The notes under the pieces: model-generated
The model's input: only the letters and a program-made list of their open reading frames with translations
Told to the model about the DNA's origin: nothing
The model's database searches: none
From: Candidatus Omnitrophota bacterium
GTDB taxonomy: Bacteria > Omnitrophota > Gorgyraeia > Gygaellales > Profunditerraquicolaceae
DNA length: 41,455 bases
Direction: 5' to 3'
NCBI GenBank assembly: GCA_028687205.1
Contig: JAQUAP010000003.1
Span: forward strand, 1 to 41,455
Part shown: piece by piece, positions 1-41,455 of the stretch
How positions within the stretch are numbered: the stretch's first letter is position 1
Layout of the letters: every line of letters starts with the position of its first letter
Program-made: the position numbers and the translations under genes

Positions 1-266
1 ATATCTTCGGGAAGGTTTCCGTTCAGGGCCAGCTTTAAACGGGAAAGGGCGATCTTTGAGCGGGTAAAAAAATTAGCGACCTGCGCCCTGGCGTGCGCGC
101 CGGCATCGGTCCTGCCCGAAGCGATTTATTTTATTTTTTCCTGGAGGATCCTCCGGAGGGTTTTTTCGATTACCGCCTGAATTGTCTTGGCGCGGCCTTT
201 GTTCTGGACCTGCCAGCCCGCGTAATTTGTTCCGTCGTATTCTATCTCGAGCCTGAGATTACGCAT
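1..266 (-). pseudogene. truA: tRNA pseudouridine synthase A, N-terminal part, truncated by window edge and interrupted by an in-frame TAA at 126-128
   Basis: Minus strand from ATG at 266 reads [65 protein letters not shown]; EYDGTxYxGWQ and GRTDAGxHA are TruA motifs. Confidence 0.75.
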
Positions 267-1276
267 TCGGCGATCTGAACGGCATTGGTAGCTGCGCCTT
301 TACGCAGGTTATCCGCCACTACCCACAGCCATAAGCCATTTTTCACGAAAGCGTCTTTACGGATACGGCCGACAAAAATCTCATCCCTGCCCTCCGCGTC
401 TTTAGGCATGGGGTAAAGGTTATTTTTCGGCTCATCCATTAAAATCACGCCCGGCGCTTTTGCAAGGATGGCTTTGACCTGAGCGGCTGAAACAGAACGC
501 ACAGTCTCAATATAAACCGATTCGGAATGCCCGGTCCGTACCGGCACCCTCACGGTAGTCGCCGAAATCTTGATCTTCGGCGCGTGCATAATCTTGTGGG
601 TCTCTTTAACCAACTTCCACTCTTCGTTAGTATAATCGCCTTCAACAAAGGAGCCGATGTGCGGAAAAACATTGTACGCCAGCTGCTGCGGCATGTATTT
701 GTGGCTGGCATTTACCTGTAAATTACCAAACCCGCCTTGCGCGATCAAGACATTCTCTTCTTTTAACTGCTCAACCGCTGCTTTACCCGCGCCGCTGGAA
801 GCCTGTAAAGTAGTGACAATGATTCTTTTTATCCCGGCTTTTTTATGGATCGGGTTTAAAGCGACGACCATCTGTATAGTGGAACAATTAGGGTTAGAGA
901 TTATCCCTTGATGTTTTTTAACGTCGGCGGCATTGACCTCAGGGACGACTAACGGTACTTTCGGGTCCATGCGGAAATCCGCGCCGTTATCAATGACTAC
1001 CGCGCCTCTTTTTACCGCCTCAGGCGCGTAAGTAACCGCAGCGCCTTTCTCTCCTTCGGTTCCGGCGAATAAAGCAATATCTATGCCATCAAATCCTTCG
1101 GGGCTGATGGGTTTTACCGGATAGCTTACGCCACCTACCTCTATATCGCGCCCTGAGCGGGCAAAAACCCGTAATTCCCCAACCGGAAAATTGCGCTGTT
1201 TTAAGACGCGCAGCATCTCAATCCCGACTGCGCCCACGCCTATGACTGCTACATTATATTTTGATTTTTTCAGCAT
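242..1276 (-). CDS. asd: aspartate-semialdehyde dehydrogenase
   Basis: 344 aa; GxVG nucleotide-binding start, SNPNCSTIQMV active-site Cys motif. Confidence 0.93.
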   Translation of the reverse strand: MLKKSKYNVAVIGVGAVGIEMLRVLKQRNFPVGELRVFARSGRDIEVGGVSYPVKPISPEGFDGIDIALFAGTEGEKGAAVTYAPEAVKRGAVVIDNGADFRMDPKVPLVVPEVNAADVKKHQGIISNPNCSTIQMVVALNPIHKKAGIKRIIVTTLQASSGAGKAAVEQLKEENVLIAQGGFGNLQVNASHKYMPQQLAYNVFPHIGSFVEGDYTNEEWKLVKETHKIMHAPKIKISATTVRVPVRTGHSESVYIETVRSVSAAQVKAILAKAPGVILMDEPKNNLYPMPKDAEGRDEIFVGRIRKDAFVKNGLWLWVVADNLRKGAATNAVQIAECVISGSR

Positions 1277-2325
1277 TAAAGATTCTCCACTACTAAATCC
1301 CCTACTTGCGCGGTGGAATAACCCATTTTACCCGCGGCCAGGGATTTTAATTTTTTATTGGCGACTTTGATTACCGCCTGCTCAACTGCCTTACCTGCCT
1401 TCTCCTCGCCTAAATTCTCCAACATCATCCCTGCGGCGCAAATCGCAGCCAGCGGGTTGATTACATTCTTACCTGTATATTTAGGCGCGCTTCCGCCGAT
1501 CGGCTCAAACATGGATACGCCCTGCGGGTTAATATTGCCTCCGGCAGCAATACCCATACCGCCCTGGATCATCGCGCCTAAATCCGTAATAATATCCCCG
1601 AACATATTGTCCGTGACAATCACGTCAAACCACTCCGGATTTTTTACAAACCACATGGTTGTCGCGTCCACATGCGCGTAATCTGTGGTAATATCCGGGT
1701 AATCTTTGGCCACTGCATTAAACGTCCTCTCCCAAAGATCCCAGGCATAAGTTAAAACATTGGTCTTGCCGCAGAGAGTGAGTTTTTTCTTCTTGTTGCG
1801 CTTACGGCAATACTCAAAAGCGTAGCGGATACAGCGCTCTACCCCTTTACGCGTATTATAAGAGATTTGTATCGCTACTTCATCCTCGGTGCCTTTAGCT
1901 TTGAATTCACCCATACCTTTATACAGGCCTTCGGAATTTTCGCGCACGACTACGAAATCAATATCCTCCGGTTTTTTGTCTTTTAAAGGGCAAAAAGCGG
2001 AGCTATAGAGTTTAACCGGCCTTAAGTTTATATACTGGTCTAAAGCAAACCTTAGCTTTAGCAAGACCCCTGTTTCAATAATGCCCGGCTTGACCTCCGG
2101 GTCGCCGACTGCGCCAAGGTAAATCGCGGAATATTTTTTTAACTCCTCGACATCCTTATCTTCCACCAACTTCCCGGTCGCCAGGTACCTGCGGCCGCTA
2201 AAATCAAATTCTTTGGCCTCATATTGGAATTTGAATTTTTTTCCGGCTGCCGAAAGGCACTTTAGCCCTTCACGCACCACTTCCGGGCCAGTTCCGTCGC
2301 CGGGGATAACCGCTATTTTATACAT
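1276..2325 (-). CDS. leuB: 3-isopropylmalate dehydrogenase (isocitrate/isopropylmalate DH family)
   Basis: [50 protein letters not shown]; located with leuC/leuD. Confidence 0.88.
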
Positions 2326-2815
2326 TTCTGCGTTCCTTTGCTTTAATATAGTTCATCAACCCGCCCTTTTCCACCAGCTCCTGTAAAAATTCAGGGAAGC
2401 CCTGGGTCTTATAAGTAGTGTTCTGGGCCAGGTTTTTTATTATACCACTGCCCAAGTCTATTTCAATCAAATCCCCTTCCTTTATCTTATCCACAGCATC
2501 CGATTCTAAAAACGGTAATCCTATATTGATGGCGTTGCGGAAGAAAATCGCGGCAAAGCTTTTGGCAATCACCGCCGAAATCCCGCTCCCCTTAATCGCT
2601 ACCGGCGCGTGCTCGCGGCTTGAACCGCACCCGAAATTATTTCCGGCTACGATTATATCGCCTGCGCCAACAGTCTTGACAAAATTTGGGGCAATGCTTT
2701 CCATGCAATGGCTACCCAATTCCTTGGGGTCGGTAGAAACCAGGTATTTAGCCGCGATAATATCGTCGGTGTTTATGTCATCGCCGAATTTATGGACCTT
2801 ACCTTTGATAATCAT
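2318..2815 (-). CDS. leuD: 3-isopropylmalate dehydratase small subunit
   Basis: [27 protein letters not shown] swivel-domain motifs. Confidence 0.92.
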
Positions 2816-2827
2816 CTTTCCTTTACT

Positions 2828-2904
2828 TAGGGACGGTTCTCAAGACCAAGCTAAAGCGTCCCCTGTTTGGGGACAGTTCCCTCACGAGTTGAGAACCGTC
2901 CCTA
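2828..2904. repeat. REP/MITE-like nested palindrome, copy A: 16-bp outer inverted repeat TAGGGACGGTTCTCAA (2828-2843) / TTGAGAACCGTCCCTA (2889-2904), inner stem GTCCCC/GGGGAC
   Basis: Read directly; homologous element at 20655-20729 and a short form at 39334-39365. Confidence 0.9.
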
Positions 2905-4161
2905 TTTTATTTCCTTTGGGTGCGTAATCCTGCCGGTAATCGCCGAAGCCGCGGCTACCGCGGGATTAGACAAATAGACAAAGCTCTTGACACTGCCCAT
3001 TCTTCCGATAAAATTCCTGTTGGTAGTAGCTAAGGCAACCTCTCCTTCGGTCAGGATACCCATATGCCCGCCTAAACAGGGGCCGCAGGTAGGCGTAGAA
3101 AATATTCCGCCTGCCTTAACGAATATTTCCGCCAGCCCCTCTTTTACCGCTGCTAAATAAATCTTCTGCGTCGCCGGGATGACGATTAATTTTAATCCGT
3201 ACTTGATTTTTTTGCCTTTAAGGATTTTTGCGCTCGCCCGTAAATCCGAAATCCTGCCGTTAGTGCAGGAACCGATAACCACCTGGTCTAATTTAACGTC
3301 TTTTAAGCTGCTCACCGGCTTAACATTGCTCGGTAAGTGCGGACAGGCTACCTGCGGCTCTAAGTCCGTTACATCCCATTCATAAATCTTATCATATTTA
3401 GCGTCACTGTCGGATTTATAGAATTTAGGCTTACGCTTAAATTTAGAAACATATTCTTTGGTCGTGGCATCCGGCTCAATTATGCCTGCGCGCGCCCCGG
3501 CCTCAATCGCCATATTGCTCATGGAAAACCTGTCATCCATGCTTAAAGAGCGGATTACCGGCCCGGAAAATTCCATCGCTTTATATAAAGCTCCGTCTAC
3601 TCCGATCTTACCGATGGTAAAAAGAATCAGGTCTTTACCGCCAACCCATTTCTTAAGCTTTCCTTGATAAATAAATTTAACCGAACCCGGGACTTTAAAC
3701 CAGCATTTTCCGTCAATAAAGGCGCGGGCTAAATCTGTCGAGCCTACGCCCGTTGAATACGCGCCTAACGCGCCGTAGGTGCAGGTATGTGAATCCGCGC
3801 CGATCACCAGGTCCCCCGGTAAAACCAGGCCCAACTCGGGCAAAAGCGCATGCTCAATACCCATGCAGCCGACTTCAAAATAATTCTTTATTTTCTGCTC
3901 TCGCGCAAAATCGCTTAAGATCTTGCACTGGTTGGCGCTTCTTAAATCTTTTGCCGGAGCAAAGTGGTCAGGGACAAGGACGATCTTATTCCTGTCAAAG
4001 ACCTGCCTTGTCCCGCTCTTTTTGAATTGCTCGATAGCAAAAGGCGCGGTAATATCATTGCCTAAAGCAAGGTCAATATCCGCCTCGATAAACTCGCCCG
4101 GCCGGATAGCTTTCTTGTCAGTATGCGCCAATAATATTTTTTCTGCGATAGTATAACCCAT
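2902..4161 (-). CDS. leuC: 3-isopropylmalate dehydratase large subunit
   Basis: GADSHTCTYGALGAYSTGVGSTD, VIGSCTNGRISDL, CGPCLGGHMGIL Fe-S ligands. Confidence 0.93.
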   Translation of the reverse strand: MGYTIAEKILLAHTDKKAIRPGEFIEADIDLALGNDITAPFAIEQFKKSGTRQVFDRNKIVLVPDHFAPAKDLRSANQCKILSDFAREQKIKNYFEVGCMGIEHALLPELGLVLPGDLVIGADSHTCTYGALGAYSTGVGSTDLARAFIDGKCWFKVPGSVKFIYQGKLKKWVGGKDLILFTIGKIGVDGALYKAMEFSGPVIRSLSMDDRFSMSNMAIEAGARAGIIEPDATTKEYVSKFKRKPKFYKSDSDAKYDKIYEWDVTDLEPQVACPHLPSNVKPVSSLKDVKLDQVVIGSCTNGRISDLRASAKILKGKKIKYGLKLIVIPATQKIYLAAVKEGLAEIFVKAGGIFSTPTCGPCLGGHMGILTEGEVALATTNRNFIGRMGSVKSFVYLSNPAVAAASAITGRITHPKEIK

Positions 4162-4181
4162 TCTGAGCTTTCTTGAGGCGG

Positions 4182-5429
4182 TTAGCCTGTGAACTTCTTG
4201 ACGATGAGGGAGGCGTTATGCCCGCCAAAACCTAAAGAATTGGACATGCACACCTTGACATCGGCCTTGCGGGAGACATTGGGAACATAATCCAGGTCGC
4301 ATTCAGGATCAGGATGTTCGTAGTTTATCGTAGGATGTACTACACCATCTTTTATCGTCAGGCAGCAGGCCACAAATTCTATCCCGCCGGCAGCTCCCAG
4401 GGCATGGCCGGTCATGGATTTGGTTGAAGAGACCATGACTTTTTTGGCGTGGCTGCCAAAAGCCATTTTCATAGAGAGCGTCTCAATTTTATCGTTCAGC
4501 TTGGTTGAGGTGCCGTGCGCGTTAATATAATCCACCTGTTCGGGATTAAGCTTGGCATCGGCTAAAGCTGCCTTCATTGCCCGGCCTGCTCCTTCACCCG
4601 CGGGATCCGGCGCGGTTATATGATACGCATCGCAGGTCATCCCGAACCCGACAATCTCGGCAATAATCGGCGCATTCCTTTTTTGGGCGTGTTCTAAACT
4701 CTCTAACACTACTAAACCGCATCCCTCGGCGATGACAAACCCGTCGCGTTCCTTATCAAACGGGCGGGATGCCTTTTGGGGTTCATTATTATGCTTGGAA
4801 AGCGCCTTTAAAGCGCAGAACCCGCCTACTGCCGTAGCCACAAGGCAGCTTTCCGTGCCGCCGGAAATCATTATATCCGCGTCCCCGCGTTCAATAATCC
4901 TATAGGCGTCTCCGATAGCGTGCGACCCCGAAGCGCAAGCGGTAGCAATGCAGGAATTAGGGCCCTTTAAGTCAAAGATAATCCCCACATAGCCGCTGGC
5001 TTCGTTGACAATGAGCATGGGGATAAGGAAAGGGGACATGCGCGAAGGCCCCTTATTAAGAAAAATATTGTGTTCCTTCTCTATCGTATATAAGCTGCCT
5101 ATGCCGGAGCCGATCAATACGCCGATTCTTTCCCTATTCTCTTTTGCTAAATCTAAACCTGAAGAAGTTATGGCCTGTCTGGCTGAAGCAATGGCATATT
5201 GCACGAATTTATCCGTGCGCTTGATATCCTTGAATTCTATTCCGTAGTTCTTAGGGTCAAAACCCTTGACCTCCCCGGCAACGCGCGAATCAAAATTAGT
5301 AGCATCAAAACTGGTTATCGGGCCTACGCCATTCTTACCCTCCTTTAAGGCTTGCCAAAAGGCTGGAATGTCGTTGCCCACCGGAGAAATCACCCCTAAA
5401 CCCGTAACTACTACGCGATTATCTTTCAT
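4182..5429 (-). CDS. fabF: beta-ketoacyl-ACP synthase II
   Basis: VVVTGLGVISPVGND, TACASGSHAIG (Cys), NAHGTST and KSMTGHALGAAG (His). Confidence 0.95.
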   Translation of the reverse strand: MKDNRVVVTGLGVISPVGNDIPAFWQALKEGKNGVGPITSFDATNFDSRVAGEVKGFDPKNYGIEFKDIKRTDKFVQYAIASARQAITSSGLDLAKENRERIGVLIGSGIGSLYTIEKEHNIFLNKGPSRMSPFLIPMLIVNEASGYVGIIFDLKGPNSCIATACASGSHAIGDAYRIIERGDADIMISGGTESCLVATAVGGFCALKALSKHNNEPQKASRPFDKERDGFVIAEGCGLVVLESLEHAQKRNAPIIAEIVGFGMTCDAYHITAPDPAGEGAGRAMKAALADAKLNPEQVDYINAHGTSTKLNDKIETLSMKMAFGSHAKKVMVSSTKSMTGHALGAAGGIEFVACCLTIKDGVVHPTINYEHPDPECDLDYVPNVSRKADVKVCMSNSLGFGGHNASLIVKKFTG

Positions 5430-5514
5430 AGATTAATATTATATTGGAAATTCCCGCCTGCGTTATTACTTCGGCGGGATCCCGCCTATTTTCGGAGAGC
5501 CTGGCGGGAAAAAC

Positions 5515-5544
5515 TTACCCCGCCAAACAAAAATAGCGGGGTAA
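5515..5544 (-). terminator. terminator/attenuator-like hairpin between acpP and fabF
   Basis: TTACCCCGC (5515-5523) / GCGGGGTAA (5536-5544); on the minus strand followed by GTTTTTC. Confidence 0.5.
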
Positions 5545-5569
5545 TTTACTAAAATTATCTATATAAATA

Positions 5570-5809
5570 TTATTTGTTAGCGCTTTTTTCTTCAATATAC
5601 TTCATGGCATCGCCGACAGTGGCTATCTTCTCAGCATCCTCATCGGGTATCTCAATGCCGAATTCTTCTTCTAATGCCATAACCAACTCTACGGTATCCA
5701 AAGAATCCGCGCCCAGATCATCGACGAAGGATGCCTCGGGAGTGACCTCTTCGGGCTTTACCCCTAACTGTTCTGCGATTATAGACTTAACCTTTTCTTG
5801 AACTGCCAT
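5570..5809 (-). CDS. acpP: acyl carrier protein
   Basis: 79 aa, [30 protein letters not shown]. Confidence 0.97.
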
Positions 5810-5838
5810 TCTTGGTTCCTCCTTGTTAGAATACTTAC

Positions 5839-6579
5839 CTACATAACCATGCCGCCGTCAACAGTAATTACCTGCCCGGTGATGTAACTTGCTTCGTCGC
5901 TCGCCAGGAATAAACAGACGTTTGCCACATCCTGGGGCGTACCTAATTTAGCCAATGGTATTGCTTCCATCATCTTAGCTTTTACGGCTTCGGGAAGCGA
6001 GGCTGTCATTTCGGTCTGGATGAATCCGGGAGCTACTGCATTGGCATTAACATTGCGGCTTGCCAATTCTTTAGCTACGGTCTTTGTAAGAGCGATGATC
6101 CCCGCTTTCGAGGCGGCGTAATTGGCCTGCCCCGCGTTTCCCATCAGGCCGATAATGGAAGCGATACTGATAATCCTGCCGCTTCTCTGCTTGATCATCG
6201 GCCGGCAAGCCGCTTTGATGCAGTTAAACGTGCCTTTAAGGTTCACGTTGATTACCGCATCCCAGTCGGGTTGGGACATTCTTAAGATAAGATTGTCCTT
6301 GGTAATCCCAGCGTTGTTAACTAATATATCAACCTTTCCGAATTTGTCAAGAATTTTGTTCATTCCTTCTTCTACTTTGGCGTAATCCGTGACATCCATC
6401 TCCAAAGCCAGGGCCTTCCTGCCCAATACCTCTATATCCGCGCAGGTTTTTTGGGCTACTTCCAGGTTGACATCTGCCACTACGATATCCGCGCCTTCCC
6501 TGGCAAAGGTCATGGCGATCGTCTGGCCTATGCCCCTTGCTGCGCCGGTAACCAAAGCTACCTTATCTTTAAGCTTCAT
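5839..6579 (-). CDS. fabG: 3-oxoacyl-ACP reductase
   Basis: [31 protein letters not shown]. Confidence 0.94.
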
Positions 6580-6588
6580 TTCTCCTCC

Positions 6589-7491
6589 CTACACACGCTC
6601 AAGGTCTGTTTTCTTCTCTATATTCACTACCTGTGCTGCCGGGTCAATCTTACGCATAAGGCCTTTCAGGACTTTACCCGGGCCGAATTCGTAAAACTGC
6701 GTAATTCCTTTTGCCAGGATAAAACGCATCGCATCTTCCCATTTTACCGCAGAACGCACCTGCTGAACCAGATTTTCCCGAATCTGTTCGGGTCTATCCT
6801 GGGGTAAAGCCGTATAATTGCTGATTACCGGCACAGCAGGCGCTAAGATATTGGTTTTATCCAGCGCTTGCTTAAGCCCCTGCGCTGCTTCGGCCATAAG
6901 CGAGGAATGGAACGCACCGCTTACTTCGAGGGGGATTACCCTTTTGGCGCCGGCCGCATCGCACAAGGCAATGGCTTTATCTATCGCTTCGCTTTTACCG
7001 CTAATCACAATCTGCCCCGGGCAATTTAAATTAGCGATCTCGGCAGAGCTCGCAGCGCAAATCTCTTTGACTTTATCAACCGTTAAATCTATGACAGCAG
7101 CCATCTTTCCGGGGTATTTCTTAGCTGCCGCATCCATCAGCTCGCCCCTTGTTTTGATTAAGCGGATGCCGTCCTCAAAAGTCAGGCTGCCGCTGGCAAT
7201 CAGGGCGCTATACTCGCCTAGGCTTAAACCCGCCATATAGCCGGGAGTAATTTTATTTTTAGCTTTAAAAGCCTCATAAGCAGCAATACTTACGGTAACA
7301 ATCGCCGGTTGGGATATGCGGGTTACCTTCAATTGCTCTTCGGGGCCCGCAAAACAGATTTGCTTCAGGTCAAAATCCAGTAACGCCTGCGCTCGGTCAA
7401 ATATTGCGCGGGACTCCGGAAAACTTGCGTATAAATCTTTTCCCATCCCCACATACTGGCTGCCCTGGCCGCTAAAAAGATAAGCTACCAT
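6589..7491 (-). CDS. fabD: malonyl-CoA:ACP malonyltransferase
   Basis: FSGQGSQYVGMGKDL, AGLSLGEYSAL. Confidence 0.94.
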   Translation of the reverse strand: MVAYLFSGQGSQYVGMGKDLYASFPESRAIFDRAQALLDFDLKQICFAGPEEQLKVTRISQPAIVTVSIAAYEAFKAKNKITPGYMAGLSLGEYSALIASGSLTFEDGIRLIKTRGELMDAAAKKYPGKMAAVIDLTVDKVKEICAASSAEIANLNCPGQIVISGKSEAIDKAIALCDAAGAKRVIPLEVSGAFHSSLMAEAAQGLKQALDKTNILAPAVPVISNYTALPQDRPEQIRENLVQQVRSAVKWEDAMRFILAKGITQFYEFGPGKVLKGLMRKIDPAAQVVNIEKKTDLERV

Positions 7492-8462
7492 TTAATCACA
7501 CAGGCTCCCCAGACCAGGCCCGCGCCGAAAGAATCCAAAAGAACAATGTCTCCCTTTTTAATCCTGCCCTCTTTTACCGCCTCAACTAAAGCCGTAGCCG
7601 TGGAGGCGCTGGACATATTCCCGTACTTCTCTATGTTAAGGAAAATTTTATCTTCAGCTAGGCCCAATCTCTTGCCGACCGCCATAATAATCCGTGAATT
7701 CGCCTGGTGCGGGATGATCAAATCCACATCGGCAAAATCCAGGCCCGCCTCTTTTAAAACCTTCTCTGCCGCGTCAGTCATGGTCTTGACGGCGATCTTA
7801 AACAGTTCATTCCCCTGCATTTTAAGAAAATGCTGGCGGGCGTCTACTGTTTCATGCGATGCCGGCAGGCGGCTCCCTCCGGCAGGAAGATTTAATAGCC
7901 CGGTCTTTGAACCGTCGCAGCCAAGGTAAGTAGAAATTATGCCTCCTGATTTGACCTCTTTTAAGACGCAGGCGCCTGCCCCGTCGCCGAATAAAACACA
8001 GGTATTCCTGTCCTGCCAATCAGTAACCGAAGAAAGCTTTTCCGCGCCGACAACCAGCGCGTTCTTGCAGGTGCCCAGGCCGATAAATTGCTGGGCAATG
8101 GAAAGGGCGTAGACAAACCCGGCGCAGGCAGCGGAGATATCAAAAGCAATGGCATTTTTAGCGGAGAGGGCATTCTGGACAATGGAGGCAACCGAAGGAA
8201 ACTGCATATCGGGAGTGATGCTCGCGATAATAATTAAATCCAGCTCTTCGGGATTTAAATGCGCGTTCACTAATGCCTCCCTGGCTGCTTTTATAGCCAA
8301 ATCCGAAGTAGCTTCGTTAGCGGAAGCGAGCCGGCGTTCTTTTATGCCGGTGCGGGTAGTAATCCATTCATCAGAGGTATCCACTATCTTCTCTAAATCC
8401 GCGTTGGTCAAGACTCTTTGCGGCAGATACTCCCCTACTCCGACTATACCTACTTTACGCAT
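7485..8462 (-). CDS. fabH: beta-ketoacyl-ACP synthase III (start trimmed to MRKVGIVGVGEYLPQ)
   Basis: SAACAGFVYAL active-site Cys, DxIIPHQAN; supplied ORF extends 30 codons further into plsX. Confidence 0.93.
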   Translation of the reverse strand: MRKVGIVGVGEYLPQRVLTNADLEKIVDTSDEWITTRTGIKERRLASANEATSDLAIKAAREALVNAHLNPEELDLIIIASITPDMQFPSVASIVQNALSAKNAIAFDISAACAGFVYALSIAQQFIGLGTCKNALVVGAEKLSSVTDWQDRNTCVLFGDGAGACVLKEVKSGGIISTYLGCDGSKTGLLNLPAGGSRLPASHETVDARQHFLKMQGNELFKIAVKTMTDAAEKVLKEAGLDFADVDLIIPHQANSRIIMAVGKRLGLAEDKIFLNIEKYGNMSSASTATALVEAVKEGRIKKGDIVLLDSFGAGLVWGACVIKW

Positions 8463-8463
8463 A

Positions 8464-9507
8464 TCACTCCTTAGCCTGGACTTCTCCCGAAGGGCCGACC
8501 TGCCGGTCCGGCAGGGATTGCCTCTTGCCGATTGCCTCGATAATCTTTTCATTAAACTTGCGCTCGATCTCTTCCTTGGCTACCCTGATGGCATTCTTGA
8601 TCGCCCGGATATTAGAGCGGCCATGGCCGATTATCGTTACGCCGTTAACTCCCAGTAAAGGAGCGCCGCCGTATTCGGCATAATCCAGCTCTTTTTTAAA
8701 CCGCTTTAAGCTCGGTAAAAGAAAAAGCAACCCTATTTTACCCAAAGGATTGCTTAATAGATGCCGCTTTAAAAACACCTGCATCGCGCCGGCCGCGCTC
8801 TCCAAAACCTTCAGCGCGACATTGCCTACAAAACCGTCACAGACAATGATATCGGCCTTGCCGGATAAGAAATCCTTGCCTTCAACATTGCCGATAAAAT
8901 TAAGCTCGCTCGTCTGCAGTAATTCATGCGTCTCGCGCATAAATCCGGGGCCCTTGGCCTCTTCTTCGCCTATATTCAACAGCCCTATGGAAGGGTTGGT
9001 TTTATTTAAAATAGTCCGGCAGTAAACATCCCCCATGATCGCGTATTGCAGAAGTTGTGTCGGCTTCGGGTCAATGTTGGCGCCAACGTCAATAATCAAA
9101 GATATGCCTTTTAAGGTAGGAGTGATAATCGCGATGCCCGGGCGCTCTACTCCGGGGATAAGCCCTAAGCCCAAAGTCGCGGCGCAGACAACTGCCCCCG
9201 TGTTTCCGGCGCTAAAAAAAGCTTCGGCCTTACCTTCTTTTACGAGGTTTATGCCGACAACAATGGAAGATTTCCTTTTCCTGCGCACGCTTAAGGCGGC
9301 AGGCTCACACATCTCGATTGTTTCAGGGGCATGCACTACGCTGATATTGGAACCGGAATATCTTGCTTTTTTAAGCAGGGGGTTTATTTTTGTTTCGTCC
9401 CCGGTTAAAATAACCTCGGCGCCATATTCCTTAACCGCTTCCAGCGTACCCTGGATGACTACATTGGGCGCGTAATCCCCGCCCATGGCATCAACGACTA
9501 TTTTCAT
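8464..9507 (-). CDS. plsX: phosphate acyltransferase
   Basis: MKIVVDAMGGDYAP, GLLNIGEEEAKG, DGFVGNVALK. Confidence 0.95.
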   Translation of the reverse strand: MKIVVDAMGGDYAPNVVIQGTLEAVKEYGAEVILTGDETKINPLLKKARYSGSNISVVHAPETIEMCEPAALSVRRKRKSSIVVGINLVKEGKAEAFFSAGNTGAVVCAATLGLGLIPGVERPGIAIITPTLKGISLIIDVGANIDPKPTQLLQYAIMGDVYCRTILNKTNPSIGLLNIGEEEAKGPGFMRETHELLQTSELNFIGNVEGKDFLSGKADIIVCDGFVGNVALKVLESAAGAMQVFLKRHLLSNPLGKIGLLFLLPSLKRFKKELDYAEYGGAPLLGVNGVTIIGHGRSNIRAIKNAIRVAKEEIERKFNEKIIEAIGKRQSLPDRQVGPSGEVQAKE

Positions 9508-9514
9508 CGTTTAT

Positions 9515-9715
9515 TTACTTCCTTTTCTTCTTCTCTTTTATCTTAATCTCAATGACCTGTTTACCTTTGTAGTAACCGCAAACAGGGCAAACCCGATGCA
9601 CTAATTTCGGCTGTTTACATTGCGGGCAGGGGCTAAGATTGCCTGCCTGGACCTTCCAATGTGTGCGCCGCCTTCGGCCGCGCGCCTTAGAATGCCTTCT
9701 TTTAGGTAGAGCCAC
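9515..9715 (-). CDS. rpmF: 50S ribosomal protein L32
   Basis: MALPKRRHSKARGRRRRTHW, Cys4 zinc ribbon. Confidence 0.96.
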   Translation of the reverse strand: MALPKRRHSKARGRRRRTHWKVQAGNLSPCPQCKQPKLVHRVCPVCGYYKGKQVIEIKIKEKKKRK

Positions 9716-10115
9716 AGTTACATCCTCCTTCGTTTAAATTACACCCGCACCTGGGGCATAAACCTTTACAAGCATCGCTGCATAAAGGATTTATCGGATA
9801 ACTTAAAATTATTTCTTCCCGGATATCCGGGTCCAGGTCAATGATGGGTTCCAGTTTATCAACCGCGTAGTGCAGCTCTATCTGCCGGCTAAAACCGGTA
9901 TTAAGCTCCTGCAGGCAACGGCTGCAACTCATGAGCATCGGCGCGTTCAAGCTCAACTTTACGCCGATGGCGTCATAGCTCTTGGAGATAACTGCCTTAG
10001 CCTTTATTGCGCCGCAGAATTTGATAATCTCGGTATCCAAATCCAACTCCGCGGAACTGAACTCTTCGGTGAGCGTTAACCCCTCATCGGGTATTTGTCT
10101 TGTATCTATTTTCAC
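9702..10115 (-). CDS. DUF177 / YceD-family protein (GTG start proposed at 10115)
   Basis: DEGLTLTEEF...CSRCL...DLDPDIREEIILSYPINPLCSDACKGLCPRCGCNLNEGGCNC; position directly upstream of rpmF; ORF track extends to 10169 but that overlaps coaD. Confidence 0.88.
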   Translation of the reverse strand: MKIDTRQIPDEGLTLTEEFSSAELDLDTEIIKFCGAIKAKAVISKSYDAIGVKLSLNAPMLMSCSRCLQELNTGFSRQIELHYAVDKLEPIIDLDPDIREEIILSYPINPLCSDACKGLCPRCGCNLNEGGCNCGST

Positions 10116-10122
10116 CGGTCGG

Positions 10123-10602
10123 CTAGCGCAACTTTTCCTTAAGCGCTTTTTCCACAAAATCCGGGACAAAGCTGGATAAATCCGCCCCTAAAGAAGCTGC
10201 CTCCTTCAAAAGCTTAGAAGATAAATAACTGTAAGACTCGTGGGGCATAAGAAAAATGGTTTCTACGTCGGCAGAAAGCTTGCGGTTAGTCAGGGCCATC
10301 TGAAATTCGTATTCAAAATCCGAAAGCATGCGCAGGCCCCTGATCAAGACCTTGGCCTTACGCTTGTGCGCGTAATCCACCACCAGCCCGTCGAAATCAA
10401 CAACCTCAACCCCTTTTAAATCAGCAGTAGCTTTTTTAAGCATCGCTACTCTTTCCTTAACCGGAAAGAGCGGCTTTTTTTGCGGATTAGCGGCTACCGC
10501 CACAATCACTTCAGAAAAAATCTCCTGCGCCCTCTTGATCAGGTCAATATGGCCGTAAGTTACCGGGTCAAATGTCCCGGGGTAGATTGCCGCCTGGCAC
10601 AT
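10123..10602 (-). CDS. coaD: phosphopantetheine adenylyltransferase
   Basis: AIYPGTFDPVTYGHIDLIKRA, RGLRMLSDFEYEFQMALTNRK. Confidence 0.96.
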   Translation of the reverse strand: MCQAAIYPGTFDPVTYGHIDLIKRAQEIFSEVIVAVAANPQKKPLFPVKERVAMLKKATADLKGVEVVDFDGLVVDYAHKRKAKVLIRGLRMLSDFEYEFQMALTNRKLSADVETIFLMPHESYSYLSSKLLKEAASLGADLSSFVPDFVEKALKEKLR

Positions 10603-10605
10603 GGG

Positions 10606-11151
10606 TTAAGGCTCCTTTTTCCTGTATAAAGAAAGCAGGGTTTGGGAATATTTATACTGCCTGAATAAACTTAAAACTCCCAGGGAACCTGGGAGGTTTT
10701 CGCGCTTAAAATGCTGCGCTATGACTAAACCGTAAGGCGATAATATATCATAAGCCTCCAGGGTTTGCAAGGTTTTTTTTACCAAATCCTGGTAATATGG
10801 AGGGTCTAAGAAGATGATATCAAAGCTTTTACGGCTCTTATGGAAATTCTCAATGGCCCGCTGGGCATCCTGGGGGTAGACGGCGCACTGCGGATTTTTA
10901 AGCAGCTCGATATTCTGCTTGATGGCTGCCAGGCAATCAGGGTTAGTTTCTACCAGGGCCAAAAAACCCGCTCCGCGGGAGAGGGCCTCAAAACCAACGC
11001 TGCCTGAACCGGCAAACAGCTCCAGGAAAGAGAGCCCTTCGATATCGCCCAGAATATCAAATAAAGCCTTCCTTACCTTATTCTGCGTCGGGCGTATACC
11101 TTTAGGCAGCTTTAAAACCCTGCCCTTATATTTACCGGTAGTTATCCTCAT
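10606..11151 (-). CDS. rsmD: 16S rRNA (guanine966-N2)-methyltransferase
   Basis: RITTGKYKGRVLKLP, RPTQNKVRKALFDIL, IIFLDPPYY. Confidence 0.92.
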   Translation of the reverse strand: MRITTGKYKGRVLKLPKGIRPTQNKVRKALFDILGDIEGLSFLELFAGSGSVGFEALSRGAGFLALVETNPDCLAAIKQNIELLKNPQCAVYPQDAQRAIENFHKSRKSFDIIFLDPPYYQDLVKKTLQTLEAYDILSPYGLVIAQHFKRENLPGSLGVLSLFRQYKYSQTLLSLYRKKEP

Positions 11152-11155
11152 AGCG

Positions 11156-12661
11156 CTAACAATACTTCAGGTAAGCCAGGGTTAAATCCGCAGCTTCTAT
11201 GCCGGAAACAAAACAAGCGTGGGCTCCTGCGCCCGGCCTGGTCCAGGCCCCGGCAAGAAAAAGCCCTTTAATGCCTGTTTGCTGCGCTGGCCGGCTGATC
11301 ACAGACTGGCTGGGCAGCTGGGCAAACCCGTAAATCGCGCCTTCCGGTGAAATGCCGTAGCGCTGCATTGTCCGCGGGGTCGCTGCTTCCATAACTTCAA
11401 TATTAGCGCTCAATCCGGGCAGGAGCTTTTCAGCCCGCTGAATAAATTTTTGCGCCACCTGCGCCTTCTTTTGCCTGTATTCCTCCGCGCCTAAATCAGC
11501 CCAATTAGCGTAATTATCCAGGGTCATGATTAAAAGGCTCCCCTTTCCATCCGGCGCCAGCCCCGGGTCAAGCTGCGCGTGGTCAACTAAAATCAGCGGG
11601 CAATGTTCGTAATCGCCGGAAAGCGAATAATTATAATTGGCATCCTGGTCATAGGCGGTATTGATGGAAAACATAAAGTGGTCCATCCCCAGGCTTTTAG
11701 CCGGTAGTTTTAAACCCAGGTAGACTTGAAAAGCGGAAACGGATTTTTCCATTGCTGAAAGGCGGGCGCGGTATTTATTCTTTAAGGTTTCATCATCAAG
11801 CATCACGCTGAGCGTATCTAAAATATTGGCGTTAGAAATCACGGACTTTGCTTTATAGGTTTCACCGCTCTCCGTGACTACCGCGCTTACCGCCCTGCCC
11901 TTCGCGGTAACAATCTTGGCTACGCTAGTATTAAATTTAAAAACCCCGCCTTTTTCCTTTATCCGTTCGGCAATCGCCTGAAAAAGTGCCTGGTACCCGC
12001 CTTTGATGTAAACCGTGGAGTCATAATAGAAACCCGTAAAAACAATTAAAAAATAAAGCGCGGAGAGCTTAGAAGGCGGTAACCCCATATACCGCCAGAT
12101 ATCGGTAATCAGCGCTCTTAATTTTTTATCTTTAAGGCGCCTGTCAATCATCTGGCCGGCGGTCAAACACGCCGCTTTTACGATCGCCGGATAGATAAAG
12201 GGGCTAAGCAACATCAATAACCAGTAAGGAAGCGGTGAAGAAGAAAATTTTTTAAACTGCCGGTAGAACCTGTCAAATTCGCTGAAAAGCTTCTTTATCC
12301 CCTTTTCTTCTCCGGGAAACGCCGCAAGCAGGTAATCTACCAGGTGAGCGCGGTTAAAATCCGCGATAAAATCATGTTCCGGATAAATAACGCGCATAAA
12401 ATCTTTTAAGGCGATAAACTCAACTTTTTCCGCTACGCCGAATGCTTCAAGATGCTTCCTTACCTCTCCCTCTTTATCCAGGGCGTCTACGCAATGCAAA
12501 GAAGATTCAAAACTAAAACCTTTGCGTTTAAAACCGGTGGCAAAGCCTCCCGCGCCAGGTTGCTTCTCGATAAACAGCACCTTTTTACCGCAGCAAGAAA
12601 GCTTCAATCCGGCGGCTAAGCCTCCGCTACCCGCACCGATTATAATCGCGTCGTATTCCAT
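11156..12661 (-). CDS. phytoene desaturase/carotenoid isomerase-like FAD-dependent oxidoreductase
   Basis: DAIIIGAGSGGLAAGLKLSCCGKKVLFIEKQPGAGGFA; C-terminal LFLAGAWTRPGAGAHACFVSGIEAA. Confidence 0.85.
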   Translation of the reverse strand: MEYDAIIIGAGSGGLAAGLKLSCCGKKVLFIEKQPGAGGFATGFKRKGFSFESSLHCVDALDKEGEVRKHLEAFGVAEKVEFIALKDFMRVIYPEHDFIADFNRAHLVDYLLAAFPGEEKGIKKLFSEFDRFYRQFKKFSSSPLPYWLLMLLSPFIYPAIVKAACLTAGQMIDRRLKDKKLRALITDIWRYMGLPPSKLSALYFLIVFTGFYYDSTVYIKGGYQALFQAIAERIKEKGGVFKFNTSVAKIVTAKGRAVSAVVTESGETYKAKSVISNANILDTLSVMLDDETLKNKYRARLSAMEKSVSAFQVYLGLKLPAKSLGMDHFMFSINTAYDQDANYNYSLSGDYEHCPLILVDHAQLDPGLAPDGKGSLLIMTLDNYANWADLGAEEYRQKKAQVAQKFIQRAEKLLPGLSANIEVMEAATPRTMQRYGISPEGAIYGFAQLPSQSVISRPAQQTGIKGLFLAGAWTRPGAGAHACFVSGIEAADLTLAYLKYC

Positions 12662-12680
12662 CTTAGGTTATTTTACGGGG

Positions 12681-13511
12681 CTAACTTAGGAACTTAATCA
12701 ACTCTTCGGCGACTTTGTTTTTTTGCTTATCAATCGTTATCATATGATAACTGTCATCAAGTATCACCAGGTGTTTGTCGGGAGAGGCAATATGCTCGTA
12801 TACATATTGCGCGTTTTTAGGGCTGGTCATATCGTCATCCCTGGCGTGGAGAATAAGAATGGGCGCACGCACGCCGGAGAATTCCCGCTTAACCACTTTC
12901 GTGAGCAGGTAATGCTGATAAAGGCAGCTCATCGGGAAGAACGGACTGCCAAAGATCACTATCCTGTCGTCATCATCCGCTGCTTTAGCGTTACGATAAA
13001 ACCTCTCGAAGCCTGCCCTGAGCAGCTCATTCTTTAACCCGTAAGGCCAGCTCTCTCTTACGTTAAACCTGTTCCGGATAAAAGGCACATGCCATAAAAC
13101 ATCCATGCATATTTTACTCTTCGGGACTGCCCAGCCGTCATAGACAATGGTCGGCGCCAAAGCAATGATCTTGGAAACTAAGGAAGGATACTTATAGGCA
13201 AGGTGGATAGCCATCAGGGCGCCCATGGATAAGCCGCCTACAGCGACATCGGCATACTGTTTTTTAAGGCCTTCCAGGTCTTTGGCGCAGGCCTCGGCTA
13301 TCTCCTGCCAGGTAACGCGCCTCAACTCAGCCAGGCTCCCGCAATGTTTGGGCAGGGCATTGCAAAGCACGCTAAAGCCGGCCTTATTCAGGGCTTTGCC
13401 CAGATAATTCATCTCCGAAGGCGTGCCGGTAATGCCGTGGATTAACAGAACGGCCTTAGCGGAGTTACCTTTAAGAAAAAAATTGAATTTTTGGGAATTC
13501 GCAGTTTCCAT
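12681..13511 (-). CDS. alpha/beta hydrolase (carboxylesterase-like)
   Basis: VLLIHGITGTPSEM, VGGLSMGALMA, LHARDDDMTSP, DDSYHMITID. Confidence 0.88.
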   Translation of the reverse strand: METANSQKFNFFLKGNSAKAVLLIHGITGTPSEMNYLGKALNKAGFSVLCNALPKHCGSLAELRRVTWQEIAEACAKDLEGLKKQYADVAVGGLSMGALMAIHLAYKYPSLVSKIIALAPTIVYDGWAVPKSKICMDVLWHVPFIRNRFNVRESWPYGLKNELLRAGFERFYRNAKAADDDDRIVIFGSPFFPMSCLYQHYLLTKVVKREFSGVRAPILILHARDDDMTSPKNAQYVYEHIASPDKHLVILDDSYHMITIDKQKNKVAEELIKFLS

Positions 13512-13594
13512 AAATGGTAGATATTATAGCATAAAATAACCAAAGTTAAATTTTTAATTGTGCCGACTGCCGCTTTTTGTTATACTACTGCACT

Positions 13595-14758
13595 ATGGAA
13601 GGAACGCACACGGGATTAAAATTTTCCATCGTTAAAAGGATAAGCGCTATCCCTGCGCAGGATTGGGATAATCTTTTCGGCAAAGGCCTGATTGAAAGCT
13701 ACGGCTACCTGAAAAACCTGGAAGAAGGCGGCGCGGAAGAATTTTCTTTCGGGTACCTCCTGGGAAAACGTAACGATACTATCGTTTTCATCCTCCCCTT
13801 CTTTAGCGTGGACTTTTCCCTAGCTATGCTCCTGCCTGGCCCCTTGCGTAAACTGGCCGGCAGGTTTAACCGCTGGCTAAGAATGAAAGTGCTCTTCCCG
13901 GGTTCTCCGACTACCGAAGGATTCTCGATGGGCCTGTCCCCTGATGAAGAATTTGACGTTGTTTTAGGTAAAGCCCTGGAAAAATTAGAGGCCTTCTCTA
14001 AAGAAGAAAAAATAGCGGCGCTGGCATTCTATAACCTTCCGCCGCAATACCGCAAATTAGCCGCATACCTAAAACAGAAAAAATTCCTTAAACTCGAAAC
14101 CCTGCCGACCACCGCGCTGACTATCCAAGCCGCTTGCCTGGAAGAATATATTAAAGGCCTGGGGAAAAACACCCGTAAAGACTTAAAGAAAAAACTGCGC
14201 CGCTCCGCGGAACTCGCCCAGCTTAGGACCGAGCCGCGCGAAGATGTAAGCGATATAATCGACACTATCTACAGGCTCTACCTGGATAATTTTAACGACG
14301 CGGACGTGCATTTTGAAACCCTCACCAAAAAATTCTTCCTGGATATCGGCAAAAATATGCCGGGAGTAGCCAAATACTTTATTACTTACGATGGGGAAAA
14401 AATCGTCGCCTTTAATTTATGTTTAATCAAAGACGGGACGTTTATCGATAAATTCATCGGCTTTGATTACAACGTAGCGCATAAGTACCACCTTTATTAT
14501 ACTACCTTCTGCCATAATATCGAATGGTGCATAACGCATGGTCTCAAAGTCTATCAGCCGGGGTTCAGCGATTACCACCCTAAGGTAAGGCTGGGAGCCA
14601 AGTTAATCCCCCTGGATATCTACGTAAAAATATTTAACCCGCTGCTTAACGCGCTCATCAGGCTGGCCAAGCCCTTAATCGAGCCGAAAAACATGGACCC
14701 TGTCCTGAGGCAAATCGAGAAGAAAAAAGGAAAGGTTAATTTAGAGGAAACTTCTTAA
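13595..14758 (+). CDS. GNAT/FemAB-like N-acyltransferase
   Basis: 387 aa from ATG 13595; GKNTRKDLKKKLRRS...FIDKFIGFDYNVAHKYHLYYTTFCHNIEWCITHGLKVYQPG typical of the peptidogalycan-biosynthesis/GNAT group. Confidence 0.7.
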   Translation: MEGTHTGLKFSIVKRISAIPAQDWDNLFGKGLIESYGYLKNLEEGGAEEFSFGYLLGKRNDTIVFILPFFSVDFSLAMLLPGPLRKLAGRFNRWLRMKVLFPGSPTTEGFSMGLSPDEEFDVVLGKALEKLEAFSKEEKIAALAFYNLPPQYRKLAAYLKQKKFLKLETLPTTALTIQAACLEEYIKGLGKNTRKDLKKKLRRSAELAQLRTEPREDVSDIIDTIYRLYLDNFNDADVHFETLTKKFFLDIGKNMPGVAKYFITYDGEKIVAFNLCLIKDGTFIDKFIGFDYNVAHKYHLYYTTFCHNIEWCITHGLKVYQPGFSDYHPKVRLGAKLIPLDIYVKIFNPLLNALIRLAKPLIEPKNMDPVLRQIEKKKGKVNLEETS

Positions 14759-15953
14759 GCACCAGGCAGGCATTATTCCCGCCAAAGGCAGAGGCGCTGT
14801 TCAGGGCAACATCTACTTTAACCCGGCGCGCTGCATTCGGTACACAATCAATATCACATTCCGGGTCAGGAGTTAGATAGTTAATCGTGGGAGGGATGAT
14901 GTCATTCTTCACGCTCAGGGCGCAGGCGACTGCCTCGATTGCCGAAGCCGCTCCCATAGTATGGCCGAGCATGGACTTAATCGAACTTACCGGTAATTTC
15001 TTATAATAATCGCCGAATACTTTTTTGATTGCCAGGCACTCTTCCCGGTCGTTAGCCGGGGTGCCTGTGCCATGGGCATTAAAATAATCCACGCTTTGCG
15101 CGCCAATTTTACTGGCGTAAAGCGCCTTCTCAATCGCCTCTTTGATCCCATCAGCGAAAGGCGCGGTCATATGATGGGCATCGCAGCTTAAGCCATAGCC
15201 CGCTACTTCAGCGTAAATAGACGCCTGCCTTTTTAAGGCTGCCTCAAGGGGCTCCAAAACAACAATCCCGGCGCCTTCTCCCACCAGCATCCCTTTTCTG
15301 TTTTTATCAAACGGCCGGCACATCTCGGGGGCTACGGCAAGCAAGCGGTTAAAACCTAAGAAAGCAATCCTGGAAAAGGCATCCGTGCCTCCAGCCAGCA
15401 TAACTTCCGCTTTATCCATCTGGATAAGGTCGCAGGCATAACCAATGGCGTAATTGCCGGCAGCGCAGGCATTGGGAATGACTAAGTTCGGGCCTGCTAA
15501 ACGTAATTCTTCCGCTACATTTAAAGAAAGCACATTAGCCGGGTAGCGGGGGATTAATTGCGGGTCTATTGCCTCCACCCCATTTTTCACCCAGGCGTCA
15601 TTTAATTTCTCAAGCACCTGGGATTCTCCCATGGTCGTGCCGATGACTACGCCTGTCTTATCTGGATTAAGCTCAGCTAATTTAATTCCGGCATCGCTGA
15701 GGCCAAGTTTTGCCGCGGCTATTGCCAGGAGCGAGGCCCGGCCTAGCTGGTTAGCTTTCTTTTTATCTAAAAAATCTTCGGGTTTAAAATCCTTGATTTC
15801 TCCGCCGTAATGCGTAGGATAGGCAGAGGTATCAAAGGAAGTGATGCGGCTGATCCCGGATTTTCCCGCGATTAAAGCGCTCCAGAAATTATCTTTACCT
15901 ATCCCTATGGAGGATACGACCCCCACTCCGGTTATGACAACGCGCTTATCCAT
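14736..15953 (-). CDS. beta-ketoacyl synthase, catalytically intact (KS-alpha-like)
   Basis: NACAAGNYAIG (Cys), NAHGTGT (His), KSMLGHTMGAAS (His). Confidence 0.92.
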   Translation of the reverse strand: MDKRVVITGVGVVSSIGIGKDNFWSALIAGKSGISRITSFDTSAYPTHYGGEIKDFKPEDFLDKKKANQLGRASLLAIAAAKLGLSDAGIKLAELNPDKTGVVIGTTMGESQVLEKLNDAWVKNGVEAIDPQLIPRYPANVLSLNVAEELRLAGPNLVIPNACAAGNYAIGYACDLIQMDKAEVMLAGGTDAFSRIAFLGFNRLLAVAPEMCRPFDKNRKGMLVGEGAGIVVLEPLEAALKRQASIYAEVAGYGLSCDAHHMTAPFADGIKEAIEKALYASKIGAQSVDYFNAHGTGTPANDREECLAIKKVFGDYYKKLPVSSIKSMLGHTMGAASAIEAVACALSVKNDIIPPTINYLTPDPECDIDCVPNAARRVKVDVALNSASAFGGNNACLVLKKFPLN

Positions 15954-16380
15954 GTTGGACGCTAAAACTTAATTCTCCGCTGGCCACTTCTTTATCCCCA
16001 ACTTCTGCCTTAGCTTTAACTAATCCCGCGCCGGAGATCACCTTAATGGGCTCTACCGTGATTTTTAACTGGTCGCCCACGCTTACCGGATGCAGGAACC
16101 TCACTTTGACCGCGCCCAGATAATAAGCCGTTTTCTTATCGGCGGGATTTTTTTCCGGGGAATAAAACATGATAATCGCGGCCTGCGCCATAGCCTCAAT
16201 GATTAAGGCTCCCGGCATAACCGGCATATCCGGAAAATGCCCGGCGAAAAAGCCTTCATTAATGGATACATTCTTGAGCGCTGTAATTTTCTTGCCGGGC
16301 TCCAGTTCCAAGACTCGGTCAAGCATCAGGAAAGGAAATTTTTGCGGCAGGATCTTCTGTATCTCTTCAATATTAAGCAT
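15946..16380 (-). CDS. fabZ: 3-hydroxyacyl-ACP dehydratase, FabZ-like
   Basis: KFPFLMLDRVLEL, GHFPDMPVMPGALIIEAMAQAA. Confidence 0.93.
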   Translation of the reverse strand: MLNIEEIQKILPQKFPFLMLDRVLELEPGKKITALKNVSINEGFFAGHFPDMPVMPGALIIEAMAQAAIIMFYSPEKNPADKKTAYYLGAVKVRFLHPVSVGDQLKITVEPIKVISGAGLVKAKAEVGDKEVASGELSFSVQHG

Positions 16381-16621
16381 TGGTTTTTTCCAGGTATTCT
16401 TTGGCTACGGCAACCGTCTCTCTTAAGGTAGTCAATTTAGTAAGCTTTTCTTCCGGTATCGTGATTTTATATTTTTTTTCCATCCCGGCCATGATCTCAA
16501 GGGCCATCATCGAATCCATCCCCAGCTCCTCAAAAAATTTGGCGTCCGGAGTAACTTCGCTTGGGTCTTTTTCAACGATCTCCGCGATCATATTCCTTAT
16601 TTCGTTTTCTAAATCTGGCAT
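16373..16621 (-). CDS. acyl carrier protein (second, divergent)
   Basis: 82 aa, ELGMDSMMALEIMAGMEKKYKITIPEE; DSM phosphopantetheine site. Confidence 0.93.
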   Translation of the reverse strand: MPDLENEIRNMIAEIVEKDPSEVTPDAKFFEELGMDSMMALEIMAGMEKKYKITIPEEKLTKLTTLRETVAVAKEYLEKTNA

Positions 16622-16639
16622 CTTAATTCTCCCCCTCTT

Positions 16640-17386
16640 TTATTGGATAAATAATCCGCCGTCAACAATAATGGTCTGCCCGGTGATAAAACCCGCCGCG
16701 TCGCTTAATAAAAATTTGACTGCCCCCGCGACATCTTCAACCCTGCCTAACCTGGACAAAGGGATTCTTTTCTTTAACTCCTCTTTGAATTCTTCCTTTA
16801 ACCCCGCAAGCATATCTGTCTCAATAAAACCCGGGGCAACCGCGTTTACCCTGATATTATAAGGAGCGACTTCCCTGGCCAGGGACTTGGTAAAACCGAT
16901 AATCCCGGCCTTGGAAGCAGCGTAATTAGTCTGGCGGCTCATCCCGGCTACGCCGCTGACAGAAGTAATGTTGACGATTGCGCCGCTTTTCTGTTTTAAG
17001 AAAGTCACGATGGCGTTGCGCGTAACATTAAAGGTGCCGTTTAAATTCGTATCAATGACGCTCAGCCAGTCTTCTTTGGTCATCATCATCAGGGCCTTAT
17101 CCTTGATAATGCCGGCGTTGTTGACCAGTAGATCTAACCTTCCCAACCCAGCTTTTACTTCTTCAATCAATTCTTTGGCTTTATCAAAATCAGCCGCATC
17201 CATTTGCAAGGCTAAGGCGCGGCGGCCTGACTGCTTTACCTGCGCGCTTAGAGCCTCTGCCTCCTGGACGCTTTTGGCATAAGTAAAGGCGACATCCGCG
17301 CCTTCCTCAGCCAGCATTAAAACCAGCGACCGGCCTATGCCCCTTGAGCCGCCGGTTACTATCGCTACCTTATCCTTAAACAGCAT
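16640..17386 (-). CDS. fabG: 3-oxoacyl-ACP reductase (SDR, second copy)
   Basis: [30 protein letters not shown]. Confidence 0.92.
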   Translation of the reverse strand: MLFKDKVAIVTGGSRGIGRSLVLMLAEEGADVAFTYAKSVQEAEALSAQVKQSGRRALALQMDAADFDKAKELIEEVKAGLGRLDLLVNNAGIIKDKALMMMTKEDWLSVIDTNLNGTFNVTRNAIVTFLKQKSGAIVNITSVSGVAGMSRQTNYAASKAGIIGFTKSLAREVAPYNIRVNAVAPGFIETDMLAGLKEEFKEELKKRIPLSRLGRVEDVAGAVKFLLSDAAGFITGQTIIVDGGLFIQ

Positions 17387-17390
17387 ATAT

Positions 17391-18512
17391 CTAGTATCCC
17401 TTAAATTTTGAAATTATCAAGCTGGAATTAACGCCGCTTTTTCCGCCGGTATTGATTAAAACATGCTCAACCATAGGGCTTTGAGCCTGGTTGAGCATAC
17501 TCGGAGGCACTTTTTGCCTTTCTATCGCGCTGATTGCCGCAGCAACTTGTAAGCTTCCCGAAGCGCTAAAAGATTCGCCGGCCAGGGGCTTAATCGAACT
17601 TACCGGAAGAGCTCCTGCTTTCTTACCAAATAATTCCTCTATTGCTTTTGCTTCCCTTGCGCTGAATTCCGCGCTTGAATTCGCCGCGCTGTTGATATAA
17701 TCAATTTTCTCCGCTGCGAGCCCTGCCTCTTCCAGGCTTAAGCGCATTGACTTCTTGAAATCCTGCAGCGCGGAGCCAAAACCCAAAACCTCAGCGTAAA
17801 TTTTTGCCTTGCGCGCTAAAGCCGAATCCAATTCTTCCAATACGATAATACCGGAACCTTCTCCCAAAATTACAGCTCCGGGGCCGCTTAGGCAGCCGCT
17901 TTTATAAAAGCCTAAAAAAGTCTGGATGCAAAACTCTTCCACCCCTCCGCCAAGCACGATTTTTGCCCGTCCAAACCTTAAGGCGTCTACGCCGTAATTG
18001 AGCGCGTCTAAACTGGCGGAAAAACCCGTAGAGATAGTGACATTAAAACCTTTGATATTAAATTTTATGGAGACCTGGCTGGCCGGAGAATTAATCACGG
18101 TATTGGGAAAAAGCGCGGGATTCACATAGCGCGGGCCTTCTTTGAGCGCCTCGCGGTCAAAATCGCTGATACTGGCTACGCTGCCCAGGGTCGTGCCTAT
18201 GGCTACGCCTACATCCCGGGAATTGCTTTCAGTTATCTCAAGGCAGCTGTCTTCCAGGGCTAATTTAGTAGCCGAGGCGACTAATTTTATACTGCGGTCT
18301 AAAGTGCGCAGGCCCTTTGGCCCTAAAATTGCTTCCGGAGAAAAATCCCTGGCCTCCCCGGCGCTTTTAGCGCTGAAAAGCGCGGTATCAAAGGTAGCGA
18401 TCGGCTTTATCCCCGAGACACCTTGAAAGATATTTTCAGTAAAAGCAGCCTTGCCAACTCCCAGGCTGGAGATTATACCTAAACCGGTTATGACTACGCG
18501 TTTTTTACTCAT
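17391..18512 (-). CDS. chain-length-factor-like ketosynthase homologue lacking the catalytic triad
   Basis: KAS fold signatures (VVITGLGIISSLGVGK, ALPVSSIK) but Cys position is Phe (STGFSAS), His positions are Ala (NSAANSS) and Glu (KPLAGESFSASG). Confidence 0.88.
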   Translation of the reverse strand: MSKKRVVITGLGIISSLGVGKAAFTENIFQGVSGIKPIATFDTALFSAKSAGEARDFSPEAILGPKGLRTLDRSIKLVASATKLALEDSCLEITESNSRDVGVAIGTTLGSVASISDFDREALKEGPRYVNPALFPNTVINSPASQVSIKFNIKGFNVTISTGFSASLDALNYGVDALRFGRAKIVLGGGVEEFCIQTFLGFYKSGCLSGPGAVILGEGSGIIVLEELDSALARKAKIYAEVLGFGSALQDFKKSMRLSLEEAGLAAEKIDYINSAANSSAEFSAREAKAIEELFGKKAGALPVSSIKPLAGESFSASGSLQVAAAISAIERQKVPPSMLNQAQSPMVEHVLINTGGKSGVNSSLIISKFKGY

Positions 18513-18561
18513 TTTAAGTTTGATACATTATATAGCTACGCTTTAATTATCACAAGGACTA

Positions 18562-20631
18562 TCAACCCGCGTGAATAAATCTTTCATAGCCCGGGAAACG
18601 CCGCAACATCTTCTCTTTGAGCAGGATATTCTGCCGGCTTTCTAAGCGCGTATCAAACTTAAGCAGCCTTACTGCCTCTTCCCTGGCCCGCTTTAATAAC
18701 TGCATCTGCGTCAGGGGATTGGCAATCTTGAGCTCGCTTAAACCGTGCTGTTCCCTGCCGAAAAATTCACCCGGCCCCCGGATACGCAAATCCTCTTCCG
18801 CGATTTTAAAACCGTCGCTATGCCTGACTAAAGCAGCAAGGCGGGCTTTAGCCTCATTAGTCTGGGCATCTGAAATCAGGCAGCAAACCGACGCCGCACT
18901 TCCCCTGCCCACGCGGCCGCGCAGCTGGTGCAGCTGGCTCAGGCCAAAACGTTCGGCATGCTCAATAATCATACAGGTAGCATTCGCTATATCAATACCT
19001 ACTTCTAAAACGGTAGTGGAAATTAAGACATCGATTTTGCCGGATTTAAACTTGAGCATCACTTCATCCTGCTCTTCCTGCTTTAACCTGCCATGGATAA
19101 GGCCGAGCCGGAAATCTTTGAACTCGCCTGCCTTTAACTCAGCATACATTTTCTTGGCGCCGGAAATATCCAGTGCATATGACTCCTCAATTACCGGATA
19201 AATAATATAAACCTGCCTCTTTAACTTTAATTCCTGTTTGGCTAATTGATAAGCCTCTGTCCTCTTTGCCTGTTCAAAAAGAACGGTCTTGATTGCCTGC
19301 CTTCCCGGAGGAAGTTCATTGATAATAGAAACATCCAGATCTCCGTAAAGGGTAATGGCTAATGTCCGGGGGATGGGCGTCGCGGTCATAATCAAGATAT
19401 CCGGATTTACTCCTTTGGCCGGCAGGAGCGCGCGCTGGCCAACGCCGAATTTATGCTGCTCGTCAATGATGACGAGGCCCAGATTTTTAAACTGCACGTT
19501 TTCTTCCAGTAAGGCATGGGTCCCGATAACCAGGTCTATTTTTCCTGTTTTTATCTCCCGGTAAATCTTTTCTTTTTCTTTTTGCGCTAAGCTGCTGGTG
19601 AGTAACTTTAGATTTAATTGTTTTTCGCTTTTGAGCTTGGCAAAATGCTGCCAGGCGAGTATCTCTGTCGGCACCATAAAGGCAACCTGGTAACCCCCTT
19701 GGATAGCCATCAGGCTGGCGGCGACGGCGACGACTGTCTTACCTGAACCCACATCCCCCTGTAAAAGGCGCTGCATCGGCCGGTTTGAGGCCATATCCGC
19801 CTTTATCTCCGCGATGACTTTTTCCTGGGCAGCGGTAAATTGGAAAGGCAGCCGCGAGATAAAACCTTTGAGCAATTCTCCGTCTATCTTATGCGCTATG
19901 CCCTTCTTTTCCTTCCTCTTTAGCTTACGCAGGATAATCGGCAACTGGAAGAGAAAAAACTCTTCAAAGCTGAGCCGCGTATAGGCCTCTTTCTGTAAAT
20001 CCGGGCTCTCCGGAAAATGTATATTCAATAGGCTCTTAGCTAAATTAAGCAGGTTGTTCCTCTGCCTTATATCATAAGGCAGGGCATCGCTAATCCTGAC
20101 AAGATACTTGTCTAAGACATTTTTAATCAGCCGGCGCAGACTCCTCTGGGTAAGGCCTTCGGGCAGAGAATAAACCGGCACGAGGCGGCCAAGGCTGTAG
20201 CCTACATCGTCTTCATCGCTAATGATTTCAAACTCCGGGTTACTCATCTGGAGCTTTGAGCCGTAGAGCTCAACTTTTCCATACAATATAACTTCTGTCC
20301 CCGGCTTAAAATAACTTTTCAGGTAAGGCTGGTTAAACCAGACACAGGAGACCTTTCCGGTATTATCCCCTACGGCTACTTCAGTGATATTAAAGCTGCG
20401 CCTGCGCCAGGAATCATGCTGGCCGAGGCTAAGGACTTTCGCCTTAATCGTCTGAATCTCACCCAGCTTTAATCCGGAGACCGGCACAAAATTAGTGCGG
20501 TCTTCATAACGCCGCGGGAAATAGTAAAGTAAGTCCTCTACGGTATTTATACCGGCTTGGCTAAAGACCTTAGCCCTCTTTGGCCCGATACCCTTTAGAT
20601 ATTGGATAGGCGTAGCCTGCGGGGTATTCAT
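18562..20631 (-). CDS. recG: ATP-dependent DNA helicase RecG
   Basis: LLQGDVGSGKT, IIDEQHKFGVGQR, MTATPIPRTLA, QLRGRVGRG. Confidence 0.97.
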   Translation of the reverse strand: MNTPQATPIQYLKGIGPKRAKVFSQAGINTVEDLLYYFPRRYEDRTNFVPVSGLKLGEIQTIKAKVLSLGQHDSWRRRSFNITEVAVGDNTGKVSCVWFNQPYLKSYFKPGTEVILYGKVELYGSKLQMSNPEFEIISDEDDVGYSLGRLVPVYSLPEGLTQRSLRRLIKNVLDKYLVRISDALPYDIRQRNNLLNLAKSLLNIHFPESPDLQKEAYTRLSFEEFFLFQLPIILRKLKRKEKKGIAHKIDGELLKGFISRLPFQFTAAQEKVIAEIKADMASNRPMQRLLQGDVGSGKTVVAVAASLMAIQGGYQVAFMVPTEILAWQHFAKLKSEKQLNLKLLTSSLAQKEKEKIYREIKTGKIDLVIGTHALLEENVQFKNLGLVIIDEQHKFGVGQRALLPAKGVNPDILIMTATPIPRTLAITLYGDLDVSIINELPPGRQAIKTVLFEQAKRTEAYQLAKQELKLKRQVYIIYPVIEESYALDISGAKKMYAELKAGEFKDFRLGLIHGRLKQEEQDEVMLKFKSGKIDVLISTTVLEVGIDIANATCMIIEHAERFGLSQLHQLRGRVGRGSAASVCCLISDAQTNEAKARLAALVRHSDGFKIAEEDLRIRGPGEFFGREQHGLSELKIANPLTQMQLLKRAREEAVRLLKFDTRLESRQNILLKEKMLRRFPGYERFIHAG

Positions 20632-20654
20632 GTTTAGTTATTATACTATAAATC

Positions 20655-20729
20655 AGGGACGGTTCTCAAGCCAATCTTAAAGTGTCCCCTATTTGGGGAC
20701 ACTTTAGCTTCGAGTTGAGAACCGTCCCT
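20655..20729. repeat. REP/MITE-like nested palindrome, copy B
   Basis: AGGGACGGTTCTCAA (20655-20669) / TTGAGAACCGTCCCT (20715-20729); inner TAAAGTGTCCCC (20678-20689) / GGGGACACTTTA (20695-20706). Confidence 0.92.
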
Positions 20730-20731
20730 AC

Positions 20732-20760
20732 TTGAATTCTATATTATTATATGGCATACT
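20732..20760 (+). promoter_or_regulatory. sigma70-like promoter for small RNA 1 (TTGAAT-N17-CATACT)
   Basis: Spacing and position match that of the paralogous locus at 31239-31266. Confidence 0.5.
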
Positions 20761-20766
20761 TATTAT

Positions 20767-20873
20767 GCAGAGAGAGATGTAGAGGTGCTCTGCGAAAAGG
20801 AGGTATAGGCAGATAGCGAAAGCTAAAAGGCCTATCACCTACAAAAAAACCCCAGAATTTCGGGGCTTTTTTG
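20767..20873 (+). ncRNA. putative structured small RNA 1 with intrinsic terminator
   Basis: 5' hairpin GCAGAG/CTCTGC, AAGGAGGT (20797-20804), TAGC-GAAA-GCTA hairpin, AGGCCTATCACCTACAA (20828-20844), terminator CCCC..GGGGCTTTTTT; paralogous locus at 31276-31366. Confidence 0.65.
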
Positions 20874-20896
20874 TTTATTACCTTCTCCTTATGTGA

Positions 20897-22351
20897 TTAC
20901 TCCTTATTGCTTATAAACGTCCTTTTAAGGGAATTGGCGAGCCTTCCGCGTTTATGCTCTCTGGTGAATACGCTTATGAGGACGGCAGGAGCCGCAAGAA
21001 GAATGTGAACAAATTCCTTAAAGGTAAAGAACTTCACTATAAAAATATTCTTCCAAATTATTTTCACATACCGGCCAGGGGTATAAAATGAGAACTTTAT
21101 CTTTCTGCCTATTTTTTTTAGCGCAGCGTGGCTATATTTATCGGAATAGAGCTCGCCTCTGCCTGTCACATGATAACCGGGAGTTTTTTCCGCGAGTTCT
21201 CTTAAAGCAGAAAATTTTTCAATGCGCAGCTTATTGCAGGTAATGGCATCCACTCCTATCTCCTTGGCAAATTGAGCGATGTAAAGCATCTCGCTCTCAT
21301 TTTCTCCTATGTTCCCATAAATAAAATAGCCGCTATAAAAGAAAGGGTACTTCCTGAGGACCTCAAAAGATTTTCTTATTGTATCCTGGTCAAAGCCTTT
21401 ATCCAACTGCTTGAGTATCCAGTCATGCGGAGACTCAATACCAACAAGCAGGGCCTTAAAACCGGCCTTAACCATTTTCTCCAGCAACCTTGGATAGCGC
21501 GCAATATCAATACGCGCCTGCGCGAAAAAACGCTTTTTTATTTTTCTGGCAATAAGCTGGTCGCAGATTTCCTCGGCACGCTTGGGGTCGGTAAAAAGAT
21601 TATCGTCGCTAAACATAATGATGTTTGCCTTAAGGCCACTAATTTCCTCAATTACGGAATCAACGCTACGCGCTGCATAATTTCTCTTTTGGCCAAGAGG
21701 GTTCAGGCTAAAGGTGCAGAATTTACAGTTAAAAGGGCACCCTCGCGCGCTTAAAACCGCGTCAAATTCCCAGCTTTTTATTCTTATCCCGTTTACTGTC
21801 AAAGAATAATCATTATGCCGTAAGGAACGGTCGGGATTAGTCAACAAATTAACATCAGGAAGAGGCCGGTTTGGATTATGGGTTATTTCTCCGTCACGCC
21901 GGTAAGAAATACCTAAAATATCTTTGTAATCAACTCCGCGCAGGATCTCCTGTATACTCTCCTCGCCTTCGCCTCTTACAATAATATCAATTAAGGGGCA
22001 AATCTTAAAAAGCTCTTCTACTTTTTCTGTTGCTTTGTATCCGCCGACTACCAGCAGAATATCATCCGGCATCGCGTTGAGAAACTGGCATATTTCTTCG
22101 TATTGACGGTCCCAGCCAATACCTACGCAAATGATATCTATATTATTTTCCTTGATAAAGGACTTAAGCGTATCTGTATCGGAAAGTTCGCGCTCATAAC
22201 GCAAATCCAAAAGCGTGACTTTCCGGGCTACTGCCTTGGCACTTGTTGCCACATATTCAAGCCCGGTCGGAGGGAAAAGCATCATTGTGTTAGTAGCATT
22301 CTTCTCAATATAAGGATTCAAAAATAAAGCGTGGTTGTACTGCATAAACAT
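20897..22351 (-). CDS. B12-binding-domain radical SAM protein
   Basis: VVGGYKATEKVEELF...IVRGEGEESIQ; SARGCPFNCKFCTF [4Fe-4S] motif. Confidence 0.9.
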   Translation of the reverse strand: MFMQYNHALFLNPYIEKNATNTMMLFPPTGLEYVATSAKAVARKVTLLDLRYERELSDTDTLKSFIKENNIDIICVGIGWDRQYEEICQFLNAMPDDILLVVGGYKATEKVEELFKICPLIDIIVRGEGEESIQEILRGVDYKDILGISYRRDGEITHNPNRPLPDVNLLTNPDRSLRHNDYSLTVNGIRIKSWEFDAVLSARGCPFNCKFCTFSLNPLGQKRNYAARSVDSVIEEISGLKANIIMFSDDNLFTDPKRAEEICDQLIARKIKKRFFAQARIDIARYPRLLEKMVKAGFKALLVGIESPHDWILKQLDKGFDQDTIRKSFEVLRKYPFFYSGYFIYGNIGENESEMLYIAQFAKEIGVDAITCNKLRIEKFSALRELAEKTPGYHVTGRGELYSDKYSHAALKKIGRKIKFSFYTPGRYVKIIWKNIFIVKFFTFKEFVHILLAAPAVLISVFTREHKRGRLANSLKRTFISNKE

Positions 22352-22431
22352 TTTCTCCTTTTACCCCAGATATTTCAAACTCTAAACTCTCCTGAAAAGG
22401 TTTGAATTTTGAAAGCCGAAGTCGATTAAAT

Positions 22432-23388
22432 TCATAATGACCGGTTAATTATCTCTTGCATCTCCTCTTTAGTCCTGGCGCGGGAGGATTTTTCCCTTAA
22501 AGGGCGGATTCTGCGAAAGCCCCTGGTGTACCAGCCGAAGAACTTACGGAAGATAACCACCCCATTCCTCTCCCCGTAAAAACCTATGGAAGCGGCTAAA
22601 TGCTCCAGCATAATGCTAATGACTGTGTCTTTAGCGGGTTGAGGGATTATCCTACCTGTCTTTAAAAATTCTTTTATTGTTTTAAATATCCAGGGGTTCC
22701 CAAATGCGCCACGCGCGATAGCCAGGCCGTCACAATGCGTTTCATCAAGCATTTTTTTGGCTAACTGCGCCGAAAGTATATCTCCGCTGGCAATCACCGG
22801 AATAGCTAAAGCCTTTTTCACTTCCCGTATCGCTGCATAATCCACAGCGCCGCTATATCCTTGAGCCTTGGTCCTGCCGTGGATAAACAGGCCGGCTGCG
22901 CCGGCATCCTGCGCATAAAGCGCAACTTCCCTGGCATTAACACTCTCTTTATCCCAGCCGGTGCGGATTTTTACTGTCACCGGCACGGCGGAGTTTTTAA
23001 CAACCAATTTAAGCAATTTCTTCAGCTTTTCCGGTTCTTTAAGCAGCCCGGCGCCTTCCTCACGCCGGACAACTTTCTTTGCCGGGCAGGCAGCGTTAAA
23101 GTCCAACAACTCAAACTTATAATTTTTAAGCATATCCAAAGCTTTTAAAATAAATTTCTCTTCGCACCCTAACAACTGTACGCCTAAAGGCCTATCCTTA
23201 GGGCCTGAACTGAGCATACTTTGCGTCCTTTTGCTTTTATAGCTTATTGAACGACAATTAATCATCTCCACAAAAGCCAGCTCGGCGCCGAATTGACGGT
23301 TAAGCATGCGGAAAGGCAAATCGCTTACACCAGCCATAGGAGCGAGGATAAGATTTGACTCTAATTTTAAGTTACCGATTTTTAGCAT
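22432..23388 (-). CDS. dusB: tRNA-dihydrouridine synthase
   Basis: LAPMAGVSDLPFRML, DFNAACPAKKVVRREEGAGLL, GLFIHGRTKAQGYSG. Confidence 0.92.
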   Translation of the reverse strand: MLKIGNLKLESNLILAPMAGVSDLPFRMLNRQFGAELAFVEMINCRSISYKSKRTQSMLSSGPKDRPLGVQLLGCEEKFILKALDMLKNYKFELLDFNAACPAKKVVRREEGAGLLKEPEKLKKLLKLVVKNSAVPVTVKIRTGWDKESVNAREVALYAQDAGAAGLFIHGRTKAQGYSGAVDYAAIREVKKALAIPVIASGDILSAQLAKKMLDETHCDGLAIARGAFGNPWIFKTIKEFLKTGRIIPQPAKDTVISIMLEHLAASIGFYGERNGVVIFRKFFGWYTRGFRRIRPLREKSSRARTKEEMQEIINRSL

Positions 23389-23410
23389 ATTTAATTATCT
23401 TACGCGGCTG

Positions 23411-23558
23411 CCTTGTCTTGTTCCTCCGCACACCGCTCGATTTTCCTTAAGCTGAGGAAAATCTTCGCTCGCCCAGTTTTTTGCGCTCTGCCAGGAGTCT
23501 TATAGCGGGCAACCCTGCCCGCGCAAAAAACTCACGTGCGCTCCGGAACCAAGCCAAG
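23411..23558. repeat. long imperfect palindromic element I in dusB-pgi spacer
   Basis: AGTTTTTTGCGC (23475-23486)/GCGCAAAAAACT (23521-23532), nested GCGGGCA/TGCCCGC, nearby GATTTTCCT/AGGAAAATC. Confidence 0.75.
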
Positions 23559-23590
23559 CCATCCGCTAAAGGACATCAAGCTGTCTATAA

Positions 23591-23823
23591 AATGACCCTG
23601 CCAGGCTTGGACGCGAATTCGATTTTAGGCAATGGAGCTTGAGGATTTTCGGGTATCCCGAGGCCAGCCGAGAGGCTGGCAATCTCGGGACGGCGCTGGT
23701 GTTTGAGCGCCGAGTGAGAGCACGAGGTGCGAGTTCAGTTAACCGCCGAAAATCCGCAAGAGCATTGCCGACCGCCAAAGGCGGGAAAATCGAACCTGAG
23801 CGGACAAGCCTGGCAGGGTCATT
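23591..23823. repeat. palindromic element II, about 233 bp with 19-bp perfect terminal inverted repeats
   Basis: AATGACCCTGCCAGGCTTG (23591-23609) / CAAGCCTGGCAGGGTCATT (23805-23823), internal imperfect long stem and local hairpins. Confidence 0.9.
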
Positions 23824-25294
23824 AAAGAATATACTTGGTATTTTTGACAAGAGGGTGATTTTTGATTTCGTTGGCGATGTCCTGGGAGATGCCGGGCTTG
23901 CCTAATTTATAATACATATAATTCTTGTAGCCTTCTACTCCGGGCTGGTCAAAAGCGTTTATATTAAGCAACTCGCCTTCAAAGGCGGTGGCCATTTCAA
24001 AGAAAAATAAAAGCGCTCCCCAGTTATAAGGAGAAACCTGCGACAGGGTAACCGTGCAGTTTGGCCGCGCTGACCTGACCAGGGCCCATTCCGTAGCTTC
24101 CTGGGCAAGTTTAAGCAACTCCGCAAAACTCTTGCCTGAAAGTATGTCGGCTGTACCCGGTATCTTTATTTCACGGCTGAATTTTTCTATCCTGATGAAA
24201 GTCACGACTTTATTATTTTCGCCTTCAATATTATTCTGCTGTACGGAATGCAGGTCGGTGGTACCGCGGCAGGAAACAGGCGTCCTGCCGGTATTGGTAA
24301 TAGCAGCCTTATCACTCAGCCATTCCTCGCTGCCGTCTGCGCCGGCTTTAATCTTACGGCTATATTTTTTCCCTAAACTTTCGGCTAACAACTGTACATA
24401 CCAGTCGGCGCAGGATTTTAGAGTTTCAGAGAACGGCATGATTACGGCGATAGGTTTATTTTTCTTGCGGTAAAGAAGATAATGTAGCAGCGCGTACATA
24501 TAGGCGGGATTTTCAGCGTAATGCGCGCGGCTGCATTTTACGGCCATATCTTTAGCGCCGCTCAAAACATCTTTTATCGCTATGCCTAAGATAGCCAGGT
24601 GTAAAAGACCCATATTAAACTCGGAATACCTGCCGCCCACCCCTTTTAATAAAGGCAGGGAACGAAAACTTAAAGGGTCATTTGCCTGCTCAAGCTTAAT
24701 TTTCTTGCGCAGCGCGCCACTCTCGGGGTCGGTAATGGCGATAATCTGGCGGCCGTATTTTTTACCGGCTGATTTCTTCAGCCAGTTTTCAACCACAATC
24801 AGGGCGGCTTTGGTCTCGGTAGTCTCGCCGGATTTTGAGATAACCACCACGCAGGTCTTACGGGGTTTAAGATTTTTTAAAAGCACGCTTAAGGTATCCG
24901 GGTCAAGATTATTCCCTTCAAAATAAACGCGCGGCTTATCCTTTCTTACTTCCTTGAATTCATTGAAGTAGGCAGGCGCGAGCGCATCCTGCGCGGCTTT
25001 GAGGCCTAAATATGAGCCACCGATGCCTAAGAAAATGACATTATCAAATTTTTTGGCAATTTCATTACCTAACTTCTGTATTTCTTTGATTGTTTTAGCA
25101 TCCTGATAAGGCAGGTTTGCCCATTCCAGGCCTAATTTTATCCTGTTGCGGGGATTGGCGAGTATTTTTTTAAGATGCGCGTCGGCATTCTGCAGGCCAG
25201 CACTAATCTCGGCAATATCCTTATCCTCAACGCCATGCAGAGTACCTACATTAGCACTGAACATATTATTGAAATCGAATTTGATACCTTGCAT
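23822..25294 (-). CDS. pgi: glucose-6-phosphate isomerase
   Basis: IFLGIGGSYLGLKAAQDAL, VVISKSGETTET, GVEGYKNYMYYKLG. Confidence 0.92.
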   Translation of the reverse strand: MQGIKFDFNNMFSANVGTLHGVEDKDIAEISAGLQNADAHLKKILANPRNRIKLGLEWANLPYQDAKTIKEIQKLGNEIAKKFDNVIFLGIGGSYLGLKAAQDALAPAYFNEFKEVRKDKPRVYFEGNNLDPDTLSVLLKNLKPRKTCVVVISKSGETTETKAALIVVENWLKKSAGKKYGRQIIAITDPESGALRKKIKLEQANDPLSFRSLPLLKGVGGRYSEFNMGLLHLAILGIAIKDVLSGAKDMAVKCSRAHYAENPAYMYALLHYLLYRKKNKPIAVIMPFSETLKSCADWYVQLLAESLGKKYSRKIKAGADGSEEWLSDKAAITNTGRTPVSCRGTTDLHSVQQNNIEGENNKVVTFIRIEKFSREIKIPGTADILSGKSFAELLKLAQEATEWALVRSARPNCTVTLSQVSPYNWGALLFFFEMATAFEGELLNINAFDQPGVEGYKNYMYYKLGKPGISQDIANEIKNHPLVKNTKYIL

Positions 25295-25305
25295 AAAGAC
25301 CTTTT

Positions 25306-25638
25306 TTATTTGCGGATAATTTTAATCGTGGTATGCCTTCCGTCCTGCCAGGGCCAAATCATGGCAAAGGTGGAATCCCTGCCCTCGTTCTTAAAATAGA
25401 GGGTCTGGCCGGGCATGATGCCGCCAAAACCCTTGATCGTCTCCTGCGCCTGAAAAGATAATTTTTCTTTAGAAGGAAAAGCGGGTTCCCCGAAAAAATT
25501 CTTTAATCTTTCGTGGAGTTTGGCCAGCTCTTCCTTGATAACTACCGCTTCAAAAAAATTATCGGAATCCGTACGCAAGGTTTCGCAACCTAGGTCCTTG
25601 ACTTCCTTCTTTATCTCTTTAAATTCCATATTGGTCAC
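25306..25638 (-). CDS. conserved hypothetical protein (110 aa)
   Basis: Intact ORF in operon-like spacing upstream of pgi. Confidence 0.6.
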   Translation of the reverse strand: MTNMEFKEIKKEVKDLGCETLRTDSDNFFEAVVIKEELAKLHERLKNFFGEPAFPSKEKLSFQAQETIKGFGGIMPGQTLYFKNEGRDSTFAMIWPWQDGRHTTIKIIRK

Positions 25639-25684
25639 CTTTTATAAAGTATACCAGATAATCCTTGAATAAACAAATTTAAAT

Positions 25685-27034
25685 CTATTTTTCTTCCAGG
25701 ATCCTGACCTTACGAAAGCCTGCCGAATCTAACGGCAGGAAGGTCTTATCCGTGATTACGCAGGTCAAAAGAAAATCCGGTTCCCCCAAAAGCTTAAGCG
25801 GCACTTTTAAGGTAAAATATTCCCCGCTTAACTGCGCGGAGGTACCCTGGGGGTCCAGCCTCTTCTTCAGGTTCATATCCTCTACCACTACCCTGTCTTT
25901 TTTGGTGCGCACGCCGATATTCGGCATTTTATTAAAAAGGACGTCGTCATTGTAGCCGAAAAAATAAAACCGGAAAAATAACCTGTACCTTAACTCCTGA
26001 GGTTTTCTTACGCGCACCCATAAATAATCGTCCACTACCGCATAGCTGACTCTTTTATCGCTATTAAAAGCATCCCCTCCTTTAAGGAGAGTAGACTTTT
26101 GCCTGTTCAGGGTGATGGTGGGGTAATCCCCGAACAACTCATTCTGGCGCACAAAGGATAAAAGGTAAAAGGCGCTTACGCAGGTCTGGCTGCGGTAGCT
26201 GAGCATCGCCTGATATTTTTTATCTATTTCATCCTCGGTCAACTTAAAAGTAGACCAGTTGATTAACGCGTCCGGAAAATGTTTTGCGGATGGCTCAAGC
26301 CCCAGCTCAGGATGGTAATGCCGCGGAGAAGGCCAGCCCGGGCCATGCACAAAATATACATACAATTTAGGCTCAGGAATTTCTTTTTTCAGGTCTTGCA
26401 GGGCAATCTGCAGGAAACAATAATACGCCCAGTGGTCGCCGTTGACATCAGCCGGATGCGAAACAAAGATTTTAGTGGGTTTATAATCAAGGAGGATAGA
26501 CTTTAGATCAAACAGTATCTGCTCGGATTTATAAGGGGCGCCGTAAGAAGGGGCTTCTTTATAAGGGACATAAGACTGCCGAGTAAGCATATCCTTAAAA
26601 GGCGCGTTGGTCTCCCAGGCCGAGAAAAACATATTATTGGTGCCATAATCAGGATAGCCCAGAAAAATAAGGTTGCTCTCGTCTACCCCCAGTATCTTCA
26701 TCGCCTTCTTGGCTTCCTCTTCCCTCACCTTGCCCATAGCCACGAATTCGGAATTAAATATGATTAATCTTTTCTTGAAAACGATAAAGGCGAATTCGTT
26801 ATGGTCGCCGTTAGTCAGGTATATAATTTTGACTTTGGCGCCGGATTTAACTGCCCGCTGGATTACCCCGCCGCAGCCGATATTTTCATCATCCGGATGG
26901 GGCGCAAGGACCAGAACGCGGTCCTTATTGCTGAAAGGCTCAATGGGAGGAAGCTCCCCGGCCTGCGCGAAAATAACGAATGATAGAAATACTCCGTAAA
27001 AAACCGCGGCGCTTATGCAAATCAACTTCTTCAT
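25685..27034 (-). CDS. PIG-L/LmbE family deacetylase with signal peptide and C-terminal extension
   Basis: VLVLAPHPDDENIGCGGVI, FVSHPADVNGDHWA. Confidence 0.9.
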   Translation of the reverse strand: MKKLICISAAVFYGVFLSFVIFAQAGELPPIEPFSNKDRVLVLAPHPDDENIGCGGVIQRAVKSGAKVKIIYLTNGDHNEFAFIVFKKRLIIFNSEFVAMGKVREEEAKKAMKILGVDESNLIFLGYPDYGTNNMFFSAWETNAPFKDMLTRQSYVPYKEAPSYGAPYKSEQILFDLKSILLDYKPTKIFVSHPADVNGDHWAYYCFLQIALQDLKKEIPEPKLYVYFVHGPGWPSPRHYHPELGLEPSAKHFPDALINWSTFKLTEDEIDKKYQAMLSYRSQTCVSAFYLLSFVRQNELFGDYPTITLNRQKSTLLKGGDAFNSDKRVSYAVVDDYLWVRVRKPQELRYRLFFRFYFFGYNDDVLFNKMPNIGVRTKKDRVVVEDMNLKKRLDPQGTSAQLSGEYFTLKVPLKLLGEPDFLLTCVITDKTFLPLDSAGFRKVRILEEK

Positions 27035-27039
27035 ATATT

Positions 27040-27591
27040 TTATCCTTCCTTCAAATGGGCCTTGATTATTTTTTGCTCGGTGAGCGGACGGTCAGATGCA
27101 TTAGTAGGCGTGTTTTCTATTTTTTCCACCGCCTCATAACCTTTAATCACTTTGCCGAAAATAGTATGGCGCATATTCAACCAGGGGCAAGCGGCCGTGG
27201 TGATAAAAAACTGGCTGCCGTTCGTATTTGGACCGGCATTGGCCATGGCCAGGATACCGCGTTGATCAAATTTGACGTCTGAGCTTACTTCGTCCGCGAA
27301 AGGTTTTCCCCAGATAGATTCTCCGCCTGCGCCGGTGCCAGTGGGATCTCCTCCCTGGATCATAAAGCCTTTAATCACCCGGTGAAAAATCAACCCGTTA
27401 TAATAACCCTTCTCAACCAGCTGCGTAAAGTTTTCACAGGCCTTGGGCGCTGTTTCAGGCATAAGTTTAATCTCTATATCCCCCTGATCTGTCTCCAAAA
27501 CTACGATCTTCTCATCCATACCGCAGGCTCCTTTTACTAACAGGTTGATAAAAAATAAAAAAAAGGCGACCAGCGCAATATTCCTGGCCAC
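27040..27591 (-). CDS. cyclophilin-type peptidyl-prolyl cis-trans isomerase
   Basis: GLIFHRVIKGFMIQGGDPTGTGAGG, NGSQFFITTAACPWLN, HTIFGKVI. Confidence 0.94.
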   Translation of the reverse strand: MARNIALVAFFLFFINLLVKGACGMDEKIVVLETDQGDIEIKLMPETAPKACENFTQLVEKGYYNGLIFHRVIKGFMIQGGDPTGTGAGGESIWGKPFADEVSSDVKFDQRGILAMANAGPNTNGSQFFITTAACPWLNMRHTIFGKVIKGYEAVEKIENTPTNASDRPLTEQKIIKAHLKEG

Positions 27592-27655
27592 TTTAGCCTC
27601 CTTATTTAGACAGGAAATACAGGTTACTAATACTTTAATGGCTTAGCGGTATGCC

Positions 27656-27844
27656 TTATTTACAGCAGGTGCCGCCGGCCTTAGCTATTCTCTTGACTAC
27701 GCAGGAAACCACAAAACATGCCAACGCCAGAAAAATCATCTGGTTGTCCGGGACCGTTGTAACATCAAATGCCGCTGCCAGAAGAAGCACTATCCCCAAA
27801 CCCCACAAAACTGCCCTTACTACACCCACGGTCTTCTCGTTCAT
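27656..27844 (-). CDS. small membrane protein, YgaP/DUF2892-like
   Basis: 62 aa with two hydrophobic segments; C-terminal GGTCCK. Confidence 0.5.
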   Translation of the reverse strand: MNEKTVGVVRAVLWGLGIVLLLAAAFDVTTVPDNQMIFLALACFVVSCVVKRIAKAGGTCCK

Positions 27845-27883
27845 TTCTCCTCCTTGTTTAGGGCGGATTAATAATTATCTGCT

Positions 27884-28525
27884 CTATTTAACGCCCTCTT
27901 GTATTTTAGGCTGATTGGCGAATTCTGCCAACTTACCGGCAATCTCGCGGCTTAACGCCGCGCAGGCGGTATTGAGCGCCTGGGTCAAACCGTAATAATC
28001 ATGCGGATTGATCGGCTGAATAAACTGCGACCTCTTGGTCAAGAGCAGCTTCCTGCTTTTAGCATTGATAATCGACCACTGCGCGGTAAGGTTCATATCT
28101 TTATCCAGTTCGCTATCTAACTTAACAATCTCTAAAATTACCTGATAATCCAGCGGTATAGCAAAGCTGCAGGGAAACAATTGAATGCTCGCCGCCGGAA
28201 GTAACCTAGCGAGGTTCTCGTTAATCAGGCGGGCCAGGGCCGAATCCAGGGGTTCTGCCCAGCGGTCAAACTGAGCAAAGTGAAAATTCCCATGCTTATC
28301 TCTAGTCACAATCTGCGGCCGGTCAAGGTATCCCGGGATCCAGATCGGTCCTACAGCGATAATGGTCCCTAAGGGAACATCGATTGCCTGGACTGTTTCT
28401 TGCTGGCTTATGGGAGCAGGCATGTAAAAGCGGGGGTTAGGGCTGCCTGAAACAGCTACGCATCCGTTTAAGATTAAGGCAAATAAAACCAGCGCCGCGC
28501 AGGATAAAAAATTAATCTTTCTCAT
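27884..28525 (-). CDS. ABC-type transport auxiliary lipoprotein, PqiC-like
   Basis: Lipobox LILNGCVAV; position at end of Mla operon; YLDRPQIVTR, NENLARLL. Confidence 0.8.
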   Translation of the reverse strand: MRKINFLSCAALVLFALILNGCVAVSGSPNPRFYMPAPISQQETVQAIDVPLGTIIAVGPIWIPGYLDRPQIVTRDKHGNFHFAQFDRWAEPLDSALARLINENLARLLPAASIQLFPCSFAIPLDYQVILEIVKLDSELDKDMNLTAQWSIINAKSRKLLLTKRSQFIQPINPHDYYGLTQALNTACAALSREIAGKLAEFANQPKIQEGVK

Positions 28526-28526
28526 C

Positions 28527-29231
28527 TTATTCTCCTTTGGAAACGGGCTTTCCTTTTAAAAAAGCCTCCGGGTGCTGCTCAATATACTCTATAAATAAAT
28601 TAAAAGAGCGCGCTAAATTAGTGACCTCTTTAATAGCCTTACGCATTTCAATGATGCCTTCGGAATTGACCAGCCTGTTGATCCCGGCGACCACCTGCTC
28701 TAAATTCGTGGTAATCTCTTTGATCGGGATATCGTCCATGACTTCAAAGATGTCCGGCGATATGGGCAGCGCGGGCAGTTCCGGATAGTTTTTGATGATA
28801 CCATATAATTTTATCGGCTTATCCGGATAAAAGTCAAACGCGATCATCAGCTGGCCGGTAATAAAGTTTTTTATCTCAAGCTTTCCCCGCAGGCCCTGCC
28901 TAATCAACATCAGGTAATCAGCATAACCCGGCTTTTCAGGCAGACCCATTACGCGCGATAACTCAATATCAACGACTACCGGGATGAGCACTTCTTTGGT
29001 CTCCGGGTTATAAACTAAGTTGATACTGTTGACATTGCCGATTTTCACCCCCCTGAAGATTACCGGCGCTCCCACAGAAAGGCCTTTTACCGAACCGTTA
29101 AAAAATAAAACATACTTGTCTGACTGCCTGAAAAGCGCGCCTGAGCCAAAGACGACTACCGCTATCAGTAATAAGACCACCGCGCCTACCACAAACGCGC
29201 CAATCATTGTTTTATTTGCTTTTCTCATCAT
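28527..29231 (-). CDS. mlaD: MlaD/MCE family lipid-transport protein
   Basis: N-terminal TM, MCE domain: VKGLSVGAPVIFRGVKIGNV. Confidence 0.9.
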   Translation of the reverse strand: MMRKANKTMIGAFVVGAVVLLLIAVVVFGSGALFRQSDKYVLFFNGSVKGLSVGAPVIFRGVKIGNVNSINLVYNPETKEVLIPVVVDIELSRVMGLPEKPGYADYLMLIRQGLRGKLEIKNFITGQLMIAFDFYPDKPIKLYGIIKNYPELPALPISPDIFEVMDDIPIKEITTNLEQVVAGINRLVNSEGIIEMRKAIKEVTNLARSFNLFIEYIEQHPEAFLKGKPVSKGE

Positions 29232-30019
29232 AGCTTAAACTCCTTACCTGCAGGCGTAGCCTGCCTCTCTCCTCGGGTCAAAAACTGGATAACTCGCGGG
29301 TCACTGGAATTAGCTAATAAGTCCTTAGGGCTGCCGATGGCAATCACGCTCTTAGTCTCGGTATCAAGCAGCGCGGCATTATCCCCTACGGCAAAAATGC
29401 TGGCCAACTCATGCGTGACTACCACAATCGTAGCGCCCAGGGTATCTTTTAATTGCAGGATTAAATCGTCAAGCATGCGCGCACTTAGTGGGTCAAGCCC
29501 GGCTGAAGGCTCGTCAAAAAAGATAATATCCGGGTCAAGCGCGATCGCCCGCGCCAGGGCTGCCCTTTTACACATCCCTCCGCTTATCTCTGAGGGATAA
29601 AAGTCAGCATAACCGGAGAGCCCGACTAAAGCCAGCTTTAATTCCACGACTTCTTTTATCTGCGCCGGGGATAAAGCTGAATAAAGTTGTAAAGGAAGGG
29701 CTATATTCTCTCCCAGGGTAAAAGAGCTCCACAGGGCGCCGCCCTGGTAAAGGACGCCGAATCGGCGCATTATCTTCTGCTGCGTTGGCTCATCCTGTTC
29801 CCAAAAATTTATTCCGTCGTAAAGGACTTCCCCTTTTTCCGGCTCCTTAAGCCCGATTAAGACTTTCAGCAGGGTGCTCTTGCCGCAACCGCTGCCGCCC
29901 ATGACGATAAAAATCTCTCCCTTTTTTACGCTGAAATTAAGATTATTCATTACCGCGTAATCATCATAGCTTAAATCAAGGTTGCGCACTGTAATAACCG
30001 GTTTTACGTTTGCTTCCAT
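29228..30019 (-). CDS. mlaF: ABC transporter ATP-binding protein, MlaF-like
   Basis: GGSGCGKSTLLK, EISGGMCKRAALARAIALDPDIIFFDEPSAGLDPL. Confidence 0.93.
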   Translation of the reverse strand: MEANVKPVITVRNLDLSYDDYAVMNNLNFSVKKGEIFIVMGGSGCGKSTLLKVLIGLKEPEKGEVLYDGINFWEQDEPTQQKIMRRFGVLYQGGALWSSFTLGENIALPLQLYSALSPAQIKEVVELKLALVGLSGYADFYPSEISGGMCKRAALARAIALDPDIIFFDEPSAGLDPLSARMLDDLILQLKDTLGATIVVVTHELASIFAVGDNAALLDTETKSVIAIGSPKDLLANSSDPRVIQFLTRGERQATPAGKEFKL

Positions 30020-30023
30020 TTAT

Positions 30024-31148
30024 TTAGACTCCTAAGACCTGGCAGATAAAGGTAATAATGGCGGTAGCAATCACAATACTGGTGATGGCGCTCACTACCG
30101 CCGAAGTAGTCGCCTCTCCCAAGGCCTCCGCGCTCCTGGCGCACTTAATCCCGCGCAGGCAGCCGGAAACCGCGATAATAATGCCAAAAACAAAACTGTG
30201 CGTAAGCCCGACCCAAAGATTGGCCAGGCGCACCGCTGACTGGGTATGCTGCCAGTATTCTACCGGATTAAGGTCAAGCACGCTGGTACTGATGAAAAAT
30301 CCTCCGGCGATACCCATAAAATCCGCGTAGAGCGTTAAAAGCGGCATCATAATCACCAGCGCTAAAACGCGGGGCATCACCAGGAATTCAACCGGGGAGA
30401 TGCCCAGTGTTTTCAAGGCGTCAATCTCCTCGTTTACCTGCATCAGCCCGAGCTCCGCGGCAAAAGAAGCCCCAGTGCGGCCGGACATAATAATACCCGT
30501 CATCACCGCCCCCATCACGCGGATCATGGCAATGCCGACGATATCCGCGACAAAAATCTGCGCGCCGAATAATTTAAGCTGGATGGCCCCGATAAAAGCG
30601 AGAATAATGCCGACCAAAACACTGATTAAAGAAACCAGCCAGAGGGCATTAGCCCCGCACTTCTGGACAATGGTGATGAATTCATCGCGGCGAAAATAAG
30701 CTTTGCCGCTAATCAGGCGGCCGAAAGCAACCGTAAGTTCGCCTAAAAAATCAAGCAGCGTAAGCGCGCTAGCGCCAACCTGCAATGCTTTATCGCCTAC
30801 CCTTTCCAGGAACGGCGCATGCGTAACCTTCTGCGGGATAAGCCGCGTATGCACCCTTAAGGCAAGCGTAAGCAGCTTCTCTACTCCCTGCGGCAGGCCT
30901 TGATGGCTAACCTGGATATTTTTACGTTCACAATCCCGGATAAGGTGGAATAAAAACGAGACCAGGCCGCTGCCCCAGCCGTCTACCCCTGAAGCGTCAA
31001 AAGTAATCTCTGTGACTTCTTTATGGCTGGCAAGCTCTGAAATGACCTCATTTTCCGCGGGAAGCGCGGCGTGAATCTGCCAGTTTCCGCTGAGTTTAAC
31101 GCGGAGTGTCCCTGTTACAGGATATTCAAAGGAGATCTTGGCAAGCAT
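30024..31148 (-). CDS. mlaE: MlaE-family permease with N-terminal STAS-like domain
   Basis: MlaE motifs: MSGRTGASFAAELGLMQVNEEIDALKTLGISPVEFLVMPRVLA; N-terminal about 100 aa STAS-like. Confidence 0.92.
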   Translation of the reverse strand: MLAKISFEYPVTGTLRVKLSGNWQIHAALPAENEVISELASHKEVTEITFDASGVDGWGSGLVSFLFHLIRDCERKNIQVSHQGLPQGVEKLLTLALRVHTRLIPQKVTHAPFLERVGDKALQVGASALTLLDFLGELTVAFGRLISGKAYFRRDEFITIVQKCGANALWLVSLISVLVGIILAFIGAIQLKLFGAQIFVADIVGIAMIRVMGAVMTGIIMSGRTGASFAAELGLMQVNEEIDALKTLGISPVEFLVMPRVLALVIMMPLLTLYADFMGIAGGFFISTSVLDLNPVEYWQHTQSAVRLANLWVGLTHSFVFGIIIAVSGCLRGIKCARSAEALGEATTSAVVSAITSIVIATAIITFICQVLGV

Positions 31149-31238
31149 CTTTTCCTTTATTCTACTCTCCCCAACCTCACTGTCAACTTAAAAAAAACGT
31201 AATCCTGAAAACGCTTTCCCAAAAGACCTGATTTACCC

Positions 31239-31266
31239 TTGACATTTACCCGGGATATTGCATACT
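31239..31266 (+). promoter_or_regulatory. sigma70-like promoter for small RNA 2 (TTGACA-N16-CATACT)
   Basis: Near-consensus -35, -10 conserved with locus 1. Confidence 0.6.
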
Positions 31267-31275
31267 TCTTTATGC

Positions 31276-31366
31276 GTTTACTCTAAACAAGGAGGTTGGT
31301 CGATAGCGCAAGCTATTAGGCCTATCACCTACAAGAAAACCCCGAAAGTGTTCGGGGTTTTTTGTT
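31276..31366 (+). ncRNA. putative structured small RNA 2 with intrinsic terminator (paralogue of 20767-20873)
   Basis: Hairpin GTTTA/TAAAC, AAGGAGGT (31289-31296), ATAGC-GCAA-GCTAT, AGGCCTATCACCTACAA (31318-31334), CCCCGAAAGTGTTCGGGGTTTTTT. Confidence 0.7.
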
Positions 31367-32012
31367 ATACCAGGCGCTTACCGTAAATGTAGAGCGGCAG
31401 CTCCTGATACAGGACATAGCGTAAATATGTACGCCTGCCCTTATAAAGAAGGTCAAAGCCCTGCTGGGTGAAAAAATTGCCTGCCCGCTCAGAGAGGGTG
31501 GCAAGATGCACCCCGCGCACACCTTCCTCCTTAAGATACTTCAGGTAAGCAGCAATAAGGCCGGTGCCGATGTCCGAACCGCGAAAACCCTCCTGGATGT
31601 TGATATGCAAGGTCGCAGGATAATCCCTGGAAAAATCAGGTTCAGAGAATTCTCCTTTAAGTAAACTTACCAGGCAATGCCAGATAAAGAGCATATTTCT
31701 TGGCTTGAATAATACCGCGGAGGTTATGGCTTTCTTAAGAAGCTTAAATAAAATATCCTTGCGCCTGGCGCGGCTTACATCCTTGGCACCGATAATATAA
31801 CCGACAACCTTACCCTGGTATTCCGCCACGAAGCAGGATTCCGGCTCATAATCGGTAAAATAAAGCGTTATGGCATCAGCGAATATTTCATCGCCCTCAA
31901 AAAACAGAGAGCTGGGGCTCCCCAGGAACGCGGAGCTGCAGCATATCCTGCGCACATCTTCCCTGTCTCCTGGTTGGAATTTTCTGATCGTGGCCTGCGG
32001 ATTTTCGTTCAT
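31365..32012 (-). CDS. GNAT family N-acetyltransferase
   Basis: CFVAEYQGKVVGYIIGA, LHINIQEGFRGSDIGTGLIAAYLKYLKEEGVRGVHL. Confidence 0.88.
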   Translation of the reverse strand: MNENPQATIRKFQPGDREDVRRICCSSAFLGSPSSLFFEGDEIFADAITLYFTDYEPESCFVAEYQGKVVGYIIGAKDVSRARRKDILFKLLKKAITSAVLFKPRNMLFIWHCLVSLLKGEFSEPDFSRDYPATLHINIQEGFRGSDIGTGLIAAYLKYLKEEGVRGVHLATLSERAGNFFTQQGFDLLYKGRRTYLRYVLYQELPLYIYGKRLV

Positions 32013-32455
32013 TTTTTATGCCCCTTGCCCCAATGGGCAACCACAAAAAAAGTAACCAGGTAAAAGAGGACAGCCAGGATAAGCCCCATAAAAAAACTTC
32101 CGACAAATAAAGGATAGTAGAAATCCTTAAGCGTATGAAAATTCAGGTGGCGAAAATATGACCAGCTTAAAGCCGGATAATTATTATTCTTTAAAATAGA
32201 CCTCCCCAGCTCATAACCTCCCCAGGTAATAAACGGGAGCGTGGGAGGAAGCGAAATATTGGTACCGATGAATATCGCTATCTTGTTGGTGGAGCGGACA
32301 AGGATAGCCGCCAGGATCATCAGGATGGTATGCAGCCCATAAACCGGCAGGACCGCGATACAAACGCCGATGGCCACGCCCAGGGCAATGCCGTGCGGAG
32401 TGGCATTATACTTAAAGAGCCGGATGAATACCCGCTTAATGGTTTTTAGCTTCAT
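32009..32455 (-). CDS. DUF2062 domain membrane protein
   Basis: ATPHGIALGVAIGVCIAVLPVYGLHTILMILAAILVRSTNKIAIFIGTNIS. Confidence 0.85.
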   Translation of the reverse strand: MKLKTIKRVFIRLFKYNATPHGIALGVAIGVCIAVLPVYGLHTILMILAAILVRSTNKIAIFIGTNISLPPTLPFITWGGYELGRSILKNNNYPALSWSYFRHLNFHTLKDFYYPLFVGSFFMGLILAVLFYLVTFFVVAHWGKGHKK

Positions 32456-32463
32456 AAGAAAAT

Positions 32464-33483
32464 TTACTCCCGGCTATATTCATCTAAAGAGAGTGTATAG
32501 CTCAAACCGCCCATACCCTTTATTTTAATCGGTATAAAGGGCTCTACGCTGTCAATCCAGATTTCAAAGTTTTTAGGGACACTCGCAAAATGGTAGGCGC
32601 GGTAAGTCCGGCCTTCAATACGCAACCTGACAACAGAATCCAGGACGACCTCAAAAACATTGGGTAGCCTGAATTTAAAATGCCATCCTATGGGAGGCTG
32701 GCGGATAAGGCGCAGGTAGAACGGCAGGGTTACGGCGTTATGTATCGGGCCGTCAGCCGGGAAGACTTCACTGCTGATGAGTTTGCCGTCTTTAAATTTT
32801 TTCAGGGTCATGGTATATTTCTGCTGGTCATATTCTTCAACAATATGCTCCTTGCCGAGCCAACTCTGGACAAAACGCTCTACCTTGAAAGGCAGGAAAG
32901 TCGCGGGGTCATAATAAATCTTTTCCGTATCCCCAAGGATAAAAGTGCTGGTCTTAAAAATGACCAGCTTAGCTTCTTTACCGTCCAGCTGCACTATTCC
33001 CTGGTCGCTGTATTCGGCCTGTCCGCCTATCGGCTTTATGGAGTAAAGGATACGCTCGCCGGCGTAGGCTCCTGCTGCGCTAATCCCTAAGCAAAATGCA
33101 AGCATAAGGAGCATAGAAAGCCGTTTTAATTTTTTCTTTTTACTCCTTGCCTTCACGGTAACGCACAGGTATTTGGCAATAGGCGCAAGCCTCCCGTCTT
33201 CGTAAGGGAATTCCTTACAGGTGCTCGGCTTTAAATTATAATCTATTTTATGGATAGCGCAGAGGCCATCGCGGGTTATAAAAACGCAGGGTTCATCCTC
33301 AATGCTTGTGCCGACCTTGTATCCGGAAGGAAAATTGTCATCTTTTTCAAGGTGAAAAAAATCCCCGCCCTTTATACCCAGGGCAAGTATTTTCTTGGCC
33401 TCCTCTAAATCCACCCACGCGCCCAGCCGGCAGCATTTTTCCTGGGCCTTGCATTTATGGCATTCAACCTTTTTCTTTTTCAT
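32464..33483 (-). CDS. YkgJ-like Cys-cluster domain fused to an exported DUF3108-like domain
   Basis: CHKCKAQEKCCRL..DEPCVF..GLCAIHKIDYNLKPSTCKEFP then KKKKLKRLSMLLMLAFCLGISAAGAYA and beta-rich C-terminal region. Confidence 0.7.
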   Translation of the reverse strand: MKKKKVECHKCKAQEKCCRLGAWVDLEEAKKILALGIKGGDFFHLEKDDNFPSGYKVGTSIEDEPCVFITRDGLCAIHKIDYNLKPSTCKEFPYEDGRLAPIAKYLCVTVKARSKKKKLKRLSMLLMLAFCLGISAAGAYAGERILYSIKPIGGQAEYSDQGIVQLDGKEAKLVIFKTSTFILGDTEKIYYDPATFLPFKVERFVQSWLGKEHIVEEYDQQKYTMTLKKFKDGKLISSEVFPADGPIHNAVTLPFYLRLIRQPPIGWHFKFRLPNVFEVVLDSVVRLRIEGRTYRAYHFASVPKNFEIWIDSVEPFIPIKIKGMGGLSYTLSLDEYSRE

Positions 33484-33488
33484 ACGCT

Positions 33489-33977
33489 TTAGTAATCTAC
33501 ATCCCCTCTACCCTCCACTCTCTGAAAGAGGGTATTGAGCGATTCCAGGTTATCGCTGCCCATATCAACTATTTTTGACTGGGTATCCAGCTTGAGATGC
33601 TGTTGGCTGAATAAATCCGCGATTTTAGCCGAGTAATCCTGAATAATGGAGTTATACGGGTTACCGTTGAAAAGGTCCTTTAAGGCTTTTCCATACCAAA
33701 CCGCTGCCTGTTGCATAATCATCGCGGCTGTTTTTGCGTCCAGGCCCGCATCAAGCAGGATGCCGGCAAATTTTTGCGCGTAATCATCTACCTTAGAGCT
33801 GACTGCCGCGTAATCCAGCTGGGTATCGTTTATGGTTTTAAATTCATCCATAGCTTTCTGGCTAAAATCCTGCGCTAACGGGCCCTGCTCCGCGGCGTCG
33901 GCTGCGAAGGCGCAGGAAAAAACAGCGCCCAAGATAAGTAAGCTTAAAATAAAAAATATAACCCTGGCCTTTTTCAT
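33489..33977 (-). CDS. exported hypothetical protein
   Basis: Signal peptide MKKARVIFFILSLLILGAVFSCAFA. Confidence 0.7.
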   Translation of the reverse strand: MKKARVIFFILSLLILGAVFSCAFAADAAEQGPLAQDFSQKAMDEFKTINDTQLDYAAVSSKVDDYAQKFAGILLDAGLDAKTAAMIMQQAAVWYGKALKDLFNGNPYNSIIQDYSAKIADLFSQQHLKLDTQSKIVDMGSDNLESLNTLFQRVEGRGDVDY

Positions 33978-33992
33978 ACCTGGCTCCTTTTG

Positions 33993-34358
33993 CTATGCCG
34001 CATAGAGAAGTAAAATACCGAAGGCAATAATTAGTAAGCTAAGCAAGCGTAACCTATTCTCCGGCTGTTTATCCCACCAGTCAAGCATTACCCTGACTTT
34101 TTCCGGCCCCAAAATAAAGATAAGCAGGCCGCCTAAAAGCGCCAAAACTCCCAGCACAGAGAGCACCTGCGGCACCCTTGCCCGGGGCGCGTAATATAAA
34201 AAAAGAGCCCCCAATAAAAGCCTGAGCGAGCCGCCTATATAAATATTCTTTCCCTGCCTCCAGAAAGCCATCATCCTTCTGGCTGCGTGCGGATTGCAAA
34301 GTATGATAATCCCCATACCCGTTACTAAAGTCCCGATGATCTTAATTAATAGCGTCAT
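33993..34358 (-). CDS. small membrane protein with internal duplication
   Basis: 121 aa, two similar halves each with two hydrophobic segments and W/R-rich linker. Confidence 0.7.
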   Translation of the reverse strand: MTLLIKIIGTLVTGMGIIILCNPHAARRMMAFWRQGKNIYIGGSLRLLLGALFLYYAPRARVPQVLSVLGVLALLGGLLIFILGPEKVRVMLDWWDKQPENRLRLLSLLIIAFGILLLYAA

Positions 34359-34403
34359 CTTGCGCCTCCTTCCGCTTTTGTTTTAATTATACCCCTCTAA
34401 ACC

Positions 34404-34437
34404 AAAAATCCCAAGCCCTTTTAGGGCTTGGGATTTT
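34404..34437 (-). terminator. intrinsic terminator
   Basis: AATCCCAAGCCC-TTTTA-GGGCTTGGGATT with T-run on minus strand after 34461-35381 gene. Confidence 0.8.
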
Positions 34438-34460
34438 ATCGGGAAACGATCCCCGGTTTT

Positions 34461-35381
34461 CTATTGGTCAAGATTTAGAGGGAAAAACAATTCTGTCTTT
34501 TGCATGCTTATCTTTCCCGCGGCGTCGGTGATCTTTTCCCTGCGCAAGATTTTTAAGTTTACGCTTTTCTTATTCTTGGCTAGGGCAACTAATTCATTAA
34601 CATCTTTTACAGGCTTACTGTCTACTTCCAAAATTACATCCAGAAAACGCAAACCAACCTTTTCCGCAGTGCTACCTATAGCTACATCATAAATCAAAAG
34701 GCCGGTTCCCGGCTGGAGCGCAAGCTCTGCTGACTGTTCTGGTTTTAGCGGTAAAACCGCAAGATTATATAACTCAGGCCTTAGGCTACGGCCCTGCTCC
34801 TTACTCAAGGTAGCAATAGCATTAGCCAACTGTCTCACTGTTTTCTCATCAGGGGTACGCAGATAAAGAGGTTTTTTGTTATCCAGATAAACCGCCAGGC
34901 CCCATTTGTAGGGAAGATTTAAATAAGGGTAATGATAAACTTCTAATAAGTAGACCTCGGCAAAAGGAATCACAAACGCCCCTCGATACTGGTTAGTATA
35001 GGTGCGTGGCTGATAGCTCCCGCCATAGTATGGCACATAATTCCAACCGACGAAATACCCTCCGCTGTTCGGAACGTATTGGGTAGTCTCCGTGGTCTCG
35101 GTCCACTCCCATTTTGTGCGCAAGCCATATTTATCCAGATCGAATGCCTTGAAATGCTGCCCGGCGCTAAATTCAACAAAATTCTCTTGGAGATTTTTTA
35201 AGGTTCCCGCTGCCTCTTCCCCGCTTGACAGCATCTCCGGATGGTAGCGATACCATTTTCTATGGTTTTGCTCCGGCCAGACAGATTTAGCCGGATCTTT
35301 TTGCTCGGTAAACAGGTAATCCATCGTAGCGCACCCGCTGGCAAATGCCACTATAAATAATAAAGCGAATATTTTTCTCAT
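34461..35381 (-). CDS. PDZ-domain lipoprotein
   Basis: Lipobox FASGCATMD; C-terminal GTGLLIYDVAIGSTAEKVGLRFLDVILEVDSKPVKDVNEL. Confidence 0.8.
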   Translation of the reverse strand: MRKIFALLFIVAFASGCATMDYLFTEQKDPAKSVWPEQNHRKWYRYHPEMLSSGEEAAGTLKNLQENFVEFSAGQHFKAFDLDKYGLRTKWEWTETTETTQYVPNSGGYFVGWNYVPYYGGSYQPRTYTNQYRGAFVIPFAEVYLLEVYHYPYLNLPYKWGLAVYLDNKKPLYLRTPDEKTVRQLANAIATLSKEQGRSLRPELYNLAVLPLKPEQSAELALQPGTGLLIYDVAIGSTAEKVGLRFLDVILEVDSKPVKDVNELVALAKNKKSVNLKILRREKITDAAGKISMQKTELFFPLNLDQ

Positions 35382-35401
35382 TTATAACCTCCTTTATTTA
35401 A

Positions 35402-35599
35402 TTATACCTTAAAAACCTTTTCCCAGGAAAAAATAATCAATTTTCCCAAAAGCCAGATGGAAAAGATGACAAAAAACAGGGCAAGTATAATCTGTAAGAA
35501 TATACTCAAAACGATAACCAAAGGAAAAAGTAATATCCCTATACCCGACAGGATGCCTACCGCAATCAGGAAAATTAAACCGATGGCAAAAGCTTTCAT
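35402..35599 (-). CDS. small hydrophobic membrane protein (65 aa)
   Basis: Intact ORF, hydrophobic throughout. Confidence 0.5.
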   Translation of the reverse strand: MKAFAIGLIFLIAVGILSGIGILLFPLVIVLSIFLQIILALFFVIFSIWLLGKLIIFSWEKVFKV

Positions 35600-35722
35600 T
35601 CTTTTCCTCCTCGTGTTTTCTTTATAATATTTTCAGGAGATTCAGCCCCGTTCCCCGGGTATATTGCATAGATTATATTATAGCCCCAAAATGAAAAATC
35701 TCAATTCCTATATAAAAAAACA

Positions 35723-35746
35723 GGGCTGGATGATTAAATCCAGCCC
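35723..35746 (-). terminator. intrinsic terminator
   Basis: GGGCTGGAT-n7-ATCCAGCCC followed on minus strand by TGTTTTTTT. Confidence 0.8.
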
Positions 35747-35770
35747 TTTGATTTACGCTGCTAATTTCAG

Positions 35771-35884
35771 CTATTTCTTGCACTTAGTGCAGCAACTATC
35801 GTGGATGCATTTCATAATAGTCTTGGCAACAACAAAGATAATTATCAACAAGGCTATCTGCCCAAATAATCCCCAAGTCATCAT
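35771..35884 (-). CDS. very small membrane protein with Cys-rich tail (37 aa)
   Basis: MMTWGLFGQIALLIIIFVVAKTIMKCIHDSCCTKCKK*, GGAGGA upstream, terminator downstream; below track cutoff. Confidence 0.55.
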   Translation of the reverse strand: MMTWGLFGQIALLIIIFVVAKTIMKCIHDSCCTKCKK

Positions 35885-35903
35885 TTCTTCCTCCTTTTTT
35901 GTC

Positions 35904-36182
35904 TTAGGCCATAATCTTATCAAATTCCTCTATGGTAATCGCGGAAAAACTGGTAAAGGAGATGCCTGTTACTTTAGCCAACCCGATCGAGGCCTTCATC
36001 ACTTCGGCGACTCCGGGGAAATCCGTAATCAGCACGATGTCATATTTCCCGAGCAGCGCGTACATGGAATTAACTGTGCCGCCAGCCCTGGCTATAACAT
36101 CAAGCGCCTTCTTGGTCCTGTCGGCGGAGATACCTTCCATTGCCTCCTTGGAATATTTCCCATACATGAAAAACTTAGCCAT
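35904..36182 (-). CDS. GYD domain protein
   Basis: MAKFFMYGKYSKEAMEGISADRTKKALDVIARAGGTVNSMYALLGKYDIVLITDFPG. Confidence 0.85.
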   Translation of the reverse strand: MAKFFMYGKYSKEAMEGISADRTKKALDVIARAGGTVNSMYALLGKYDIVLITDFPGVAEVMKASIGLAKVTGISFTSFSAITIEEFDKIMA

Positions 36183-36196
36183 TTACCCACCTCCTG

Positions 36197-36364
36197 TTAT
36201 TTTTTCCTACCGAGCAGGAAATAAAGGATCATACCGATAAGAGGAAGAATAAGAATGAGAATGACCCAGAGGATTTTTTTCCCGGTCTCTTTGGCGCTTT
36301 TCATTAAATCCACGATGGCCACGATATCCAGAACCAATACTACTAACCCCAGCAATGTCCCCAT
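36197..36364 (-). CDS. PLDc_N-type small membrane protein
   Basis: MGTLLGLVVLVLDIVAIVDLMKSAKETGKKILWVILILILPLIGMILYFLLGRKK; trimmed start. Confidence 0.8.
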   Translation of the reverse strand: MGTLLGLVVLVLDIVAIVDLMKSAKETGKKILWVILILILPLIGMILYFLLGRKK

Positions 36365-36506
36365 ATCCCCTCCTTTTTGTCTTATTATACCTCTGTCAAG
36401 CAAAAATCCCAAACTATTTTCGCGCGGGGAGAAGCCAGGACAAAGCGCAAAAAATAAGTGGACGGATTTCATAAATAAGAGTATAAATATAGCAGGGAGG
36501 AAAATT

Positions 36507-36962
36507 ATGAAAATTCTTTATATTGCCTTAGCAGGTAGTTTTCTGTTGTTAAGCGGATGTTCGGGCTTTATGATACAAAGCGAAAAGAGGACGTTTTCGA
36601 GCGAGCCTATCTCAAAATCAGGCTATAGCGTTAATTTCTGCGGTAATGCTTATATGGAACCGGCCGAAGCGGAAAAGTTAGCGATGCAGCGCGCCTGCGA
36701 AATCACGCTAACCAAAGGGTACACTCATTTTGAGGTATTGACTAAATCCGACGAATCGGAGATGTGCCTGTTGGAAGATATTCCCCGCGGTTACTCAAAG
36801 CAAAAAAGATCGCCAGACACTTTCTTAGGCCCGCAGAATATTGTACGGCCTAATATAACGTTAAAAATAAAGTGCTACCGCGCTAATGAAGCGCCCAAAA
36901 CCGCTATTGACGCACAGAAGTATCTGGACGATAATTTCCCGGGGTTAAAATTTAAAAAATAA
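36507..36962 (+). CDS. hypothetical lipoprotein
   Basis: GGGAGG then ATG 36507; MKILYIALAGSFLLLSGCSGF lipobox. Confidence 0.75.
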   Translation: MKILYIALAGSFLLLSGCSGFMIQSEKRTFSSEPISKSGYSVNFCGNAYMEPAEAEKLAMQRACEITLTKGYTHFEVLTKSDESEMCLLEDIPRGYSKQKRSPDTFLGPQNIVRPNITLKIKCYRANEAPKTAIDAQKYLDDNFPGLKFKK

Positions 36963-36983
36963 TATCTGCAGCTTACAAATAAA

Positions 36984-37022
36984 ACGCCCTCTGTTCTAGA
37001 AATAGGATAGAGGGCGAATTTT
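36984..37022 (+). terminator. intrinsic terminator
   Basis: CGCCCTCT..AGAGGGCG followed by AATTTTT. Confidence 0.7.
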
Positions 37023-37031
37023 TAAGCAATA

Positions 37032-37892
37032 CTAATCTTTAGTTTTGATCCGGTTGATAATATCCTCCAATTGCCGGTTGAACTCATCAGGCTCCTCAAC
37101 CATCAGGAAATGCCCCACGCCACGCATCACTCTTAAATGGTATGACTTCAGGTATTTGCTGTTGATATCCGGATAATTCGTCCACATGTCGGAATTCAGG
37201 CACCATAAGGGAGCTTTTACGTCAGCTAAAAGCGGGGGTATCGGAGTATTAAAATAACATTCAATAGTGCTGATAGCGATTGCCGGATTACAGCGGGAAA
37301 CATTCCTAATAACCCGCTTAATCAGTTTGGGATCGGCGTTCTTATTGAACATCCCGCGCATAAAGGGCGCGGAGTTCTTCACGAAATCCTCTTTCAAAGG
37401 ATCAATGTATTGCTTGAACTGTTCCGGGGTCGCCGGAAAATCCTCAAAATTTTCCAGGGTATCAATAGCGATAAGGCCGGCTACTCTTCCTTTAAGCAGC
37501 CGGTTTGCTTCTAATATTATCGTGCCGGACATGGAGTGGCCGATAAGGATGACTTTATCGGCTTTTTCTGCATTCACCACTGCAGCGACATCCTCGCCAA
37601 AGGCTTCCTGGGTATAGGCCTTTCTTTGGCAGCCGGACCTGCCGTAGCCAGCCAGGTCCAAAGCCACTACCTTGTATTTTTTAGCAAAATACGGTATCTG
37701 TTTATACCATACTGCGCGGCTGCCGCACCAGCCATGCACAAAGACCAGCGCCGGCTCACCCCTGCCATAGACGGAATAATGTATCTTTACGCCATCTTTG
37801 GAGAGAGCGATCCTATCCCTCGGCAGAAAGATGAGAACTGCGGCTGCCGCAAGGATGACTAAAATACTTATAATCCGTAATAGCTTTTTCAT
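37032..37892 (-). CDS. alpha/beta hydrolase
   Basis: VFVHGWCGSRAVW, LIGHSMSGTIILEA, GVGHFLMVEEPDEF. Confidence 0.9.
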   Translation of the reverse strand: MKKLLRIISILVILAAAAVLIFLPRDRIALSKDGVKIHYSVYGRGEPALVFVHGWCGSRAVWYKQIPYFAKKYKVVALDLAGYGRSGCQRKAYTQEAFGEDVAAVVNAEKADKVILIGHSMSGTIILEANRLLKGRVAGLIAIDTLENFEDFPATPEQFKQYIDPLKEDFVKNSAPFMRGMFNKNADPKLIKRVIRNVSRCNPAIAISTIECYFNTPIPPLLADVKAPLWCLNSDMWTNYPDINSKYLKSYHLRVMRGVGHFLMVEEPDEFNRQLEDIINRIKTKD

Positions 37893-37917
37893 TGTTTTAT
37901 ATTATATCCTGCAAAAC

Positions 37918-37950
37918 CAAAAATCCCAAGCCATTTTCGAGCTTGGGATT
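37918..37950 (-). terminator. intrinsic terminator
   Basis: AATCCCAAGCC/GCTTGGGATT inverted repeat with T-run on minus strand. Confidence 0.75.
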
Positions 37951-38002
37951 AATTTATCGGAATCAACTACGCTCTATATAGTTTCTTGCAGTTTAAGGAG
38001 AA

Positions 38003-38683
38003 TTATTGTTTTTTAGGATTGAAATTAACCGTATATTTGGTTTTGTCTACTATGCTATACTGCATACCTTCTATGGTCACTAATTCTTGATTAGAAGTTA
38101 CATCAGGTATATACCTAATGCTGTAAAAATCATTTTCGCTACGAAGGAATCTATTTGGTGGAATCTCGACTTCATAAGCTACAATATTTTTTTTAATAAT
38201 TTTTAGTGTACTGGGGCTTCTTGTTCCTTGCCTACAAGATAATTCTATACTATTCTCCAGTGGAATTGTTTCTAGTTCGAAAAATACAATTGAGAAATTT
38301 GGGTTCCTAGAATTAGGGAATACCTTTACTTTTTTATCTAAATCTTCAGATTTGAACTTATTAGTTTTGATATTTTTATAAATACTACTTATGACTTCTT
38401 GCATACCAGCAACTTCCTTTTCAACTCTAGTAATAGCATTAACCGTTGTAGAAATCTCTTGTTTTAAGCTAAGGCTTTGCTTAACTTCTATTTTTAAATC
38501 TCCCATTTCTTTTTTAATATTATTTATAGTAACCGATAAATTATTTAAAAAACCCAATCCACCTAATACCCCAAGAGAACCTATTAGTATTAGGACTCCA
38601 TATTTATATTTCTTATTCCTAATAAGAGAAATGCCAACCCACATTCCTGTAGAAACTATTATCAGGGTGCATATCGCAATCAT
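38003..38683 (-). CDS. hypothetical membrane-anchored coiled-coil protein
   Basis: Two N-terminal hydrophobic segments, then heptad-rich INNIKKEMGDLKIEVKQSLSLKQEISTTVNAITRVEKEV; A+T-rich gene. Confidence 0.65.
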   Translation of the reverse strand: MIAICTLIIVSTGMWVGISLIRNKKYKYGVLILIGSLGVLGGLGFLNNLSVTINNIKKEMGDLKIEVKQSLSLKQEISTTVNAITRVEKEVAGMQEVISSIYKNIKTNKFKSEDLDKKVKVFPNSRNPNFSIVFFELETIPLENSIELSCRQGTRSPSTLKIIKKNIVAYEVEIPPNRFLRSENDFYSIRYIPDVTSNQELVTIEGMQYSIVDKTKYTVNFNPKKQ

Positions 38684-39312
38684 ATTTTGCCATCTCTTTT
38701 CTCGATAGCTTCTTTTTGACTTTGCGGTATAGTTTTATTATATAAGTCTTCTACATGTTTTGGTTGTGTGATCATTACTTCGGCTATTAAATTAACTAAA
38801 CCAAATAATTTTTCAGCAGTTTCGTTATCATCTTTTAAGTCTATTTGTCCAGGATGCACTGCATTGTTACCAACAACTCTAACAATATCGAGTGATTTCT
38901 GAACTTTTGGAGGCAAGCCCTTTTTTACTAAATTTGCTATATCGGTATTAATATTCCCCTCATCCTCACCTAAATGCTTACATAATTTTTGTATTGCCAA
39001 CCTAAGAAGAGCTGCTGATCCCCTAGGAGATAAAGAGATAATTGAACGGGCCTCCTCATAATCATCCTTAATTTCTACTGGTAAATCAGAATTAGGTAAA
39101 GGTGCGTTTCCGTTGCACGGATAAATCATCTTACCTTTATGCCACAGGGAATACTCACCGCAATGAGTACAAAATGCAACTAAAAGATTGCTAAAATCGT
39201 TAAGTCCGTTTAAACGGTATGAAAAATAACACCAGTCCTGGTTTGAATAAGCTCCACAATGTGGGCAATTAAAAGCAGTTTCTCTATATTTCGGCGCTAT
39301 ATAGGAAATCAT
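38680..39312 (-). CDS. DUF4145-like protein with zinc ribbon
   Basis: CPHC...CTHC; EEARSIISLSPRGSAALLRLAIQKLCKHLG...VRVVGNNAVHPGQIDLKDD. Confidence 0.85.
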   Translation of the reverse strand: MISYIAPKYRETAFNCPHCGAYSNQDWCYFSYRLNGLNDFSNLLVAFCTHCGEYSLWHKGKMIYPCNGNAPLPNSDLPVEIKDDYEEARSIISLSPRGSAALLRLAIQKLCKHLGEDEGNINTDIANLVKKGLPPKVQKSLDIVRVVGNNAVHPGQIDLKDDNETAEKLFGLVNLIAEVMITQPKHVEDLYNKTIPQSQKEAIEKRDGKI

Positions 39313-39333
39313 TTAACCTCCTTTTTAAACAAT

Positions 39334-39365
39334 AGGGACGGTTCTATTTTTCAGAAACCGTCCCT
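39334..39365. repeat. short form of the GGGACGGTT palindrome, copy C
   Basis: AGGGACGGTTCT / AGAAACCGTCCCT. Confidence 0.75.
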
Positions 39366-39402
39366 CTGTATTGCGACTCTGAAGCAGCTAAATTCTGTTT
39401 AT

Positions 39403-40092
39403 TTAATCCACTTGATGCGCGCGAAGCAGCGCCAGGTTAGTCTGCATCCTGCGGGCCCAAAAGTTAAAGGCATCCTGCACATCGCCCCAACGCGTGTAAC
39501 TGCTAGAGAGCGATTTTGTGCTTGCCCTGCGGTCAACCACGGCAGCCAGGCGCTTGCCGGTAAGGCTATCTAATGCCTCTCCCTCAATCCCTACTACCCC
39601 TGCTCCGCTATGCGTCCCCAGGGTAAACTTCTTGGCATAACTGATCCCCAGGCCGTAAGGCGTAACCGTAGAAAGTATCTCCTTGACCGGGCTGCTGGCC
39701 TTGGCCTCGGTTATGACGCATTTGATGCGCATCACATCAGGGCCGGGCTCATTGACCATAACATAATCTCTTTTCAGGGCGTCGGAGAGCGAGACATAAA
39801 GATAGTCCACTAATAACTGCTGGTCTTCCTTGGATAAATTACTCAAAGTAGAATCGCTGCTGTCGGCAGCCCAGAGCTGTATCGGCTCAAGGATGACCTT
39901 ATTATACTTAGCAAAATCTACGCTCTTGTCCCGGTATACGTATTTGGCCTGACCGCTCCTGCCGGTATGGAATTGCGAATAATCACCTAAGAATCCTGAC
40001 ATCTTGGCGCTTGAGACCTGCTCTGTCGTTGCGCAGCCGGCAATAACAAAAGCGATGAAACTTATTGCAACTAAAGGCATAAAATTTTTCAT
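39403..40092 (-). CDS. DUF3313-like lipoprotein
   Basis: Lipobox VIAGCATTEQ; VDFAKYNKVILEPIQLW. Confidence 0.75.
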   Translation of the reverse strand: MKNFMPLVAISFIAFVIAGCATTEQVSSAKMSGFLGDYSQFHTGRSGQAKYVYRDKSVDFAKYNKVILEPIQLWAADSSDSTLSNLSKEDQQLLVDYLYVSLSDALKRDYVMVNEPGPDVMRIKCVITEAKASSPVKEILSTVTPYGLGISYAKKFTLGTHSGAGVVGIEGEALDSLTGKRLAAVVDRRASTKSLSSSYTRWGDVQDAFNFWARRMQTNLALLRAHQVD

Positions 40093-40187
40093 AGCTTACT
40101 CCTTTTATAGATTATCAGGCTTATTTTACCGCTGGTAAGGTTGTTGTCAATCTAAAAAGTTTTACCCAAATGTATACAAGAAATTGT

Positions 40188-40230
40188 GGGGACATCATGC
40201 TTATCTACGGTAATTAAGTCTCATGTCCCC
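40188..40230. repeat. palindromic GGGGACAT...ATGTCCCC element, possibly a second REP type
   Basis: GGGGACAT (40188-40195) / ATGTCCCC (40223-40230). Confidence 0.5.
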
Positions 40231-40306
40231 GGAATTGTAACCGTTTTATTTGCGAAGGTAGCGGGGTGGCGAGAAGTGTGCCCTCGACAGGACCCGCTGC
40301 ACAAAA

Positions 40307-40651
40307 TTAATCCTTGATATCCAGATGGAATTTATGAAGCAATCTATGCAATATCGGGGTAGCGATAATCGCTAGAATGGCGAAGAAGATAAAGGTGCTG
40401 AGGATAGAATAAATTCCAGTAAATAGCTTGCCAAAGGCGGTATTGATGCTGCTCACTGTACCCACTCCAGTCATAATCATCACTGAATTAAGGTAAGCGT
40501 CGATCCAAGAAAGTTTCTCCGCGAAATGAAAGACAATAGTTCCGAACAAAATGGTAGCTACAAGTAAGAGCAGAGAAATAATAACATTGCGCGCCAGGCG
40601 CAGGAAGAATTTCTCTTTCGGTAATAAGGGTTGGCGATAATGTTCAAGCAT
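40307..40651 (-). CDS. two-TM ion-channel-like (pore domain) protein
   Basis: TM-pore-TM pattern; pore-like MIMTGVGTVSSINTAFGKLF without the canonical GYG. Confidence 0.65.
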   Translation of the reverse strand: MLEHYRQPLLPKEKFFLRLARNVIISLLLLVATILFGTIVFHFAEKLSWIDAYLNSVMIMTGVGTVSSINTAFGKLFTGIYSILSTFIFFAILAIIATPILHRLLHKFHLDIKD

Positions 40652-40685
40652 AGATTTATTCTACCCCTCTCAATAAGCTTGTCAA

Positions 40686-40752
40686 CAAAAAAGGCGCTGA
40701 TTTCTCAAGCGCCTTTTCCTCGTAGCACAAATGTTCCTCTCCAACTAAGATT
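40686..40752 (-). ncRNA. putative about 67-nt promoter-to-terminator small RNA or attenuated leader, antisense to the 5' half of the adjacent tRNA-like RNA
   Basis: AATCTTAGTTGGAGAGGAACATTTGTGCTACGAGGAAAAGGCGCTTGAGAAATCAGCGCCTTTTTT; promoter at 40759-40787. Confidence 0.55.
40687..40717 (-). terminator. intrinsic terminator/attenuator upstream of the pore-protein gene
   Basis: AAAAGGCGCT/AGCGCCTTTT with T6 on minus strand. Confidence 0.85.
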
Positions 40753-40758
40753 AATTGA

Positions 40759-40787
40759 AGTATACCTCTTATAATGTCTATTGTCAA
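40759..40787 (-). promoter_or_regulatory. strong sigma70-like promoter TTGACA-N17-TATACT
   Basis: TTGACA 40787-40782, TATACT 40764-40759, 17-bp spacer. Confidence 0.8.
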
Positions 40788-40841
40788 GGTTTACTATGAG
40801 CGCGGTTAGCTTCTCCGGCCTAACCACGCCCTTTTCGATAC

Positions 40842-40915
40842 CCCCTTGGTGAGACTTGGACTCACATCGCCTTCTTAGTTGGAGAAGTGCATTATCCATT
40901 TATGCTACAAGGGGG
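40842..40915 (-). tRNA. tRNA-like cloverleaf with non-canonical anticodon loop (CCAACTA) and T-loop (TCCAAGT); nominal anticodon AAC, possible pseudo-tRNA or tRNA mimic
   Basis: Minus strand: CCCCTTG-TA-GCAT-AAATGGATA-ATGC-A-CTTCT-CCAACTA-AGAAG-GCGAT-GTGAG-TCCAAGT-CTCAC-CAAGGGG; all stems perfect, tRNA-standard lengths. Confidence 0.65.
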
Positions 40916-40979
40916 TACGATTGAAGGTTCTCCCTTCTGGCTTAATAGACGCAGAAGGAGACGGAATCTAACAAACAAG

Positions 40980-41000
40980 GGAGCACCGACCTACTCTCAC
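40980..41000 (-). repeat. 21-bp direct duplicate of the 5S rRNA 3' end
   Basis: GGAGCACCGACCTACTCTCAC identical to 41188-41208. Confidence 0.9.
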
Positions 41001-41142
41001 TCGTTAGGAGGGGGCAAGCCCCCTCCTAACGCTGTAAGCTTATTATATGGAAACGCTGTTCTCCCCCAGACGTGGGGGAAATCTTCCCCCACACCCCTTT
41101 CGTGAGAGTAGGCCAAACGGCCTTAAATTTCGCCCATAAATA

Positions 41143-41182
41143 AAAAACGCCCGTCACTCTAAACTTAGAATAACGGGCGAAA
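41143..41182 (-). terminator. intrinsic terminator downstream of 5S rRNA
   Basis: CGCCCGTTATTCTAAGTTTAGAGTGACGGGCGTTTTTT on minus strand. Confidence 0.75.
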
Positions 41183-41187
41183 TTTAA

Positions 41188-41302
41188 GGAGCACCGACCT
41201 ACTCTCACATGTCCTTACGAACACACTACCATCGGCCCTGAGGGGCTTAACTGCCGTATTCGGAATGGGAACGGGTGTTTCCCCCTCGGTAAAGGCACTC
41301 CA
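41188..41302 (-). rRNA. rrf: 5S ribosomal RNA
   Basis: CCCGTTCCCATTCCGAATACGGCAGTTAAG...CCGATGGTAGTGTG...GTGAGAGTAGG; terminal helix GGAGTGCC/GGTGCTCC. Confidence 0.93.
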
Positions 41303-41455
41303 AGAAAAACCTGAATCCCTCGCTTTCGCTCGGGATGAATTTCCACTCGAAAGCGGAAATTCGCAACCACATAATCAATTTGGGTAAAAACTACTTTTAA
41401 ACCAGGAGAAAAAATTTCCCTCACCTCCAGCACTTTTGCATGGAGGAGGCTCGGG

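Follow-up and report, generated by a model that had tools for sequence, protein, structure and literature searches.

A tRNA-like RNA with a co-varying antisense partner in Omnitrophota: an apparent RNA-only switch or toxin-antitoxin-like module

Related systems

Antisense control involving a cloverleaf-like RNA is known from RNA I/RNA II of ColE1. The locus described here combines a tRNA-like RNA (T), a hairpin 3' of it (H) and a small antisense RNA (S). It differs from ColE1 in having no replication origin or primer, and T folds as a true tRNA, its D and T arms being canonical at most loci. The T-box riboswitch is similar in its specific pairing with an anticodon loop, as H and S each offer an anticodon complement. 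However, T-H-S displays no leader-gene linkage, antiterminator or NCCA contact, and the partner is a dedicated tRNA mimic. Rfam returned no T-box match in the window (the whole 41,455-nt stretch of DNA that was analysed), and the pore gene downstream of S has its own promoter.

Two classes of toxin-antitoxin system bear comparison. In tisB/istR-1, the effector is under a stress promoter while the antisense RNA is not induced (PMC4147584). As predicted from its sequence, T-H-S resembles this arrangement of a stress-regulated effector and an adjacent antisense RNA with its own promoter. In tisB/istR-1 and similar SOS-regulated type I loci of E. coli, however, the arrangement is divergent and a membrane peptide serves as effector, whereas T is non-coding, tRNA-shaped and in tandem with S. 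Type I toxin mRNAs encode small hydrophobic peptides; T is conserved as a structure and not as an ORF, with no mini-ORF kept. In CreTA, a rare tRNA is sequestered by CreT, a mini-ORF RNA, and CreA acts via Cascade (PMC8501985). Both systems would join an RNA effector touching the tRNA pool to an RNA antitoxin. They differ in that the T-H-S effector is itself tRNA-like and its partner appears to pair with it directly. As in type VIII systems, both partners are RNA, with direct pairing suggested by covariation. CreTA is defined by a CRISPR-repeat-like antitoxin beside cas genes and by a mini-ORF toxin, whereas the flanks of T-H-S that were examined hold no conserved protein neighbours and T keeps no mini-ORF.

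The tRNAOther of B. cereus is a pseudo-tRNA outside translation that acts in T-box control of trpS1 (PMC3399842). Like it, T is tRNA-shaped and has an anticodon, and it may act outside translation. An antisense partner, an anticodon-covering hairpin and a co-varying family do not appear in the available part of that report. T-H-S is filed under none of these classes because toxicity is a proposal and the other classes' defining features are lacking. Neither the literature searched nor Rfam was found to describe a tRNA-like RNA with an antisense RNA dedicated to it, which is not proof of absence.

Organisation of the locus

The window corresponds to contig C32 of a 1.2 Mb Omnitrophota genome that is 89% complete. 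On its minus strand the order is 5S rRNA, T, H, S promoter, S, terminator and ion-channel gene (Table 1). All elements that an earlier note had claimed for positions 40686-40915 were found there, including the near-consensus S promoter, the perfect 13-nt complement between the start of S and the T anticodon arm, the second pairing block, and the terminator about 35 nt ahead of the pore ORF. The note had missed H, the upstream box, the ion-channel gene promoter and three further copies of S in the genome.

Table 1. Features of the T-H-S locus and its surroundings in the window
Feature	Position	Strand	Basis or remark
5S rRNA (context)	41186..41302	-	Rfam RF00001
Promoter-like box GTTAGATT-N13-CGTCTATT	40944..40972	-	25 nt upstream of T+H model match
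T, tRNA-like RNA	40841..40912	-	ARAGORN, fold, 28-locus alignment
H, 12-bp hairpin 3' of T	40798..40831	-	Helix 5 of alignment
S promoter, sigma70-type, TTGACA-N17-TATACT	40759..40787	-	11/12 matches
S, putative antisense small RNA, ~67 nt with terminator	40686..40752	-	Sequence
S block 1, TCUUAGUUGGAGA	40740..40752	-	Pairs T anticodon arm 40873-40885, 13/13
S block 2, CAUUUGUGCUACGAGG	40718..40733	-	Pairs 40897-40912 over 16 nt
S Rho-independent terminator, GC hairpin + T6	40686..40716	-	Sequence and fold
Ion-channel gene promoter, TTGACA-N16-TAGAAT	40658..40685	-	Separate from S promoter
Ion_trans_2 ORF, potassium-channel-like	40307..40651	-	Pfam PF07885

An exact 13-nt complement between stretches of 70 and 76 nt is expected by chance at ~1e-4 by arithmetic. 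Block 2 meets the acceptor 5' strand and D arm of T with 14 Watson-Crick and two G.U pairs. Blocks 1 and 2 are exactly the contacts in the predicted T:S complex, which is favoured over the separate RNAs by 18 kcal/mol. The Ion_trans_2 ORF is a neighbour outside the T-H-S system. T sits 3' of 5S rRNA in the window and in several relatives; in the window, the 3' end of 5S rRNA is repeated in degenerate form in the interval between the two (40990-41115), which also holds two strong GC hairpins.

Homologous loci in three families

Omnitrophota MAGs were the source of five homologous loci found by pattern, and a DNA search of 59 relatives added five more T loci, all accompanied by S. In the window's family, 109 genomes were scanned with one covariance model for T with H (R1) and another for S (R2). 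Ten T-H loci were clear of the background, with rough E-values of <1e-24 against 4e-15 or weaker for the next matches, and S lay nearby on the same strand at all ten. The weaker R1 matches that were inspected were ordinary tRNA-Arg, for which reason the T body is taken to be of the tRNA-Arg type. Many model matches were rejected as ordinary tRNA-Arg, and a match in IMG/VR was an ordinary phage tRNA.

A scan of 392 genomes of the phylum, with follow-up scans, gave T-H matches in two more families, f27 and f32. In sequence they mostly have little in common with the window's family, while the layout of T, H, promoter, S and terminator is identical. This brings the complete T-H-S loci to 41 in three Omnitrophota families, of which 28 were used for learning rules and 13 were held out. 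Scans of more than 40 genomes were filtered strictly, so prevalence is a lower bound; the survey is a sample of Omnitrophota genomes, and marginal matches in other families (E ~1e-14) were inspected in part. By inspection, 15 of 34 genomes in the family of genome G350 carry a true locus, and some genomes carry two or three T loci. G350 itself has three complete loci and a further T locus (L168) without recognisable S or intact H, perhaps a decaying copy.

The surroundings of these loci differ. Genes downstream of S vary by locus and are often on the opposite strand, and no conserved protein neighbours were found in the flanks examined. Three loci (L126, L132 and L143) share a pantothenate kinase-to-uvrB neighbourhood, with gene names read from sequence, and appear to lie at one ancestral place; L129 and L137 share another neighbourhood. 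Within both sets the anticodon arms differ, and each S fits its own T. One locus, L170, has the same layout on a different tRNA body.

The tRNA-like RNA and its hairpin

The window T forms a cloverleaf without encoded CCA, with the anticodon loop CCAACUA (anticodon AAC, C33, U37) and the T-loop UCCAAGU. ARAGORN calls it tRNA-Val(AAC) at 40915-40840, and such a call, with a cloverleaf and tRNA arms, was obtained at nearly all loci. The window T falls below the Rfam gathering score and has no Rfam listing; four homologues are listed there as tRNA at 46-54 bits. In the 28-locus alignment of T and H, which is model-fitted and thus leans toward the structure, 96.9% of pair cells are paired. Changes on both sides were seen in 31/36 pairs of T and H together, and slid controls collapse.

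C33 or a pyrimidine at position 37 is unexpected in a decoding tRNA. Across the 41 loci, position 33 is U at 22 and C at 19, and position 37 is U at 20, G at 20 and A at one, breaking the elongator rule of U33 with purine 37. C36 is invariant (41/41) and A35 is present at 36/41. The anticodon is mostly RAC in a loop that would be ill-suited to normal decoding, and this composition suggests a tRNA-shaped RNA that may act outside translation. The window T may be decaying, as its T-loop carries C55, which is absent from the closest homologue (homologues have UUCGAAU or similar); its pairing with S is predicted to be intact. Two candidate hallmarks were dropped: ordinary tRNA-Arg controls often carry extra acceptor-stem pairs, and most control tRNA-Arg genes also have no encoded CCA.

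The H loop, GCCGGAGAAG, matches the 5' strand of the T anticodon arm. In the 28-locus alignment, all 12 pairs of the H helix show both-side changes. The T:H contact is short (6-8 nt) and weak at some loci, with loop complementarity of 8.68 for cognate against 7.52 for non-cognate combinations (0/10,000 permutations).

The antisense RNA and its pairing with T

A promoter with at least 9/12 matches precedes S at 38/41 loci, compared with 11% of shuffles, and a terminator-like hairpin with a T-run follows it at 41/41. The anticodon-complementary block lies 4-17 nt past the -10 box at all 41 loci, so S would start with the part that meets the anticodon, a position as for a 5' toehold. Block 2 pairs with the acceptor 5' strand and D arm, at times through the D loop; its acceptor part is weak at six loci. 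S carries a single terminator, no alternative antiterminator pairing was seen in it, and it is best read as a stand-alone RNA. A leader peptide was considered for S, as a start-like GGAGAGG-N7-RTG-CTA-CGA occurs in the window's family only, and was rejected because the frame is not kept and the resemblance is gone in other families.

Pairing was scored as the best complementarity, out of 12, between the 12-nt anticodon arm and loop and the downstream region. Over the 28 loci the cognate mean was 10.95, against 8.43 for non-cognate combinations and 7.83 for shuffled sequence (0/10,000 permutations). The 13 hold-out loci gave 10.42 against 8.03 (0/100,000 permutations), while twelve ordinary tRNA-Arg control loci scored 7.92. 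Specificity extends to paralogues: in eight genomes with two or three loci, cognate pairs scored 10.6 and non-cognate pairs 8.0. Co-folding gave binding energies of -14.7 kcal/mol for cognate and -2.1 kcal/mol for non-cognate pairs. RNAduplex over the whole downstream region separated the two poorly, whereas 12-nt window scoring and co-folding did separate them.

Mismatches inside the T:S helices comprise 23 G.U, five A.C and ten others (p = 4.6e-4 for G.U vs A.C), an excess inflated by shared ancestry; with a single count for each site that is shared in the window's family, it is estimated at ~15:5. With helix ends included the count is 35 vs 32 and uninformative. The direction of the bias fits pairing of RNA rather than DNA. 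Compensatory changes occur at two or three places of the module, and this covariation argues for direct RNA-RNA pairing of T and S. The earlier note had proposed a trans-acting antisense RNA against a tRNA-like RNA, and this is strongly supported by pairing that appears to be kept through sequence change at 41 loci. It had also suggested looking in related genomes for compensatory changes, which were found in T-H-S loci, and for divergence without preserved pairing, which was looked for and not found in the complete loci.

Alternative explanations

The simplest null explanation in the earlier note was a functionless inverted partial duplication of a decaying tRNA gene. S does resemble an inverted part of T, and the window T-loop is damaged. 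This reading is refuted because the pairing is conserved across diverged loci, and we give it next to no weight. T, S and H co-vary across unrelated sequences, including the same neighbourhood in different genera; duplication leaves unexplained the compensatory changes, the G.U excess and the cognate specificity between paralogues, as well as the promoter and terminator at nearly all loci and the preserved layout of L170. An inverted repeat acting at the DNA level, for example as an attachment or recombination site, is very improbable. The transcribed strand shows a bias to G.U among interior mismatches, the two blocks are spaced differently in T and S, and S is framed by promoters and a terminator with no recombinase associated; the orphan S copies that adjoin ORF6N and other mobile-type genes (see below) are the observation in its favour. 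The note's other suggestion made S the terminated leader of the pore gene, with T controlling read-through in a T-box-like manner. The short distance from terminator to ORF would suit such an attenuator, but the promoter of the pore gene sits between the S terminator and the start codon, and the variable downstream genes and single terminator of S also speak against it. We regard attenuation as extremely unlikely.

A more substantial alternative, although we think it improbable on balance, takes T for a tRNA mimic with a regulatory, non-toxic role, whose targets might for instance be T-box leaders, aminoacyl-tRNA synthetases or competence mRNAs, with S as a threshold-setting sponge. A35 and C36 are identity bases for ValRS. 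Their retention in T at most loci fits such a role, as does the tolerance of several T loci per genome. The tRNAOther of B. cereus also offers a precedent for a pseudo-tRNA in T-box control (PMC3399842). However, the anticodon-arm sequence varies freely provided that S co-varies, and a conserved base-pairing target of T is therefore unlikely. The frequent C33 and U37 and the lack of an Rfam T-box match in the window also count against this explanation.

Control elements shared with competence genes

A 29-bp box, GTTAGRTT-N13-CGTCTATT, lies 24-34 nt before T at 9/10 loci of the window's family. The window's genome contains ten exact copies and none of the reversed control pattern. Most of the nine further copies are followed by a start codon after ~18-27 nt, and the genes include two for ORF6N proteins and those for an HHH_3 (ComEA-like) protein, a DNA methylase and a 23S_rRNA_IVP protein. 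The box is probably read by an alternative sigma factor. The ten transcription units behind it in the window's genome (L011-L020) include, with the ORF6N, ComEA-like and DNA methylase genes, those for an S23-type protein, a zf-HC2-like protein and a BNR-repeat protein. The core-site-like GTTAGAT had been considered as an integron attC or attachment site; this was rejected, as it is part of a 29-bp box with fixed spacing and a fixed distance to start codons.

In f27 and f32 a palindrome, TTGA-N7-TCAA, is found upstream of T at 22/31 loci, compared with 0.5% of shuffles; its distance to T is mostly 20-28 nt. A stricter operator, TTGAY-N5-RTCAA, has 28 sites in four genomes and none for the control. 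The operator TTGAYNWATNRTCAA is common to dprA, comF, spoVG/ssb, HigBA-like pairs and T loci (L180-L207; G350, G231, G424 and G229). Beyond T, three of its sites stand before shikimate kinase-dprA and three before spoVG, where ssb comes next in one case; others precede a ComF-like gene and HigBA-like pairs. From these motif positions, on which the assignment rests, the genes form a candidate Omnitrophota competence regulon. An XRE-cupin protein encoded beside spoVG (L184, L201 and L207) is a candidate regulator. The two lineages thus seem to place T under different switches, both of which would also serve competence or DNA-processing genes.

A proposed RNA-only module

T-H-S appears to be an RNA-only switch or toxin-antitoxin-like module of a kind for which we found no earlier description. 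Comparison between loci shows the fold of T, the complementarity of cognate T and S and of cognate T and H, the promoters with the terminator, and the common control elements. From these we infer that S is constitutive and unfolds T, that H serves as a lid and that T acts on translation. That the locus is an RNA-only regulatory module, in which an inducible tRNA mimic is neutralised by a constitutive antisense RNA, we consider an even chance. The narrower reading, which we consider somewhat less likely, is a new RNA-only toxin-antitoxin-like class whose tRNA mimic is deployed with natural competence, unfolded by the antisense RNA and masked in cis by a codon-imitating hairpin.

In this proposal, T would be transcribed from a regulated promoter common to competence or DNA-processing genes and toxin-antitoxin-like genes, and S separately, from a sigma70 promoter that lies directly 3' of T and seems to be constitutive. 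As a toehold, the 5' end of S would land on the T anticodon loop, open the anticodon stem and then zip along the acceptor 5' strand and D arm, destroying the cloverleaf. On the T transcript, H may act in cis as a cover for the anticodon arm and be lost on 3' processing. Upon induction of the regulon, T would exceed S and act as a temporary brake or toxin. Its action is most likely on translation, as a tRNA mimic, although this is a guess. A toxin would be expected to carry a cost, yet some genomes keep three T loci.

Its link with competence genes suggests that, in this mostly uncultured phylum, DNA uptake goes together with a brake at the level of translation or with a selfish element. The compensatory changes among the 41 natural variants make pairing, orthogonality and function directly testable, and orthogonal T/S pairs may serve as RNA switches.

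Orphan copies of S

S also occurs without an adjacent T: in the window's genome, contig C61 has three such copies, and nine further genomes have others. Some of these orphans lie directly 3' of ORF6N or other coding sequences. Four loci (L085, L086, L095 and L096) hold decayed S-like elements that keep the terminator, some having no recognisable promoter. The C61 copies (L005) lie near ORF6N genes at about 2850-2920, 3980-4030 and 4100-4145. In two of them the first block fits known T poorly, as if aimed at another T, missing from the assembly.
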